Positions 1 through 64,000 of a stretch of 64,000 nt of DNA are shown here, piece after piece; the first letter of the stretch is position 1; every line of letters starts with the position of its first letter. This DNA is from Phytoactinopolyspora limicola (lineage in GTDB: Bacteria > Actinomycetota > Actinomycetes > Jiangellales > Jiangellaceae). A program made the translations under genes and the position numbers. The notes under the pieces were generated by a model. That model ran no database searches. It had not been told where the DNA came from and saw only the letters and a program-made list of their open reading frames with translations. Location of the stretch: the NCBI RefSeq assembly GCF_011320225.1, contig NZ_JAAOEN010000003.1, positions 434,001 to 498,000 on the forward strand, in the 5' to 3' direction.

Positions 1-1355
1 GGGTCGACGTCCTGCTTCAGCCTGGCCAGCCGGTCTCGGGTCCCCGCGGCGAAGGCGTGCCGGGCGAGGGCATGGCGTTCCTGCCCCTCGGTGAAGTTGA
101 GATAACCCGGCAACGTGGCAAGGTTCTCCGCCAGGCGCTCCCAGGTGTGGCCGAACCGCTGCTCGAGTTCCACGTCCGCTTCCGGCGACATGATCAATCC
201 GACCAGTTCGAGAACGTACGCACCAGTGCGGGCGTCGAAGCTCACATGAGGATTCGGTGTGGAGATGGCACCACCCGCATGGCGTAGCTCGGCGAAGAGG
301 ACGGGAGACGGCGGTTGGTCACCCACCACGGCGTCGATCATCGCTTCGCCCACGTTTGTGCCTGCCTCGTGTAGCCACCGCCCGCTGGTCGCCGCCGGCA
401 GCGGATCGACGGGGTCTTGAGAGATCTCGGCACAGCGGGCGAACGGCAGCACCCCGAACGTGTCCAGGAGCGGAGACCGCCACCGCCGCCACTCGTCGAC
501 CATGGCCTTGCCCTCCGCGAGGTCTCCCGAATGGCAGCCGCGGAATATGGCGAACGTCTGTCCACGCAGCGGTTCCGGCACGATATCCAGCGGCGGGAAC
601 GCTGTGATGTTGAACGCGCTGGTCAACTCGGTGGGAGCGTCGGCGGTCCGGGTGCGGAACCGGTCGAAGACGTCCAAGGCCGCGTCGACGGGATAGAAGA
701 GGTTACCCGCATACACCTCGTCGACCGGGGCGAGGGCAACCGTCATCTCCACGATCACCCCCAGCGTGCCGCCGCCGGCGCCGCATAGTCCCCAGAACAA
801 CTCCGGCGACGATTCCGCGGTCGCGACGACCACCCGGCCGTCGGCGAGCACAACGCGCAAGGAGCGCACACTATCCACCGCCAACCCATAGTGGCGTGCC
901 AACCAGCCAGTGCCGCCACCAACGGTGTAACCGACAGCGCCCACGTGTGGTGCCGAACCCAGCAAGGGGGCGAGCCCGTGTTCCTGGGCAGCGGCGAGCA
1001 CGGGCCGCCACGTGACGCCGCCACCCATCGTCGCGGTGCGCGCGGCCGGATCGATGCGGACGCCGTCGAACGCTGACATCACCATCAGAATGGACTGCTC
1101 GTCGGCGGGGACCACCACGCCGTGTCCCGTCGTTTGGACAGCGACACTCAACCCCAGCTGGCGAGCGTAAGCGAGGGTCACGACGACGTCGTCTTCGTCG
1201 GCCGGAACGACGACGGCCGCCGGCCGGTGGGTCCAGGCCAGGTTCCAGGCGGCCGCAGCCGTCTCGTATCGCGTATCCCCCGGAGTGATCACCGATCCGC
1301 GGACCGCGGTGGTCAGTGCGTCGATGCGTGATGGGCGGGAAAAGGAAATCGTCAT
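1..1355 (-). CDS. FAD-linked (BBE/PCMH-type) oxidoreductase, 3' end outside window
   Basis: The visible 451 codons run off the left edge, so the C-terminus is missing. The N-terminal half is a PCMH/vanillyl-alcohol-oxidase-type FAD domain: PAAVVVPADEDDVV near residue 45 and TTGHGV near 75-80, whose His78 sits where the family attaches FAD covalently. The berberine-bridge family's second link, a Cys in GxCPTVG, is replaced by GSAPHVG (about 132-138), so at most mono-covalent FAD is expected. A BBE-like C-terminal segment (LNFTEGQE) lies near the window start. Such enzymes oxidise sugars, alcohols or natural-product intermediates; the substrate cannot be told. The start is an ATG preceded by a GGGGGTCC stretch. 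It is divergent from a LuxR-type regulator, which may control it. Confidence 0.85.
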   Translation of the reverse strand, partial: MTISFSRPSRIDALTTAVRGSVITPGDTRYETAAAAWNLAWTHRPAAVVVPADEDDVVVTLAYARQLGLSVAVQTTGHGVVVPADEQSILMVMSAFDGVRIDPAARTATMGGGVTWRPVLAAAQEHGLAPLLGSAPHVGAVGYTVGGGTGWLARHYGLAVDSVRSLRVVLADGRVVVATAESSPELFWGLCGAGGGTLGVIVEMTVALAPVDEVYAGNLFYPVDAALDVFDRFRTRTADAPTELTSAFNITAFPPLDIVPEPLRGQTFAIFRGCHSGDLAEGKAMVDEWRRWRSPLLDTFGVLPFARCAEISQDPVDPLPAATSGRWLHEAGTNVGEAMIDAVVGDQPPSPVLFAELRHAGGAISTPNPHVSFDARTGAYVLELVGLIMSPEADVELEQRFGHTWERLAENLATLPGYLNFTEGQERHALARHAFAAGTRDRLARLKQDVD

Positions 1356-1513
1356 GTCGGACCCCCTGCTAATCGTTGTCGGCACCTCATGGCTGTGGTC
1401 AGTCTTCGCCGTGCGGGGTGCGGGGGCCATCCCGCCGGCAGTGGGTTCTTCGCCGAGGCGTCCCCCTCAAGCTAGGGATATCGCGAGCCGTTCCATGCGA
1501 GTAGCCTCGGACA

Positions 1514-2626
1514 ATGGGGAATGCGGACTCGGTCCAGCTCCGCCACGGCGCACATCGCGTTCACGAAATATGCGCCGACGCCGTCGAACCGACAGAATTC
1601 GTCGACGCGTTACGGGAGGTCTTCGCCCGCTCTCTCGGCGTATGTGCGTCCTTCATCAGTGCCACCGACCCGGACACCACGATCGTCGCTACGGCCGCCG
1701 TCGTCGACAACCTCCCGCTGGCGATGTGTGCACCGTGGTTCCACAACGAGTTTCTCGCCGAGGACTTCAACAAGTTCGCCGACCTGCATCGCAACGCTAG
1801 CGCCGTGGCCACCCTGCACCGGGCGACACAGAACCACCCGGTTCTGAGCCCGCGCTACGTCGAGCTGTATCAACCCGTCGGGTTCGGCCCGGAACTGCGC
1901 ACCACGTTTTCCATGGATGGCGCCTGCTGGGGAATCGCGAATCTGCTGCGTGAAAGCGGAACTCAGGACTTCGACGACGTCGAGCTGGCCTGGGTCGAAC
2001 AGCTTCGCCGGCCGATCGCCGACGCTCTGCGGCGCAGAATCCTCGGCTCCGGGGTCCACGACAACGACGACGTCATCCCCGGAATCGTGACGTTCGATCC
2101 CGATGGGCACATCCTCTCGATGTCGGAGAACGCGGCCGCCCTTCTGGACGAACTCGACATGCTGCCCATCGACGCCGGGCCCGACGTCCAAGTGCCGGGT
2201 CAGGCGTACATGGTGGTCACCTTGGCCCGCGCTCGCGCCACCGGCCACGGCAGCGCACTGCGTCCGGTCACCCGGGTTCGGGGTTCATCCGGGCGATGGC
2301 TCACCCTCCGGGGCGACTGCACGACGGCACGCTCGGGTGAGATCGTCAACGTCGTCCTGGTCATCGAACCTTCGCGACCGTCCGAGATCACGCCGCTGCT
2401 CGTCGCCGCCTACAACCTCACCGCCCGAGAACAGGAGGTACTCGGTGAGCTCACGGCGGGCCGTCGTACCGCTGAGATCGCCGCCCGGCTGTTCATCTCC
2501 GAACACACCGTGCGTGATCACATAAAGTCGATCTTCGCGAAGACGGCCACCACGTCGCGGGGTGAGCTGATGAGCACCATGTTCCACCAGCACGCCTACC
2601 CCGTCACCAACGTCGTGCACCACTGA
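1514..2626 (+). CDS. LuxR-family transcriptional regulator
   Basis: A 370-aa protein with a C-terminal LuxR/GerE helix-turn-helix at about residues 300-360: LTAREQEVLGELTAG, then AARLFISEHTVRDHIKSIF, the usual four-helix recognition signature. The first 200 residues look like a GAF/PAS-type sensory domain, and residues about 200-290 like a second small sensor region; there is no receiver domain or ATPase module. No clear Shine-Dalgarno precedes the ATG, so it may be leaderless or start elsewhere. It is divergent from the FAD oxidoreductase across about 158 bp, which makes that gene the obvious target. Its 3' end overlaps the convergent membrane-protein gene by 23 bp. Confidence 0.85.
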   Translation: MGNADSVQLRHGAHRVHEICADAVEPTEFVDALREVFARSLGVCASFISATDPDTTIVATAAVVDNLPLAMCAPWFHNEFLAEDFNKFADLHRNASAVATLHRATQNHPVLSPRYVELYQPVGFGPELRTTFSMDGACWGIANLLRESGTQDFDDVELAWVEQLRRPIADALRRRILGSGVHDNDDVIPGIVTFDPDGHILSMSENAAALLDELDMLPIDAGPDVQVPGQAYMVVTLARARATGHGSALRPVTRVRGSSGRWLTLRGDCTTARSGEIVNVVLVIEPSRPSEITPLLVAAYNLTAREQEVLGELTAGRRTAEIAARLFISEHTVRDHIKSIFAKTATTSRGELMSTMFHQHAYPVTNVVHH

Positions 2627-3224
2627 ATGGCACCGCGACGTAGGCGGCAACCACCACGAGGAACAGCCCTCCCGCCATCACCCACATTGCCGGAGTCACC
2701 TCATCCGCGATCAGCACCGCCCACCAATAGGCGCCTCCGTCGCTTTCGGGGTCAGACTGGTCCGGCATCCCGAACATGGCACTGACCAGCAGCACCACCA
2801 TGGGCGGTAGCCACGTCAGCAAGGGCCGCCCCACAACAACCATGACGGTCGCCAACCCGGCACACACCAGAACATTGCGAGCGATGGGCGCCGCGTCTAC
2901 GTCCGCGCCGGCCAGGACGCCGACGCTGGCAGCCGCCACCGCGGCGGTGGTCCAGGTGAGGATCCACAACAGGCGGGCCAACGCTGCCCTGGGCGGATCC
3001 GGTAGCGGCGCGCTCGTGGGATAGGCGCAGGCGACGGCGGCGGCAACCCCGGCGATGGCGGGAATCAGCAGCAGTGCCGCCACCGGGTCCGCGAACACCA
3101 CCATACCGAGCCGTCGTACTGATACCTCGGCGCAGATGAGTGACGCCAGGGCAGTGATGATCATGACGAGGCCAGCGAGCCGACTGTGATGTACGCCGAC
3201 CCACGCTCGCCCGGCTGTCGTCAC
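2604..3224 (-). CDS. Small integral membrane protein, last gene of an ABC operon
   Basis: 206 aa dominated by hydrophobic segments, consistent with about six membrane helices; no recognised motif. The start overlaps the stop of the upstream permease by 4 bp, and the whole set (peptide ORF, ATPase, 419-aa permease, this gene) is collinear, so it is probably an accessory membrane subunit of that transporter. It ends within the tail of the convergent LuxR gene. The family is not identified. Confidence 0.7.
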   Translation of the reverse strand: MTTAGRAWVGVHHSRLAGLVMIITALASLICAEVSVRRLGMVVFADPVAALLLIPAIAGVAAAVACAYPTSAPLPDPPRAALARLLWILTWTTAAVAAASVGVLAGADVDAAPIARNVLVCAGLATVMVVVGRPLLTWLPPMVVLLVSAMFGMPDQSDPESDGGAYWWAVLIADEVTPAMWVMAGGLFLVVVAAYVAVPFSGARRW

Positions 3225-4480
3225 CGCTCAAGCTCACATCGGGCGAACCGATCGATAACCTCGGTGGTCTCACCCGGCGAGAGCAACCGGTCGTGGTCCG
3301 GATCGAACCACCGGTCCCCGGTTGGGAGCGACGCCAGGTCCAGCCAGGTGAAAATCAATGCCGTTAAGTCGCCCCAGAACTCGTCCGGGGGTCCGATGTC
3401 AGCCCTCAGGGCATCACAATGAACCGGGTCGACCAGCCCATAGGCGACCTCAAACCATTGCATCTCTTGGCCTTCCAGTACCTCGGTGGGGATCTGGAAC
3501 CCGCGGGTGTCGAAGTTGTCGGGCCAGTAGGTGCGGCTCCTTTCGTGCACGGCGTCCGGCACCAGCGCCGGGTAACCAGCGTCAAGTGCCGCTTCCGACA
3601 AAACCTCGATCTTCGCGACCAGATCCGCGCGAACCCGATCATGCTCGACGTACGTACAGATCCGTGGCATAGACCCGGAACAGTGATCGGGCGGAGACGC
3701 ATCAACAACATAACGGTCACCCGGCAACACCGCCGACGCAGCCGGCACCACCGCGACCACACCAAGCGCCAGCAGCGCCCCGCCAACCGTGGGCAGCACC
3801 CGGCCAGATCTCTCCCGAACCCCGAGCAGAAGCAACACGCCTGCGGTCACGGCGAGCACCAGAGCCTGCCCGCCCAGATAATCGAGGTTGTATCCGTAGC
3901 CGATCCGCGGCGCCGATCCAGCACCCGTCTCAAGAAGCGCGAACCGCCCCGAGAAACCACTGCCTTCATCACCAATCACCAGGAAGAGCACCACACAGAC
4001 CACCCCGGCCGCCAATCCGGCGACGATCGGCCCCAGAAAACGGCCAATCGCCGACCCCAGGGCAACACACCAAACGATCACCAGGAGGCCCACTGCCAAG
4101 GCCAGCATCATCGGACCCCACCCCGCACTAGGCCTGGTGACACCACCCAGCACCAGAACGACGCCCACAGCGACAAGATGAACACCCATCAACGGAACCG
4201 CACACCACATCGCCGCCCACACCAGCGGCCGTTGATGCCCCGCCGCAGTGACCACCAGATGTACCCGCCCCGGACGGGTGAACCGAGCCGCATCCACCGC
4301 GCTCAACGCCGCGGCCAGCGGGCCGACCAGCCACAACACCCCGGACAACCAGTCAACGGTCCACATCCCCTCACCGCGATACGGCATCCCCGTCAGGGAA
4401 AAGTCAAGGATGAACCCGACCAGGTGAACCGGCGCCGCCCACACACCAAACAGCGTGACCGCCGCGAATCGCACACTCAC
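3221..4480 (-). CDS. ABC transporter membrane protein (ABC-2-like permease)
   Basis: 419 aa with a hydrophobic N-terminal two-thirds (multiple helices up to about residue 250) and a mostly soluble C-terminal 150 residues containing Cys pairs (DHCSGS, RICTYVEH) that could be extracytoplasmic. It begins with a GTG that overlaps the ATPase stop (GTGA), indicating translational coupling, so it is most likely the channel partner of that ATPase. The large soluble tail is unusual for a simple ABC-2 permease and might bind the exported substrate or signal. No substrate can be named. Confidence 0.72.
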   Translation of the reverse strand: MSVRFAAVTLFGVWAAPVHLVGFILDFSLTGMPYRGEGMWTVDWLSGVLWLVGPLAAALSAVDAARFTRPGRVHLVVTAAGHQRPLVWAAMWCAVPLMGVHLVAVGVVLVLGGVTRPSAGWGPMMLALAVGLLVIVWCVALGSAIGRFLGPIVAGLAAGVVCVVLFLVIGDEGSGFSGRFALLETGAGSAPRIGYGYNLDYLGGQALVLAVTAGVLLLLGVRERSGRVLPTVGGALLALGVVAVVPAASAVLPGDRYVVDASPPDHCSGSMPRICTYVEHDRVRADLVAKIEVLSEAALDAGYPALVPDAVHERSRTYWPDNFDTRGFQIPTEVLEGQEMQWFEVAYGLVDPVHCDALRADIGPPDEFWGDLTALIFTWLDLASLPTGDRWFDPDHDRLLSPGETTEVIDRFARCELER

Positions 4481-5205
4481 TCCGATTCTCCGATCAGTCC
4501 GGACACGGCGCGCTCGAGCGGCGTCTCCCCCGGTGCTGACGCCACGTCACAGCGCTCCAGCTCCACCACCGAGCCGTCGAACACCAACGAACCGTTGCGG
4601 ATGACGATCACCCGCCCACCTAACCCACGGACGTCCTCAACAAGGTGCGTCGACACAAGCACCACCCGGTTCTGGGCGTTCCCAACGATCGTTTCTCGCA
4701 GCACCGCACGTTGCCGAGGATCAAGTCCCCCGCTGGGTTCGTCCAGCAAAACCACCGGCGGGTTGTGAACGAGCGCGTGCGCAATCCCCAGCCGCTGCCG
4801 CATTCCTTTCGACAATTCGCGGATCTTGCTCTGCCGACGGTCCAACAGCCGAGTCTGCTCCAGCACACTCGTCACAGCCGCATCGCGATCCTTCCTCGGC
4901 ACGCGGTGTAACCACGCGACATAGTGCAGGAACTCCTCGCACGTCGCGGCTCTGGGCAGGTCCAGCTCCTCCGGCAAATATCCAAGCAACTGGCTTCCTG
5001 GCCCCTCGAGGCGTAACGAACCTGAACTTGGCCGGTCAATCCCGGCCACCACCCGGAACAGGGTCGATTTTCCCGCGCCGTTCGCTCCCACCAGACACGT
5101 CACACCAGGCTCAAGGTGCAACGACAACGGGCCCAACTGAAACCGACGCCCGTGTTTCTTCACGAGGTCTTTAGCCACGATGGCACCCGGCGACAACACC
5201 GTCAC
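4477..5205 (-). CDS. ABC transporter ATP-binding protein
   Basis: A single nucleotide-binding domain of 242 aa from the chosen GTG. Visible motifs are Walker A GANGAGKST, signature LSKGMRQRLG, Walker B VVLLDEPSGGLD and switch His in VLVSTHLVED, typical of ABC-2-type exporters. The frame remains open to an earlier TTG at 5277, but that lies inside a 15-bp hairpin stem. The GTG at 5205 has GGGAGG about 6 bp upstream and starts just before the conserved VAKDLVKKHG strand, so I prefer it. It is followed by overlapping permease genes and preceded by a 37-codon peptide gene, so its cargo may be that peptide. Confidence 0.88.
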   Translation of the reverse strand: MTVLSPGAIVAKDLVKKHGRRFQLGPLSLHLEPGVTCLVGANGAGKSTLFRVVAGIDRPSSGSLRLEGPGSQLLGYLPEELDLPRAATCEEFLHYVAWLHRVPRKDRDAAVTSVLEQTRLLDRRQSKIRELSKGMRQRLGIAHALVHNPPVVLLDEPSGGLDPRQRAVLRETIVGNAQNRVVLVSTHLVEDVRGLGGRVIVIRNGSLVFDGSVVELERCDVASAPGETPLERAVSGLIGESE

Positions 5206-5238
5206 CCATTCCTCCCAAACATTCAGGCAACCCATAGG

Positions 5239-5277
5239 TTGCGCCAGGAGACACCGAACGGCTGTCTCCTGGCGCAA
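5239..5277 (-). terminator. Perfect 15-bp hairpin between peptide gene and ABC operon
   Basis: The arms TTGCGCCAGGAGACA and TGTCTCCTGGCGCAA pair perfectly around a 9-nt loop. The stem begins 12 bp after the stop codon of the small peptide gene and about 33 bp before the ATPase start. There is no long T-run on the minus strand, so it may act as a partial terminator or mRNA-stabilising hairpin, giving more peptide transcript than transporter transcript. This arrangement is common for precursor-peptide operons. Confidence 0.7.
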
Positions 5278-5289
5278 GAAAAGTCGAAC

Positions 5290-5403
5290 TCAGTAGCTGG
5301 TTGGTCCCCGGTAGATCCAGGACGAGTGTTTGTCGGGTTTGAACGTACGCCGGTCGAGAGTGACCCGTATCTGGCCCCGCGCACGCACCCCGGCCGACGG
5401 CAT
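5290..5403 (-). CDS. 37-aa cationic peptide, putative secreted or signalling peptide
   Basis: A short ORF read directly from sequence: ATG with an excellent Shine-Dalgarno (AAGGAGGGGGCG abutting the start) and a TGA stop, followed by a perfect hairpin. The peptide begins MPSAGVRARGQIRV and ends SSWIYRGPTSY. It is basic, lacks a hydrophobic signal sequence, has no Cys, and has an aromatic C-terminal third. It is the first gene ahead of an ABC ATPase and two membrane proteins on the same strand, as for precursor peptides or peptide cues of dedicated exporters. No modification enzyme is visible nearby, so calling it a RiPP precursor would be a guess. I do not recognise the family. Confidence 0.6.
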   Translation of the reverse strand: MPSAGVRARGQIRVTLDRRTFKPDKHSSWIYRGPTSY

Positions 5404-5548
5404 CGCCCCCTCCTTGGTGCCTGCCAGTCTCGCTGAACCGAGGCTGAAAGTGACCGAATGTTATCGGAAACAACACATCCAGAAATAGACCCCAAGCCGA
5501 ACCGTGCGGATTCCGGATATCTCCCGTCGGCAGTGGTAATGTCCGGAC

Positions 5549-6034
5549 GTGCAGGAGAGGATCACCTTCTTTGATCAGGTCTACGGCATCGGGTTGCGCA
5601 TCGCGGCTGGTAGTGGCCGCAGTTGGATGGACCAGCCCGGCGGTGACCCACAACATGCACATTGCCAGATTGATCTGCCCGGTGACACGCTTCTTCCGTC
5701 GACGGACCTTAAGCAACGCTTGACGTCAGGTGTCTTCTTTCTCGCCTGGGATGACGTGCTGCGCTTCGCTGACGAGCTAACCGACCTCGCCGTCGCGCCC
5801 AGCGCGGAGACGGCCAGCCTGGGTGACCGTAGTACTCGGCTGAGCGTCCGGATCCGACCCGACGGACGGTTGCGCGCAGAGGCCGTCATCGCTCAGGGCC
5901 ATCACGTCGCCATAACAGTGCGTTGCCAGACGTTGTGGGATTGGCACTTCGGTGTCCGGGAGGACTTGCCGGCCCTCGCGGCCCGGTTGCGCTCGGCGGT
6001 TTCCAAGACCCGCCCGCCGAACCGCCAAATGTAG
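5549..6034 (+). CDS. Hypothetical protein
   Basis: 161 aa from a GTG start, no signal peptide or membrane segment. The sequence alternates short beta-like stretches (GVFFLAWDDVLRFADELTDL, TRLSVRIRPDGRLRAEAVI, HHVAITVRC), resembling small actinobacterial one-domain DUF proteins of the DUF6228/DUF5959 kind, but I cannot assign it firmly. It is divergent from the peptide/ABC operon and converges with the SulP gene, ending 1 bp from it. Composition is like its neighbours, and the length and lack of strong competing frames support a real gene. Confidence 0.6.
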   Translation: MQERITFFDQVYGIGLRIAAGSGRSWMDQPGGDPQHAHCQIDLPGDTLLPSTDLKQRLTSGVFFLAWDDVLRFADELTDLAVAPSAETASLGDRSTRLSVRIRPDGRLRAEAVIAQGHHVAITVRCQTLWDWHFGVREDLPALAARLRSAVSKTRPPNRQM

Positions 6035-6035
6035 T

Positions 6036-7631
6036 TTAATGCTGGCCGCTGAGCTGGCCCGTGGTGCGCGCGTGCAGCGCGGCACTGTGGGGGTTGAGCC
6101 CGATGATCTCGGCATCGACACCACGTGCGGCGTACTTGGCGACGACGGTGTCCAAGGTGGCGACGGCTGAGGTGTCCCACACATGGGCGTCGGTCAGGTC
6201 GATGATCACCCGGGGCGTCGGCTCGGCGTAGTCGAAGCTGTGGACCAGTTCGTTGGTGGAGGCGAAGAACAGTTCGCCGGTGATCGCGTAGATCCGGATG
6301 CCGCCGTCCGGGTCCAGGACGCTGGAGACGTCGACCAGATGCGCGACGCGCCGGGCGAAGAAGATCGCGGCCAGCAGCACACCGGCGATGACACCGTACG
6401 CGAGGTTGTGGGTGGCCACGACGATCACCACGGTGGTCACCATCACCGCCGTCTCGGTGAGCGGCGTCCGTTTCAGCACACTGGGCCGGATGCTGGACCA
6501 GTCGAACGTCGAGATCGACACCATCACCATAACCGCGACGAGTGCCCCCATGGGGATGGCCGCGACGAGGTCACCCAGCACCAAGATCAACACGATGAGG
6601 GTGGCACCGGAGGTGAACGTGGACAGCCGGGTACGTCCACCCGACTTCATGTTGATCACCGTCTGGCCGATCATCGCGCAGCCAGCCATACCACCGAAGA
6701 ATCCGGTGGCGACGTTGGCGATGCCCTGTCCACGAGCTTCGCGGTCCTTGTTCGACGTCGTGTCCGTGTAGTCGTCGACGATCTGCGCGGTCAGGAGGGA
6801 TTCCAGCAGCCCGACGAAGGTCAAGGTCACCGCGAACGGCAAGACGATCATCAGCGTCTCGAGGGTCAGCGGGACCATCGGCACCCCGATCACCGGCAAC
6901 GCGTTGGGCAACTCCCCCATGTCACCCACGGTCGGCACGTTGATCCCGAACGAGACGGTCGCGACGCCGAGCACCACGATCGCCACCAGCGGCGAGGGAA
7001 CCGCCTTGGTGAGCCGCGGCAACAGGTAGATGATCGCTAGCCCGGCCGCCACCAGGACATACACCGGCCAGGACTCCCCGACCACGTGGGGCACCTGGGC
7101 CAGGAAGATCAGGATCGCGAGTGCGTTCACGAACCCGACCAACACGGTTCTGGGCACGAACCGCATCAACCGGCCAACACCCAGCATGCCCAACAGCACC
7201 TGGAGCACTCCCGCCACGATCGTGGCGGCGAACAGATACTCGACGCCGTGCTCACGCACCAACGGCACCATGACCAACGCCATCGCTCCGGTCGCCGCGG
7301 AGATCATGCCCGGACGGCCACCAGCGATGGAGATGATGATCGCGATGGAGAAGGAGGCGTAGAGGCCAACCTTCGGATCTACCCCCGCGATGATCGAGAA
7401 GGCGACGGCCTCCGGGATCAGGGCCAGGGCGACGACGATCCCGGCCAGGATGTCCGCCTTCGGGTTGGACAGCCAGGCCTGCCGGAATCGAGTCCAGAGG
7501 CTGGAGCCGCGGGTCTTGAGGTTGGTGGTGCGGGGTTGTGCGGACAGGGCAGGGTCAGGCGTTGTCGGCAACGTCATCCTCGTGTGTGACACCCGGGTGC
7601 GCGAAGCTCCGCCACCCCGGGCGGCGGACAT
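6036..7631 (-). CDS. SulP-family inorganic anion transporter with STAS domain
   Basis: 531 aa. The membrane part (about residues 50-430) carries SulP hallmarks: [29 protein letters not shown], a [14 protein letters not shown] segment, and [16 protein letters not shown] cytoplasmic STAS domain follows (about 430-531: [23 protein letters not shown]). Members carry sulfate, bicarbonate or other anions with H+ or Na+; there is no linked carbonic anhydrase or sulfur gene to choose between them. The start is uncertain: the ATG at 7577 begins MTLPTTPDP but has GAGG directly abutting it, while the 7631 start lacks a clear ribosome site. About 200 bp upstream hold no gene. Confidence 0.9.
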
Positions 7632-7831
7632 GTCTCAAGCTCACACAGCGACGTCGACGGCGCTGGAGCAAGGTGGTACGGCCAGCACAGTGGTGCCGGG
7701 TCTTTCTCAGGCATATGGCGCGGAGAGCTTCACGCGCTATTGCATCTTACGGGGATGACGGTCCGATGACCGACCAGTAGCGCCTTCGCGAACGAACTTG
7801 TCCCTGTGCCCTTGATCACGTCACACGTCGT

Positions 7832-9319
7832 TTACCCCGGGGTGCTCAGCGCCCTGTACCGTCGGCGCGCCCAATAACCGATGACGAGCAAGGCCGCGAC
7901 GAAGGCGACGAATGAGGCGCCGAGGCCGGTGGTGACGAAGAGGTACACACATGCACCCACAGTGGCCGCGGACAGAATGAGGCCGTCGAACTGCCAAGCG
8001 AACATGGCCAGTGCCGACGCATCTCCGAATGGCGTAGGCACCGGCATCAACAGCGACACCGGCATCGGCCCTTTGCCAGCGGCGTACGCGGTCGAGATCA
8101 GGATGATGACAACCGACTCGAGGGCGAGCGCCGCGCCCGGCAGCGACAACCGATCACTCATTCCAGTGCCCGCCGCCACCATGGCCGAGAGCACCACACA
8201 GACGGACAGGGGCGCCATCGAATGCAGGGCTAGCCGGTGCCCAACGGTATAGCGGACGAGCCGGGGCCGCGGAGCGCTGTCGGCGGCAAGCCGGAAACCG
8301 TCACCGAAAACCGTCATACCCGAATAACCCAGGACAACGGCCAGTACGACGAGTGCCGGCTGAATACTCGAAGGCACCGAATCAACCTGGGCTAATACGA
8401 GTACGCACCCGCCGACGCTCGTCACACCCCGGAGAAGTCTGGCCGGGTTCCGCGACATTGCGAGGACGTCACGCCACAGCCATCGTGCGCCTTTCGGTAG
8501 GTGACGTGGGGTGCGCCAGTTCCGGCCCACGGCGGGTGGCGCCCGGAAGACCGCCGTAGCACCCGCGAGATCACCGGTGAGCGCCCACGATCCGGCCGTC
8601 GACAACGTCTGCGCCTGTTCGCGCAGATCGCGGTAGCGAATGGTGTCAAGCAACCTCGGAACGGCCACGACGCCGGCCGCCGCCACGGCCGCGAGCAGGA
8701 CGAAAGCCAGCGCGCCCGGCCCGTCGTCGCCCGGCCAGCCCGCCGCAACCCAATGCCACGCAATGACCGGCCGGACGGGTTCGACCAGCAGGTAGACGAG
8801 GTAGACCGCGCCGCCCACCACGACGATAGCCGCGTGCTTGCGCCTGCTGACAACCTGACCCGCCAGCCAGGTCACCGAGGTGATGACGCCGACGAGGATG
8901 CTCACCGACGTGAACGCGACGACGGACCGGACCGCAACGGCGTCTTCGAGCCACAGAATCACCAGCGGAAGTGCACCCAACACACCCACGAACACCGTCA
9001 GCAGCCCCGCCGCGACGAGGAACGGCCGGCCCAGGGTGCCGCGACGGGAGCGTGGGCCTTGCACCACCACGTCGACCGCGAACGAGTCCAGCATCGCTGG
9101 CCCTCTGACCTGGCCGAACCCGAACGCCAGCAGGAGAAGTGCCCCACTCACCGCGCCGACGATGACGGTCATCGAGTCCGACTGCATCACTGCCAAGGCG
9201 CCTGGATCGCGCAAGGCGGTGACGGCGGCCAAGCCCAGAGGTCCGATGACCACAACGAGCACGAGTACGGACATGTACGCCGCGTTGGCGATCTTCGACC
9301 ACGTCAACCGCGTCGTCAT
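7832..9319 (-). CDS. ABC transporter permease, large polytopic membrane protein
   Basis: 495 aa with roughly ten hydrophobic segments spread over the whole length and one larger soluble stretch near residues 225-290 (RYRDLREQAQTL through the KGARWLWRD region). No catalytic motif. Its start overlaps the stop of the upstream ATPase gene by 4 bp, and the pair matches actinobacterial two-gene ABC exporters of unknown substrate in which the permease resembles a fused ABC-2 dimer. About 200 bp of gene-free sequence lies between it and SulP downstream. Confidence 0.72.
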   Translation of the reverse strand: MTTRLTWSKIANAAYMSVLVLVVVIGPLGLAAVTALRDPGALAVMQSDSMTVIVGAVSGALLLLAFGFGQVRGPAMLDSFAVDVVVQGPRSRRGTLGRPFLVAAGLLTVFVGVLGALPLVILWLEDAVAVRSVVAFTSVSILVGVITSVTWLAGQVVSRRKHAAIVVVGGAVYLVYLLVEPVRPVIAWHWVAAGWPGDDGPGALAFVLLAAVAAAGVVAVPRLLDTIRYRDLREQAQTLSTAGSWALTGDLAGATAVFRAPPAVGRNWRTPRHLPKGARWLWRDVLAMSRNPARLLRGVTSVGGCVLVLAQVDSVPSSIQPALVVLAVVLGYSGMTVFGDGFRLAADSAPRPRLVRYTVGHRLALHSMAPLSVCVVLSAMVAAGTGMSDRLSLPGAALALESVVIILISTAYAAGKGPMPVSLLMPVPTPFGDASALAMFAWQFDGLILSAATVGACVYLFVTTGLGASFVAFVAALLVIGYWARRRYRALSTPG

Positions 9320-9939
9320 CCCTCGAGATGGATCTGGTAGCCGGCGAAATGAGCGCGCAAGCGTGCGTTATGAGTTGCCATGATCACGGTCCGACCGTCC
9401 GCCAGGAGCCGGTCGATGACCTCGGCCACCAGGTCCACGCGCTCATCATCAAGCCGCTGTTCCGGCTCATCCAGGATCAGAACATCGAACGGGCGAGACA
9501 ACACCAGCGCGAGCGCAAACAACTGCGCCTGCCCCGTCGACAACTCGTGCGGATACCTCGTCGCCAAGTGATCGATCCCCAACCCGGCAAGAGCGTCATC
9601 AGCGATGGGCTCGTCCGGAGCGAAGAACCCCGCCCAGGTGTCCGATACGAACTCGACGTGCTCGGCAACCGTCAAGTTCCGCGCGAAGGCCGGCGCACCG
9701 ATCGACGCGGCCAGGCAGCGACGGAACTCCCGATTCCGGTCATCAGGTGTCATGCCGCGCACGAGACAGGTGCCTGACGACGGTGTTACCAGGCCCGCCA
9801 GCACGGAGAGCAGAGTTGTCTTCCCCGCCCCGTTCTGACCGGTCAGGCTCAGGCACTGTCCTCGGACAACACTGAATGAGGTCGGCCTCAGCCGTACGAC
9901 GTCGCCCTCCCCTACGGAGACGGACCGGACGTCGATCAT
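9316..9939 (-). CDS. ABC transporter ATP-binding protein
   Basis: 207 aa from the ATG giving MIDVRSVSV, which places the first strand of the nucleotide-binding fold correctly. Walker A is TGQNGAGKTTLL, the signature ELSTGQAQLFALA, Walker B VLILDEPEQRLDDE, and the switch His is in VIMATHNARL. The frame is open upstream to about 10251, but that extension is antisense to the DUF402 coding region and has no domain, so I exclude it. The signature STGQ deviates from canonical SGGQ. Translationally coupled to the 495-aa permease; substrate unknown. Confidence 0.85.
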   Translation of the reverse strand: MIDVRSVSVGEGDVVRLRPTSFSVVRGQCLSLTGQNGAGKTTLLSVLAGLVTPSSGTCLVRGMTPDDRNREFRRCLAASIGAPAFARNLTVAEHVEFVSDTWAGFFAPDEPIADDALAGLGIDHLATRYPHELSTGQAQLFALALVLSRPFDVLILDEPEQRLDDERVDLVAEVIDRLLADGRTVIMATHNARLRAHFAGYQIHLEG

Positions 9940-10126
9940 CGGATCGGGGTCCCCACCCCAGCAACACCATCCATCGACCGCACGATACCTGCCGGCTCCT
10001 AGACTGTGCCGCAATGGATTCGCAACATGATCACGGTGTAGGTGTCGTCGCTGAGTCGGGTGTTCGCCGCCCTTCCGGCGCCCCGCCGACGGCCTGGTCG
10101 CGTGGCTGGCGCCCGGCACGCCTATC

Positions 10127-10663
10127 ATGCGCGCCGCACTGCCGGACGGACGAGAACTCCGCCACGCTCCGCTCCATGAACGGCACCAACACCCTCGAGC
10201 GTCCGAACGCGACGTCTGGCGTGGCAACGGAACGCTGAAGATCGCGCCCACTGGGCGGCCGTGGTCGGTCTGGCTCTTCTGGGACGACCACTGGCATCAC
10301 CTCTGCTGGTACGTGAATCTCGAAGATGTCCACGTCCGGGACGACGCCGGAATCGTGACGCGTGATCACGAGCTCGACGTCGTCATCCGCGCCGACGGAT
10401 CGACCAAGATCAAAGACGAAGACGAGCTGGACGCCGCCGTCGCGGCAGGGCGCTTCACCGCAGCCGACGCCGCATCCTTCCATCACCACGCGCGGGACAT
10501 CCTCGGAATAGCGCGGGCTCGCGGAGCACCCTTCGACGACGATTGGCCACTATGGCGACCAGATCCGGGCTGGCCACTCCCCCAATTGCCGGTGTCAGCC
10601 TGGCAGAATCGCCAGAGTGCAAATCAAGATGCTCGGACCGTTCGAGGTGCGCACCGACGGTAG
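10127..10663 (+). CDS. DUF402 (FomD-like barrel) protein, N-terminus apparently disrupted
   Basis: The core is DUF402: WSVWLFWDDHWHHLCWYVNL, then TRDHELDVVI and KDEDELDAAV, with the usual C-terminal WRPDPGWPLPQLP. Family members hydrolyse or transfer on phosphorylated nucleotides. The first ATG in frame is at 10127, yet the preceding in-frame codons spell LVAWLAPGTPIM, a conserved family segment. No ATG, GTG or TTG lies between that segment and the in-frame TGA at 10052-10054. More family-like sequence (SRVFAALPA) is in another frame just upstream. I infer a frameshift in the 5' 100 bp, either real decay or a sequencing error. The 3' end overlaps the next gene by 47 bp. Confidence 0.65.
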   Translation: MRAALPDGRELRHAPLHERHQHPRASERDVWRGNGTLKIAPTGRPWSVWLFWDDHWHHLCWYVNLEDVHVRDDAGIVTRDHELDVVIRADGSTKIKDEDELDAAVAAGRFTAADAASFHHHARDILGIARARGAPFDDDWPLWRPDPGWPLPQLPVSAWQNRQSANQDARTVRGAHRR

Positions 10664-13600
10664 CGAGGCGGCAGACGTACCGGGTGCGCGGCTGCGCGCA
10701 CTCATGATCGCTCTGGCGCTTACGCCCGGGCGGATAGTTCCGAAAGCTACGCTGGTCGATTGGGTTTGGGGAGAGAATCCACCCGCCGATGCGGCCAATG
10801 CCCTGCAACGCTTGGTGTCCCGACTGCGCAAGGCCCTACCCGACGGCGCGATCGAGGGACGGACGGGTGGCTACCGGCTAGTGGTGGAGCCGGCGTCCGT
10901 CGACGCGCTGCGGTTTGAACATCTCCTTGCCCAGGCGCGCCAACAGGAGGGTTCCACACGACTCGAGTTGCTCCGCGAAGCCGTCGGGTTGTGGCGAGGC
11001 GCCGCCATGCAGGACGTCGGCCTACAGGACAGCGACGCCTTCGACGCCGCCACGGCACGGCTGGAAGAGCTCCGCATCGTCGCCATGGAGGATCGTTTCG
11101 ACGCCGAAGTCCAACTGGGCCACGGTGCGGACCTGGTCACCGAACTGACCGACCTGGTCGCGGCGCATCCGCTAAGGGAACGGCTGGTCGCGGCGCTGAT
11201 GCGAGCCCTGGTGGCCGCGGGGCGGGACTCCGATGCCCTCATGGCCTACGAACGCACCCGGGAGACTCTGGCGGACACGTTGGGCGTCGACCCCTCACCG
11301 GAGTTGTCGGCGCTGCACGTCGCACTGCTGCGGGGCGAGGTCGACCGACGGGAGGAGAACCACCCGACCAACGTGCGGGCTGAGCTCACGAGTTTCGTCG
11401 GTCGCGACGCTGACCTCGCCGCGGTCCGCGAACTCGTCGTGAAGCACCGGCTGACCACGCTGATCGGACCGGGTGGTTCAGGGAAGACGAGGCTTGCCAC
11501 GGAGACGGCACGAGCCATGCTCGGCGACCTGCCGGACGGGACCTGGCTGGTCGAGTTCGCCCCCATCCGCGCCGACGGTGACGTGGCACAGACCGCCCTG
11601 GCTGGGCTCGGGCTCCGCGACGCTCTCCTCGGCGCGGACCCGAGTACGGGCCCGGCGGATAGATTGATCGCGGCGCTCCGTGACCGCGAGATGCTGCTGA
11701 TCCTGGACAACTGTGAACACGTGATCGAGTCGGTGGCGACGCTGGCCGAACGTGTCCTTCGCGAGTGCCGCCGGATGCGGATCATGGCGACGAGCAGAGA
11801 GCCGCTCGGTATCACCGGCGAGGCATTGTGGCAGGTTGAACCCCTGACGGTGCCCACCGGCGCTAGCCGTGCCGAGGCCGCCTCCTCACCAGCGGTGACG
11901 TTGCTGAGGGACCGGGCCAGCGCGGTACGCAAGGACCTCGGCACCGATGAGCACACCCAGGCAATGATGGTGCGCATCTGTCGGGCGCTCGACGGGATGC
12001 CGCTGGCGATCGAGCTCGCGGCGGCCCGCCTGCGCACCATGACCATCGAGCAGCTCGCCAACCGGCTCGACGACCGGTTCCGATTGCTGACCAGCGGGAG
12101 CCGCACGGCGTTGCCGAGGCACAAGACGCTTCGTGCCGTGGTCGACTGGAGCTGGGAACTGCTTACCGACGCCGAACGGACCGTGCTGCGCCGGTTGTCG
12201 GTGTTCTCCGGTGGCGTGGGCCTGGAGGCGGCCGAGCAGGTCTGCGCCGGCGATGTGGTCCACGAGGGCGAGATCTTGGAGCTGCTCACGTCGCTGGCCG
12301 AGAAGTCGCTGCTCGTGGCGGTAGGTGGCGCCGCCCCTCGCTACCGGATGCTCACCACGATCAAGGAGTACGCCGCGGACCGGCTAGCCGAAGCCGGCGA
12401 AGCCGATCAGGCCCGGAAGGCTCACCTCACCTACTTCACCACACTCGCCGAAACCGCCGAACCACACTTACGCCGCGCCGAGCAGCTGACCTGGCTCGCC
12501 ACGCTGGCCGCCGATCACGACAACATCAGCGCCGCTCTGCGCGGGGCGATCGCGGCCGGTGACGCGCCTATGGCGATGCGGCTTGCCGCCGCCACCGGCT
12601 GGTACTGGTGGCTCGGTGGCCGCCGGACCGAAGGCCTTGACCTGCTGATCGCCGCCGCCGACCTCCCCGGTGACGTACCCGACGAGGTTCGGGCCCTCAC
12701 GTATGGCTTCGTCGTGCTCTTCGTCACCTCCGGACAGGGCGATGAACACGTCGGCGCGGAATGGATCCGTAAGGCATACCAGTTCGGCCAGCGCTCCAGC
12801 GGCGGCAACCCTCTGCTCGAGTTCGCGGTTCCGCTGCAACGCATGCTGGACGCGCCGGATGAAGTGTTGCCCGCGATCGAGTCGTTGTTGGACAGTGTTG
12901 ATCCATGGGTGCGCGCCATGGCGCGGTGGCAGCTCGCCAAGATGCGCTCCTTGCTCGGCCAGGGCGGCCAGGACGTAGAAGCGCAACTGGAGCTGGCGCT
13001 CGCGGAGTTCCGGACGCTCGGCGAACGATTCGGGATCTACTTGGCGCTGTCCGAACTGGCCCGCCAGCATGCGATGCGGGGCGAGCTCACCAGCGCTTGT
13101 GAGTACTACGACCAAGCGGTTGCGGTCCTCACCGATCTCGGCGCCGTCGAGGATGTCATCGAGGTGCGGACCCTGCAGGCACCGTTGTACTGGCTGAACG
13201 GAGATCAGGAGGCTAGCGCCGCCGCCATTGCCGACGCCGAACGGAAGGCCGAGGGGATCACCTGGCCATATGCGCTGGTCGACCTCGCGCTCGCCAACGC
13301 GGCGCTGGCGCGCTGGCGGGGCGAGACGGAGGAAGCGCGGCAGTATCTCGGAACCGCGACGACCCTCTTGGGTGATGCCGCCGACCGGCCTATTGTCCGG
13401 GCGCAAATCCACCACATCCTGGGCTACCTCTCCGACGATATCCGGGAAGCCCGCACCCACCGGGTGGTTGCCTGGCAAGCGGCCTCGGAGCTGGAAGCCC
13501 CACCGGTAGTGGCGCAGGCTCTCGTCGGCGTGGCGGACCTCGCCCTCCGCCTCGAGCAGTACGAACAAGCAGCACAACTACTCGCCGCCAGCGATCACCT

Positions 13601-13751
13601 GCGCGGCCTACCGGACCGCTCCGATCCGGATGCGGCCAGGATCGAGCACACAGCACTGCGTCACCTCGGCGAACAACGGTTCGCCGAGGTGACGCAGCAG
13701 GGTGCACAGGCTAGTCCGGTTGATCTGGTCGAGGACACCTTCGCTTCGTAG
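10617..13751 (+). CDS. AfsR/SARP-family regulator with BTAD, NB-ARC ATPase and TPR region
   Basis: 1044 aa in three parts. Residues about 1-90 form an OmpR-type winged helix (MLGPFEVRTDG, LRALMIALAL, ANALQRLVSRLRKALP) and about 95-245 a bacterial transcriptional activation domain (DALMAYERTRETLADTLGVDPSPELSAL). About 260-560 is an NB-ARC/STAND ATPase with Walker A GPGGSGKTR (about 283), Walker B LLILDNCEH (about 360) and GMPLAIELAAARLR; about 560-1044 is an alpha-helical TPR-like C-terminus. Such proteins activate secondary metabolism or stress genes when the STAND module is triggered. No biosynthetic cluster is adjacent, so targets are unknown. A GTG start at 10617 is used; an ATG four codons later also fits. 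Confidence 0.93.
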   Translation: MQIKMLGPFEVRTDGSEAADVPGARLRALMIALALTPGRIVPKATLVDWVWGENPPADAANALQRLVSRLRKALPDGAIEGRTGGYRLVVEPASVDALRFEHLLAQARQQEGSTRLELLREAVGLWRGAAMQDVGLQDSDAFDAATARLEELRIVAMEDRFDAEVQLGHGADLVTELTDLVAAHPLRERLVAALMRALVAAGRDSDALMAYERTRETLADTLGVDPSPELSALHVALLRGEVDRREENHPTNVRAELTSFVGRDADLAAVRELVVKHRLTTLIGPGGSGKTRLATETARAMLGDLPDGTWLVEFAPIRADGDVAQTALAGLGLRDALLGADPSTGPADRLIAALRDREMLLILDNCEHVIESVATLAERVLRECRRMRIMATSREPLGITGEALWQVEPLTVPTGASRAEAASSPAVTLLRDRASAVRKDLGTDEHTQAMMVRICRALDGMPLAIELAAARLRTMTIEQLANRLDDRFRLLTSGSRTALPRHKTLRAVVDWSWELLTDAERTVLRRLSVFSGGVGLEAAEQVCAGDVVHEGEILELLTSLAEKSLLVAVGGAAPRYRMLTTIKEYAADRLAEAGEADQARKAHLTYFTTLAETAEPHLRRAEQLTWLATLAADHDNISAALRGAIAAGDAPMAMRLAAATGWYWWLGGRRTEGLDLLIAAADLPGDVPDEVRALTYGFVVLFVTSGQGDEHVGAEWIRKAYQFGQRSSGGNPLLEFAVPLQRMLDAPDEVLPAIESLLDSVDPWVRAMARWQLAKMRSLLGQGGQDVEAQLELALAEFRTLGERFGIYLALSELARQHAMRGELTSACEYYDQAVAVLTDLGAVEDVIEVRTLQAPLYWLNGDQEASAAAIADAERKAEGITWPYALVDLALANAALARWRGETEEARQYLGTATTLLGDAADRPIVRAQIHHILGYLSDDIREARTHRVVAWQAASELEAPPVVAQALVGVADLALRLEQYEQAAQLLAASDHLRGLPDRSDPDAARIEHTALRHLGEQRFAEVTQQGAQASPVDLVEDTFAS

Positions 13752-13753
13752 GG

Positions 13754-14590
13754 TCAACTCTTGGCACGCTGGACGGTGACGTCACCGTGCCGGGTACGGG
13801 CGTGAACCGAAACTTTGGCATCGGTAGGGCCTGGTTCTCCGGGCGATGCGACGAAGTTGTGCACCGCTCCTCGTTCGCTGTTGACGTCGATGGACGCGGC
13901 GGCGCCTTCGGCGATGCCAACCTCGATGTCACCCGAGCCGTTCGTGAGGTTCGCCCGGCCGTTGCTCATTCGGCCGATCCGAATGGCACCGCTGCTCGTC
14001 GTAGCGGTGATACTGCCGTCGACCCGGTCGATGTCGAAGTCGCAACTGCTGCTCCTGAGGCCGACGTCGGCCGCGGCACGGCCAATCCAGGCCCGGCCGC
14101 CCGAATTCAGTAGTGCGACTGTCCCCTCAACTTCGGCGATCCGCATCGTGAATGCCGCGCCGTCGATATCGGTGCGCCCCGCGATGTGGCCGATCTCGAC
14201 ATCCCCCGAGGCGATGCTCGCTTTCAGGGTGTCGGTGCTGTCCAGCTGGACCTGACCCGAAGCCATGTGCAGTTCGCAGTCACCCAGCGTGCCGCCGGAA
14301 CGGACAACGGAGTGCGCGAGGTAGACGGCGAGGCGAGATCCGGTGGGCAGATCGACGCTGATGGCGACCGAACCCTTCTTGTCCCCCGCGGTCTTCATCT
14401 TGACCGACAACTGACCGTCGATGAGCTCGACCTTGGTGTTCTCGGCGACCTTCACGTCTTTCCGCCTCGACGGGTCGAGGGGCCGGACGTCGACGACGGT
14501 GTCGGTGCGATCGCTGGCGGTGACCTGCACCTGGGCTCCGGCGACCTCTACGGTGGCGGCGATGGGTTTTGGTGTAGTGAATGTTGGCAT
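13754..14590 (-). CDS. DUF4097 beta-solenoid (adhesin-like) protein
   Basis: 278 aa composed of repeated short strands with G/S/D turns (DSTDTLKASIASGDVEIGH, GSITATTSSGAIRIGRM, LTNGSGDIEVGIAEGAA), the pattern of DUF4097 proteins. There is no signal peptide or lipobox, so it is predicted cytoplasmic. The ATG is chosen because AGAAGGAG lies about 7 bp upstream; a GTG one codon earlier is possible. It is the last gene of the DrrA-DrrB operon, 9 bp after the permease. DUF4097 genes often accompany ABC exporters, where their role is not established. Confidence 0.8.
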   Translation of the reverse strand: MPTFTTPKPIAATVEVAGAQVQVTASDRTDTVVDVRPLDPSRRKDVKVAENTKVELIDGQLSVKMKTAGDKKGSVAISVDLPTGSRLAVYLAHSVVRSGGTLGDCELHMASGQVQLDSTDTLKASIASGDVEIGHIAGRTDIDGAAFTMRIAEVEGTVALLNSGGRAWIGRAAADVGLRSSSCDFDIDRVDGSITATTSSGAIRIGRMSNGRANLTNGSGDIEVGIAEGAAASIDVNSERGAVHNFVASPGEPGPTDAKVSVHARTRHGDVTVQRAKS

Positions 14591-14602
14591 CACAAACTCC
14601 TT

Positions 14603-15352
14603 CTAAGCGCGCTTCTTGAATGTCGATCCGGCCCACAGGAACCCGACGAGAGCGATCCCGAGGCACCAGGCAATGGCGGTGATCACGTCGCTGCTCTCCG
14701 CAGCGCCTTCCAGGAGTCCGCGGATCGCCTCGATCATCGCGGTGAAGGGCTGATATTCGGCGAACTGCCGCAGACCCGGCCCCATCGTCTCCGCCGGCAC
14801 GATCGCGCTGCTGAAGAAGGGCAACATCACCAGCGGCACAGCGGCGATCCCGGCCGTCTCAGGGGATTTCGACGCCAGTCCCATGGCGACGGTGAACCAT
14901 CCGGCCGCGAACCCGAGTAGGAGAACGATGCCCACCACACCTAGCCATTCGGCGAAGCTCGCCGACGGCCGGAATCCCAGCAGAAAGGCCACTCCGATGA
15001 GCGCGGCGATGGCGATCAGATTGGTCAGCAGACTGGCGACGACGTGGCCAGTGAGCACTGAAGCCCGGGTGACGTCCATGACCTTGAAGCGGTTGATGAT
15101 GCCCTTCGTGAAGTCCGAGCTCACCGAGATCGCCGTCGAGCTCAGCCCGTAACACACCGCCAGGAGCATCAGGCCCGGCGTGGCGTAGTCGATGTAGTCG
15201 ACACCGACGTCGAACGCGTCGCCGAACATGTACACGAACATCAGGAGGATGACGATCGGCATCAGGACCGCGTTGAAGACGGTGGTCGGGTTTCGGGTGA
15301 TGTGTTTGACGTTGCGTCCCAGCATCACCATCGATTGGGGTTTGCTGCTCAT
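14603..15352 (-). CDS. ABC-2 type permease, DrrB-like
   Basis: 249 aa with about six membrane helices in the standard ABC-2 layout: N-terminal MLGRNVKHITRNPTTVF amphipathic lead-in, the conserved ISVSSDFTKGIINRFKVM loop (DrrB family reads DLQSGIIDRFRS), and the C-terminal SSAIVPAETMGPGLRQFAEYQP segment. DrrAB pairs export hydrophobic drugs or lipids. Its start overlaps the ATPase stop by 4 bp. A second, independently regulated copy of the same transporter type lies at 58994-60591. Confidence 0.9.
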   Translation of the reverse strand: MSSKPQSMVMLGRNVKHITRNPTTVFNAVLMPIVILLMFVYMFGDAFDVGVDYIDYATPGLMLLAVCYGLSSTAISVSSDFTKGIINRFKVMDVTRASVLTGHVVASLLTNLIAIAALIGVAFLLGFRPSASFAEWLGVVGIVLLLGFAAGWFTVAMGLASKSPETAGIAAVPLVMLPFFSSAIVPAETMGPGLRQFAEYQPFTAMIEAIRGLLEGAAESSDVITAIAWCLGIALVGFLWAGSTFKKRA

Positions 15353-16305
15353 TTCCCGGCCTCCGTCGTGTCGGTCGTGGTGGTGTGGCCCGTCAGGGCG
15401 AGGAAAACGTCGTCGAGGTCCGGCGTGTGCACGGAGAACTCGTCGGCGCTGAGTGCGTATTCGTCGAGCCGGTCCAGCAGCGCCCGCACCGACCTGGTGC
15501 CGCCATCGCTGGGTACCCGCAGAGTTAGGGCTTCGTCGTCCCGCGTAGCGTCGGCGAACAGAGGTGCCGCGGTGTCGAGTTCGGTGACGGTGGCAAACCG
15601 GAATCGGACGTGAGTACCCGGGATCTCCCGCTTCAGCTGGTCCGGAGTGCCATCCGCGACCAAGTGCCCCTGGTCGAGGACCGCGACCCGGTCAGCCAGC
15701 TGATCGGCTTCCTCGAGGTACTGGGTGGTCAGGAAGATGGTCGCGCCGTCGGCCACCAACTCCCGGATGATCGACCACATCGTGCGCCGGCTGCGTGGGT
15801 CCAGGCCCGTCGTCGGTTCGTCGAGGAAGATGATCCGAGGGTTTCCGACGAGCGTCATCGCCAGGTCGAGCTTGCGGCGCATGCCGCCCGAGTAGGTGGA
15901 CGCCGGCTTCTTCGCGGCCTCCGTCAGCTCGAACCGTTCCAGCAGGTCGGCGATGATCTTGGCGCCGTCGCGGGATGAGATGCGACGGTTCAGGTCGACC
16001 ATCAGCTGCAGGTTCTCCTGCCCGGTGAGCAACTCGTCGACCGCCGCGAACTGGCCGGTGACCCCGATGGCCGCACGCACCGCTTTGGCCTCGGACTCGA
16101 CGTCGTGTCCGGCGACCCGGACCGTCCCGCCGTCGGCCTTGATCAACGTGCTGAGCACGTTCACCGTTGTCGTCTTACCCGCACCGTTGGGGCCGAGCAG
16201 GGAGAAGATCGTGCCCGCACTGACATCGAAGTCGATGCCGTCGAGGACGACCTTGTCTCCGAAGGCCTTTCGTAGCCCCGAAACCGCTATCGCTGTGTTC
16301 GTCAT
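15349..16305 (-). CDS. Daunorubicin-resistance-type ABC ATPase, DrrA-like
   Basis: 318 aa. Motifs: Walker A GPNGAGKTTTVN, Q-loop GVTGQFAAVDELLTGQENL (the QxxAVD form typical of DrrA), signature YSGGMRRKLDLA, Walker B IIFLDEPTTGLDPRSR, switch LTTQYLEEAD. A C-terminal region follows, with TPDLDDVFLALTGH, the DrrA C-terminal motif. The start is placed at the ATG giving MTNTAIAVSG; the frame extends ten codons further upstream without added homology. Partner permease and DUF4097 gene follow directly. It is divergent from the thiolase operon across about 196 bp. Confidence 0.92.
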   Translation of the reverse strand: MTNTAIAVSGLRKAFGDKVVLDGIDFDVSAGTIFSLLGPNGAGKTTTVNVLSTLIKADGGTVRVAGHDVESEAKAVRAAIGVTGQFAAVDELLTGQENLQLMVDLNRRISSRDGAKIIADLLERFELTEAAKKPASTYSGGMRRKLDLAMTLVGNPRIIFLDEPTTGLDPRSRRTMWSIIRELVADGATIFLTTQYLEEADQLADRVAVLDQGHLVADGTPDQLKREIPGTHVRFRFATVTELDTAAPLFADATRDDEALTLRVPSDGGTRSVRALLDRLDEYALSADEFSVHTPDLDDVFLALTGHTTTTDTTEAGK

Positions 16306-16501
16306 GGCACCAACCGTGCCGGGCCGTCCTGTCACGGACCTGACACGAACCCGTCACGCCTACTGACACCGCCGAACTGGCCACACCCAGCACCATGTAG
16401 TAAATGTTTAATCGTCCTGATTATCTCGCGGATATCTTGATGAAGCATGTCGACCTGTGTACAGTTGCTTGATGTAAATCTTGAATAGTCATGGAGGTCT
16501 T
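16306..16501. promoter_or_regulatory. Divergent promoter region, DrrAB operon / thiolase operon
   Basis: This non-coding stretch separates the two operons. Near the drrA side there are several TGTCA/TGACA elements, including the inverted pair TGTCA-6 bp-TGACA at 16330-16345. The thiolase side is AT-rich and holds two GTAAATS words (16400-16406 and 16474-16480), also present upstream of the CocE and flavoprotein genes in this catabolic region. GGAGG sits 5 bp before the thiolase ATG. Operator status is inference from recurrence. Confidence 0.45.
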
Positions 16502-17686
16502 ATGAGTGCACGTGTATCGGTGGCAGGGGTCGGCATGGTGCCGTTCGCCACGCCGAGTAAGAGCGATACGTACGACGTGCTGGCCGAGGGTGCGGTGGCC
16601 GCCGCCTTGGCCGACGCGGACGTCGATCTCGCTCAGGTCCAGCAGGCCTACGCGGGTTATGTGTACGGCGACTCAACCAGCGGGCAGAACGCGCTGTACC
16701 GGGTCGGCATGACCGGCATACCGGTGATCAACGTCAACAACAACTGCTCCACCGGCTCGTCCGCGCTGTTCCTCGCCCGGCAGGCGGTGGCCTCCGGCGC
16801 CGCGGACTGCGTGCTGGCGTTCGGGTTCGAGCAGATGCAGCGCGGCGCGTTGAAGTCGCACTGGGACGACCGGCCCAACGCGTTCGGCCGCTTCGACGAC
16901 GTGCTGGAGAAGGCGCTGGGTGCGGACCTCGATGTGCCGATGGCGGCCCGCTACTTCGGCGGTGCCGGTGCCGCCTACGCACGGAGGTACGGCACCAAGC
17001 CGGAAACGTTCGCTGCCATCTCGGTGAAGGCTCGCACCCACGCCGCCAACAATCCGTACGCGGTCTTCCGCGACCCGGTGACCATCGAGGAAGTACTGGC
17101 CTCGCCACCCATCTACGGCCCCCTGACCCGGTTGCAGTGCTGCCCACCGACGTGTGGTGCGGCGGCCGCGGTGATCGTCAGCGACGAGTTCGCCCGAAAA
17201 CACGGTCTGCGGCGCGACGTGGCGATCAGGGCGCAGGCCATGACCACCGACACCGCGTCGTCCTTCGACGGAGACCTGATGCGACTCGTCGGCTACGACA
17301 TGTCGAAAGCCGCCGCCCACCAGGTGTACGAAGCCGCGGGTGTCTCCCCTGAGGACATCCGCGTGGCCGAGTTGCACGACTGCTTCACCGCCAACGAGCT
17401 GATCACCTACGAGGCACTCGGCCTCACCGGCGAGGGCACGGCGGAGAAGTTCATCGCCGACGGCGACAACACCTACGGCGGCCGCGTCGTCACCAACCCA
17501 TCTGGGGGTCTGCTGTCCAAGGGCCACCCACTCGGCGCCACCGGACTAGCCCAGTGTGCCGAGCTGGTCTGGCAACTGCGCGGACAGGCCGAGGCCCGGC
17601 AGGTCGACAACGTACACCTGGCCCTGCAGCACAACATCGGCCTCGGCGGCGCCGCCGTGGTGACCCTGTACGAGAAGGTGAGCTGA
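16502..17686 (+). CDS. Thiolase, lipid-transfer-protein (SCP-x) type
   Basis: 394 aa starting at the ATG with GGAGG 5 bp upstream. The nucleophile Cys is in NVNNNCSTGSSALFL (about residue 83), the SCP-x/lipid-transfer thiolase form. ELHDCFTANELI and GGLLSKGHPLGATGLAQ supply the second-site Cys/His residues. Such enzymes cleave 3-ketoacyl-CoA, often with branched or steroid-like acyl chains, at the end of beta-oxidation. It heads an operon with a two-subunit hydratase, an SDR dehydrogenase and an acyl-CoA dehydrogenase, which completes one oxidation round. No DUF35 partner gene, usual beside Ltp-type aldolases, is seen, which favours true thiolysis. Confidence 0.9.
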   Translation: MSARVSVAGVGMVPFATPSKSDTYDVLAEGAVAAALADADVDLAQVQQAYAGYVYGDSTSGQNALYRVGMTGIPVINVNNNCSTGSSALFLARQAVASGAADCVLAFGFEQMQRGALKSHWDDRPNAFGRFDDVLEKALGADLDVPMAARYFGGAGAAYARRYGTKPETFAAISVKARTHAANNPYAVFRDPVTIEEVLASPPIYGPLTRLQCCPPTCGAAAAVIVSDEFARKHGLRRDVAIRAQAMTTDTASSFDGDLMRLVGYDMSKAAAHQVYEAAGVSPEDIRVAELHDCFTANELITYEALGLTGEGTAEKFIADGDNTYGGRVVTNPSGGLLSKGHPLGATGLAQCAELVWQLRGQAEARQVDNVHLALQHNIGLGGAAVVTLYEKVS

Positions 17687-17688
17687 GC

Positions 17689-18102
17689 ATGGCAGTAGAT
17701 CCCGCGATCATCGGCACAGAGCTTCCCTCGACGACGATGACCGTCGACGAGGGACGGTTGCGGTTCTTCAGCACGGTGATCGGCCACGAGATAAGCGCCG
17801 ACCTCGCCGTGCCACCCACGTTCTTGTTCTCCATCGAGCTGGAGAATCCCAACCCGTTCGCGTGGCTCGCCAACGCCGGCGTCGACATGCGGTTCGTCCT
17901 ACACGGAGAGCAGTCCTTCACCTATCACTCGCTCGCCCACGCGGGTGACGTACTGACCGCGAAGCCTCGCATCGCCGACACCTACAGCAAAGGCGGCGGT
18001 GCACTCGAGTTCATCGTCAAGGAGACCGCGGTGTCGCGCGCCGACGGTTCATCCGTGGCGGACCTGAGCACCGTCATCATCGTGAGGAGCCCAGCGCAAT
18101 GA
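17689..18102 (+). CDS. MaoC-like hydratase, non-catalytic (FAS1-DH-type) subunit
   Basis: 137 aa single hot-dog domain. It lacks the D-x4-H hydratase dyad and instead has the N-terminal-half signature PPTFLFSIE and LHGEQSFTYHSLAHAGDVL. In the family this half pairs with a catalytic MaoC subunit, as in HadA/HadB-type or fused two-hot-dog hydratases. The catalytic partner is encoded next, with a 4-bp overlap, so the two probably form one enoyl-CoA hydratase. It begins 2 bp after the thiolase stop. Confidence 0.85.
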   Translation: MAVDPAIIGTELPSTTMTVDEGRLRFFSTVIGHEISADLAVPPTFLFSIELENPNPFAWLANAGVDMRFVLHGEQSFTYHSLAHAGDVLTAKPRIADTYSKGGGALEFIVKETAVSRADGSSVADLSTVIIVRSPAQ

Positions 18103-18500
18103 CCACCACCGTCGCGATCGAGGCCGGCACCGAACTGCCGCCGTTGCGGATCAAGCCGATCTCGCGTACCACACTCGCCCTGTTCGCCGCGGCGTCCGGC
18201 GACCACAACCCCGTACACATCGACCTCGACGTGGCCCGCTCAGCGGGGCTGGACGACGTGTTCGCGCACGGCATGCTCTCCATGGCCTACCTCGGCCGGC
18301 TGCTCACCGACTGGGTGTCACAGGAACGGATCCGTTCCTACCGGGTGCGGTTCGTGTCGATCACACCGGTGCACGGCGAACCCACCTGCACCGGTCGCGT
18401 CGTGTCGGTCGAAGACGGGCTGGCCACGCTGGAGCTCGCCGTCACCCTCGCCGACGGCACGGTCACCCTCACCGGCGATGCCACCGTCGCCATCAACTGA
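18099..18500 (+). CDS. MaoC-like hydratase, catalytic subunit
   Basis: 133 aa hot-dog protein bearing the R-hydratase motif AASGDHNPVHIDLDVARSAGLDDVFAHGM split over its first 70 residues; Asp and His of SGDHNPVH form the expected catalytic dyad. It hydrates trans-2-enoyl-CoA. Its start overlaps the preceding non-catalytic half by ATGA, and the SDR gene follows after 24 bp, an order matching hydration then 3-hydroxy oxidation in beta-oxidation. Confidence 0.88.
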   Translation: MTTTVAIEAGTELPPLRIKPISRTTLALFAAASGDHNPVHIDLDVARSAGLDDVFAHGMLSMAYLGRLLTDWVSQERIRSYRVRFVSITPVHGEPTCTGRVVSVEDGLATLELAVTLADGTVTLTGDATVAIN

Positions 18501-18524
18501 CATCGTCTGAAAGGCAACAACACC

Positions 18525-19355
18525 ATGGGAAAACTGGACGGCAAGGTCGCCATCGTCACCGGTTCCGGCCGCGGCATCGGCGCCGAGATCGCACTCAAAC
18601 TGGCCGCTGATGGAGCCTCCGTCGTGGTCAACGACCTCGACGACGGACCCGCCAAGGCAACCGCCGCGGCGATCGAGGCCGCTGGCGGAAGGGCCGTGAT
18701 CTGTGCGGGCAGCGTCACCGACGACGGTTTCGCCGACCGGTTCGTGCAGACCGCCGTCGACTCCTTCGGCGGCCTGGACATCATCGTCAACAATGCCGGT
18801 TTTACCTGGGATTCGGTCATCCAGAAGTTGACCGACGAGCAGTGGGACACCATTCTCGACGTACACCTCACAGCGCCGTTCAAGATCTTGCGCGCCGCCC
18901 AACCAGTGATCGCCGCCGCCGCCAAACAGGCCAGGGAAGCCGGTGAACCGATTCCCTGCCGCAAGGTCGTCAACATCTCCTCGGTGGCCGGGCTCGGCGG
19001 CAATGCCGGCCAAGCCAACTATGCCGCCGCCAAGGCCGGCGTCACCGGCCTCACCAAGGCACTGGCCAAAGAGTGGGGCCGCTACAACGTCACCGTCAAT
19101 ACCGTCGCCTTCGGCCTGATCAAGACCCGGCTCACCGAGGCGAGCGCCGACGGAGACTCAACCATCGAGGTCGCGGGCAAGGAGATCAAGGTGGGCGTCA
19201 ACCCGGCTCTGGTCGCCACCATGGAGCAGATGATCCCGCTCGGCCGTGCCGGCACCCCCACGGACGCGGCCGGGGCGGTCTACCTGTTCTGTATCCCCGA
19301 ATCCGACTACGTCAGCGCCCAGACCCTGGTCTGCGGTGGCGGCTTCATGTTCTAA
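18525..19355 (+). CDS. SDR-family 3-hydroxyacyl-CoA dehydrogenase-like oxidoreductase
   Basis: 276 aa classical short-chain dehydrogenase. Cofactor motif TGSGRGIGAEIA at about 11-22, NNAGF at about 88, catalytic Ser in NISSVAGLGG and YAAAKAG with the Tyr-x3-Lys pair. The acidic residue after the second strand (NDLDD) suggests NAD(H) preference. There is an unusual insertion around residues 210-230 (SADGDSTIEVAGKEIKVGVN). By position it should oxidise the 3-hydroxyacyl-CoA made by the MaoC pair. AAAGGCAAC lies upstream as a modest ribosome site. Confidence 0.88.
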   Translation: MGKLDGKVAIVTGSGRGIGAEIALKLAADGASVVVNDLDDGPAKATAAAIEAAGGRAVICAGSVTDDGFADRFVQTAVDSFGGLDIIVNNAGFTWDSVIQKLTDEQWDTILDVHLTAPFKILRAAQPVIAAAAKQAREAGEPIPCRKVVNISSVAGLGGNAGQANYAAAKAGVTGLTKALAKEWGRYNVTVNTVAFGLIKTRLTEASADGDSTIEVAGKEIKVGVNPALVATMEQMIPLGRAGTPTDAAGAVYLFCIPESDYVSAQTLVCGGGFMF

Positions 19356-19362
19356 GACCATC

Positions 19363-20508
19363 ATGAAACGGACCCTATTCGAGCCGGAGCACGAGGCCTT
19401 CCGGGACAGCGCGCGCACCTTCATCACCAGAGAAGTCGCGCCGCACTACCCAGAATGGGACACGGCTGGCATCGTGCCGCGCAACCTGTTCGTCAAGGCC
19501 GGTGAGCTCGGGCTGTTCGCCGCCGTGCCGGAGCGGCACGGCGGTGCCGGTGTGGTGGACTTCCGCTACAACACCGTGTTCGCCGAAGAGGCCGCGGCCG
19601 CCGCCGTGACACCCGCGACCCTCGGCCTGTCCCTTCAGTCCGACATCTGCCTGCCCTACTTCCTGGAGCTGGCCAATGCCGAACAGCAGGCCCGCTGGCT
19701 GCCTGGCATCGCCGCCGGGGAGCTGATCACCGCCGTGGCGATGACCGAACCGGGCACCGGCTCAGACCTATCGGGCATCAGCACCCGCGCGGTCCGCGAC
19801 GGCGAATGTTACGTGGTCAACGGCGCGAAGACCTTCATCACCAACGGCATCAACGCCGATCTGGTGATCACCGCCGTGCGCACCGGCGACCACCCGCACC
19901 GCGGCCTGTCGCTCATTGTCGTGGAACGTGACACACCAGGCTTCGAGCGCGGCCGCAATCTGGCCAAGGTCGGCCTGCATGCCCAGGACACCGCCGAGCT
20001 GGCGTTCACCGACGCCCGGGTTCCGGTGGCCAACCTGCTCGGTGGTGAGGGCGACGGATTCGCCGGCCTGACCCGCAATCTCGCGCAGGAACGGGTGTCC
20101 TGCGCGGTGTCCGCGGTCGCCCAGTCCGTCGCGGCGCTCGGCTGGACGATCGACTACGTACGGGAACGCTCCGCCTTCGGCCAACCCATTGGAGCGCTGC
20201 AGAACACCCGCTTCCGGCTCGCCGAACTCGCCACCGAGATCGACATCGCCCAGCACTATGTCGACCGCTGCGTGGCGGACGTCGTCGCTGGTGAGCTGAA
20301 TCCGGTGACCGCGGCGAAGGCAAAGTGGTGGACCACCGAGTTGCAGGGCCGGGTGATGGACACCTGTGTTCAGTTGCACGGCGGCTACGGCTACATGCTG
20401 GAGTACCCGATAGCCCGCGCCTGGCAGGACTCGCGGATTTCCCGCATCTACGCGGGCACCACGGAAGTCATGAAAGAGATCATCGGCCGGTCGCTCGACC
20501 TGGACTGA
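19363..20508 (+). CDS. Acyl-CoA dehydrogenase
   Basis: 381 aa FAD flavoenzyme from the ATG just after the SDR stop. Signatures: AMTEPGTGSDLSGI (family signature 1), NGAKTFITNG, RSAFGQPIGALQNTRF, QLHGGYGYMLEYP and RIYAGTTEVMKEII. The usual catalytic Glu of YEGT is Ala here. The base is then expected to be the Glu of LAQERVSCAV (about residue 243), the position used by long-chain and isovaleryl-CoA dehydrogenases, which hints at a long or branched substrate. It performs the first step of the beta-oxidation round encoded by the operon. Confidence 0.92.
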   Translation: MKRTLFEPEHEAFRDSARTFITREVAPHYPEWDTAGIVPRNLFVKAGELGLFAAVPERHGGAGVVDFRYNTVFAEEAAAAAVTPATLGLSLQSDICLPYFLELANAEQQARWLPGIAAGELITAVAMTEPGTGSDLSGISTRAVRDGECYVVNGAKTFITNGINADLVITAVRTGDHPHRGLSLIVVERDTPGFERGRNLAKVGLHAQDTAELAFTDARVPVANLLGGEGDGFAGLTRNLAQERVSCAVSAVAQSVAALGWTIDYVRERSAFGQPIGALQNTRFRLAELATEIDIAQHYVDRCVADVVAGELNPVTAAKAKWWTTELQGRVMDTCVQLHGGYGYMLEYPIARAWQDSRISRIYAGTTEVMKEIIGRSLDLD

Positions 20509-20537
20509 CGGATATTCATCAACGACGGGAGCTTCCC

Positions 20538-22103
20538 ATGTCTCATAGAACGCCGCGTCGCGGTTCGTGGATCGCAGCCGGGACGGTTGTCTGTGTGGCC
20601 TTGGTCAGTTGTGCCGGAGACGCCGGCGATGACGACGTCGGCGAAGCGCCGCTCGGTAAGGAGTTAAGTTCCGAGGACGCCGGTGAGCAGTGCGACGCAC
20701 TGGTCGGCTACGTCGCCGACAGCGTCACCGTGGAATCGACCACGTTGGTCGCCGAGGCCGATGGGGTTGGTGAACACTGTCTGGTCGAAGCCGTGATCCG
20801 TACCCCCGGAGACGACACCGTCGATGGGAACGACGTGGGCTTTCACGTCGGGCTCCCGTCGACCTGGACGGGCGACTTCTTCTTCCAAGGCGTCGGCGGC
20901 TTCGCGGGCGAGGTAGGCAGTCTGGATGCGGGTCTGGTGCGCGGGCACGCCGCGGCGTCGACCGACACGGGGCACCGGGCAAGCTCGGTCGACGGCAGCT
21001 GGGCGTTGCACAACTATCCGGCGCAGCTCGATTGGGCCCACCGTGGCACACATGTCGCGACGCTGGCCTCGAAGGCGATCGTTGAGGAGTACTACGCGTC
21101 GACGCCGCGCTACTCCTACTTCGAGGGATGCTCGAACGGTGGTCGGCAAGGTCTGATGGCCGCTCAGCGTTATCCCGACGACTTCGATGGCATCGTGGTG
21201 CACGCTCCGGGTATTTCGCTCGTCGCGATGGTGGCGTCGTGGGTATGGCAGATCCAGGCGCAGCTGCGAACCGAAGGTGCATGGTTGCCTCCTGAGGACA
21301 TCGCCGCGCTGGACGCGGCCACCCTGGAGGCCGCGTACGCCGCCGATGCCGCGGTGGCCGACCTGGTGGTGGCACCTGACCGCATCGACGGGGGTGTCGC
21401 GGCGACGTTGGTCGAGGCCGACATTCTGACCGCGGAGCAAGCGGCGGCGGTGACGGCGATCCACGGTGGCTGGCCGGACCGCAGCGATCTGGTGCCCGGT
21501 CACCCGATCGGCCACGAATCGACCTGGCCGGCCTACCTCACCGGCATGGTCGCGCCGGTGCCAGGTGACAATGGACTCACCTTCCCGGCCGCCGAGGGCA
21601 TCCCCGTCGGTTGGATCCTGGCCAGCGAGATCCTGCGCTACTTCGTCTTCGACGATCCCGAGTACGACCTCGCGTCGTTCGATCTGGACACCGACCTCAG
21701 CCACCTGAGCGAACTCGCATCCTTACTCGACGCCGACGATCCGGATCTCTCCGAGTTTCAGGATCGTGGCGGCCGCCTGCTGATGACTCACGGCCTAGCC
21801 GATCCCGCCATCAACGCACAGCACACCATCGGATACTACGAGCAGGTCCACGAGACGATGGGTTCCGACATCGCCGACCTGGCGCGCCTTTATCTCGTGC
21901 CCGGAATGGACCATTGCCGCGGTGGCGCTGGGCTCACCCACTTCGACGCGCTCGACGCGATGGAGAAGTGGGTACACGACGGCACCGCACCCGATGAGCT
22001 CCGCGCGACGGACGAAACCGCGGAACGCCAGGCTCCGCTGTGCCCATACCCTGCCCAGATCGTGGCGAAAGAGAACGGCGACGATCTGTGGAGCTGCGAG
22101 TAA
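20538..22103 (+). CDS. Tannase/feruloyl-esterase-family lipoprotein
   Basis: 521 aa, ATG with GGGAG 6 bp upstream. N-terminal lipoprotein signal: basic MSHRTPRRGS, hydrophobic core, lipobox LVSC (Cys about 25). The esterase body shows the family's CS-D-HC triad: EGCSNGGRQG with Ser about 199, HGLADPAINAQH with Asp about 421, and PGMDHCRGG with His about 458. The Cys residues flanking Ser and His form the diagnostic disulfide. Family members cleave aromatic esters (gallate, ferulate, MHET). Surface exposure and linkage to beta-oxidation genes suggest it releases an acid that is then imported and degraded. It converges with the tandem TetR gene. Confidence 0.9.
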   Translation: MSHRTPRRGSWIAAGTVVCVALVSCAGDAGDDDVGEAPLGKELSSEDAGEQCDALVGYVADSVTVESTTLVAEADGVGEHCLVEAVIRTPGDDTVDGNDVGFHVGLPSTWTGDFFFQGVGGFAGEVGSLDAGLVRGHAAASTDTGHRASSVDGSWALHNYPAQLDWAHRGTHVATLASKAIVEEYYASTPRYSYFEGCSNGGRQGLMAAQRYPDDFDGIVVHAPGISLVAMVASWVWQIQAQLRTEGAWLPPEDIAALDAATLEAAYAADAAVADLVVAPDRIDGGVAATLVEADILTAEQAAAVTAIHGGWPDRSDLVPGHPIGHESTWPAYLTGMVAPVPGDNGLTFPAAEGIPVGWILASEILRYFVFDDPEYDLASFDLDTDLSHLSELASLLDADDPDLSEFQDRGGRLLMTHGLADPAINAQHTIGYYEQVHETMGSDIADLARLYLVPGMDHCRGGAGLTHFDALDAMEKWVHDGTAPDELRATDETAERQAPLCPYPAQIVAKENGDDLWSCE

Positions 22104-22118
22104 AGAAGTCCGGCGCGG

Positions 22119-23357
22119 TTACCGGCTCGCCACGACTGAGGACGTGTCGGGCCGGGAATCGCCCAGGCTGATCGCCGCGTGAAGGATGGCCTGGCCGACG
22201 GCGACCGTGTCGGAGACGAGGTGGGTGCGCGTTCGCAGATGTTTGGTGCGGGCGACATTGTTGACCATGGTGAAGATGGCTTGTACACACATCTGTGATT
22301 CTGGTTCGGACAGCGCCGGATTCGCCTCGCCCAGCAACCGTAGCCATTCACCGACGTAGCTGTGTTCGAGCGCCACGATCTGCCCTTTGTCCTCCTCCGG
22401 CAGGTGGGCGACCTCGGTCAGGAGGGTGCCGACCAGTTCCGGGTGGGCGATCATCAGCTCGACGTAGCTGCGCAGGGCCATCTCGAGCGCCTCGCGAGGA
22501 CTGGACGCGTGTGCGAGGGCATGGCTCAGTCCGAGTTGCAGGCCGGCTGCTCCTCGGGATAATGCCGTGATGAGCAGATCGGCCTTGGAGGTGAAGTGGT
22601 TGTACACGCTGGCGCTGACGATGCCGGCGGCGGCACCGATGTCGTCCATGCTGACGTCGTGGTAGCCGCGCTCGTTGAACAGCCGGATCGCCGCGCCGAG
22701 CAGCACTTCGCGCCGCGATACCGGGGTGATACCGCGGTTGTTGGTGTACGGCACGGACTGGGTCTGGCCGGTGTGGATATCGCTGTCCCACACCGCCCGG
22801 CTGAGCGTGACCAGGACGGCGACGGTGTGGTCGGACGGCAGGTCGAGGGCGTAGAAGGACGGGCTGAGCAGGACGCCGGTGGTGGACCAGGTGAGAAAGT
22901 CGATGTCAGCGGGTGAGATGTCGGCTCGGGTCTGCCGGAGCAGCTCCCCGATCCGGACCGCGAGAGTCCGCACATGCTCACGCAGGGCGAGTCGCTGCTC
23001 CTCCGGCAGATGACGGCTTTCTCGTTGCCACAACACACCCAGCTCGCGGTGCTCGACGGTCAGCTCGGCCAGGTCGGACAGCAGTAGCTCGGGTTGGTCG
23101 CCCGCTTGGCGGTTGGCCAGGCTGTTGTCGAGCACTTCCAGCGAGTGGTCGATGACGTGGCTCAGCAACTCCTGCTTGTTGCGGAAGTGGCGATAGAGCG
23201 CACCGGGAGTCACACCGACGTCCTGTGCGATGTCGGCCATGCTGACCCGGTGGTAGCCGTAGCGGTGAAACCGCCGAGCCGCCGCGGCCAGGATCAGCGC
23301 CCTGCGGTTGCGGGGACGGGTGCGGGCCGTGCTACGTCGCGCCGATGGTGTGTGCAT
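22119..23357 (-). CDS. Tandem TetR-family regulator (two TetR units fused)
   Basis: 412 aa with two complete TetR helix-turn-helix domains. The first is at about 20-66 (FHRYGYHRVSMADIAQDVGVTPGALYRHFRNKQELL), the second at about 218-265 (FNERGYHDVSMDDIGAAAGIVSASVYNHFTSKADLL). Each is followed by an alpha-helical ligand domain with the shared HLPEE motif. One chain thus mimics a TetR dimer. Start at the second candidate ATG, which has GGGAAGG about 6 bp upstream. Its position between the thiolase operon and the Liv operon suggests it represses the acyl-CoA catabolic genes in response to an acyl-CoA. Confidence 0.9.
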   Translation of the reverse strand: MHTPSARRSTARTRPRNRRALILAAAARRFHRYGYHRVSMADIAQDVGVTPGALYRHFRNKQELLSHVIDHSLEVLDNSLANRQAGDQPELLLSDLAELTVEHRELGVLWQRESRHLPEEQRLALREHVRTLAVRIGELLRQTRADISPADIDFLTWSTTGVLLSPSFYALDLPSDHTVAVLVTLSRAVWDSDIHTGQTQSVPYTNNRGITPVSRREVLLGAAIRLFNERGYHDVSMDDIGAAAGIVSASVYNHFTSKADLLITALSRGAAGLQLGLSHALAHASSPREALEMALRSYVELMIAHPELVGTLLTEVAHLPEEDKGQIVALEHSYVGEWLRLLGEANPALSEPESQMCVQAIFTMVNNVARTKHLRTRTHLVSDTVAVGQAILHAAISLGDSRPDTSSVVASR

Positions 23358-23436
23358 CGTGTGCCTTCCCACCCCTTTCGCGCTGACGATGCCATTACTC
23401 TAGACGCCGCGCGATGCCTCAGGTCGTAAAGGCGGG

Positions 23437-24720
23437 CTACTCCAGGGCGAACTCGTACGACGTGGCGGCCTCGGAGGTGACGGCGCTGTCCAGAACGGCC
23501 AGTCCGAACGGTTTCTCCGGGTCGACGACGAACATGGTGCTCTCCAGCGGTGGCACCCGCGAGTCGGGGGCGCCGTACTGGTAGTCGCCCGTCAGGCCAT
23601 CGAAGCTCACGACACCGAGGCCATGTGCAGCTTCCAGAACCCCCACGTGGGACAGGTCCCCGAGTTCTACGGCCGCTTCCAACGCCGCTGTTAAGGCCTG
23701 CGCCATGAGGTAGCCGTAGATGAAGTAACTGTCGGGTTGCTGCTCTGGTGCATACTCCTCGACGTGGGCGATCAGCTCGCGCATACCCGCGACGGTGTCG
23801 TCTCCCCATTCGGTGCCCTCAGAGACGACGATGACGTGCTCTTGGAGGTACTCACCGATCGGCGATTCGGCCATGGCACCCATGTAGGTCGGAGCTACGC
23901 CGTACCACTGCGGTGTGTATCCGGCCTGCGCGGCTGCGCCCCACACTCGGGCGGCGTCGCTGGGTGTCGTGGCGAGCACCACCATGTCGCAGCCCGCACG
24001 GCGCAGCGCCCCGATCTGGCCCGAGTAGTTCTCGGTGCCGGAGCTGAAGCGCTGTTTGCTGGCGATGTCGATGCCGAGTTCGGCGGCGGCGTGCTCGGCA
24101 CCGTCTTCGGCCGCGTCGCCGACGACGTCATCCTGTCCCATCGTGCAGATGGCGGCATCGTCGCCGCCGCCGTGGGTGAAGTAGTGCTCGATGGCGTTGA
24201 TGACCTGTATCTGATACGGGGCGCCAACCGGGAGCAGGTTGTCTTCGGTGACCCAGAGCCCGTCGAGTGAACCTGGTACGGCAAGTACGCCGTCGCTGTC
24301 CAACTGCGGGAGCACCGCCTGGGTCGAGGGGGTGCCGAGCAGCTGGACGATCGCCACCACGTCCCCCTTGATCTTGTTGTACTGCCGCACCGCGACGTCG
24401 GCGCTGTACTGCGTGTCTTCCAGCACGAGCTCGACCGGGTATCTCCCGGCGATGCCGCCGGCGGAGTTGACGTGGTCGAACCAGACCTGGTGGCCGGTGG
24501 TCATCGGTTCGCCGATGACCGCGACCGGACCAGAGAAGGCGCCGAGCACCCCGACCCTGATCGATTCACCGTCGAAGCCGGTGGTCGTGGCGGGTTCGCC
24601 GGCGTTCCGGTCGGCGTCGTCAGAAGTTCCGCCCGCACCGCCGCAGGCCGCGGTGGCCAGGGCGACGGTGACGGTGGCGGCGAGTGTGGTTGTTGCGCTT
24701 CGGATCTTTCGGGTGCTCAT
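23437..24720 (-). CDS. livK: Branched-chain-type ABC transporter substrate-binding lipoprotein
   Basis: 427 aa type I periplasmic-binding fold of the LivK/amide-binding family. Signal MSTRKIRSATTTLAA with lipobox TAAC; mature start after Cys about 25. Hallmarks: IRVGVLGAFSGPVAVIGEPM, HVNSAGGIAGR and the EDTQYSADVAV strand, then SSGTENYSGQIGALRRAGCD. It is the first gene of a collinear Liv operon. Actinobacterial homologues beside acyl-CoA genes often import aromatic or aliphatic acids rather than leucine, and the embedded CoA ligase supports that here. Confidence 0.9.
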   Translation of the reverse strand: MSTRKIRSATTTLAATVTVALATAACGGAGGTSDDADRNAGEPATTTGFDGESIRVGVLGAFSGPVAVIGEPMTTGHQVWFDHVNSAGGIAGRYPVELVLEDTQYSADVAVRQYNKIKGDVVAIVQLLGTPSTQAVLPQLDSDGVLAVPGSLDGLWVTEDNLLPVGAPYQIQVINAIEHYFTHGGGDDAAICTMGQDDVVGDAAEDGAEHAAAELGIDIASKQRFSSGTENYSGQIGALRRAGCDMVVLATTPSDAARVWGAAAQAGYTPQWYGVAPTYMGAMAESPIGEYLQEHVIVVSEGTEWGDDTVAGMRELIAHVEEYAPEQQPDSYFIYGYLMAQALTAALEAAVELGDLSHVGVLEAAHGLGVVSFDGLTGDYQYGAPDSRVPPLESTMFVVDPEKPFGLAVLDSAVTSEAATSYEFALE

Positions 24721-24740
24721 GGTGGGCGTCTCCTTCGCGA

Positions 24741-25850
24741 TCAGTAGGTGAATGGCCAGGAGGTGAAGTAGGCCTTGATCCGTAGCCACATCGCGGCGAT
24801 GCCTCGGGGCTCGAACACGATGAACAGCACGATCAATAGGCCGAACAGAATGGCGTTGAGGGTGTAGGCGGTGATGATGCCGTCGCTCCCCGCGCCGGAG
24901 CGCACGCCGGGGATCGTGGTGCTGTATCGATCGATCAGCGCTGGCAGGCCGCCGACGAAGAGAGCGCCGAGCACGGATCCGAAGATGGTGCCGAGACCTC
25001 CGACGATGATGATCACGATGTACTGCACGGAGAGGAGAAGAGTCCACTCGTCGGGGCTGACGAACTGCTGATAGGAGCCGAACAGGGCCCCGGCGACGGC
25101 AGCCATCGCGCTAGAGACGACGAACACGCCAATCTTGTGGCGACCGACCCGGACACCGATGACCTCCGCGGCCTGGTCGTGGTCTCGGATGGCCTGCAGC
25201 GCACGTCCTGGGCGGGTCCGGACGAGATTCTTCGCCAGCAGCGCGACCACCGCCACCAAGGCCCACACCAGCCAGAAATAGCCCTGATTACGCGAGTACG
25301 TCTCACCGGCGATGGTGAGCTGACTAAAGTCGACCGGGCCCACGGCCGCCGCCGCGTTCACCGGGGTTCCGCTGTTGCCGCCGGTGAGACCGGTGTAGTT
25401 GCGCCAGACGTGCTCACCGATGAAAACCAGGCCCAGCGTGACAACCGCCAGGTAGAACCCGCGAATGCGCAACGTGAAGGGGCCGATGAGTCCCCCGAGT
25501 ACCCCACCGGCGACGGCGGCGGCGAGCAGCCACCAGGGCATACTCAGCCCGAGGTCACCGCCAACGCGGGCCGCGCAGTAGGCGCCCGCGGCGATGAAGA
25601 AGGCATGCCCGAGGGAAATCTGCCCGGCGTAGCCGGTGAGCAGGTTCAGTCCGATCGCACCGATGGCGGTGATACCCGCATAGATGAGCACCGAGAGCCA
25701 GAAGTCCTGCTGAACCACGATCGGCAGGGCGAGGAACACCGTCACCAAGACGGCTAGGCCGAAGCGTGACCACGGGGTGCGCCACAGCTTGAGGTCGTCG
25801 GCGTATCCGCGAACGAGTCGATGGTGTGGGCGTTGGGCGCCTTTAAGCAT
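24741..25850 (-). CDS. livM: Branched-chain-type ABC permease, LivM-like
   Basis: 369 aa with about ten helices. LivM features: LNLLTGYAGQISLGHAFFIAAGAY, LRIRGFYLAVVTLGLVFI, and the EAA-like loop RPGRALQAIRDHDQAAEVIGV, then IIIIVGGLGTIFGSVLGA. The ATG at 25850 overlaps the LivH stop by 1 bp; the frame is open upstream but that part is antisense-like to LivH. With LivH it forms the membrane channel of the uptake system. Confidence 0.9.
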   Translation of the reverse strand: MLKGAQRPHHRLVRGYADDLKLWRTPWSRFGLAVLVTVFLALPIVVQQDFWLSVLIYAGITAIGAIGLNLLTGYAGQISLGHAFFIAAGAYCAARVGGDLGLSMPWWLLAAAVAGGVLGGLIGPFTLRIRGFYLAVVTLGLVFIGEHVWRNYTGLTGGNSGTPVNAAAAVGPVDFSQLTIAGETYSRNQGYFWLVWALVAVVALLAKNLVRTRPGRALQAIRDHDQAAEVIGVRVGRHKIGVFVVSSAMAAVAGALFGSYQQFVSPDEWTLLLSVQYIVIIIVGGLGTIFGSVLGALFVGGLPALIDRYSTTIPGVRSGAGSDGIITAYTLNAILFGLLIVLFIVFEPRGIAAMWLRIKAYFTSWPFTY

Positions 25851-26746
25851 CAGATCCGCCTCACTTCTTTGGTTCCGAGCAGCCCATAGGGGCGGATCAA
25901 CAAGATCGCGATCATCAGCAGGTACGGCACGATCGTGGACACGTTGTCGCCGGCCCAGGAGAACAGCTGGTCCTGATAGCCGCGGGTCAACGCCTCGGCC
26001 AGCCCGATCAGGAGCCCAGCGAGCACGGCACCGGCCGGGGAGTCCATCCCGCCGACGATCATGGCGGGGAACGCGACCAGCGCGATCAGGCCGATCTCGG
26101 GCGACAGCCCGCCGGGACCCGCCGCCACCGTGACCCCGGCGAGCGCGCCGAGCGCCGACGCGATCGCCCACGACATCGCGTAGACCCGGCGAGCGCTGAT
26201 GCCCTGCGCCAACGCGGCCTCCGGATCGAACGCCGTCACTCGCATCGCCAGGCCCAGCGTGCTGAACCGGAAGAACACGAACAGGGCGAGTACGGCCGCG
26301 GCGGTGAGGGCGATCGTCCACAGATCACGTACGCCGAGCACGATGTCGCCGACCGCAACCGTCTGTACGTTCCACGGGTTGGTCGGGTAGCGGTGGTCGA
26401 AGCCCCAGACCACGGTGACCAGCGATTCCAGCACGAAGAGCAGACCGATCGTGACCATGACGACGGCGAAGGGCGGCTGGCCCACCATACGCCGCAGCAC
26501 GGTTCGCTCGAATCCGATACCGAGCACGGCGACGGACAAACAGGCCAGCGCGGCTGCCACCGCGAAGGCGATGCCGATGTGGTTGGTGTAGGTGTAGGCC
26601 AGGTAGGCACCGATGGCCAGCACGCCGCCCTGCGCGAAGTTGAGTACACCGGTGGCTTTGTAGATGATGACGAACCCGAGGGCGATCAAGGCGTAGGTGG
26701 AGCCGAGGGCCACACCGGCGAACGCGTTCTGGATGAGATCGGTCAT
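25850..26746 (-). CDS. livH: Branched-chain-type ABC permease, LivH-like
   Basis: 298 aa polytopic protein with LivH motifs: GVALGSTYALIALGFVIIYKATGVLNFAQGG at the N-terminus and the loop FDPEAALAQGISARRVYAMSW, then IVGGMDSPAGAVLAGLLIG. It overlaps the acyl-CoA synthetase gene by 4 bp upstream and LivM downstream, so all are cotranslated. Substrate class is inferred from the operon, not from the sequence. Confidence 0.9.
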   Translation of the reverse strand: MTDLIQNAFAGVALGSTYALIALGFVIIYKATGVLNFAQGGVLAIGAYLAYTYTNHIGIAFAVAAALACLSVAVLGIGFERTVLRRMVGQPPFAVVMVTIGLLFVLESLVTVVWGFDHRYPTNPWNVQTVAVGDIVLGVRDLWTIALTAAAVLALFVFFRFSTLGLAMRVTAFDPEAALAQGISARRVYAMSWAIASALGALAGVTVAAGPGGLSPEIGLIALVAFPAMIVGGMDSPAGAVLAGLLIGLAEALTRGYQDQLFSWAGDNVSTIVPYLLMIAILLIRPYGLLGTKEVRRI

Positions 26747-28554
26747 GGGTACATCGCCTCGATCTGGCTCGCGAAGGCGCGGCTGATGGCGGCACGTTTG
26801 ACTTTCTGCGTCGCGGTGAGCTCGCCACTTTCGTGATCGAGTTCTTTCGGCATGACGCTGAAGCGTTTGATCTGCTCAACCTGGGCGAGCTGGCGGTTCG
26901 CCTGATCGACCACGGTGGCGACGAGTTCGTGGACCTGCGGCTTGGCCGCCAGATCCTCGTACGTCGTGTACGGCAGGTCCCGGCGGGTGGCCCAGTCGCC
27001 GACGGTGTCCCGCTCGATGCCGATCAGGGCCGTCAGGTATTTGCGCTGGTCGCCGATGACCACCGCTTCTCGCACGTAGGGCGACGACTTGAGCAGGTTC
27101 TCGATCTCCGAGGGAGAGATGTTCTTCCCGCCCGCGGTGATGATGACGTCCTTCTTGCGGTCGGTGATCCGGACGAACCCGTCGGTGTCGACCTCGCCGA
27201 TGTCGCCGGTGTGCAGCCAGCCGTCGCCGTCGACCGCCTCGGCCGTGGCGACCGGGTCGCCAAGATATCCCTGGAACACACCTCCCGAACGGGTCAGGAT
27301 CTCACCGTCGGGTGCGATGCGGATCTCGACGCCGTCCAGTGGTCTGCCCACGAAACCTAGGCGTACGTCGTCGGTGGGGGTCATGGTGCACACCGCGGTG
27401 TTCTCCGTCTGCCCGTACCCTTCGCGGACCACAACCCCAAGAGCCCACACGAACTCCAGCACCTGAGGTGAGATGGGCGCTGCCCCACTCATCGCGGTCC
27501 GCATCCGCAGCAGGCCAAGCCGCTCCCGCAGCGCACGAAAGACGAGGACGTCACACAACCACGCCAGGGCGCGCTCGCGCATCGTGATGGTGCCGTTCAT
27601 CCGACCCGCAGCGATTCTTTTGCCCCAGCGCATACCGGCGGAGAACAGCCATCGCTTCAGGGTGCTCGCATCGGCCATCCGGACCTCGACGGTGGCCAGC
27701 ATGCGCTCCCACACTCGTGGGACGCCGAGGAAAACCGTCGGTTGGACCTCGCGCATGTCATGGACGAAGGACGCCCCGCCCTCGCCGAAGTTGACCCGGC
27801 AGCCCGCCCACAGCGGAGTCATGAGCGACAGCAGCCGTTCGGCCACATGGCACAACGGGAGATAGCTGAGCAGGTCGTCGTCTTCGGTGACACCCAGCGC
27901 GTCACGGAAGAGCACTCCCGCGACGGCCAGATTGTGATGCGACAACATCGCCGCCTTCGGCGGCCCGGTGGTGCCCGAGGTGTACACGAGAGTCGCCGTA
28001 TCCGAAGGTGAGAGCTCTGCCACCAGGTCGGCGAAGTTCTGGCTCGCCGCGCCGCCGGCGCCCAACTCCTCCAACTCGGCGAAGGTCAGCAGATCGGTGA
28101 TCCGATCCCGGCGGACCCCCCTGGGCTCCATGACCACCAGGTGTCGCAGATCGGGCAGCCGGTCGCGCACCAACAGCGCCTTGTCCAGCTGTTCCTCATC
28201 CTCGGCGATGAGCACGGAGCAACCGGAATGGCCGAGCAGGTATTCCACCTCGGCGGCCGGTGAGGTCGGATAGATGCCCACGCTGTGCGCCCCGAGGCCC
28301 TGGATCGCGAGGTCGGCGATCAGCCACTCCGGCCGGTTCTCGGCATGGATGGCTACCCCGGTCCCCTTGCCGACTCCCAGGTGGGAAAGTCCGGCGGCCA
28401 CGTGCGCCACGCGGGTGGCGTATTGCTCCCAGGTCCACTCCCGCCAGTACCCACGATGTTTCTCCCGCAGCGCCGCCAGGTTCGGCCGCTCGCGGGCGTA
28501 CTCGAGTAGCCGAGCAGGCAACGTCGCGAACGTCGGGGTGGTCGGCGTGTTCAT
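26743..28554 (-). CDS. Long-chain-type acyl-CoA synthetase (FAA/ACSL type)
   Basis: 603 aa ANL-superfamily ligase. P-loop-like TLVYTSGTTGPPKAAMLSH, VREGYGQTEN, GWLHTGDIGEVDTDGFVRITDRKKD, and a C-terminal lid with the LTATQKVKR lysine region. Proteins of this length and with the extended GYWREWTWEQYATRV start belong to the FAA1/ACSL subgroup. It adenylates and thioesterifies a carboxylic acid. Lying between livH and livG with 4-bp overlaps, it probably activates the imported acid as it enters, vectorially coupled to transport. Confidence 0.92.
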   Translation of the reverse strand: MNTPTTPTFATLPARLLEYARERPNLAALREKHRGYWREWTWEQYATRVAHVAAGLSHLGVGKGTGVAIHAENRPEWLIADLAIQGLGAHSVGIYPTSPAAEVEYLLGHSGCSVLIAEDEEQLDKALLVRDRLPDLRHLVVMEPRGVRRDRITDLLTFAELEELGAGGAASQNFADLVAELSPSDTATLVYTSGTTGPPKAAMLSHHNLAVAGVLFRDALGVTEDDDLLSYLPLCHVAERLLSLMTPLWAGCRVNFGEGGASFVHDMREVQPTVFLGVPRVWERMLATVEVRMADASTLKRWLFSAGMRWGKRIAAGRMNGTITMRERALAWLCDVLVFRALRERLGLLRMRTAMSGAAPISPQVLEFVWALGVVVREGYGQTENTAVCTMTPTDDVRLGFVGRPLDGVEIRIAPDGEILTRSGGVFQGYLGDPVATAEAVDGDGWLHTGDIGEVDTDGFVRITDRKKDVIITAGGKNISPSEIENLLKSSPYVREAVVIGDQRKYLTALIGIERDTVGDWATRRDLPYTTYEDLAAKPQVHELVATVVDQANRQLAQVEQIKRFSVMPKELDHESGELTATQKVKRAAISRAFASQIEAMYP

Positions 28555-29336
28555 GCCGCCCCTCCCAGATACGCCTCGATCACCCGAGGATCCGATTGCA
28601 CCTGTTCCGGTGTGCCGCAGGCGATCACGACGCCGAAGTCGAGCACCAGGACCCGGTCGGCGAGGTCCATAACCAGGTCCATGTCGTGTTCCACCACGAT
28701 CATCGCCACCCGGGTTTCCCTTCGGACTTCGACCAGGTAGCGAGCCATGTCCTCGGTTTCCTCCATGTTCATGCCGGCGACGGGCTCGTCAAGCAGCAAG
28801 AGTGCCGGCTCCATCGCCAGCGCCCGCCCCAGTTCGGCCCGCTTGGCCACGCCATAGGGCAACAACCCGGCCGGTGTTCGCCGATAGGGCTCCAGGTCCA
28901 GCAGTTCGATGACGTCTTCGACGGCGGCTCGGTGCGCGATCTCCTCGCGTTTGGCCCGGCCCCACCACGCCATACCCGCCCCGAATCCGGTGCGCATCAG
29001 GCGATGCCGGCCCAGCATCAGGTTGTCGACCACGCTGAGATGCTCGAACAGGCCGAGGTTCTGAAACGTCCTGGCCACCCCTCGCTCCGCGACTGCCGCT
29101 GGTGAACGGCCGGTCAGGGGTGCGCCGCCCAGCAGGATCGATCCGAGTTGCGGCCGGCACACCCCGTTGAGGCAGTTGAACAACGACGTCTTGCCGGCAC
29201 CGTTCGGACCGATCACGGCGAACAGTTCGCCACGATCGACGCCGAAACTCACCCCGTTCAGCGCGGTGATACCACCGAAGGTCAGGGTCACGTCACGAAC
29301 CTCGAGCAACGGTTCGTAGGTGTTGTCGGATGTCAT
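28551..29336 (-). CDS. livG: Branched-chain-type ABC ATPase, LivG-like
   Basis: 261 aa. Walker A GPNGAGKTSLFN, the Liv-specific ARTFQNLGLFEHLSVVDNL, signature GLLPYGVAKRAELGRAL (an altered LSGGQ typical of LivG), Walker B LLLLDEPVAGMN, switch IVVEHDMDLV. Start at the ATG giving MTSDNTYEP; a GTG three codons earlier is possible. It overlaps livF upstream and the ligase gene downstream by 4 bp. Confidence 0.9.
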   Translation of the reverse strand: MTSDNTYEPLLEVRDVTLTFGGITALNGVSFGVDRGELFAVIGPNGAGKTSLFNCLNGVCRPQLGSILLGGAPLTGRSPAAVAERGVARTFQNLGLFEHLSVVDNLMLGRHRLMRTGFGAGMAWWGRAKREEIAHRAAVEDVIELLDLEPYRRTPAGLLPYGVAKRAELGRALAMEPALLLLDEPVAGMNMEETEDMARYLVEVRRETRVAMIVVEHDMDLVMDLADRVLVLDFGVVIACGTPEQVQSDPRVIEAYLGGAA

Positions 29337-30136
29337 GCGCTCCACCGCTTCTTCCGTCGGTAGGTCTTGACGTCGGCAAGCGAGCGCCGGGTAGTGGCAC
29401 CGAGATAGAACTCGCGGATGTCCGCGTCGGCCAACAGGTCGGCCGCCGGCCCATCGAGCGCGATCTTGCCGGTCTCCATCACGTAGCCGAACGTCGCGAT
29501 CGACAGCGCCATGGCGGCGTTCTGCTCGACCAGCAACACGCTCGTACCCTGCCGGTTGATCTCCACGATCACCTCGCGCACTTGAGCGACCATCTGGGGA
29601 GCCAGGCCGAGCGACGGTTCGTCGAGCAGCAGGATCGTCGGATCGGCCATCAACGCCCGGCCGATGGCCAGCATCTGTTGCTCACCGCCGGAGAGGTATC
29701 CGGCGACAGAGCGCCGATACCGGGCTAGTGCTGGGAACAGCCCCAGCACGCGGTCATAGGACTCGCGGACCTCGGACCTCGAACGCCGGGTGTACGCTCC
29801 GGCCCGCAGATTCTCTTCCACGGTCACCTCGGCGAAGACCCGCCGGCCCTCCATCACCTGCGCGATGCCGCGCCGCACCATCTCGGCGGGATCTGCGCGG
29901 GTCACGTCCACCCCGTCGAAATGGACCACTCCCTTGGTGATCACGCCGCGATGTGGCCGCAGCAGACCACTCACGGCGCGCAGCAGGGTGGTTTTACCTG
30001 CACCGTTCGCCCCCAACAACGCCACGATCGCGCCCGAGGGAACGGTGAGACTCAGGCCGTGCAGCACCGCCACGACGTCGTCGTAGACGACCTCAAGGTT
30101 GCGGACCGACAGCAGGTCCGTGTCATCCGCGGTCAT
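29333..30136 (-). CDS. livF: Branched-chain-type ABC ATPase, LivF-like
   Basis: 267 aa from an ATG with AAGGAGG 6 bp upstream; the longer open frame before it is non-coding. Walker A GANGAGKTTLL, RRGIAQVMEGRRVFAEVTVEENL, signature LSGGEQQMLAIGRAL, Walker B ILLLDEPSLGLAP, switch LLVEQNAAMAL: a typical LivF. First gene of the operon livF-livG-ligase-livH-livM-livK on the minus strand, divergent from the CocE-type hydrolase. Confidence 0.91.
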   Translation of the reverse strand: MTADDTDLLSVRNLEVVYDDVVAVLHGLSLTVPSGAIVALLGANGAGKTTLLRAVSGLLRPHRGVITKGVVHFDGVDVTRADPAEMVRRGIAQVMEGRRVFAEVTVEENLRAGAYTRRSRSEVRESYDRVLGLFPALARYRRSVAGYLSGGEQQMLAIGRALMADPTILLLDEPSLGLAPQMVAQVREVIVEINRQGTSVLLVEQNAAMALSIATFGYVMETGKIALDGPAADLLADADIREFYLGATTRRSLADVKTYRRKKRWSA

Positions 30137-30497
30137 GAGCACCTCCTTGTGCCACCGACTGGTGATGCAACTCCGTCGCGTCTCACTACCGAACTCGTCG
30201 TACCGCGAGCCGGGCGAACCGAACTTCCTGAACCAGGCAGCGGAGCCGAATGTGAACATCGATTCATGCATGTCCCGACTTATGATCGCTTCAACCTGTG
30301 TCGATCGCCCTAAGTAAATCACTAGTAGTGTGAGTGCGCAAGCATCCACCAACTCGCCATCAGGCCGGACGAATCCTCGTATCGCTTGCCACAACAGACG
30401 GCTTCGGATTTACTTCTGTGTCTACCTAGCTGCACTCCACCATCTAGACACCTAGATACAGGTATCAACCATTCACATATGGGCATCGGAGGTCCTT
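30137..30497. promoter_or_regulatory. Divergent control region, Liv operon / CocE hydrolase
   Basis: No gene is seen in these 361 bp. The region is distinctly more AT-rich than its surroundings. It contains AAGTAAATC (forward, 30312-30320) and the same word inverted (GATTTACTT, 30407-30415), matching words upstream of the thiolase operon and the flavoprotein gene. Repeated CTAGA/CTAGATA words lie near 30446-30460, and GGAGG precedes the hydrolase ATG. It probably holds both promoters and a repressor site, possibly for the tandem TetR protein; that link is inference. Confidence 0.5.
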
Positions 30498-32327
30498 ATG
30501 CGCATGATCCGCTCCAGTAGGAGCCTCGTTCGCCTTGCCGTCCTGGCGATTGCCGCCGCTCTCTGCGGAATGCTGCTGCCCGCGATCGGGCACGGCACGA
30601 CGCAGGAAACCTATCCGCGCGGTTACGACGAAGAGACCTTCCTGACCGATCGCACCGGCCAGAAGCTGAAGGTCCACCTGACTCGACCGGCCAACGCCGA
30701 CGGTGAGCCGGTGGCAGGCGAGTTCCCGGTGGTCCTGCACTACACGTATTTCCCGACGGCCACCTGGGAGCCGGCGACCCGCGACGTCATGCAGTCAGTC
30801 TGGACACTCACCGGCTTCAACCTGGCCGAAGGCCTGGAGAAGCTCGTGCATCAGGGCTACGTCGTCGCCCATGTCGGGCTGCCCGGTGCGGGCGGCTCAC
30901 AGGGACATTTCGAGTTCGACAAACACGAGATCGGCCGGGCGGGTTATGACGTCGTGGAGTGGCTGGCGCACCAGCCGTGGTCCGACGGCAATATCGGAAT
31001 GTATGGCGGCTCCGGCAACGGGATCGCCCAGCTGATGACCGCCGCGGAGCGCCCACCACATCTGAAGACCATCATTCCCGCCGTCGCCTACCAGGACCTC
31101 TATCGCGACACGATGTATCGGGGCGGGATGCCCGCACTCGGCGAAATTCCGATGATCGCCGCGCTGGCGCTCGGTGTCTGGGCTTGGCAGGGCGTCGACC
31201 TCCCGACCAACCAGGACGAGCTCGAATACCTCCTAGACACCATGGTCAAACGCATCACCGACGCCCAGGCGCCACCCCCGTTCCTCCTGGAGTGGTATGC
31301 CAACCCCACCAGAAGCTCCTACTGGGACAAGTACACCTACGATGTCGAGAAGATCGACGTGCCGGTCTGGGTATGGGCAACCTGGGACGACCATTTCACG
31401 CTGGGCAGCTTCCGGACCTTTGAGAACGTCGGCACGGAGCAGAAGATGCTCGCCGTTGGATACCACGGCCACAGCATGGGTCCCGACTTCGACCCGGTAG
31501 CTGAGGCGGGACGCTGGTACGACTACTGGCTCAAAGGTGACCGGTCGAACGGGATCGGCGAGCAGCTGCGCGACGAACCCGTCCGCTACTACGTCCAGGA
31601 GGCCAACGTCTGGCGTAGCGCCACCGACTGGCCGCTACCCGAGACCGAAGGCCGCGAGCTCTATGCCTCCACGGGTTCAACCGTCCCGGGCGCCCGCGGC
31701 CGGCTCGATACCCAGCCACCGGCCTCCGGCGGCACCAACAGCTACCTCTACACGCCGCTGAGCAGCAGACTCGGCGCCCAGAACGGTTTCCTCAACCAGG
31801 GAATCGGCGGGCTGCTTCCACGGTTGCCGAACACCGACGACAACACGACCCTCACCGCCTACAACCACCCGACCGGCAAGATCGACCAACGGCTCAACGC
31901 CGCGGACTCGGCCACGTTCGTCGGCCCCGTCCTCACCGAAGACGTCGAGGTGACCGGTGAGCCACAAGCGACCATCTTCGCCAGCACGAGCAGCACCGAC
32001 ACCGACTGGGTGGTGCGCATCATCGATGTGTTCCCCGACGACTCCACCATCCCCCAACCCGGGTACTGGAACTTGGTCACCACCGGATGGCTCAAAGGCA
32101 CCCATCGCGATGGTCATCACAGTCCCGTGGCGATCCCTCGCGATGAGGTCGTCGAGTACCAGATCCCGCTGTTCCCCACCTCGTACACCTTCAAGAAGGG
32201 GCATCGGATCGGGATCCAGATCGCCTCAGCGGACCCGCGCAACGTGCCGAATCCGAACCTGGCCGTCAACACCATTCACCACGGCGAGGAGACGCCGACC
32301 ACCATCACGTTGCCCGTGCGACGCTGA
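30498..32327 (+). CDS. Secreted CocE/NonD-family (X-Pro dipeptidyl-peptidase-like) hydrolase
   Basis: 609 aa. N-terminal Sec signal (basic RMIRSSRSLVR, then a hydrophobic stretch to about residue 32) without a lipobox. The alpha/beta-hydrolase part carries the nucleophile in MYGGSGNGIAQ (Ser about 178), Asp in WATWDDHFTLG and His in VGYHGHSMGPD. A C-terminal jelly-roll-type domain (TGEPQATIFASTSSTDTDW onward, HRIGIQIASADPRNVPNPN) is typical of CocE. Family members hydrolyse esters or amides. GGAGG is 6 bp from the ATG. By context it may release the acid imported by the divergent Liv system. Confidence 0.9.
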   Translation: MRMIRSSRSLVRLAVLAIAAALCGMLLPAIGHGTTQETYPRGYDEETFLTDRTGQKLKVHLTRPANADGEPVAGEFPVVLHYTYFPTATWEPATRDVMQSVWTLTGFNLAEGLEKLVHQGYVVAHVGLPGAGGSQGHFEFDKHEIGRAGYDVVEWLAHQPWSDGNIGMYGGSGNGIAQLMTAAERPPHLKTIIPAVAYQDLYRDTMYRGGMPALGEIPMIAALALGVWAWQGVDLPTNQDELEYLLDTMVKRITDAQAPPPFLLEWYANPTRSSYWDKYTYDVEKIDVPVWVWATWDDHFTLGSFRTFENVGTEQKMLAVGYHGHSMGPDFDPVAEAGRWYDYWLKGDRSNGIGEQLRDEPVRYYVQEANVWRSATDWPLPETEGRELYASTGSTVPGARGRLDTQPPASGGTNSYLYTPLSSRLGAQNGFLNQGIGGLLPRLPNTDDNTTLTAYNHPTGKIDQRLNAADSATFVGPVLTEDVEVTGEPQATIFASTSSTDTDWVVRIIDVFPDDSTIPQPGYWNLVTTGWLKGTHRDGHHSPVAIPRDEVVEYQIPLFPTSYTFKKGHRIGIQIASADPRNVPNPNLAVNTIHHGEETPTTITLPVRR

Positions 32328-32352
32328 ACGTCCGTCGGGTCGTGTCGAAGGA

Positions 32353-32390
32353 CCGCGGGCGGCCGGTTTCAGCCGATCTGCCGCCCGCGG
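32353..32390. terminator. Bidirectional terminator hairpin
   Basis: A perfect 11-bp stem, CCGCGGGCGGC with GCCGCCCGCGG, encloses a 16-nt loop between the convergent CocE and ligase genes. The ligase stop codon (32369-32371) lies inside the loop and one arm is the ligase's own last codons. No T-tract is present, as usual in actinomycetes. Confidence 0.65.
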
Positions 32391-33928
32391 CCGGCCCAGT
32401 AGGGAGCACGAAGCGACCTCTTGTCCACCTTCCCGGCCGGGTTGAGCGGAAGCTCCTCGACGAACCGCAGCGTCTTGGGCGCCCACACGCCGCCCTTGTG
32501 TTCCTTGACCATGCCGATCAGTTCGTCTGCTGTGACGTCGGCGCCTTCCCGACGGACCACGAACGCCGTGACGGCCTCACCCCACTTGTCATCCGGGATG
32601 CCGATGACGGCACAGTGGGCGACACCTCGATGCTGCAGAAGGACATCCTCGATCTGCCTGGGGAAGACGTTGAAACCGCCGGTGACGATCATGTCCTTCT
32701 TCCGGTCGACGATGAAGACGTAGCCGTCGTCGTCGACATAGCCGATGTCGCCGGAGTGCACCCAGCCGTCGCGCATCGCCTCGGAGTTGCGGGAGGTGTC
32801 GACATAGCCGATCATCTGCCCCTCTTGGCGGGCACAGATCTCGCCGATCTCACCGACACCGAGAATCTGGTCGTTCTCATCCTGTACGCAGACGTCGACG
32901 TGCATCATCGGGCGGCCCGCCGAGGACAATCGCTGGACCCATTCTGGGCTGTCCACCCGGTGCTCCTCCTTGCGCAGGCAGGTGGTGTAGCCGGGCTCAC
33001 TGCCCGCGTAGGTCTGCACGAAGATCGGGCCGAACACCTCGAGCGCCTGGCGTAGCCGCTCGGGCGAGATAGGCGAGCCCGCGTACACCATCGTGTGCAG
33101 CGACGAGAGGTCGTAGTCGGCGCGACCGGGGTGATCCAGCATCAGATACAGCAAGGTGGGCACCACGGCGCACGCGGTTACGGCGTGCCGTTGGATGGTG
33201 GCCATCAGCTCTTCGATGTCCGGCTTGGTCACGATCACGTTCGTCCCACCCCGGATGAACGTCGGCACCACGAACGACTGGGTGAAGTGCGTCAGCGGGG
33301 CGATGTGCGCGAACACCTCTGCCGGCCGGGTGTCGCCAATCTCCAGGCCGGCCGTGATGGCGTAGTGCGACCAGCTTCGATGCGACTGCAGTACCCCCTT
33401 GGGAGTTCCGGTGGTTCCTGAGGTGAAACCGATGTAAGCGGGGTCATCCGGCGCTATCTCGACGTCGGGGTCGGCGCTGCGCTGTTCGCCGAACGCGCGC
33501 TCGTAGCCGATCGCCTCGCCTGGCTCGTCAGCGCCGAGACGCACGGTCCGAAGCTCGCCTAGCTCGGGCCTGATCTCCGCGATGGCGGCGTCGAATGCGG
33601 CATGGTAGATCAGCGTCGTCGCGCCAGATTCGGCGAGAAAGTAGCGGACGTCGGCGGGCGCCGCGCGAGCGGGCATCTGGACCAGGACACAGCCCGCCTT
33701 CCAGATGCCGTACTGGGTGGGGATGAACTCCAGACAGTTGGGCATAAGAAGCCCGACCGGATCGCCCTGCTGGATGCCGAGGTCCGCGAGTCCGTGTGCG
33801 ACCCGATTGGCCCATTCGTTCAGCTCCCGATAGGTGAGCTGGCGGTCTCCCGCGACAAGGGCAATCCGATCCCGATGGTAAAGACAAGCCCGGTCGAACA
33901 CGTCGGGCAGCGTTGTCCACAGCGACAT
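32369..33928 (-). CDS. Acyl-CoA synthetase (ANL superfamily, class I ligase)
   Basis: 519 aa from the ATG with AGGAGG 6 bp upstream (MSLWTTLPD). Motifs: YIGFTSGTTGTPKGVLQSH, QTYAGSEPGYTTC, GWVHSGDIGYVDDDGYVFIVDRKKDMI, and catalytic Lys in LNPAGKVDKRSL. It resembles medium-chain, bile-acid or aromatic acid ligases more than the FAA type embedded in the Liv operon, so the region encodes two ligases with different specificities. A flavoprotein gene lies 13 bp upstream. Confidence 0.92.
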   Translation of the reverse strand: MSLWTTLPDVFDRACLYHRDRIALVAGDRQLTYRELNEWANRVAHGLADLGIQQGDPVGLLMPNCLEFIPTQYGIWKAGCVLVQMPARAAPADVRYFLAESGATTLIYHAAFDAAIAEIRPELGELRTVRLGADEPGEAIGYERAFGEQRSADPDVEIAPDDPAYIGFTSGTTGTPKGVLQSHRSWSHYAITAGLEIGDTRPAEVFAHIAPLTHFTQSFVVPTFIRGGTNVIVTKPDIEELMATIQRHAVTACAVVPTLLYLMLDHPGRADYDLSSLHTMVYAGSPISPERLRQALEVFGPIFVQTYAGSEPGYTTCLRKEEHRVDSPEWVQRLSSAGRPMMHVDVCVQDENDQILGVGEIGEICARQEGQMIGYVDTSRNSEAMRDGWVHSGDIGYVDDDGYVFIVDRKKDMIVTGGFNVFPRQIEDVLLQHRGVAHCAVIGIPDDKWGEAVTAFVVRREGADVTADELIGMVKEHKGGVWAPKTLRFVEELPLNPAGKVDKRSLRAPYWAGRGRQIG

Positions 33929-33941
33929 CCGCATCCTCCTT

Positions 33942-34883
33942 CTACGTGGCGGCCCGGGACCGCTCCGACATCTCCTCCGACAGCTGCCGCCACGCGGCTC
34001 GGTACTCGTGATCCGTCCGTTCCACGAGGTCGGCGACGGAACGGATCCGGTCGACACCCGAGACGCTGTGTCCGGCGGCCCACACGTCCCTCCCATCGGA
34101 CAGGCTCCGATAGCTGAACCCGCCATCCCCGGCTCCCTCACGTGCTTCCCGCTCCAGCCAGGTGCGCAGGAAGTTCGCGGGTAATCCGCTGAGGACGGAG
34201 GTTTCGGCAACGTCGTCCAGCGACGCCCCAACCAGAGCCGCACGGTACGCCGGGCGAGCCAGACTCTCCGTCGTAGCGATGAACTTCGTCCCCATATAGG
34301 CAAGGTCCGCACCGAGGGCCCGGGCGGCGAGCACACTCGCCCCGTCGCTGATCCCGCCGGCCAGCACCAAGACTCCGTCGAACCGCTGCCGGGCCGCGCG
34401 CACGAACGCCAGCGGGTTGGCGCTACCGGTCTGCCCGCCGGCTCCGGCGGTGAGCAACACCAGACCATCAACGCCGGCCTCGGCGGCACGGTCGATATGG
34501 CGCAGGCTGGCGACGTCGGCGAACACCAGACTTCCCGCCTCGTGCAGTGGTGCTACCACCTGTGCCGGGGAGCCGACGCTGGTGATGACCAGTTCGACAT
34601 TGTGCCGGGTGAGGCACTCCACCTCGGCCGCGAGACGGTGGTTGGTCCGGTGCACGACGAGATTCGGCGCCACCGGTGCCGCCCGGACCCCGGCTAAGGA
34701 CTCGGCGACCCCACCCAACCAGCGATCCAGTTCATCGAGAGTTGCGGCGTTGTGCGTCGGGAAAGACCCGATCACGCCGCTGCGGCAGGCCTCGATCACC
34801 AGGGCGGGCCCTGACACTCCGGTCATCGGCGCCGCGACGACCGGTATCCGCAAACGGTCCACCCAAGCATCCGGCAGAACCAT
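33942..34883 (-). CDS. Nitronate-monooxygenase-like FMN flavoprotein
   Basis: 313 aa TIM-barrel of the 2-nitropropane dioxygenase/NMO family. LRIPVVAAPMTGVSGPALV at the start and the phosphate-binding VLAGGISDGASVLAARALGADLAYMGTKFIAT near the C-terminal half indicate FMN binding. The class I catalytic His (GGHxG) is replaced: GAGGQTGSANPL. True nitronate oxidation is therefore doubtful, and an alternative such as enoyl-CoA reduction is possible. Start chosen at the ATG with GGAGG 4 bp upstream. It is cotranscribed with the ligase. Confidence 0.82.
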   Translation of the reverse strand: MVLPDAWVDRLRIPVVAAPMTGVSGPALVIEACRSGVIGSFPTHNAATLDELDRWLGGVAESLAGVRAAPVAPNLVVHRTNHRLAAEVECLTRHNVELVITSVGSPAQVVAPLHEAGSLVFADVASLRHIDRAAEAGVDGLVLLTAGAGGQTGSANPLAFVRAARQRFDGVLVLAGGISDGASVLAARALGADLAYMGTKFIATTESLARPAYRAALVGASLDDVAETSVLSGLPANFLRTWLEREAREGAGDGGFSYRSLSDGRDVWAAGHSVSGVDRIRSVADLVERTDHEYRAAWRQLSEEMSERSRAAT

Positions 34884-35023
34884 CCCACCTCCACGCATAT
34901 GTAAATGACGAGTCGCCTTTGACTCTAGCGTGAATTTGGCCCAATCTGCAAAGATTTGCCACAAGTGAAGTTCACGACTCCTGATGCAGACCTGTCTCGG
35001 CGATGAAGAATCGGCCAGAGGAT

Positions 35024-35938
35024 CTATGACAGGGCGAAGCCACCGTCGCTGGTGATGACCTGGCCGACGATCCAGCGGGCGTCGTCGGCGGCGAGCCATC
35101 CGATGAGCCGGGCGGGATCCGTTGGTCGACCGAAGCGGCGAAATGGCGTCTGAGCAATGTGCTCGAGGAGGTCGTCCAGTGGCCGGTCGGTGACGTCCGG
35201 GTCGAGATACCCAGTGTTCACCGGCCCCGGGTTGACGGTATTGAGGATGATGCCGTGAGGTAACAGCTCGCTGGCTACCGTGGCGGTCAGCCCGGCCAGT
35301 GCGGCTTTGCTGCTGGCGTAGGCGACCTCGCCGGGCATCGGCCCGTGCTGCTGGCCTGACGTCATCCAGAACACTCGACCCGTGGCATGCTCATCGACCA
35401 CCACACCTTCGCGCCGCTCACCCGGACGTGTTGGGTCGCCGCCGCCCAGGTTGTCGCTGTATTGCTCGGCGAAGAGTCTCGTCAGCAGGATCGTCGAGCG
35501 GGTGTTCACCTGCCAGTGGCCATCGAGGCGCTCGGGGGTCATGTCGAACAGTGAGCCGTCGCCACCAGAACGGGCATGGTTGCAGACGAGCACATCCACC
35601 CGCCCGGTCAGCTGCTTGGCATCCGCCATCAAGGGAGCCAGCGTGCTGGCGTCTGCGAGGTCCGCGCCGGTGTCGCCGAACTCCGCCGCGGACGAAAGCC
35701 GAGCCCGGATGCCGGCCCGCACCGCATCGAGATCGTCACTCCCCCACGGCTGGTTTGCGTCGTGCGGCGCGAAATGGTGGATGTGAACGCTGGCGCCCAA
35801 TTCCGCCAGCCGCACCGCAATGGCGAAGCCGATACCCTTTCGCCTGGATACCCCGGTGACCAGGGCAGACTTCCCACTCAGTGGCAGCTCTCCCGAGCCG
35901 GTAGCCGTCGCTTTCGGGGCATGGTCGCCGACACTCAT
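35024..35938 (-). CDS. SDR-family oxidoreductase
   Basis: 304 aa. Cofactor loop VTGVSRRKGIGFAIAVRL has the longer TGxSRRxGIG form, followed by NHARSGGDGS, the active-site region WMTSGQQHGPMPGEVAYASSKAAL (Ser, Tyr-x3-Lys) and VNPGPVNTGYLDPDV. No clear ribosome site is seen at either candidate ATG. It is separated from the flavoprotein by about 140 bp and may be independent of the catabolic region; substrate unknown. Confidence 0.85.
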   Translation of the reverse strand: MSVGDHAPKATATGSGELPLSGKSALVTGVSRRKGIGFAIAVRLAELGASVHIHHFAPHDANQPWGSDDLDAVRAGIRARLSSAAEFGDTGADLADASTLAPLMADAKQLTGRVDVLVCNHARSGGDGSLFDMTPERLDGHWQVNTRSTILLTRLFAEQYSDNLGGGDPTRPGERREGVVVDEHATGRVFWMTSGQQHGPMPGEVAYASSKAALAGLTATVASELLPHGIILNTVNPGPVNTGYLDPDVTDRPLDDLLEHIAQTPFRRFGRPTDPARLIGWLAADDARWIVGQVITSDGGFALS

Positions 35939-36017
35939 TGGCCGATCGTAGCTTGGCGTAATCTTCGCGTAAGCGAGCGTCATAACGAAGCTTTGCGCTC
36001 TTGTCCTGCCCCTCCTT

Positions 36018-36478
36018 TGTGCACCTGATCTCCGTTTTGACGCCTGATCGTTTCTACCGGGGTGATCAGATGTGGGTGACGACGTGTTGACGGCGGTTGA
36101 TGGCGAGTTGGTGCATCTGATCACATCTCGGAGTATGGGCGTATAGCGATCAGATGCACTACTGGGGCTTGTCCGTGAGTTGATGCATCTGATCGTCGGC
36201 GTCCATTCCAGCCAGGTACACGTTCTACCTCGTTAGGCGCCCGCGTCTCGCGGTACACGTCCCGCCCGGATGGACTGATACGGCCAGTTCTGCAGAATGA
36301 TCAGATGCACTAGCCGCCCTGAAACGGTTGCTGGTGCATCTGATCGCTACGCGTCCACATCGTGGGATGCGATCAGATGCACCAACGTCGCCATCAACCG
36401 CCGTCAACACGTCGTCGCCCACATCTGATCACCCCGGTAGAAACGATCAGGCGTCAAAACGGAGATCAGGTGCACAAA
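36018..36478. repeat. 461-bp BIME/MITE-like element with 105-bp terminal inverted repeats
   Basis: The element begins TTGTGCACCTGATC and ends GATCAGGTGCACAA. About 105 bp at each end (to about 36122 and from about 36371) are reverse complements with, by eye, one mismatch and one single-base indel. The interior alternates GATCAGATGCAC and GTGCATCTGATC in opposite orientations (about 36111, 36149, 36184, 36299, 36334, 36371), forming successive hairpins. There is no coding capacity and no clear target duplication. The first 38 bp recur at 54129. It lies between the SDR gene and the iron operon. Confidence 0.85.
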
Positions 36479-36574
36479 CTGGGGGAGCCTTGCTGCCCCC
36501 AGGTGCGGGCCGCGGGAACGGGCACCCCGGATGTGACTTTATCGCGACGATCCTTTAGCGTTATTTCTGATCAA

Positions 36575-36593
36575 TTAGGCCAGGCTTACCTAA
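36575..36593 (+). promoter_or_regulatory. DtxR/IdeR/DmdR-type iron box
   Basis: The 19-bp word TTAGGCCAGGCTTACCTAA matches the actinobacterial consensus TTAGGTTAGSCTAACCTAA at 16 of 19 positions. It ends just before AAGGAG, the ribosome site of the siderophore-binding gene. A holo-repressor bound here would block initiation when iron is plentiful. Confidence 0.88.
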
Positions 36594-36602
36594 GGAGACG
36601 TT

Positions 36603-37646
36603 GTGACCTTGGCACTCCCCCGCCGCCAGCACTCGGCCGCTGGTGCCGCAATCCTCGCGCTCGCCCTGACCCTAGCCGCGTGCGGGAACGACGACTCCAA
36701 TGCCGACGCCGATGGCGACAACACCGTCGCCAGTGCGGACGTCCCTGACGCGGAGGGCGACGGCAACGACGGCACGGTGACCGTGCAACACGCCCAGGGC
36801 AGCGCCGACGTCCCGGTCAACCCGGAAACCGTCGTCGCACTGAACAACGCCGACTTCACCACCCTGTCAGCCTTCGGTGTCGAGCTGGCCGCGGCCCCCG
36901 TCTCGTTGATGGGCGACGGCACGCTCTGGCCCGAGTACATGGACGCGCCGGACGTGGGGCTACACATGGAACCCAACCTCGAGGTGATCATCGCGGCCGA
37001 ACCGGATCTGATCATCACCGGCACCCGGTTCGCCAGCTTCTACGACGATCTGGTCGCCGATAACCCGGACGCCGTGGTCATCGACACCACGGCGGCCCCA
37101 GAGTCCGGTGACATCGGCACCGACCTCAAGCGCTACGTAGAGCTGCTTGGGCAGGTCTTCGCCGCCGAAGACCAGGCAGCAGAGATCATCGGCGCGTACG
37201 ACGACGCGGTCGCCGCGGCCCGCGACGCATACAACGGCACCGACACCGTCATGGGTGTCATCACCTCGGGCAGTTCACTCCAGTACGCCGCCCCGGTGAA
37301 CGGCCGCTCGGTCGGCCCGGTGTTCCCCATCCTGGACCTCGTCCCCGCGCTGGATCAGGAGGCCGAGGACGCCAGCCATGGCGACGAGATCTCGGTGGAA
37401 GCCATCGCCGCGGCCAACCCGGACTGGCTGATCGTGCTGGACCGGGACGGTGCCGTCTCCGCCAACGAACCCGAGTATCAGCCGGCCCGGGAAGTGATCG
37501 GCGAGTCCGAGGCGCTGGCCGGCACCACCGCGGTATCGCAGGACCAGGTCATCTACCTAGACCCGACCTTCTACATCACCGAGGACATCCAGGCCTACAC
37601 CACGCTGTTCAACCAGATCGCTGAAGCCTTCGCCGCCACGCCGTGA
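36603..37646 (+). CDS. Siderophore ABC transporter substrate-binding lipoprotein
   Basis: 347 aa from a GTG with AAGGAG 5 bp upstream. Lipoprotein signal with lipobox LAAC (Cys about 27), then an acidic linker. Class III periplasmic-binding fold: VPVNPETVVALNNADFTTLSAFGV and EPNLEVIIAAEPDLIITGTR, and the long connecting helix. Resembles FatB/VctP/YclQ-type catecholate-siderophore receptors; the exact ligand is uncertain. It heads an iron-box-regulated operon. Confidence 0.9.
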   Translation: MTLALPRRQHSAAGAAILALALTLAACGNDDSNADADGDNTVASADVPDAEGDGNDGTVTVQHAQGSADVPVNPETVVALNNADFTTLSAFGVELAAAPVSLMGDGTLWPEYMDAPDVGLHMEPNLEVIIAAEPDLIITGTRFASFYDDLVADNPDAVVIDTTAAPESGDIGTDLKRYVELLGQVFAAEDQAAEIIGAYDDAVAAARDAYNGTDTVMGVITSGSSLQYAAPVNGRSVGPVFPILDLVPALDQEAEDASHGDEISVEAIAAANPDWLIVLDRDGAVSANEPEYQPAREVIGESEALAGTTAVSQDQVIYLDPTFYITEDIQAYTTLFNQIAEAFAATP

Positions 37647-38644
37647 CGAGCCATACCGCGACTGATCCGCGCGCCGCTGCCGCCAGCCACGCCGAGGGCT
37701 GGTGGCAGCGGCCGGCCGCACTTTTCGTCTTCGGCGGCATCACCCTGGCGCTGGTGGTCGGATCGTTGTTCATCGGCGTCTACGACCTCGGCGCTGAAGG
37801 CGGCCGGGAGATGTTCTTCATCACCCGCGTACCACGCACCCTGGCGCTGGTCTTGGCCGGCAGCGCCATGGCCGTCTGTGGCGTGGTGCTGCAACAGCTC
37901 ACCCAGAACCGGTTCGTCTCGCCAACCACGGCCGGCACCAGCGAGTGGGCCGCCCTGGGCCTGTTGCTCTCCGTGATCCTGTTTCCGACGGCGTCGCTGA
38001 ACGTCCGAATGGTGCTGGCGTCGCTCACGGCCTTCGCCGGAACGATGGTGTTCATGGCGATCTTGCAGCGCATCCAGCTGCGCACCACCCTCATCGTTCC
38101 CATTGTGGGCATCATGCTGGGCGCGGTCGTCTCCGCGATCACCACGATGATCGCGGTGTCCACGGACTATCTCCAGCTGCTGGGCACCTGGTTCATGGGT
38201 TCGTTCAGCCCGGTGGTCCGCGGCCGGTACGAGATCCTCTGGGTGGTCGCCTTGGTGTGCCTGGCCATCTTCTTGCTGGCCCATCGGCTCACCGTGGCCG
38301 GTCTGGGCCCCGACGTCGCCACCAACGTGGGCCTGAACTACCGGCGGGTGATGCTGCTGGGAACCGCCATGGTGGCCGTGGCCACCGGGGTCACCACCGT
38401 CGTCGTCGGATTCCTGCCATTCTTGGGGCTGATCGTGCCCAACATGGTTTCGCTGCTACGCGGGGATGATCTGCGCTCGAATTTGCCCTGGGTGTGTTTG
38501 GGCGGAGTCGCGATCGTGACCTCGTGCGACATCATCGGCCGGCTGATCCGGATGCCGTTCGAGATACCGGTATCGATGATCCTGGGTGTGATCGGCGCCG
38601 CCGTGTTCATCGCCCTGGTGCTGCGGCTGCGGCGCACGGCGTGA
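37643..38644 (+). CDS. Siderophore ABC permease (FecCD family), first subunit
   Basis: 333 aa with about nine helices. FecCD features: RVPRTLALVLAGSAMAVCGVVLQQLTQNRFVSPTTAGTSE near the N-terminus, and the coupling region GLGPDVATNVGLNYRRVM, then TVVVGFLPFLGLIVPNM. The GTG start overlaps the upstream stop by 4 bp. The FatD-like PTTAGTSEWA form supports a FatBCDE/YclNOPQ-type system. Confidence 0.92.
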   Translation: MTSHTATDPRAAAASHAEGWWQRPAALFVFGGITLALVVGSLFIGVYDLGAEGGREMFFITRVPRTLALVLAGSAMAVCGVVLQQLTQNRFVSPTTAGTSEWAALGLLLSVILFPTASLNVRMVLASLTAFAGTMVFMAILQRIQLRTTLIVPIVGIMLGAVVSAITTMIAVSTDYLQLLGTWFMGSFSPVVRGRYEILWVVALVCLAIFLLAHRLTVAGLGPDVATNVGLNYRRVMLLGTAMVAVATGVTTVVVGFLPFLGLIVPNMVSLLRGDDLRSNLPWVCLGGVAIVTSCDIIGRLIRMPFEIPVSMILGVIGAAVFIALVLRLRRTA

Positions 38645-38654
38645 GGGGAAGGCC

Positions 38655-39725
38655 ATGACAACAACGAACAGCCAACCCATGGTGCAGTCGCCAGCGGCCT
38701 CCGACCTCTCACGTGGTCCGGCGATTCCGGGCCCGGTGCCCGCACATCCGCCGGCCACCGTGGGCCGGTATTGGCTGCGGCTGACGATCGTTCTGCTGGT
38801 CGCGGTGCTCGCGGCGGTCCTCATCGTCACCTATGACAACCCCGCGGAGCCCGGCAGCCGAGGGTTCTGGACGATCGTCAACAACCGCCTGACCTCGGTG
38901 GCGACCATCACCATCGTCGGTATCTGTCATGGTGTGGCCACCGTCGCGTTCCACTCGGTGACGAACAACCGCATCCTGACCCCTTCGATCCTGGGGTTCG
39001 ACGCGTTGTACCGCGCGGTGCAGACGGCCCTGGTGTTCTTCCTCGGGGCAGGGGCGGTCGCGGCCACCAACACGGTGGGGCATGTCGTGGCGCAGAGCCT
39101 GCTCATGATCGCCTTCGCCACCGCCTTGTACGGGTGGTTGTTCTCCGGAAAACGCGCGTCGTTACATGTGCTGCTCCTCGTGGGTGTTGTCCTCGGCATG
39201 GGCTTCGGCTCGCTGGCCACGTTCATGCAGCGGCTGCTCACCCCCAGCGAGTTCGACATCCTGACCGCGCGGCTGTTCGCGACCATGTCACAGTCGGACT
39301 CCACCTACCTGCCCATCGGATTCGCGGCGGTGGTGGGGGTCGGGTTCGTCCTGTGGCGCCGCCGGCACGTGCTCGACGTCGTCTCCATGGGCCGGGAGGT
39401 CGCCACCGGACTTGGCGTGCGGTATCAGCGCGAAGTGATGCTGGTCCTGGTGATGGTCGCGGTCCTCATCTCGGTGTCGACGTCACTCACCGGACCGATG
39501 ACCTTCTTCGGGTTCCTGGTGGCGATGCTCACGTACCAGCTCGTGGGCACCAGCTCTCACCAGTGGACGCTGCCGATGGTGGCCGCGCTCTCCGTGGCCA
39601 CACTGCTGAGTGCGTACTTCGTGCTCCGCCACGTGTTCTACGCCCAGGGACTGATCAGCGTGATCATCGAGCTGGTCGGTGGCCTGGCGTTCCTTGTCTA
39701 CCTGCTGCGGAAAGGGTTGCGATGA
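38655..39725 (+). CDS. Siderophore ABC permease (FecCD family), second subunit
   Basis: 356 aa with a 40-residue Pro-rich cytoplasmic lead and about nine helices. Conserved segments: NNRILTPSILGFDALYRAVQT (the FatC-like LTPSILGFD motif) and SMGREVATGLGVRYQREVM, the ATPase-coupling loop, then TSLTGPMTFFGFLVAML. ATG with GAGGGGAAGG upstream. Forms a heterodimer with the preceding permease. Confidence 0.92.
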   Translation: MTTTNSQPMVQSPAASDLSRGPAIPGPVPAHPPATVGRYWLRLTIVLLVAVLAAVLIVTYDNPAEPGSRGFWTIVNNRLTSVATITIVGICHGVATVAFHSVTNNRILTPSILGFDALYRAVQTALVFFLGAGAVAATNTVGHVVAQSLLMIAFATALYGWLFSGKRASLHVLLLVGVVLGMGFGSLATFMQRLLTPSEFDILTARLFATMSQSDSTYLPIGFAAVVGVGFVLWRRRHVLDVVSMGREVATGLGVRYQREVMLVLVMVAVLISVSTSLTGPMTFFGFLVAMLTYQLVGTSSHQWTLPMVAALSVATLLSAYFVLRHVFYAQGLISVIIELVGGLAFLVYLLRKGLR

Positions 39726-40486
39726 TCAAGCTCGCCGACGTCGCGAAATCGTACGGCGACGTCCACGCCCTCGGGCCGGTGGACCTCGATCTGCCCAGGG
39801 GCGGCATCACCGCACTGGTGGGGCCCAACGGTGCGGGCAAGTCGACGATGCTCACCATCATCGGACGGCTGCTCGGGGCCGACGCCGGCACCGTCCACGT
39901 CGCCGGCATGGACGTAACGACCGCCAAGTCGCGCCAACTCGCTAAGACGCTCGCGATCCTGCGGCAAGAGAACCACTTCGTCGCTCGCCTCACGGTGCGC
40001 CAGCTCGTCTCCCTCGGCCGGTTCCCGCACTCACAAGGCCGGCTGACCACCGAGTGCGTGGCGGCCGTGGACCGCGCGCTGGAGTTCCTCGACCTGACGG
40101 CACTGCAAGCGCGGTACCTGGACGAGCTCTCCGGTGGCCAGCGCCAGCGCGCCTACGTCGCGATGGTGCTGGCTCAGGACACCGAATACGCCCTGCTGGA
40201 CGAGCCGTTGAACAACCTCGACATGCAGCACGCCGTCGCGATGATGGCGCAGCTACGTCGCGCGGCAGATGAACTGGACAAGACCGTGGTGCTGGTGATC
40301 CACGACATCAACTTCGCCGCCGCCTATGCCGACCGGATCGTCGCCATGACCAACGGGCGGATCCGCTACGTCGGATCCCCACGGGAGGTGATGACGCCGG
40401 ACGTCCTGTCCGACGTCTTCGACACCCCGGTCGAGGTCATCGACCACCCGACGCACCCCCTGGCGGTGTATTACCGGCTCAGCTGA
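39722..40486 (+). CDS. Siderophore ABC transporter ATPase
   Basis: 254 aa. Walker A GPNGAGKSTML, signature LSGGQRQRAYVAMVLAQ, Walker B YALLDEPLNNLD, switch LVIHDINFAAAYADRI: the FepC/FatE-type form. Its ATG overlaps the permease stop (ATGA); longer open frames into the permease are not used. It energises uptake of the Fe-siderophore. The operon lacks an interaction or esterase gene, so iron release must be handled elsewhere. Confidence 0.93.
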   Translation: MIKLADVAKSYGDVHALGPVDLDLPRGGITALVGPNGAGKSTMLTIIGRLLGADAGTVHVAGMDVTTAKSRQLAKTLAILRQENHFVARLTVRQLVSLGRFPHSQGRLTTECVAAVDRALEFLDLTALQARYLDELSGGQRQRAYVAMVLAQDTEYALLDEPLNNLDMQHAVAMMAQLRRAADELDKTVVLVIHDINFAAAYADRIVAMTNGRIRYVGSPREVMTPDVLSDVFDTPVEVIDHPTHPLAVYYRLS

Positions 40487-40639
40487 CACCCCACCGCGGA
40501 ACAACGCGGGCATCACCCGATCCGGCGTCCCGGAATTGTCCGAACGGCCGATCCTGTCGCCAGGACAATCGCCCGCCGAAGTGACACAATTCACGTTGGC
40601 TAGATAAATGACCGGACCTAACCATAGGAAGGACCCAGC

Positions 40640-40795
40640 GTGATCAGGGGGATCCTCGACCATGACAGCAACGGCTGGCGGGTCGAACTGTATGACACCG
40701 AACCGCTACGACACACCATCATCGAGATCGACGCCTTGCCGACGTGGGCTGAGGCGTCGGACATGATGACCAAGGCGTTCCGCCTGATCAACTGA
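40640..40795 (+). CDS. 51-aa conserved-looking small protein
   Basis: Read from sequence: GTG start with GGAAGG about 7 bp upstream and TGA stop. The peptide (MIRGILDHDSNGWRVELYD ... AFRLIN) mixes charged and aromatic residues, has no signal or membrane helix, and looks like a small alpha/beta protein. It follows the siderophore ATPase by 153 bp and has its own AT-rich leader (TAGATAAAT near 40600), so it may have its own promoter. An ATTGTCC/GGACAAT inverted pair lies upstream near 40536-40569. Function unknown. Confidence 0.55.
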   Translation: MIRGILDHDSNGWRVELYDTEPLRHTIIEIDALPTWAEASDMMTKAFRLIN

Positions 40796-40802
40796 CCATT
40801 CC

Positions 40803-41873
40803 TCAGACCGGGCTCAGCAAACGTGCCCGTTCGATGACGTCGATCTGCCGGCGGATGCTGGGCAGCGTGACACACAGCTCGGCATCACCACGCAAGGCAG
40901 CGGCGAGGTTGTCATAGAACAGGTCGGTGCGTTGGCCGCTGGGCCGTTCGGTTGCGCGGCTCTCCGTATGCCAGTCGATCTCACCCAGCCCGCGGTATCC
41001 GCGGTCTTCAGCTGGGCCCTCGTCGGCTGGCCACGCCCCTAGCTGGTCCGGGTCGCACCAGCGCATATCGATACCACTCTCGGTGCTCACCAAGCCACCG
41101 GCGGTGCCGGCAATGAACCAGGCCGGCTGGGCCCACGCCACCGACGAGCTCGACTCGAGGTCAGCCATCGGGCCGGTTGGGCCCTTCATACACAGCTTGA
41201 CGTGGTCTTCCGCGTCACCAGCAGCAAGCGTCCGCCGAAGGTCCACGAACAGTTCCACCGGGTCACCGTCCATCAGCAGGAGCAGTTGGTCGAGAAAGTG
41301 CGATCCCGCGTTCGCCAGCTGCCCACCGCCGAACTTGCGTAAGGTCTGCCAGTCGGACCGCCGCCAGAAGCCATGATGAGATCGGCGAATCAACACCAAC
41401 TCACCGAGCTTGCCGGATGCCACCACGTCCTGGATGGCCAGGAACGTCGGGTCGAAGCGGTTGTTGTGAAAGCAGGTCACCAGGCGATCGGCCTCCTTGG
41501 CGGCCACCGTGATCCGATCGACGCCGGACACGGTCTCGGCCATCGGCTTCTCGACGACCACATGTTTGCTGGCATCCAGCGCCGCGATGGCGAGCGGCAC
41601 GTGGGTGTGCGACGGCGCGGCGATAACCACGAGGTCGACCGACTCATCGGCGAACACACCTTCCGGCTCGGCATGGGCGGCGCAGCCGAACCGGTCGCGG
41701 GCCTCGTCGAGCCGTTCCGGCACCGGATCGGCCACCGCCACCACCGCATAGTCGGCACGGTCCGCCAGCCCAGCGGCGTGGATGTTCCAACCGCTGCGCC
41801 CCAGGCCGACGATGCCGACCCTGATTCGCCCGCCGGCCGGATCCGGCCCGTCAACCCGCCGCTGCTCGAACAC
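40803..41873 (-). CDS. Gfo/Idh/MocA-family oxidoreductase
   Basis: 356 aa. N-terminal Rossmann domain: VGIVGLGRSGWNIHAAGL at about 19, catalytic VVVEKPMAET (EKP motif, about 112), then an alpha/beta substrate domain with GGGQLANAGSHFLDQLL. It acts on a sugar or sugar acid with NAD(P). AGGAGG precedes the GTG start, 8 bp after the stop of the beta-helix lyase. It is the most downstream gene of a ten-gene minus-strand polysaccharide locus and differs clearly from the two closely related Gfo/Idh proteins further upstream. Confidence 0.9.
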   Translation of the reverse strand: MFEQRRVDGPDPAGGRIRVGIVGLGRSGWNIHAAGLADRADYAVVAVADPVPERLDEARDRFGCAAHAEPEGVFADESVDLVVIAAPSHTHVPLAIAALDASKHVVVEKPMAETVSGVDRITVAAKEADRLVTCFHNNRFDPTFLAIQDVVASGKLGELVLIRRSHHGFWRRSDWQTLRKFGGGQLANAGSHFLDQLLLLMDGDPVELFVDLRRTLAAGDAEDHVKLCMKGPTGPMADLESSSSVAWAQPAWFIAGTAGGLVSTESGIDMRWCDPDQLGAWPADEGPAEDRGYRGLGEIDWHTESRATERPSGQRTDLFYDNLAAALRGDAELCVTLPSIRRQIDVIERARLLSPV

Positions 41874-41881
41874 ACGTCCTC

Positions 41882-43429
41882 CTAAAGGTAACCGGGGCCG
41901 ACGTCGGCCCCGGTGAGTGGCGGGTACACAACCGGATCGACGCTGCTCTCATGGGCACCAACGTCATTGCCCGCTCCTGCGGGCCGCCCCCGGCCGGCGA
42001 CGTCGTCGTCGACATATCCGAAGTTCCCCGCCGCGGCGTCGATCGCCGGGCTGCCCGCACCGGGCTGATACACCGGGTAGTTGCCAGCGACCGGTGTCAG
42101 TTGTGGGTCAACCTGCTGTATTCCAGCTGGTACCGGGGACACGTCGATTGGCGCGCCGTACATGATGTCGCCCTGATAGCTCACGCTCGTCGGCTCCGTG
42201 TCATAGGTGAGCGACACACCGCTCTGGCTGTAGACAATGTTGTTGGCGATCACCAGGTCTTCGGGCGGGGTGTTTCCGGAGCTGAGGACGGTACCGATCC
42301 GTATGCCGGAATGGCCGGTGTCGACGACGGTGTTGTGCACGATCTCGACGTCTTTCACCGGTGGGTATGAACTGTTGCCGTTGTGCACATAGAACCCGGA
42401 GCCGGACACCCCGTCGATGTAGTTGTTGTAGATGCGGTGACCTTCGCCGGTCACCCGCACCCCGCCCGACTCCCCCAGCGGGATGCCGCCCGGATAGGTC
42501 GGCGAGGTTCCGACGCCGCTGGCGAAGAAGTAGTTGCCGCTGACGTCGTTGTTGTTGCCCAACCGGAGGCTGATATAGCCGACACACTCGACGAAGGTGT
42601 TCCGCCGCACGATGTTGTGGCTGCTCTTGACCGAGATGATCTCCGACTCACCGTCGCACCGATAGAAGAGGTTGTCCTCGACGACGTTGAAGTCCGACTC
42701 CTGCGGCGACCCGCCCTGCACCGGAGTGACCGCTCCGTATCCGTTGCCGCCGCCGTCTGGGATGTTGGCGAAGTAGTTGTGGTGGATCCAGTGGTTGGTC
42801 GGCACCGTCGCCGGATCCTTCGCCCAATGCGCCGCCAGCAGATCGAGGTAGTGGTTCTTGCCGGAGAAGTAGCAGTAACTCACCGTGTTATTGGTGCCCA
42901 TCATGCGCACCCAGTTGTACTGCACGGCCGGGTTGGTCGGGTTGTAGTCCTCGATCGTCACCTGGGTGAGCTCGCAGTGATGCGCCTGCGCGTGCCCACC
43001 ACCGGTCAGGGGCAGCCCGAAGTAGATCACCCCACGGTCCCCGCTGGGGAGGTACCCGTCCCGGAACACCAGCCCGTCGATCACCCAGTGGTCCCGGGCT
43101 AGGTTGATGTACGACGCGCCGCTGAGTGTTACCCCACCGCGGGTTTCCGCGCGCAGTGTGATGGGCGCACCCGGGGCGCCGTGGTTCGCCCCGTCACCGA
43201 TCACGATGTGCAGGTCGGTCCAGGTCCGGTCCTGCACCACGATGCTGTCCCCCGGCGCCGCCGCGGCCAGCGCCGCGTCCAGCTGCGCCACCGTCGTCAC
43301 GTAGTAGTCCTGCGCTGTCCGGCGCGGCGCCGGAACGGCCGCGGCCGGCACACCGGACCCGCCGATCGCCAACGCGCCCGCTCCGGCTAGCATCGCGCGC
43401 CGAGTGAGTCCGTTCCCTGGGTTCGTCAT
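41882..43429 (-). CDS. Tat-secreted PL6-like parallel beta-helix polysaccharide lyase, copy 1
   Basis: 515 aa. Twin-arginine signal LTRRAMLAGAGALAIGG (residues about 8-24). The mature part is a right-handed parallel beta-helix with PL6 (alginate lyase/chondroitinase B) landmarks: MGTNNTVSYCYFSGKNHYLD, NVVEDNLFYRCDGESEIISVKSS and VECVGYISLRLGNNN. The family's catalytic Lys and Arg match Lys268 and Arg289, and acidic Ca-site residues are in ESEI. The usual LRHG His is Leu290. About 60 residues of C-terminal tail carry PAIDAAAG and VGAHE motifs seen in other beta-helix enzymes. Tandem with a paralogue upstream. Confidence 0.85.
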   Translation of the reverse strand: MTNPGNGLTRRAMLAGAGALAIGGSGVPAAAVPAPRRTAQDYYVTTVAQLDAALAAAAPGDSIVVQDRTWTDLHIVIGDGANHGAPGAPITLRAETRGGVTLSGASYINLARDHWVIDGLVFRDGYLPSGDRGVIYFGLPLTGGGHAQAHHCELTQVTIEDYNPTNPAVQYNWVRMMGTNNTVSYCYFSGKNHYLDLLAAHWAKDPATVPTNHWIHHNYFANIPDGGGNGYGAVTPVQGGSPQESDFNVVEDNLFYRCDGESEIISVKSSHNIVRRNTFVECVGYISLRLGNNNDVSGNYFFASGVGTSPTYPGGIPLGESGGVRVTGEGHRIYNNYIDGVSGSGFYVHNGNSSYPPVKDVEIVHNTVVDTGHSGIRIGTVLSSGNTPPEDLVIANNIVYSQSGVSLTYDTEPTSVSYQGDIMYGAPIDVSPVPAGIQQVDPQLTPVAGNYPVYQPGAGSPAIDAAAGNFGYVDDDVAGRGRPAGAGNDVGAHESSVDPVVYPPLTGADVGPGYL

Positions 43430-43501
43430 GGCCGTCTCCTCACCATCCGGTGGTTCATGCGGGCGGAGGCGATAAAACTTCCGCAGCCTTTCGGGTAGCC
43501 G

Positions 43502-45136
43502 TCATTCCAGGTCCAGATAGCTCGGCCCGACGTCGGCCCCGGTGAGCGGCGGGTTGTGGACCGGGCCGCGGGACTGCTCATGGGCGCCTACGTCGCGTGG
43601 TCTGGGCCGCGGGCGTCCTTCGATGTCCTTGTTGACGTAGAGGTATCCTCGGCCGGCCGCGGCATCGATGGCCGGGCTGGTCGGCGCGGGCCGGAACAAC
43701 GGGTAGTCGCCCGGTACCCGCTCGAGTTGCGGGTCGACGTTCTCGATGCCGTCGGGCACCGGGTCGGCGTGTGCCGGGCTGCCGTACATGATGTTGCCCT
43801 CGAAGGTCAGGTTGACCGGCTCCGTCTGGAACTCACCGTCGGGCCACGGCCAGCGGCCGTATTCGACGAGGTACCCCGGATTCGAGCCCTCGATGATGTT
43901 GTTGGCCAGCGTGAGGTTCTCCGGGGGCACGTTGTCTCCCCCGGCGGTCACCCGGCTGATCCCAGCGCCGATCGTCACGGCATTGATTCCGCTGTCGATG
44001 ATCGTGTTGTACACGATCTCGACATCCTTCACCGGCTGGTAGCCAGCCGTGGGGCTTTCTCCGCCGTTCTGGATGTAGATTCCGTGCCCGGCCACGCCGT
44101 GGATGTAGTTGTTGTAAACGCGGTGGCCTTCTCCGCTGATCCGGACCCCGCCGGAGATACCGAGCGGCACACCGCCGGGATACCACGGCGCGGGTTCGGC
44201 CATCGCCCCGTTCGCGAAGACGTAGTTGCTGCTCACCTCGTTGTTGTTGCCGAGACGCAGGCAGATGTGGCCGACGCTGTCGACGACGGTGTTCCGTCGC
44301 ACGATGTTGTTGCTGCTCTTGATCGAGATGATCTCCGACTCACCGTCGCACCGGTAGAACAGGTTGTCTTCGACGATGTTGAAGTCCGACACCAGCGGCG
44401 TCCCACCCTGCACCGGGGTCAACGCCCCTAGGCCGTTGGCGCCACTGTAGGGAATGTTGCCGAAGTAGTTGTGATGGATCCAATGCCGGGTTGGTGCTGG
44501 CGTCCATTTACGCCAATGCGCCGCCACCATGTCCAAGTAGTGATTCTTGCCGGAGAAGTAGCTGTAGCTAACAGTGTTGTTGGTGCCCATCATCCGGACC
44601 CAGTTGTACTGCACCGCCGGGTTAGGCGGGTTGTAGTCCTCGATGGTCACATGGGTGACCTCACAGTGATGCGCCTCCGCATGGCCACCGCCGCTCAGCG
44701 GCAGCCCGAAGTAGATCACCCCGCGGTCCCCGCCGGGAAGATACCCGTCCCGGAACACCAGCCCGTCGATCACCCAGTAGTCCCGGGCCAGATTGATCGC
44801 GGAGCGGCCAGTCAGCACGGCTCCGCCCCGGGTCTCCGCGCGCAGCGTGATCCGCGCCCCCGGCAGGCCGTGGTTCGCCTCATCACTAACCACCACATGC
44901 AGGTCAGTCCACGTCCGGTCCTGCAGCACGATGCTGTCCCCCGGCAGTGCCGCTGCCAACGCCGCTTGCAACTGCGCGACGGTGGTCACGTAGTACTCCT
45001 CCGCCGCCTGCGTCTGGCCGACGAGGCCCCTGGCCGGACCCGCCACCGCCGGCGTCAGGATCGAGGCGCCTAAAGCGGCGGCGCCTAAGCCGCTGAGCAT
45101 GGTTCGCCGAGTCAGGTGCCGTTCGTTGTTCGACAT
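43502..45136 (-). CDS. Tat-secreted PL6-like parallel beta-helix polysaccharide lyase, copy 2
   Basis: 544 aa. Tat signal HLTRRTMLSGLGAAALG. Same architecture and motif series as copy 1 (DRTWTDLHVVVSDEANHG, GESEIISIKSSNNIVRRNT, HICLRLGNNN), with Lys273 and Arg294 at the predicted catalytic positions and Leu295 in place of the usual His. It has inserts relative to copy 1, notably ISRVTAGGDNVPPENL and RWPWPDGEF, which line loops that may alter substrate choice. The high similarity, including at DNA level, indicates a tandem duplication. It lies 72 bp before copy 1. Confidence 0.85.
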   Translation of the reverse strand: MSNNERHLTRRTMLSGLGAAALGASILTPAVAGPARGLVGQTQAAEEYYVTTVAQLQAALAAALPGDSIVLQDRTWTDLHVVVSDEANHGLPGARITLRAETRGGAVLTGRSAINLARDYWVIDGLVFRDGYLPGGDRGVIYFGLPLSGGGHAEAHHCEVTHVTIEDYNPPNPAVQYNWVRMMGTNNTVSYSYFSGKNHYLDMVAAHWRKWTPAPTRHWIHHNYFGNIPYSGANGLGALTPVQGGTPLVSDFNIVEDNLFYRCDGESEIISIKSSNNIVRRNTVVDSVGHICLRLGNNNEVSSNYVFANGAMAEPAPWYPGGVPLGISGGVRISGEGHRVYNNYIHGVAGHGIYIQNGGESPTAGYQPVKDVEIVYNTIIDSGINAVTIGAGISRVTAGGDNVPPENLTLANNIIEGSNPGYLVEYGRWPWPDGEFQTEPVNLTFEGNIMYGSPAHADPVPDGIENVDPQLERVPGDYPLFRPAPTSPAIDAAAGRGYLYVNKDIEGRPRPRPRDVGAHEQSRGPVHNPPLTGADVGPSYLDLE

Positions 45137-45211
45137 TCCGAGCCTCCTGGTCGTGCGCTAGTTCGACGGGATGGTGCGCTGGTTCGACGGATCGTTGGTT
45201 CTGCCGTGACG

Positions 45212-46990
45212 TCAGGGCGCGACCTGCACGCCGCGGGTAGTGAAGACCGTGGAATCCGTCCACGGCCGCAGTTCCTGAACGTGCGGTTTGATCAGCAGCG
45301 CGTAACTGCCCCAGATGACGGGCAGGGAGACGTAGGCGGACTCGCGGGCCACCGCCGCGTCGAGCAACAACCGCCGCTGGATGTCAGGGTCACGTTCGGC
45401 GACCGCTTGTTCGGCGAGATCCTTGAACTCCCGGATCTCGGGGAACGCGTCGGCGTCGATGATCCCTTCCAGCTCCGCCACCTTCTCGTCCGGCGGCATC
45501 GACGTGTCCTGCGACACCTCCTGGTACCTCTCCGCGGCCTCCGCCGGCATCGCGAACCCGGCCAGGAACCGCCACGACGTCAACGGTCCGGTGATCGAGC
45601 TGAACAGGGTGGGTGGATTGACACCGAAGCTGCCGTGCCAGAAACCGGTGTAGCTGTCCGGGTGCAGCTGCCCGCGCTTCTCGACGTAGACACCGAGCTC
45701 CACCAGGTCCAGCGTCACCTCGATACCAAGACCGGTCCGCCACATTTCGGCGACCGCTTCGATCCACGCCGTCGGCTGGTTGATCAGAATCGTCACGGTG
45801 GGCACCCCGGCGCCGTCGGCGAAACCAGCCTCGGCCAGCAACGCCTTCGCCTGGTCGAGGTCGTAGGTGGTCGCCGGCACCTGCTCGTGGCCGGGGACAC
45901 CGTCGGGAACCAGGCTGACTCCTGGTGTTCGTGGATACTGCAAGGCGGCGATCTGATCCCGGTCGATCGCCAGCGACAGCGCCTTCCGTACCCGCACGTC
46001 GTAGAGGACCGGATTGTGGCTGCTCAACAGATTCAAGGTGTTGACGACGTTCTGCGGCGCGGTCACCAGGTCCGGTTCCAGCTCCGGATCGCTGGTCACC
46101 GCTTCAAGCGCGCCGGAGACATTGACGACGTCGATCTCGCCGGACTGGTAGGCCAGGATGTCGGCGGTGGCTCCGGCGTCGTTGAACCGAACCTCCCACC
46201 GATCCAGGTGATAGTTGTCGCGATCCCAGTAATGTTCGTTCGGCACCAGCGTGGCCGAGGCGTTCGTCCGCCAGGCGTCGAGGACGAAGGGCCCGTTGCC
46301 GACCCAGTTCTCCGGTGTGGACCAACCAGTCGAGTGCTCCTCCACCGTCGCTGGGTGAAGCGGTAGGGCCCAGTACGCGGCCAGCATGTAGAGGAAGTCC
46401 GGATTCGGCGCCTCCAGAGTGATCTCGAAGGTGGAATCGTCGCGGGCGCTGACCCCGACGTCGGCGAAGTCCGTCGTCTGGCCGGACAGAAAATCCGCCG
46501 CGCCCACGACGCCCGCCGCCTGGTTGTACGAGCTGGTGCCCTCTGGCCGGTCACTGGCGGTCGGGCTCAGCAGCCGGTGCCAGTTCCATTCAAAGTCCGC
46601 GGCGGTCACCTGGTCGCCGTTCGACCACGTCGCCTCCGGTCGGATAGTGAAGGTGTAGGTGCGGCCATCAGCGGAAACGTCCCAGGCGGACGCCGCGCCC
46701 GCCTGTACCCCGGTGCCGTCCGCGTCCAGCACGACCAGCCCCTCCATCAGACCGGCCATGAGGATCTGCCCGAAGGAGGCACCCGAGGCCACCGTGGGGT
46801 CGAGATCAGCCACCGGGATCATCATTTGGCGCAGCACCCGCGTACCCGCACCTGGGCTGTTCGTCGCCCCCGGCTCGGCCCGGCCATCCGGGCTCTCGGA
46901 ATCGAAGCTGCACGCGGCCGCGGTGGACGCGGCCGCCGCCAGGACAGTGGCCAGGAAGCTGCGTCTGGTGACCGGCTGGAATGTGTTCAT
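45212..46990 (-). CDS. Family 5 (Opp/Dpp) ABC substrate-binding lipoprotein
   Basis: 592 aa from the ATG giving MNTFQPVTRRSFLA; the signal combines a Tat-like TRRSFLA with a lipobox TAAAC (Cys about 27). SBP_bac_5 signatures: WDVSADGRTYTFTIRPEATWSNGDQVTAADFEW and WVGNGPFVLDAWR, then DVRVRKALSLAIDRDQIA. The family binds peptides but also oligosaccharides. Located between the lyases and the transporter subunits, it most likely captures oligosaccharides released by the lyases. Confidence 0.9.
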   Translation of the reverse strand: MNTFQPVTRRSFLATVLAAAASTAAACSFDSESPDGRAEPGATNSPGAGTRVLRQMMIPVADLDPTVASGASFGQILMAGLMEGLVVLDADGTGVQAGAASAWDVSADGRTYTFTIRPEATWSNGDQVTAADFEWNWHRLLSPTASDRPEGTSSYNQAAGVVGAADFLSGQTTDFADVGVSARDDSTFEITLEAPNPDFLYMLAAYWALPLHPATVEEHSTGWSTPENWVGNGPFVLDAWRTNASATLVPNEHYWDRDNYHLDRWEVRFNDAGATADILAYQSGEIDVVNVSGALEAVTSDPELEPDLVTAPQNVVNTLNLLSSHNPVLYDVRVRKALSLAIDRDQIAALQYPRTPGVSLVPDGVPGHEQVPATTYDLDQAKALLAEAGFADGAGVPTVTILINQPTAWIEAVAEMWRTGLGIEVTLDLVELGVYVEKRGQLHPDSYTGFWHGSFGVNPPTLFSSITGPLTSWRFLAGFAMPAEAAERYQEVSQDTSMPPDEKVAELEGIIDADAFPEIREFKDLAEQAVAERDPDIQRRLLLDAAVARESAYVSLPVIWGSYALLIKPHVQELRPWTDSTVFTTRGVQVAP

Positions 46991-48660
46991 CGACGTATCT
47001 CCTCCGTCTGCGGGGGATCTAAGGGCTGGGCCGCTCGCTGGGGCGGGCTGTGAACCGGTAGAACCGCGTCGAGCAGTGCACGCGTATATGGGTGTTGCGG
47101 AGACGTGAACAGCTGATGCGCCGGTGCGACCTCCATCACCTGGCCGGCCGCCATCACGACGATGCGGTCGCACAGCCGCTGGGCGACGGCCAGGTTGTGC
47201 GTCACGAACAACATGGACAGGCCCAGCCGCTGCTGAAGGTCGCCCAGCAGGTCCAGAATCTGAGCCTGAATAGACAGGTCGAGCGCCGAGGTCGGCTCGT
47301 CGCAAATCAGCAATTCTGGTTCGAGGGCGAGGGCACGGGCGATCGCCACCCGCTGTTGCTGACCTCCGGAGAACTGCCGCGGGTAATGATCGGCCCGCTG
47401 GGCGGGTACCCCCACCAGCTCCAGCATCTCGAGGGCACGCTGCCGGCGCTGGACGGGGGTGCCGACGCGGTGCGCCCGGAGCGGTTCCATGACGTTCGCC
47501 GCCACCGACAGGTGCGGCAGCAGCGAGCCGTGCGGGTTCTGGAACACCATCTGAACCCGTCGACGCAGCTGATGCAGCTCACGACGGCCCGCACCCAGAA
47601 GATCCGCGCCGGCGAAGGTGACCGTCCCCGACGTCGGCTCGATGAGCCGAACCAGCAGGCGGGCCAGCGTTGACTTGCCGCTTCCGGACTCACCGACGAC
47701 GCCGACCGTCTGCCCGCGGTGAATCGACACGCTGACCTGGTCCACCGCCCGGGTCTCGCCGCCCCGGCCGTTGAACACCTTCACCAGGTCGTTGGCCCGC
47801 ATCAGCGGCGACGGCGCCTCAGGCTCGGGATCAGGAACAGCCGACTGCTGCGTCGCATCGGTGCTCGTGTCGACGTCGAGCGCGGCGGCGAGCAACTGCT
47901 TCGAGTACGGGTGGCTGGCGCTGGTGACGAACTCGGCCATCGGTGCGCTCTCGACAACCCGCCCGTCCCGCATCACGACGACGTCGTCGCAGAGGTAGCG
48001 CGCCACCCCCAGATCGTGGGTGATCATGATGAGCGACAGGCCGTCGTCGCGGAGGTCGTTCAGCAGGTCGAGCACCTGACGCTGGACCGTGACGTCGAGT
48101 GCGGTGGTTGGCTCGTCGGCGATCAGCAACCGAGGTCCGGCGACGATCGACATGGCGATCATCGCGCGCTGCCGCATCCCCCCGGACAGCTGGAACGGGT
48201 ACATCCGGATCCGCCGATGCGGCTCCGGTATGCCCACCCGATCAAGCGCCGCCACCGCCCGCCGGGTCGCCTCGGACCGGCTACAAATCCGATGCCAGCG
48301 AAGATGTTCGGTCAGCTGGCTCTTGAGCGTTCGGGTCGGGTTCAGCGCGTCCATCGCGTTCTGGAACACCATCCCGATGCCCCGCCCGCGCACGGCCCGT
48401 AGCCGGTCGGCCGGCAACCGCAACAGGTCATGCCCCTCGAAGGCGGCTCGTCCGCCAACCTCCGCGCTGCCGGGAAGCAGCCGGAGTAGGGCGCGCATGC
48501 TGACCGTCTTGCCGGAACCGGATTCACCAACGATGGCCAGCGAGCCGCCCTGGGAAAGGTTCAGCGACAGCCCCTGCACTGCGGGGGTTGGCTGGCCGTC
48601 CCGGCCACGGAACCCGACGGTCAGGTCCCGCACGGACAGTAGTGGGTGCCCAGATGTCAC
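46987..48660 (-). CDS. Fused two-domain Dpp/Opp ABC ATPase (DppD-DppF)
   Basis: 557 aa with two complete nucleotide-binding domains. NBD1 (about 1-260): Walker A GESGSGKTVSM, signature LSGGMRQRAMIA, Walker B LLIADEPTTALDVT. NBD2 (about 283-540): GESGSGKSTLA, FSGGQQQRVAIA, LLICDEPTSALDLS. Each ends with the Opp-specific zinc/oligopeptide C-terminal segment (HPYSKQLLAAAL, HPYTRALLDAVL). In most bacteria these are two genes; fusion is common in actinobacteria. Overlaps the neighbours by 4 bp on both sides. Confidence 0.93.
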   Translation of the reverse strand: MTSGHPLLSVRDLTVGFRGRDGQPTPAVQGLSLNLSQGGSLAIVGESGSGKTVSMRALLRLLPGSAEVGGRAAFEGHDLLRLPADRLRAVRGRGIGMVFQNAMDALNPTRTLKSQLTEHLRWHRICSRSEATRRAVAALDRVGIPEPHRRIRMYPFQLSGGMRQRAMIAMSIVAGPRLLIADEPTTALDVTVQRQVLDLLNDLRDDGLSLIMITHDLGVARYLCDDVVVMRDGRVVESAPMAEFVTSASHPYSKQLLAAALDVDTSTDATQQSAVPDPEPEAPSPLMRANDLVKVFNGRGGETRAVDQVSVSIHRGQTVGVVGESGSGKSTLARLLVRLIEPTSGTVTFAGADLLGAGRRELHQLRRRVQMVFQNPHGSLLPHLSVAANVMEPLRAHRVGTPVQRRQRALEMLELVGVPAQRADHYPRQFSGGQQQRVAIARALALEPELLICDEPTSALDLSIQAQILDLLGDLQQRLGLSMLFVTHNLAVAQRLCDRIVVMAAGQVMEVAPAHQLFTSPQHPYTRALLDAVLPVHSPPQRAAQPLDPPQTEEIRR

Positions 48661-49544
48661 GACCGGTCCTCCTCGCTGGAATCGAACGCGTCCCGGAGTC
48701 CGTCACCGATCCAGGTGAAGGCGAGCATGGTCAGGCCGAAGACGACCAAGGGGGCCGCGATCAGGTGCGGCGAGGACAGCACATAGCGGTAGCCGTCGAC
48801 GATCATCCCGCCCCACGACGGCGTTGGGGGTGCCACGCCCAGCCCGAGGATGGCCAGACCCGACTCGGCGAGGATCGCACCCGGAATGGCGAAGCTGGTG
48901 GTGACCAGCAACGGCCCTACCGCGTTGGGCAGGATGTGCCGCAGGGCGATGGCTGTTCCGCTGGTGCCGGCCGAACGTGCCGCTTCGACGTACTCGAATG
49001 TTTTGATCTTCAGCACTTGTGCGCGGACCAGGCGTGCTTGAGTGACCCACGAAGCGATGGCGATGATGATCGACGTCACCGACCGTCCCAGCACCACGAC
49101 GATCAAGACCGCGAACAGGTACGACGGGAACGCGTACATCACATCGGTGCCGGCCATCAGGAGCTGGTCTGCCCGGCCACCGCGGTACCCGGCGACCAGC
49201 CCAACTGCGATCGCGATGACGAGGGCGATCAGCTCGGCACCGAACCCGATCAGCAGCGCCGTGCGCAGGCTGAAGATCATCCTCGACAGCAGGTCTCTGC
49301 CCAACGTGTCGGTGCCCAGGAGGTGCCCGTCGGACAACGGCGGGAGTAGGCGCTGGGTGAGGTCTTGTTCGGTGAACGAGTACGGCGCGATCAGTGGAGC
49401 CAGCAGCGCGACGAGAACCAGCAGGGCGACGAAGACCAGGCTGGCGACGGCGATCGGGCGTCTGTTGAATCGCAGCCAGCCCCGGGCCAGCTCGCTGCGG
49501 ACCGGTGGTGTCCGGTCCGCGGGCATTTGCTCGGTTGTTGTCAT
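48657..49544 (-). CDS. Dpp/Opp-type ABC permease, DppC-like
   Basis: 295 aa from the ATG with GGAGG upstream. N-terminal OppC domain (ARGWLRFNRRPIAVASLVF) then HLLGTDTLGRDLLSRMIFSLRTALLIG, and the EAA loop EAARSAGTSGTAIALRHILPNAVGPLLV, all diagnostic for DppC. About six helices. The open frame further upstream lies antisense-like to dppB and is not used. Confidence 0.92.
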   Translation of the reverse strand: MTTTEQMPADRTPPVRSELARGWLRFNRRPIAVASLVFVALLVLVALLAPLIAPYSFTEQDLTQRLLPPLSDGHLLGTDTLGRDLLSRMIFSLRTALLIGFGAELIALVIAIAVGLVAGYRGGRADQLLMAGTDVMYAFPSYLFAVLIVVVLGRSVTSIIIAIASWVTQARLVRAQVLKIKTFEYVEAARSAGTSGTAIALRHILPNAVGPLLVTTSFAIPGAILAESGLAILGLGVAPPTPSWGGMIVDGYRYVLSSPHLIAAPLVVFGLTMLAFTWIGDGLRDAFDSSEEDRS

Positions 49545-50584
49545 GCACGAACCTCCAGACCGCCGGCGAGCGTGGCCGGGGTGGTGTGCCCCTCGCCCTC
49601 GGGTTCTTGTTTGCCTCGGCGGCGCCGCCGGCCGGTGGTGCGCTCGTGCCGGATTCGCGGATCGAGCACTCCGTACAACAGGTCGACCAAGAGGTTGAGC
49701 ACCATGATGATGAGGGCGAAGAACAGCGTCGTCCCCATCAGTAGGGGCACGTCCCGGGACCGGGCGGCGACGGTGAAGAACATTCCCAGGCCGGGAATGC
49801 CCATCAGCGCTTCGATGAATACCGTGCCGGTGGCGAGGGCCGCGAAGATCGGTCCAACCACCGTGACCACCGGGATCAGCGAGTTGCGCAGCGCGTGCCG
49901 GATGGTCACCGCACCGGGGGTGCCGCCCTTGGCGTAGGCGGCGACCACGTATTCCTCGCGTAGTGCCTCGAGCATTGAGGACCGCACGTACCGGGCGAGC
50001 ATGGCCGTCGGCTGCACCGCCAGAGCGATCACTGGAATGATCAAGTTCTGTGGCCCCGACCAGCCGCTGGTGGGCAGCCATCCCAGACCCGCGGCGAAGA
50101 TCAGGATCAGCACCAGCGCAAACAGATACCCGGGCAGGGCCTGGATCGTGGTTAAGGTGAACATCGAGCCGTAGTCGGCGAAGGTATCTTTGCGAAGCGC
50201 CGCGAGCACGCCGATCGGGACGGCGATCACCAGCGTCAAAGCGGTGGCGAGCGCCGCCAGCGTCAGGGATACCGGGAAGGCGTCGGCGATGATTTGCTCG
50301 ACGGTGAGCTGCGGGTATTTGTAGCTCGGACCCATGTCGCCGGTCACCGCGCCCTGCATGAAGGTGAGGTACTGCCGCCACGCCGGAGTGCCCTCGCCGT
50401 AGCGCTCCTCCAGCTGCGCGGCGGCCTCTGCCGTATCGGTGCCGCCGAGCCCGGAGCCCGACGCAAGCTGCGACAACTCACCGAAGGAGCCCGGGACCAT
50501 CTGCAACAGCCCGAAGGGGATGATCGAGACCACAACCAGGGAGACGACGAGGCGTATGCAGCGCCGAACCAGATACCCCACCAT
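49541..50584 (-). CDS. Dpp/Opp-type ABC permease, DppB-like
   Basis: 347 aa with about six helices: YLVRRCIRLVVSLVVVSIIPFGLLQMVPG at the N-terminus, then DMGPSYKYPQLTVEQIIADAFPVSLTLA. The coupling loop is REEYVVAAYAKGGTPGAVTIRHALRNSLIPV. The C-terminal tail is unusually basic (TTGRRRRRGKQEPEGEGH). Starts 2 bp after the Gfo/Idh stop and overlaps dppC by 4 bp. Confidence 0.92.
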   Translation of the reverse strand: MVGYLVRRCIRLVVSLVVVSIIPFGLLQMVPGSFGELSQLASGSGLGGTDTAEAAAQLEERYGEGTPAWRQYLTFMQGAVTGDMGPSYKYPQLTVEQIIADAFPVSLTLAALATALTLVIAVPIGVLAALRKDTFADYGSMFTLTTIQALPGYLFALVLILIFAAGLGWLPTSGWSGPQNLIIPVIALAVQPTAMLARYVRSSMLEALREEYVVAAYAKGGTPGAVTIRHALRNSLIPVVTVVGPIFAALATGTVFIEALMGIPGLGMFFTVAARSRDVPLLMGTTLFFALIIMVLNLLVDLLYGVLDPRIRHERTTGRRRRRGKQEPEGEGHTTPATLAGGLEVRA

Positions 50585-50586
50585 GG

Positions 50587-51627
50587 TCAGCCCGGTAGCC
50601 GGTCAAGACCGGCCGGTGTCCAGTCCTGGTCCAACCCGAGCCCGGACAGGTCGGCGACGACGCCTTCGTCTTCGGCCTGATACAGCCGCCAGATCAGCCG
50701 GAGACCTTGTAGAGAACCTGGGCCGTCGGTCATCGGCGCTCGGCCGTCCTCGATCCGGTCCAGGAAGTGCGCGATCTCGTACTCGACGTACTTGTCCCGC
50801 TTGCGGGTCTCCGCCAGCACCTTGATCCCGGCTCGGGTGTGCAGACGTAGCTCTCCGGCCCGGAAGTCGGCCTCGAGCATGCCCTCGGTCCCGTGCACGT
50901 GGATGCTGTACGACAACTTGCTGCCGCGTGCACCCCACGTGCCGAAGTGATAGCCAAGTGCACCGTTGGCGAACTCGATCGAGACGTTGCTCGTTCCTTC
51001 CCGTTCCAGCCAGGGTGTGCCTTTGCGGGTGCCGATATGTGTGCCCCGCACCGGGGTGCCGAGGAACCACAACAGCAGGTCGACATAGTGGCAGCCATGG
51101 CTGAACAGCTGGCCGCCGCCGAGTGTGTCCGCCCGGCCGATCCAGTGACCCGGTTCGCGCTGGGTTCGCTGCTCGGTCCAGATCGAGACCTGGAAGATCT
51201 CCCCCACCAGGTGGTCGTCCATGTGCTCTTTGAGCTGAGTGACCAGTGGATGAAAACGCATCGGATACGCCGTCATCAGCACCCGGCCGGCTGCCTGGCC
51301 GGTGGTGATGAGCTCGAGACACTCCGCCTCGGTGATGGCTAAGGGCTTCTCCATCAGCACGTGTTTGCCGGCTTTGAGGAGCTGCATGCCGATCTCATGG
51401 TGCACGTGGTGAGGTGTCACGACGAGGGCGGCGTCGATCTCGTCGATGACGTCGTCGAGATCTGCCGTGGCCCGCTCGGCGCCCAGCAGCCGGGCCGCCG
51501 CTTCTGCCCGCTCCACCACCGGGTCCACCGTCGCCGCTATCTCAAGACGGTCCGCAAGATTCGCCAGCCCGTCCTGGTGGGTGGCCTCCATCTTGCCGCA
51601 CCCGATGATCGCTACCTTGTGCTTCAC
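50587..51627 (-). CDS. Gfo/Idh/MocA-family oxidoreductase, paralogue A
   Basis: 346 aa from a GTG with AGGAG upstream. Rossmann start KVAIIGCGKMEATHQDG, VLMEKPLAITEAECLELI with the EKP lysine, and the substrate domain LGGGQLFSHGCHYVDLLLWFLG (His-x3-Asp/His pair). It is closely related along its whole length to the protein at 52975-54021, so the two arose by duplication; they flank the IS630-derived gene. Probable role is oxidation or epimerisation of a sugar released from the imported oligosaccharide. AT-rich sequence upstream (51780-51805) may hold the operon promoter. Confidence 0.92.
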   Translation of the reverse strand: MKHKVAIIGCGKMEATHQDGLANLADRLEIAATVDPVVERAEAAARLLGAERATADLDDVIDEIDAALVVTPHHVHHEIGMQLLKAGKHVLMEKPLAITEAECLELITTGQAAGRVLMTAYPMRFHPLVTQLKEHMDDHLVGEIFQVSIWTEQRTQREPGHWIGRADTLGGGQLFSHGCHYVDLLLWFLGTPVRGTHIGTRKGTPWLEREGTSNVSIEFANGALGYHFGTWGARGSKLSYSIHVHGTEGMLEADFRAGELRLHTRAGIKVLAETRKRDKYVEYEIAHFLDRIEDGRAPMTDGPGSLQGLRLIWRLYQAEDEGVVADLSGLGLDQDWTPAGLDRLPG

Positions 51628-51834
51628 TCTGGCCGCTCCTGACTACGCGATAGCATCTGCCGTTTTCACCTGGCCGCGACCGGATGTCTGCTGTCCCCGG
51701 CGTGCCGTGGATGAGGCTGCACGTTATGGCGGAGCTGTGTGCAGGGTCAACGCTCCGCAGAAGCCACCAGAGCCCGAATATTGGCAATAAATAACGTAAC
51801 AATCGGCTCACCTCTGGCGGCGGTGCCCGTGCGC

Positions 51835-52914
51835 TCAAGTGCCTCCGCGATCGGGCACGTGCACAGCAGACGGCACCCAACCGATGGGCTCATGTCCACC
51901 ACGCCAGGCCGCCTCGAAATCGCCTAGGGCGCGCGCAACCGCAGCCGCGGCGTCGACCGCATAGACGTGGCCCTGCCCGGCCCATGCGGCCGCCATCACA
52001 ACCTCGACGCACTCGAGCCACTGGACCCCATCGGGGGGAACAAGGATCGTGGCCTGCTCGCGCTGCACCCATTCCCGAACCAGGCCGCTACGCAACACCT
52101 GGGGCCGGGATACCAGCACATAGGTCCGCCGGCCGGGCGGCTCGGCGCTCCCCGCACGGACGTCCGACAGGAAACTCACGAAGTCACGGTCGCGCTGGCG
52201 CGGAAACCATTCTGATCCGTCCCTGACCCGAGCCTGCGCCAGCAAGGTCAACAAGGGCCGGACACCCGCCGGAGCAGACACTGGCACGGGCTCCATGGGT
52301 ACGGGTGCCCCAGCGCCGGCACGGACCCGCCCGCGCAACTCGGGATCGTACGGCGGCGGCAAGGTATCCGCAGTTCCAACGCTCAGAGCCAGGGCCGCGT
52401 CGGGCAGGCTCAGGAATACGCCGGTCAACGCTTGGACCTGGGTAGGCAGCACCGGAATCTCCTCCGACCAGGGAGGTCGGCCGGCCTGTATACGTACACC
52501 CCACCGACGCCAGATCTTGCGGATCGACGCGGGACTCACCCCCAGCTCCTGCCCCAAGGCCAGCGCCGACCACCGCCGGCGGCGGACATGAACCGGCGGC
52601 GAGCTGCCGGTGGCTAGCAGCACCACAGGGTCCCGCAGCTCTACTGGGCGCCCAGACCGCGCGTCGTCACGCAGCGGCGCATCCGCCGGCGACCGATCGT
52701 CTCCTCGATACCGGGTTCGCCAGCGTGCGACCATCTGACGGGACACCCCAAGCCGGGCCGCGATGGCCACATCGGTTGCCCCCTCCGCAGCCAGCAGGAC
52801 GATCCGGGCGCGGACAGCCTGGCGGCCTCCGCCGGCCGCCTGCACCCGAAGCCGCGCCACCTCAGACGGGCTCAGTTCCAGGTCCCGGGGCGATGTCACG
52901 GAACTTAGTATCAA
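51835..52914 (-). CDS. IS630-derived protein with degenerate DDE domain (probably domesticated)
   Basis: 359 aa uninterrupted. Residues about 14-140 are the two-part HTH of IS630 transposases: RQAVRARIVLLAAEG, AIAARLGVSRQMVARWRTRY, GQELGVSPASIRKIWRRWG. Residues about 165-310 keep the outline of the DDE domain but not its acids. The CVDE strand reads LSLPD (169-172), VLDN reads VLVS (266-269), and only Glu304 in WLECVE survives. It cannot be an active transposase, yet the frame is intact, GC-typical, and collinear with the sugar operon. It may be a DNA-binding regulator. No terminal inverted repeats were noticed. Start placed at 52914. Confidence 0.8.
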   Translation of the reverse strand: MILSSVTSPRDLELSPSEVARLRVQAAGGGRQAVRARIVLLAAEGATDVAIAARLGVSRQMVARWRTRYRGDDRSPADAPLRDDARSGRPVELRDPVVLLATGSSPPVHVRRRRWSALALGQELGVSPASIRKIWRRWGVRIQAGRPPWSEEIPVLPTQVQALTGVFLSLPDAALALSVGTADTLPPPYDPELRGRVRAGAGAPVPMEPVPVSAPAGVRPLLTLLAQARVRDGSEWFPRQRDRDFVSFLSDVRAGSAEPPGRRTYVLVSRPQVLRSGLVREWVQREQATILVPPDGVQWLECVEVVMAAAWAGQGHVYAVDAAAAVARALGDFEAAWRGGHEPIGWVPSAVHVPDRGGT

Positions 52915-52974
52915 ATTTGACCGGCCGCTGCACCACCAACCGTTATCTGACCGTAATCATCGTTTCATTTCTGG

Positions 52975-54021
52975 CTACGCGGGACTCGGCAACACGGCCA
53001 TCCCCGGGTGGTCCCAGTCGTCACCCAATCCCAGACCCGCGAGATCAGCTACCGTCCCCTGCGCCGACGCCGCATACAGCCGCCAGATGACCCGCAACCC
53101 TTGCAAGGCCGAGCCAGCACTGGTCAACGGCTCGGCGCCGGATTCAATACAGTCCAGGAAGTGGGCCAGTTCGTTCTCGATGTATTTGCCGCGCCGTTCG
53201 GCGTGGAGCACCGTCTCGACCCGTTCCTCGGTGTATATCCGAACTTCGCCGTCGAGGTAGTCGACCTCAGCCATTCCCTTGGAGCCGTGCACCTGGATGT
53301 TGTAGCCAAGCTTGGTTCCGCGGGCCCCCCACGTCCCCATGTGATAGCCGAGTGCACCACTCTCGAACTCCAACACCACGTTGCTCGTGCCTTCCCCCTC
53401 CAGCCACTCCGTCGTTCGCCGCGTTCCGTGATGCGATCCGCAGACCGGACGGCCGAGAAACCACAGCAGCAAGTCGATGTAATGACACCCATGGCTGAAC
53501 AACTGCCCGCCTCCTAGCGTGGCCACCCGGCTCATCCACGGAGCGTCGGCACGAAGGTGATACTGCTCGGTCCAGATCGACATCTGGAACACCGTCCCCA
53601 ATGCCCCATCGTCCATCAGCCTTTTCGCCTGCTGGACCAACGGGTGGAATCTCATCGGATGCGCGGTCATCAGAACCCGGCCACTGCGCCGGGCCTGATG
53701 GATAAGAGCCAGGCACTCACCCTCGGACAAAGCCAACGGCTTCTCCATCAATACGTGCTTGCCAGCGCTCAGCAGCAGCATGCCGAGGTCATGATGCGAA
53801 TCGTGCGGCGTGACCACGATCGCGGCGTCGATATCACCGATGAACTCCTCGACGCTGGCTCCATACCGGGCACCACCCAGGTTCTCCGCCAGCCGCCGGG
53901 CTTTGGGCAGCTCCGGATCCACCGTGGCCACCACCTGAACCCGCTCGGGCATGGCGAGCACCGCCTCCTCATGGCGCGCCGCCATGGCACCACAACCCAC
54001 GATCGCGATCCGATGCCGCAC
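52975..54021 (-). CDS. Gfo/Idh/MocA-family oxidoreductase, paralogue B
   Basis: 348 aa from the GTG with GGGGGAG 5 bp upstream; the frame continues open far upstream through the repeat element, which is not coding. Motifs: IAIVGCGAMAARHEEAV, HVLMEKPLALSEGECLALI, LGGGQLFSHGCHYIDLLLWFLG. Almost colinear with paralogue A. It is the first gene of the polysaccharide-use locus, 60 bp before the IS630-derived gene, and directly downstream of a BIME-like repeat. Confidence 0.92.
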   Translation of the reverse strand: MRHRIAIVGCGAMAARHEEAVLAMPERVQVVATVDPELPKARRLAENLGGARYGASVEEFIGDIDAAIVVTPHDSHHDLGMLLLSAGKHVLMEKPLALSEGECLALIHQARRSGRVLMTAHPMRFHPLVQQAKRLMDDGALGTVFQMSIWTEQYHLRADAPWMSRVATLGGGQLFSHGCHYIDLLLWFLGRPVCGSHHGTRRTTEWLEGEGTSNVVLEFESGALGYHMGTWGARGTKLGYNIQVHGSKGMAEVDYLDGEVRIYTEERVETVLHAERRGKYIENELAHFLDCIESGAEPLTSAGSALQGLRVIWRLYAASAQGTVADLAGLGLGDDWDHPGMAVLPSPA

Positions 54022-54127
54022 CGAAACTCCCCCTCCGCCGCCCCAGAGCTCCCAGGCTTCCTCAGCGTCATGCGCCAACAAAATTGCAGCACACATGGCG
54101 TCCAACGTCAGCCCCGCCCCTCCCCCG

Positions 54128-54320
54128 TTGTGCACCTGATCTCCGTTTTGACGCCTGATCGTTTCGGTGGCGACGATCAGATGCGCGGTGGTGGCGACGG
54201 CCAGTGTCGACGTGCGGTAGCGGCGTCTGATCGTCGCCACGATGTGGGACGCGTGGCGATCAGATGCACGAACCGTCCTATGGCGTCCGGTAGCGCATCT
54301 GATCGCTAAGCGTCCCACAC
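54128..54320. repeat. Second BIME-like palindromic element
   Basis: It opens with the same 38 bp as the 36-kb element (from TTGTGCACCTGATC to GATCGTTTC), then diverges into two nested hairpins. One is a perfect 15-bp pair, GTGGCGACGATCAGA (54167-54181) with its complement (54226-54240). The other is about 24 bp, nearly perfect, from GTGGGACGC at about 54244 to its complement ending about 54318, with GATCAGATGC at its inner end. The rest of 54022-54370 holds no gene. Confidence 0.8.
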
Positions 54321-54370
54321 GCGGCGGCCTGGACTGGACGGCTGCCGCCAGCCGCGGCACGGGATGATCA

Positions 54371-54949
54371 TCACAGCAGGTCGAGGCGCATGAGGACGCG
54401 TGGGAACCCACCGGACACCGAGTCGGTATCCGCGGCCTTGGTGAAACCGGCACGCTCGAACACGGCACGGGTTCCCACGTACGCCATGGTGGTGTCGACC
54501 TTCTCCCCCTGGTTGTCGACGGGATACCCCTCGACGGCCGGCGCACCGTGCGAGCGGGCGAACGCCACGGCACCGTCGAGCAAGGCATGTGAGATCCCTT
54601 TGCGGCGGTGGCCGGGGCGCACTCGGATGCACCACACCGACCAGACGGGCAACTCGTCGACGTGCGGGATCTTCCTGGCGCGCGCAAATGGCAACTCGGC
54701 TCGAGGTGCTACGGCAGCCCACCCGACGACGACGTCGCCCTCGTAAGCCAGAACACCTGGTGCGACGTCGTTCGCGCAGAGGCTTTTGACGTACTCACCG
54801 CGGGCCGGTCCGACGAGTTCCCGGTTGGTTTTCGAGTCGACCCGGTGGCTCAGGCACCAGCACACCGATGCGGTGGGGTTCTTCGGGCCAAGGATGGTTG
54901 CGACGTCGTCGAACCGTTCCGCCGTCGCGGGCCTCACCTCGATACTCAC
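54371..54949 (-). CDS. GNAT-family N-acetyltransferase
   Basis: 192 aa. The acetyl-CoA binding motif A is VWCIRVRPGHRRKGISHALLDGAVAF (RxxGIS turn), preceded by the strand VLAYEGDVVVGWAAVAPRAEL. A C-terminal VFERAGFTKAA motif completes the fold. The N-terminal CWCLSHR and late GEKVDTTMAYVGT segments are common in a subgroup of actinobacterial acetyltransferases of unknown substrate. Its start overlaps the ASCH gene stop by 4 bp, so the two are cotranslated. Confidence 0.9.
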   Translation of the reverse strand: MSIEVRPATAERFDDVATILGPKNPTASVCWCLSHRVDSKTNRELVGPARGEYVKSLCANDVAPGVLAYEGDVVVGWAAVAPRAELPFARARKIPHVDELPVWSVWCIRVRPGHRRKGISHALLDGAVAFARSHGAPAVEGYPVDNQGEKVDTTMAYVGTRAVFERAGFTKAADTDSVSGGFPRVLMRLDLL

Positions 54950-55383
54950 TCCTGATCACGCACCCGGAACCAGACGCACACCACGTCGGTGTCGTCGCTG
55001 AGTGACCAGTGCGGATCGCCGAGATGGGTGCGGACGGCCGGCACCGAGTACCTCTCCCAGAAGGCCCGATGCTGCACCCGCCAGTCTTCGACGTCGGTGA
55101 ATCCCTCGCCCTCAGCGTCGGCGAACTCCCACGTGACCTGGCTGAACGGAACGACGTCCACCTGGGTCACCTCGATCAGTGCGAGCTGCTCGCCGTCGTC
55201 GCCAACCAGCGCCAACACCTCTCCCACATGCTCGAGTGGCTCGCCGTCGACGTCGTACTCGACACGCAGCCCAGCCGTCGCCCGCTTCCGCCCCTCCAGC
55301 ACGAGGCCGGTCAGCCGTTGGCGAAGCGGACCCGGCGATCCGAGCTCAAGGGTGCGTCTCTGAGGTACCGGGTTCTCGCTCAT
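54946..55383 (-). CDS. ASCH-domain protein
   Basis: 145 aa with the ASCH core: PLRQRLTGLVLEGRKRATAGL (basic K/RxAT motif) and GEVLALVGDDGEQLALIEVTQVDVVPFSQV, then WRVQHRAFWERY. ASCH domains have a PUA-like fold and bind RNA or modified nucleosides; some hydrolyse N4-acetylcytidine. No signal peptide. It sits between the GNAT gene and an erythromycin-esterase homologue with 10 bp upstream, probably one operon. Confidence 0.88.
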   Translation of the reverse strand: MSENPVPQRRTLELGSPGPLRQRLTGLVLEGRKRATAGLRVEYDVDGEPLEHVGEVLALVGDDGEQLALIEVTQVDVVPFSQVTWEFADAEGEGFTDVEDWRVQHRAFWERYSVPAVRTHLGDPHWSLSDDTDVVCVWFRVRDQE

Positions 55384-55393
55384 GTTCCTCAGC

Positions 55394-56491
55394 CTAGTGT
55401 CGTGCGCCGGATCCGCTGACGTCGATGTGCAGAACCGCGTCTGCCCCCTCCAGTGTTGCCTGATCCAGCTGGCTGGCCACGTCGGCCGCTCTTAGGCACC
55501 AGGTGAACTCACCCGGAGCCAGCCCGTCATTGGTGTCGAGTTCGGTTTCCGTCGATCTGAGCTTGTCGTCGTCCCTCGGGCTGCCGGCGATGAAGGTGTA
55601 CCGGTTTTCCAGCAGAGCCCCGACGACGGCTCCTGCGCCGGACCAGGTGATGTCCATACCCGCCATACTCATGTGACTCGGGGTCCGCTGCAGGTGGAGG
55701 TTGTGTGCGAAGGCCAGGGTCGGCCCCCGGCCAGCCTCGATCTCGCGGATGTCGAGCAGGTTCTGCGCCATGAGTGCGTCCCGGACGCCGCTCAGACCGG
55801 ACCACCTCGCACTGTCGCCGATGCGTTGGGCCGCCTGCCGGTGATAACGCAACAGACCAAGCGCGGATATGAGGTGGGCCTTCGCCCGCTGCCAGTCAGC
55901 ACGCGACGAAGCCGCGATCAATTCGGGGGCGTGCGCATAGAGCAGGGTGAACATGTCGTCGGCGATCGCTCGCAGCCGGTGTGCGGCGGGGGTGTCGCCG
56001 GGTGACTGGGCTGGGTCCATGACCGCCTCGGCGCTGCTCCATTGCTCGTCGTCGCCTACCAAACCCGCGAGATCGAGATCGACTCCCAAGTAGTGGCCCG
56101 CGTACTCGAGATCGCGCCGGGGGCTAGCCGCGGTGAACTCCAGGGGAGCATCGATGCCGTGGAAGGCCAGCCGTTCTCCAGCGGCTCGGTCGGCGTTGTA
56201 CTCGCGCATCCAGGCGATGAGTTGCCGGTTGGCAGGAAAGGCGCCGAAACCGTGGGTGAAACCATCACGCATGACGGCATCGAGTGTGCCTGCGCCCCCT
56301 TGGACGAAGTCGTTGACCGCTAGGGCGGCTACCCGGTCGGTCTCGAGGGCGATCGACCGGAATCCGCGGTCAACGAGTTGAGCGAAGACCTCGTTTCTGA
56401 CGTGTCCGAATGCCGGTTCCCGATGAGTTGGCTCGCCGAGGCCCACGACATCGGGTGCGGTGTTGACGACGTCTCGAATATCAGCAGTCAT
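55394..56491 (-). CDS. Erythromycin-esterase-family protein
   Basis: 365 aa from the ATG giving MTADIRDVV. EreA-fold motifs: DVVGLGEPTHREPAFGHVRNEVF (catalytic His/Glu region), FRSIALETDR, LAFHGIDAPLE, and LAFAHNLHLQRTPS with the late His. Family members open macrolide lactones or hydrolyse unknown esters; resistance is possible but not shown. It is divergent from a two-HTH MerR regulator with an inverted-repeat operator between them, so it is probably inducible. First gene of a possible operon with ASCH and GNAT genes. Confidence 0.88.
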   Translation of the reverse strand: MTADIRDVVNTAPDVVGLGEPTHREPAFGHVRNEVFAQLVDRGFRSIALETDRVAALAVNDFVQGGAGTLDAVMRDGFTHGFGAFPANRQLIAWMREYNADRAAGERLAFHGIDAPLEFTAASPRRDLEYAGHYLGVDLDLAGLVGDDEQWSSAEAVMDPAQSPGDTPAAHRLRAIADDMFTLLYAHAPELIAASSRADWQRAKAHLISALGLLRYHRQAAQRIGDSARWSGLSGVRDALMAQNLLDIREIEAGRGPTLAFAHNLHLQRTPSHMSMAGMDITWSGAGAVVGALLENRYTFIAGSPRDDDKLRSTETELDTNDGLAPGEFTWCLRAADVASQLDQATLEGADAVLHIDVSGSGARH

Positions 56492-56517
56492 GATCTCAAA
56501 CGTATCTTTAAAAAGTC

Positions 56518-56570
56518 GATTGAGACTTCGATGGAAAGAATGCCTATCTACGTGCGGTAAAGTCTCAATC
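56518..56570. promoter_or_regulatory. Widely spaced inverted repeat, putative MerR operator
   Basis: GATTGAGACTT (56518-56528) and AAGTCTCAATC (56560-56570) are exact reverse complements separated by 31 bp. The pair lies between the divergent esterase and MerR starts, the right arm ending 1 bp before the MerR ATG. Autorepression and esterase control by the two-HTH MerR protein are inferred. Confidence 0.7.
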
Positions 56571-56571
56571 A

Positions 56572-57294
56572 ATGGCGAACCTACGACCCTCGGACCTGGC
56601 CCGGGAACATGGCCTATCGGCCCAGGCGGTGCGCAATTACGAGCGCGCCGGGTTCATCCCTCCCGCTGAACGCACCCGGAGTGGCTACCGGGTTTACACC
56701 GAGGTGCACGCCGCGGCATTACGCGCATTCCTCGCCCTCGTCCGCGCCTACGGGTACCGGCTCAGCGGGGAGATCATGCACGCCATCGCCGACGACGATG
56801 TCGACGGCGCCGTGGTCATGATCGCGCACGGACACGAGCGGTTACTCCAGGATCGGGGCACGCTCGACGCGGTTCGGGCAGCCGTCGGCCGGCTGACTGT
56901 CGCCATTTCGGCCATACCGGATGGGCCGGCGCGGACCGCTCCCTACTCGATCGGTGAACTCGCACACCGGCTCGGCGTTACCTCGGCGACCCTACGCAAC
57001 TGGGAGGCAGCCGGAATCCTCAAGCCGCAACGGGACCCGACCACCGGGTACCGGCGCTTCGGCCCGGACGACGTACGCGACGCCGAACTCGCCCATCTCC
57101 TCCGGCGCGGCGGTTACCTTCTAGACCACGTAGCCACCGTGATCCAACAGGTTCGAATCGCGGGCGGCACTGACACACTTTCCAGCGCCCTGGAAGATTG
57201 GCAGCAAAAACTCACCGCGCGCGGGATCGCCATGCTGCATGCCTCGACAAGGCTTAGCCAGTATCTGAGTCTGCTCCACCATCCGCGGGGATAG
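56572..57294 (+). CDS. Two-HTH MerR-family (TioE-like) transcriptional regulator
   Basis: 240 aa containing two MerR-type winged helices. The first is at about 1-70 (LRPSDLAREHGLSAQAVRNYERAGFIP, GYRVYTEVHAAALRAFL), the second at about 124-195 (YSIGELAHRLGVTSATLRNWEAAGILKP, GYRRFGPDDVRDAELAHLL). A short C-terminal helix with no metal-binding Cys follows. Normal MerR proteins have one HTH and dimerise; a two-HTH chain is known from TioE-type regulators. The ATG is next to the operator arm and has no separate ribosome site, so the mRNA may be leaderless. Confidence 0.9.
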   Translation: MANLRPSDLAREHGLSAQAVRNYERAGFIPPAERTRSGYRVYTEVHAAALRAFLALVRAYGYRLSGEIMHAIADDDVDGAVVMIAHGHERLLQDRGTLDAVRAAVGRLTVAISAIPDGPARTAPYSIGELAHRLGVTSATLRNWEAAGILKPQRDPTTGYRRFGPDDVRDAELAHLLRRGGYLLDHVATVIQQVRIAGGTDTLSSALEDWQQKLTARGIAMLHASTRLSQYLSLLHHPRG

Positions 57295-57379
57295 GCAGGG
57301 ATCGGGGTATCCACTCGGCCCGGACCACGCTCAGGGCCGTGCGCCTGTAGTCCCAGAATTGGCACGAAACGCCCCAGCA

Positions 57380-57533
57380 GGAGTGGAGTTGGTGCAACAA
57401 CAGAGCGGCGAATGTGTTGCTCTGGCGACACCGACGCCACTCCGATCACGCACTAACTCCACTCCGTTCACCACCTCCACTCCGTGTGTGTGCCAGCCCG
57501 GCCCGCCACAAGCCTCCTTGTGGTGGCCCGGGC
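57380..57533. terminator. Gene-free region with inverted repeat and terminator hairpin
   Basis: Between MerR and the convergent cupin gene (57295-57560) I see no gene. GGAGTGGAGTTGGTGC (57380-57395) and GCACTAACTCCACTCC (57450-57465) are inverted with one mismatch. Further ACTCC words repeat to 57484. A strong hairpin, 17-bp arms 57496-57512 and 57517-57533 with two mismatches and a 4-nt loop, is a likely bidirectional terminator. Confidence 0.55.
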
Positions 57534-57560
57534 GACAACAAGCTGACGGGGCGCGACGCA

Positions 57561-57923
57561 CTAGATCGGATCGTCGGCGCGATGTGCCAGGTCGGGACCG
57601 AACGCCGGGACGCAGACCGCGATGTACTCCGCGCCGGACGCCCCTGCGACGTAGCGCACGGTCTGCCCCGCCGGCGTGAGAATCGCCTGGCCGGCGGCTA
57701 CCTCCGTCGATGTACCGTCATGTTCGACGGTGAGACTGCCCGCGAGCACCAGCGTGACCTCGTCGAACTCCGGCGTCTGCGCAGGTTCGTCCCAACCCGC
57801 CGGAGCCTTCATCCGGGCTACCGAGACACCATCGGTACCGGTTGACACCCGGCCGACAAACTCGTCGATGATCTTGCCGCCCGGAACCGGAACTCGCTGT
57901 GGTTCAGTGATGATTCTGACCAT
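57561..57923 (-). CDS. Small cupin-domain protein
   Basis: 120 aa single cupin: EFDEVTLVLAGSLTVEHDGTSTEVAAGQAILTPAGQTVRYVAG covers cupin motifs 1 and 2, but the usual His-x-His of motif 1 is absent (Glu residues in TPEFDEVT instead), so metal binding is uncertain. The longer frame starting at 57968 adds no domain. Resembles small ethanolamine-utilisation-type or sugar-binding cupins. No operon partner; converges with the MerR gene. Confidence 0.78.
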   Translation of the reverse strand: MVRIITEPQRVPVPGGKIIDEFVGRVSTGTDGVSVARMKAPAGWDEPAQTPEFDEVTLVLAGSLTVEHDGTSTEVAAGQAILTPAGQTVRYVAGASGAEYIAVCVPAFGPDLAHRADDPI

Positions 57924-58048
57924 GTGCCCAGATGGTACGCGGCGCGCTTCCGCGTCGGATTCACACACGGCTTCACCTCCGAGAGCGGGCCGTCAACGTT
58001 GGCGGTCACGATGGTGTCCGCTCCGTGCTCGCGACGTCCGAGCGTTGT

Positions 58049-58360
58049 TCAGCGGGTCCTGTTGTCCAAGGCCGAGTCCGTTCGTCTGGGCCGGGCGGGT
58101 CGCCACCGTGAGACACTCCCGCAGAATTGGCCAGAGGTAGACAGCGTCGTCCCAGCGGCGGGCCAATCGTTGAGCGCCGCCTGCGCCCTCGCGTGTTCGG
58201 AGCGGCCCGGCTCGGGCCGCTCTCCCTCAACTGGTTCACGGGCGGCGGCGTCGAGAATCCGCCGGATTTCGTGTTGCATCGAATGACCGTGCCGGGCGGC
58301 GCGCTCCCGAAGGGCCGCGAGGGTGGAGTCCGATACGTCGCGGATGTGGATGGCCGCCAT
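58049..58360 (-). CDS. Orphan FitA/VapB-like ribbon-helix-helix antitoxin
   Basis: 103 aa. Residues 1-45 (MAAIHIRDVSDSTLAALRER, GHSMQHEIRRILDAAA) form the Arc/MetJ ribbon-helix-helix typical of FitA/VapB antitoxins. Beyond about residue 65 the sequence no longer looks like the family and becomes Arg/Pro-rich, which suggests a frameshifted or replaced C-terminus. No PIN-domain toxin is seen downstream (57924-58048 is non-coding). Probably a relic of a toxin-antitoxin pair. Confidence 0.6.
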   Translation of the reverse strand: MAAIHIRDVSDSTLAALRERAARHGHSMQHEIRRILDAAAREPVEGERPEPGRSEHARAQAALNDWPAAGTTLSTSGQFCGSVSRWRPARPRRTDSALDNRTR

Positions 58361-58404
58361 CGTTCGCGTGGTAGCGCTACCGGTATCTGCTGTGCCATCA
58401 CTTG

Positions 58405-58462
58405 CCCATGATCATGAACACTTTGCCGTGCCATGGCACGGCAAAGTGTTCATGATCATGGG
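58405..58462. repeat. Perfect 58-bp palindrome
   Basis: Every base from 58405 to 58462 pairs with its partner about the centre CCATGG at 58431-58436; the arms read CCCATGATCATGAACACTTT outward-in. There is no loop spacer. As RNA it would make a 29-bp stem, as DNA a cruciform. It lies upstream of the antitoxin gene on the other strand and ahead of a gene-poor stretch. It may be a mobile palindromic unit or terminator; only one copy was seen in the window. Confidence 0.85.
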
Positions 58463-58898
58463 GAGGGTCGGGAAGGTTTTATGCGCTGGAGGCCTACGAG
58501 GCTTCCAGCGCAGGCGAGGACGGCTTCCTCGGTCGAGAGCAGCGGACGGCCGAGCAGCGCGGGGCCGCCGTTGTCGTAGACATGGCGGTCCCTAGATAGG
58601 CCTTGCTGTCACGCGGCGACGGATCACCGCCCTCGGTCACGACTACGTCGCCTTCGCACTCGCCCATGCTGGTCCTCGACCGGGCGCTCCACGCCAGCAC
58701 CGACGATGAAGTGCGCCTGCTCGTCGGGGACGTGCTCCGAACCTTCACCTCCGGCCTCCTACCAGGACGCCGGCCGAACACCTGATCCGAGATCGTCAGC
58801 CGCACAACCCGTCAGGTCAGCCCGACGGGCTCGTCGTCAAACATCTCCGCGGCTACGAGGACCTCGGCCCCATCGTCTACCTCGAGCTCTCGCTCAGC
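58463..58898 (+). other. Gene-poor stretch, possible decayed gene
   Basis: No intact gene. Plausible protein-like segments occur in three different plus frames in order: RRRITALGHDYVAFALAHA, then DDEVRLLVGDVLRTFTSGLLPG, then GLVVKHLRGYEDLGPIVYLEL. This is the pattern expected of one gene carrying frameshifts. The family is not recognised, and chance GC-rich reading frames could also give this impression. Confidence 0.3.
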
Positions 58899-58927
58899 GG
58901 GGTTGACCCTGACGCAGGGTCAACCCC
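58899..58927 (+). promoter_or_regulatory. MerR-type operator/promoter palindrome of the second DrrAB operon
   Basis: GGGGTTGACCCT and AGGGTCAACCCC are perfect reverse complements around a 5-bp GACGC centre. TTGACC within the left arm fits a -35 box, so the palindrome would lie in the -35/-10 spacer as at classical MerR-activated promoters. The drrA-like gene starts 66 bp downstream and the operon's last gene encodes a MerR protein. Confidence 0.75.
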
Positions 58928-58993
58928 TCAGCCTTGTGACCGGAGCATCTCACAGCCGAGTGATACAGCTCCGCACACGAAACAGGGGATCAT

Positions 58994-59833
58994 ATGTTCA
59001 CGAAGAAGAGCGTCGTCGACGACGACGAACGGCGACGACGGGAGCACCCGGCGATCCGAGTCCGCGGGCTGGAGAAATCGTACGGGAAAGTCGAGGTGCT
59101 ACGCGGCGTGGACTTCGACGTCGCCCGCGGCAGCATCTTCGCCCTGCTCGGCTCCAACGGGTCGGGCAAGACGACGACCGTACGGATCCTCGCGACTGTC
59201 TTGAAAGCCGACGCGGGAACAGCCGGTGTCAACGGCTTCGACGTCGCCACCCACCCGGCGGACGTGCGGGCGTCTTTCAGCCTGACCGGACAGTTCACCG
59301 CCGTCGACGACATCCTCACCGGACGGGAGAACCTCGTCCTTGTCGCCAAGCTGCGGCGCATCAAGGACCCGGGGACCGTCGTAGATGGACTCCTCGATCG
59401 CTTCTCGCTGACCGACGCCGCCACGCGGAAGGTGTCTACGTACTCGGGTGGTATGCGCCGCCGGTTGGATATCGCGATGAGCCTCATCGGGAACCCACCG
59501 GTGATCTTCCTCGACGAGCCGACCACCGGGCTCGACCCCGAGGCGCGCATCGAAGTGTGGCAAGCCGTCAAAGAACTAGCCGCGAACGGCACGACGGTGC
59601 TGCTCACCACCCAGTACCTGAACGAGGCCGAACACCTCGCCGACCGGATCGCGATCCTCCATCAAGGTCGGATCATCGCGAACGGCACACTCGCCGAACT
59701 CAAGAGGCTCCTCCCGCCCGCAAAGGTCGAGTACGTCGAGAAGCAGCCGACTCTCGAGGAAGTCTTCCTCGCCATCATCGGCGACGACGGAACGAACCAC
59801 ACCACCGACACGACAACTCGGGAACACGAATGA
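58994..59833 (+). CDS. DrrA-like ABC ATPase, second copy
   Basis: 279 aa. Walker A GSNGSGKTTTVRI, SLTGQFTAVDDILTGRENL, signature YSGGMRRRLDIAMSL, Walker B VIFLDEPTTGLDPEAR, switch LTTQYLNEAEHLADR. The C-terminal domain (QPTLEEVFLAIIGDD) is shorter than in the 15.3-kb copy. The ATG follows GGGGATCAT. It opens a three-gene operon with a DrrB-like permease (4-bp overlap) and a MerR regulator. Confidence 0.92.
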   Translation: MFTKKSVVDDDERRRREHPAIRVRGLEKSYGKVEVLRGVDFDVARGSIFALLGSNGSGKTTTVRILATVLKADAGTAGVNGFDVATHPADVRASFSLTGQFTAVDDILTGRENLVLVAKLRRIKDPGTVVDGLLDRFSLTDAATRKVSTYSGGMRRRLDIAMSLIGNPPVIFLDEPTTGLDPEARIEVWQAVKELAANGTTVLLTTQYLNEAEHLADRIAILHQGRIIANGTLAELKRLLPPAKVEYVEKQPTLEEVFLAIIGDDGTNHTTDTTTREHE

Positions 59834-60591
59834 CCACTCACGCCATCGCCGAGACCGCCGCGCTCACCGGTCGGACCTTGCGCCATGTCACCCGAAGCGT
59901 AGACACCATTCTCACCACGACGATGATGCCGATCGCCTTCCTGATGCTGTTCGTTTATGTGCTCGGCGGCGCCATCACCACGGGAGCGGATTCGTATGTG
60001 AACTACCTACTTCCCGGCATCCTGATCGTCACGATTGCCTCAGGCATTTCCTACACCGCGTTCCGGCTGTTTATGGATATGCAGAGCGGTATCTTCGAGC
60101 GCTTCCAATCCATGCCGATCGCCCGGCCGGGCGTCTTGTGGGCACATGTTCTGACGTCGTTGTGCGCCAACCTGATCTCTCTTGTGATCGTCGTGGGTGT
60201 CGCTGTGCTCATCGGTTTTCGCTCTCCGGCCGGCGTGGCAGCATGGCTCGCGGTTGCAGGCATCCTGCTCCTGTTCACCCTGGCGTTGACCTGGCTCGCG
60301 GTGATCCCCGGTCTCACGGCGAAGTCGGTGGACGGTGCAGCGGCGTTCTCCTATCCGCTGATCTTCCTACCGTTCATCAGCTCAGCGTTTGTGCCGACGG
60401 ATACGATGCCCGGACCGCTGCGCGCATTCGCCGAAAACCAACCGCTGACCTCGATCGTCAACACGATCCGCGCTCTGTTGGCCGATCAACCCGTCGGCAC
60501 CGAGATCTGGACCGCGCTTGCCTGGTGTGCCGGCATCCTCGTCGTGGCGTACCTTTTCGCGATAGCCACCTACCGTCGGAAGATCTCCTGA
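59830..60591 (+). CDS. DrrB-like ABC-2 permease, second copy
   Basis: 253 aa, about six helices, ABC-2 loop FMDMQSGIFERFQSMPIARPGVLWAHV and the late SSAFVPTDTMPGPLRAFAENQPLTSIVNTIRALL motif, both diagnostic for DrrB. ATGA overlap with the ATPase. Likely exports a hydrophobic compound that is sensed by the MerR protein encoded next. Confidence 0.92.
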   Translation: MTTHAIAETAALTGRTLRHVTRSVDTILTTTMMPIAFLMLFVYVLGGAITTGADSYVNYLLPGILIVTIASGISYTAFRLFMDMQSGIFERFQSMPIARPGVLWAHVLTSLCANLISLVIVVGVAVLIGFRSPAGVAAWLAVAGILLLFTLALTWLAVIPGLTAKSVDGAAAFSYPLIFLPFISSAFVPTDTMPGPLRAFAENQPLTSIVNTIRALLADQPVGTEIWTALAWCAGILVVAYLFAIATYRRKIS

Positions 60592-60605
60592 GGCAGTCTT
60601 TGACC

Positions 60606-61394
60606 ATGCTCACCATCGGCCAGCTCGCGTGTCATGCCGGGGTGACGGTGCGTGCGGTGCGTCACTATCACCATATCGGGCTGTTACCGGAGCCTGAGCG
60701 CGATCACTCCGGTTACCGGATCTACAACGCCGCGGCTGTAGTACAACTGATCCGGATCCGCACCCTGGCCGACGCCGGCGTGCCGCTGGCCCGGGTGCAG
60801 GAACTCCTCAATGCCAGCCCTGAGGAGTTCGCCCATGACATCCAGGAGATCGACAAACAGCTGCGGGCCGAGATCCGGCGCTTGCAAGACAACCGCAAAC
60901 GGATCGCCAAGCTTGCCGCCGGCGACCACCTGGCGCTGCCGCAAAGCGTCGTCGACTACCTCAACCGGCTCCGTGGTCTTGGCGTCGACGAGCGATACAT
61001 CGAATTGGAACGGGACAGCTGGATCATGGTCGCCGCCCAGGCACCACAGGTGGTCGACTCCGTGATCGCCAAAAAACACGAAGACCTGAACAACCCGGAC
61101 ATACTGCGGCTTTATCACCTCGTCAGCGAAGCGCTTGACTGGCCCACCGACGATCCACGCGTCGTCGAGATCGCCGACGTCGTGGAGCGTCTGCTCATCG
61201 ACGCGGTAGAAGCCGGTGAGGTGGAGGTCGACACCGCCACCAACAACGCCGACGACCCCTTTGTCGACCTCCTCGACTCGGCCATGGCCGAGTCCACACC
61301 GGCCGCCAAGAAGGTCTTGGCGATCCTGGAGGAACGCGGCTGGAAAGGCTGGACCCGCATCGAGCGAGTACCCGCCGACAGACTCAACACGTGA
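60606..61394 (+). CDS. MerR-family regulator with long effector domain
   Basis: 262 aa from the ATG 14 bp after the permease stop. N-terminal MerR HTH (LTIGQLACHAGVTVRAVRHYHHIGLLPEP, GYRIYNAAAVVQLIRIRTL), coiled-coil dimer helix to about residue 105 (IDKQLRAEIRRLQDNRKRI), then a roughly 150-residue helical C-terminal domain lacking Cys, common in drug-responsive actinobacterial MerR proteins. Probably controls its own operon through the palindrome at 58899-58927. Confidence 0.92.
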   Translation: MLTIGQLACHAGVTVRAVRHYHHIGLLPEPERDHSGYRIYNAAAVVQLIRIRTLADAGVPLARVQELLNASPEEFAHDIQEIDKQLRAEIRRLQDNRKRIAKLAAGDHLALPQSVVDYLNRLRGLGVDERYIELERDSWIMVAAQAPQVVDSVIAKKHEDLNNPDILRLYHLVSEALDWPTDDPRVVEIADVVERLLIDAVEAGEVEVDTATNNADDPFVDLLDSAMAESTPAAKKVLAILEERGWKGWTRIERVPADRLNT

Positions 61395-61505
61395 ATCTGA
61401 CGCCTGAACGAGGCTATTTCTGCGGCGAGGGCGCCGTCCAACACAATGGGCAGGTACAGCTCCCCGCGCCCCAAAGCAGTCACACTTCCTCGTCCAGCAC
61501 CCGGA

Positions 61506-62701
61506 CTACAGGTGGTCGCTGTTTTCCGGCGGCCGGATCATGAATGCGGCCAGTGCGATGGCCAACGGGATCGGCGCCGTGGCCAGCAAAACCGCGCCGT
61601 AGGACCCGGTGACCTCGCGTGCTGCGGCGTAGACCACGGGTCCGAAGGCCGTCGAACCGACGCTGAACGACGTCACCAGGCCGCGGATGGCACCGATGTG
61701 CGCCGTGCCGTAGTACCGCGGGAACGCGGCGGCCTCGAGTGCCCGGATACTCCCACCCGCCGACCCGATAAGTGCACCAAACGCAACTGCGGACAACCCC
61801 GGATCGACGAAGACACCGAGGATCAGCCCACCGCTGAGCGCCACCATGGACATGACGATGAGCCAGCGCGGGCGGATCCGGTCGCTGAAGTATCCGGTAG
61901 CGAGGGTCGCGAGCAACGCGGCGATGGTCTGCCACAGAAAGTTCCCGGCCGCAGCGGTAGTACTCAGACCACGCTCGGAGAGCAGACTGATCTGGTGGAA
62001 ATTGACGGCGGTCGAGAGCAGACCGGATGCAGCCACACCCGAGGTGATCAACCAGAAGAATGGCGTCCGCACGGCCTGCCGGACGGTAGCGCCCGTCTCA
62101 CGTCGCTGCTCCCTGGCTTGTTCACCGACCCGCACCCGACCGTCGGGAAACTGCCCTAAAGCCGACGGGCGATCACGCATACCGAGCAGTGCAATCGGGA
62201 TGACTATCACCCAGATGGCCAGCCCCTCGACCACCCAAGCCAACCGCCAGCCGTAGTTGGCGATGAACCCTTCCATGATCAGCGGCGTCATGGAAATCCC
62301 GCGGTGAGCCCGACGATCTCGGTGACGAGGGCCATGAGCAGCAGCACCGCGCCGAATACCGCACCAATCGTGGCCATGGTCCGCCGGATGCCGTAGCGGT
62401 CAAGGGCGCGGCCGATCCATGGCATCGCCACGGCGCCCGCCAGTGTGCCGATCAGATAGGCGGTGGAGATCGCCGACCGGGAAATACCCAGATCGGCGAT
62501 CAACGGATCGATGAACACCGAGACGCCAGCTGTCTGTCCCGGCCCGGTCGCCGCCAACGCCAGGGTGGAGTAGACGACGATATGCCACCCGTAGAAGCCG
62601 GTTGGCGACCTCGACGTGCGCGGCCGGATCAGGGTCGAGATGGGCACACTGATTCCTTCGTGGTCGTACTCTCCTGGCTGGCGGTCGCCGTGCTCCCGCA
62701 C
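61506..62701 (-). pseudogene. MFS transporter broken by internal deletion/frameshift
   Basis: Two reading frames overlap by 4 bp at 62288. The upstream piece (62288-62701, 137 aa) has MFS helices 1-4 (GFYGWHIVVYSTLALAATGPG, GRALDRYGIRRTM) and stops at VGLTAGFP. The downstream piece (61506-62291, 261 aa) resumes at TPLIMEGFIANYGWRLAW, near helix 6, and runs to the end. Roughly 40-50 residues covering the helix 4-5 region are missing at the junction. Resembles oxalate/formate-antiporter-type MFS proteins. A functional split pair seems unlikely. Confidence 0.75.
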
Positions 62702-62807
62702 TATCAGCCGCGGTCAGTTGGACAGCGTCGTCCACAGTTCATGGGATTGTGCTTGCGGCGAGAGAGTTCTTACCGGGCTCGCCGCTGCGGCGTTGGCCGG
62801 GCCACCG

Positions 62808-64000
62808 TCACACCTCGACCTCGCCAGCCACCAAGGACTCCAACTGCAGGTCCGGATGCCTGCGCTGAACCGACGAGAGCCGCCATTTATCACTGAACAA
62901 AGCCAACCACGCACCGTCGGTACGCTCAGCCACTTCCACGTCATGTTCGGCATCTAACGCGTCGCGATCTTCCGGCCGGGTCCGACGGGCCAACGAATAC
63001 CCGAGAGGTTCCAACTGGATCGGCGCACCGAATTCATGCTCCATCCGGTGCGCGGCCACGTCGAACTGCAATGGCCCGACCGCCGCCAGAATCGGCGCGG
63101 CGTCACCGCGCAGGTCAGACCGGAGCACCTGCACCACACCCTCGTGATCCAACTGCTCGATGCCCTTGCGGAACTGTTTGGCTTTGCCCGTGTTCGCCAC
63201 CCGGCAGACCGCGAAATTCTCCGGTGCGAACGACGGCATTCCGGGGAACTCGACCGGAGCCTCCCGATCATGCAACGTGTCCCCCGGCCGTAGTGCCGAG
63301 GCGTTCACCAGGCCAACGATGTCTCCTGGATAGGCGACGTCGATCGTGTCTCGGTCACGGCCGAAGATCGCCTGGGCGTATTTGGTGGTGAACGGCCGTC
63401 CGGTGGCCGCATGAGTCACCACCGAGCCACGCTCGAACCGGCCCGAGCACACCCGGACGAACGCCACCCGATCCCGGTGGGCCCGGTCCATGCCCGCCTG
63501 CACCTTGAACACCAGCCCCGAGAAGGCAGCGTCCAGTGCCCGAGGGATACCTTGGTTGTCGGGCCGCGGCGACGGTGCCGGCGCAAGCTTCACCAGCACG
63601 TCCAGCAGCTGCCGCACGCCGATATTGGCGACCGCGGCACCGAACAGCAGCGGCGTGGTCTTGCCCGCCAGGAACGACGATTCATCGTACTCGTCCAGCA
63701 GCTCGGCTTCCTCGACCGCTGCCACCCAGGCATCGTCGAACTCGCGCTCGGCCTCGCCCGGCTCGAGCTGACGCTCGACCGAGCGGCGCGCGCCTCCCGG
63801 CGCACGCTCGAAGGCGATCATGTGCCCAGCCCCACGATCGAGCACGCCGGCAAACTCGCCGGCGATCCCTACCGGCCAGTTCAGCGGCGTCGGCCTAAGG
63901 CCGATCCGCTCCTCCAGCTGATCACACAGCGCCAACGCGTCCAGGCCCGGGCGGTCCCACTTGTTGATGAAGGTGATGACCGGCACACCACGATGCCGAC
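62808..64000 (-). CDS. prfC: Peptide chain release factor 3 (5' end outside window)
   Basis: The C-terminal three-quarters of RF3, running off the right edge. G4 motif NKWDRPG is visible, followed by RF3-specific PLNWPVGIAGEFAGVLDR, domain II (SGLVFKVQAGMDRAHRDRVAFVRVCSG) and domain III with VGPLQFDVAAHRMEHEFGAP. RF3 is a GTPase that recycles RF1/RF2 from the ribosome. The G1-G3 motifs lie outside the window. Confidence 0.93.
   Translation of the reverse strand, partial: RHRGVPVITFINKWDRPGLDALALCDQLEERIGLRPTPLNWPVGIAGEFAGVLDRGAGHMIAFERAPGGARRSVERQLEPGEAEREFDDAWVAAVEEAELLDEYDESSFLAGKTTPLLFGAAVANIGVRQLLDVLVKLAPAPSPRPDNQGIPRALDAAFSGLVFKVQAGMDRAHRDRVAFVRVCSGRFERGSVVTHAATGRPFTTKYAQAIFGRDRDTIDVAYPGDIVGLVNASALRPGDTLHDREAPVEFPGMPSFAPENFAVCRVANTGKAKQFRKGIEQLDHEGVVQVLRSDLRGDAAPILAAVGPLQFDVAAHRMEHEFGAPIQLEPLGYSLARRTRPEDRDALDAEHDVEVAERTDGAWLALFSDKWRLSSVQRRHPDLQLESLVAGEVEV

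Follow-up and report, generated by a model that had tools for sequence, protein, structure and literature searches.

A small open reading frame with a strong ribosome-binding site precedes a DUF7224-like ABC transporter operon in Phytoactinopolyspora limicola

The small open reading frame, its hairpin and the ABC operon

The window, by which we mean the whole 64,000-nucleotide stretch of Phytoactinopolyspora limicola DNA that was analysed, carries on its minus strand an open reading frame (ORF) of 37 amino acids, followed by an ABC ATPase gene and then by two membrane protein genes. The small ORF starts with an ATG and occupies positions 5290 to 5403 (minus strand); a Shine-Dalgarno (SD) sequence, AAGGAGG (5409 to 5415, minus strand), lies 5 nt ahead of the ATG at 5403. 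The initial annotation had placed a small gene with a strong ribosome site at the head of an ABC operon, and the sequence does contain this ORF, its ribosome site and the three genes downstream of it; the span it gave, 5239 to 5403, contains the feature but reaches from the hairpin described below to the ATG, while the ORF itself covers only 5290 to 5403. An AAGGAGG paired with an ATG that opens a frame of at least 30 codons is seen three times in the window, the two other cases heading long ORFs of 267 and 519 amino acids; 0.075 such combinations per 64 kb are expected by chance, as judged from shuffled sequence.

The encoded peptide, MPSAGVRARGQIRVTLDRRTFKPDKHSSWIYRGPTSY, has a mass of 4.29 kDa, a pI of 11.4 and a charge of about +5.6, and it contains no cysteine. 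It has no signal peptide, and none is found upstream of the ORF in any frame (as judged by eye, not by SignalP); cysteine segments have left no trace nearby. The earlier description of a basic, cysteine-free peptide is therefore accurate, while its aromatic-rich end comes down to W29, Y31 and Y37. Residues alternate in a strand-like pattern, and the AlphaFold model of the peptide is of low confidence and uninformative. The codon evidence is modest, if weakly positive: the log-likelihood ratio (LLR) is +2.6 bits, at the 7th percentile of gene segments and the 87th of small ORFs, and GC1 (0.55) is lower than GC2 (0.61), a relation that the neighbouring genes do not show. Given these statistics, translation of the ORF is likely, but unproven.

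Behind the ORF lies a perfect hairpin (5239 to 5277, minus strand), whose arms at 5239-5253 and 5263-5277 pair over 15 bp with 100% complementarity around a 9-nt loop. It begins 12 nt past the stop codon, which bears out the earlier report of a perfect 15-bp hairpin within 12 bp of the ORF. None of 300 shuffles of the gap between ORF and ATPase reached a perfect hairpin of 15 bp. The hairpin is unique in the 6.59-Mb genome, even when three mismatches are allowed, and a repeated element can thus be rejected. It had also been called a leaky terminator; the hairpin is there, but it is not followed by a U-run and the listing of intrinsic terminators has none at 5239-5277, which sets it apart from canonical intrinsic terminators. 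We infer that it acts as a partial terminator or as an mRNA stabiliser.

The ATPase gene (4477 to 5205, minus strand) has a GTG start at 5205 preceded by a GGAGG of its own (5211-5215); the protein matches Pfam ABC_tran at 2.7e-23, and its best relative is 45% identical. The second gene (3221 to 4480, minus strand) encodes a 419-aa membrane protein with a cysteine-bearing C-terminal part, and the third (2604 to 3224, minus strand) a 206-aa membrane protein, a second permease-like subunit for which the hhalign comparison is weaker (probability 52%, E 1.5e-4). On one side the operon is flanked by a divergent gene (5549-6034) whose family is unknown, and on the other by a convergent gene for a LuxR-type regulator (1514-2626). 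There is no maturation enzyme among the operon neighbours, as had been noted before. A SulP gene near the operon is 87-89% identical in three congeners, and in these neither the operon nor the LuxR-type regulator nor the gene at 5549 adjoins it; the part of the window to the left of SulP (1-6034) is thus a region that varies between species. A second ABC pair, consisting of a membrane protein and an ATPase, lies close by at 7832-10251.

Related transporters and the genes that precede them

Relatives of the ATPase share 36-45% identity with it and stand in the same layout, an ATPase followed by membrane proteins of ~430 and ~210 aa. For the large membrane protein, tblastn with this protein alone returned no relatives, and the family link came only through a profile: identity to the family relatives is 18-25%, the family alignment has invariant C267, C275, C415, W40 and W44 as well as invariant glycine positions, and hhalign of the window protein against the relatives gives a probability of 93.5% (E 2.4e-7). 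The profile search found ~70 genes for the large membrane protein in 61 of 393 genomes of the class. At the gathering score the window proteins do not match Pfam PF23866 (DUF7224), to which the relative L072 has a weak match (E 0.048); since the window protein misses this model, we call it DUF7224-like and do not assign it to the Pfam family itself. Judged by its sequence, the window transporter is an outlying member of a widespread, undescribed actinobacterial ABC family. In the literature we found no paper naming DUF7224, and nothing on a pairing of small protein and transporter.

For 62 related operons with a locatable ATPase, we read the sequence upstream of that ATPase, judging signal segments by eye. 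In 16 of them (L072, L074, L112, L115, L118, L119, L125, L130, L131, L133, L136, L140, L146, L148, L153 and L155), the gene directly before the ATPase encodes an intact small protein whose N-terminus forms a hydrophobic, signal-like segment, as at L072:3520-3888; many of the remaining operons open with multi-spanning anti-sigma-like genes, some of them behind an ECF sigma gene. These secreted partners have a signal peptide and mostly cysteines, and their sequences form at least three classes, all of them without a Pfam or NCBIfam match at curated cut-offs; the AlphaFold model of one partner is of low confidence. With its signal peptide, the usual partner probably leaves the cell by Sec rather than through the ABC transporter. 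A scan of the genome collection with a single partner matched Nocardioides aequoreus itself alone. In many genomes from the family to which G390 belongs (L176, L178-L200), a homologue of one partner class forms the N-terminal domain of secreted proteins with a CAP domain (PF00188); there it is fused to CAP and does not head an ABC operon. Two of the 62 operons hold only partner fragments beside the ABC genes, a C-terminal piece at L064 and, at L135, a 40-codon ORF that fuses an N-terminal start to the partner C-terminus. A frame-broken partner copy with an in-frame TAG was seen at G266:C1:5504140-5504530.

A gap of 40 nt or more is present in 11 secreted-partner operons, of which three (L112, L131 and L148) have perfect stems of at least 10 bp in the gap, with hairpins of 11-13 bp, where 0.03 are expected; long imperfect gap hairpins are found at L133, L146 and L155, and none of eight control junctions has a strong hairpin. 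Because 16 operons open with a small secreted protein and six of these have a strong hairpin, the layout of small product, hairpin and transporter is real and recurrent; the window operon, with its ORF directly upstream of the ATPase and a hairpin in the gap, resembles a part of this partner family. The layout proposed in the initial annotation is in this respect borne out by the relatives, but the reading of it as a bacteriocin or exporter system gains no comparative support. Several partners, those at L112, L131, L146, L148, L153 and L074, end in an aromatic residue, as does the window peptide. The genome of the window also encodes a further member of the family (L065, C38), with a long palindrome of ~19-bp arms and a large loop just before its ATPase, at ~4600-4700; no small partner gene was seen ahead of that ATPase.

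The 37-aa peptide itself has no relative in the 393 genomes of the class, 22 of them from its own family, and no homologue among plasmids and phages; Pfam, NCBIfam and PADLOC gave nothing at cut-off, and the search matches that were inspected all proved to be chance similarities or to lie in the wrong frame of another gene. The transporter relatives keep other partners. The ORF is, then, unconserved where the ABC genes are retained, an outcome that the initial annotation had named as refuting its proposal; we do not regard it as decisive, since the ABC genes are themselves very divergent (at most 45% identity for the ATPase, 18-25% for the large membrane protein). Lacking a signal peptide in every upstream frame, the 37-aa ORF is also unlike the usual partner. 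A faint RV.L......PD match links it to the partner core, and against two small partner profiles ~0.0045 and 0.002 of shuffles, and 0.004-0.026 of real small ORFs, score as high. With a larger profile (~30 more partner domains) the peptide's score dropped, and the fractions rose to ~0.017 for shuffles and 0.058 for small ORFs. On profile A, L064 and L135 reach 16.4 and 13.8 bits against 2.6 bits, both clearly over background. As the match was spotted before it was tested, the p values are optimistic; with p ranging from 0.002 to 0.06 by profile and null, and a score that falls as the profile grows, we do not claim homology to the partner core.

What the small ORF may be

Our preferred explanation, held tentatively and with somewhat less than even confidence, is that the ORF is a translated, lineage-specific small gene that fills the partner slot in an operon of the DUF7224-like ABC type. 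The hairpin past its stop would halt or process most transcripts, which would leave the small product in excess over a transporter whose ATPase would be translated separately, from a ribosome site of its own. The product would take the place of the relatives' small secreted protein as a basic, signal-less, cysteine-free and lineage-specific version, and would probably work at the cell envelope, either together with the transporter or as something that the transporter handles. This explanation draws on the rarity of the combined SD, ATG and ORF, the unique perfect hairpin, the recurrent layout, the membership of the transporter family and the separate start of the ATPase; against it stand the lack of any homologue, the weak codon signal with GC2 above GC1, the missing signal peptide and the unconvincing similarity to partners. 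Rather unlikely, although next in probability, is that the ORF is the eroded remainder of a full-length secreted partner which has lost its signal peptide and cysteines while the ribosome site and hairpin survived. Such decay occurs in the same family (L064, L135), the frame-broken G266 copy contains a TAG, and the faint match to the partner core would fit; this match is unconvincing, however, whereas the fragments at L064 and L135 are clearly above background on profile A, neither the signal peptide nor the cysteine segments can be traced nearby, and the SD is still intact.

That no gene exists here, and that the frame is open by chance in a leader sequence that separates the ATPase from the divergent gene at 5549 and is not translated, is in our view unlikely: the absent conservation, the weak codon signal and a GC1 below GC2 speak for it, but a strong, well-spaced SD and an ATG stand exactly in the partner slot, with the hairpin right behind the stop. 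The strong hairpin directly after the ORF, in a polar arrangement, might also suggest an upstream ORF with a regulatory role, the translation of which would control the hairpin and, through it, the ABC genes. We consider this the least probable of the explanations, as the ORF has no run of a single amino acid, the hairpin is kept in both the minimum-energy and the centroid structures and the folding of its region gives no competing antiterminator, the window has no Rfam match, the ATPase has its own ribosome site, and relatives with hairpins encode full secreted proteins in the same slot.

Comparison with known systems and significance

A close parallel to the window operon is the DUF7224-like operon of Nocardioides aequoreus NRRL B-24464 (L163), which has the same gene order and sizes, the three invariant cysteines and a small gene in first place; that gene encodes a 125-aa protein with a signal peptide, whereas the window has a signal-less, cysteine-free ORF of 37 aa. 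Lactococcin 972-type systems combine a Sec-secreted small protein with an ABC transporter, a layout that the relatives' operons share, although their partners match no Pfam or NCBIfam family at cut-off. In leaderless class II bacteriocin operons, a short, basic, leaderless peptide is encoded beside ABC genes, and the window peptide is likewise short, basic, leaderless and next to ABC genes; it differs in having a strand-like pattern and no antimicrobial, helical or saposin-like evidence. A bacteriocin or RiPP precursor is not supported, with no leader peptide and no known maturation or immunity gene adjacent, and none of our tests favours export of the peptide through the ABC transporter or a role for it in signalling or as a bacteriocin. 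It is quite unlikely, although conceivable, that the peptide is a leaderless replacement for the Sec-secreted partner, one that the transporter in turn moves or senses; if so, the ABC family would serve generally to handle the cell's own small exported protein, or to protect against it, with interchangeable partners.

Following an orphan peptide has thus revealed a widespread pairing in Actinobacteria, apparently undescribed so far, in which the gene for a small secreted protein lies immediately ahead of a DUF7224-like ABC transporter and the two are often separated by a strong hairpin. This pairing makes the question of what substrate the DUF7224-like transporter family handles directly testable in cultured species.
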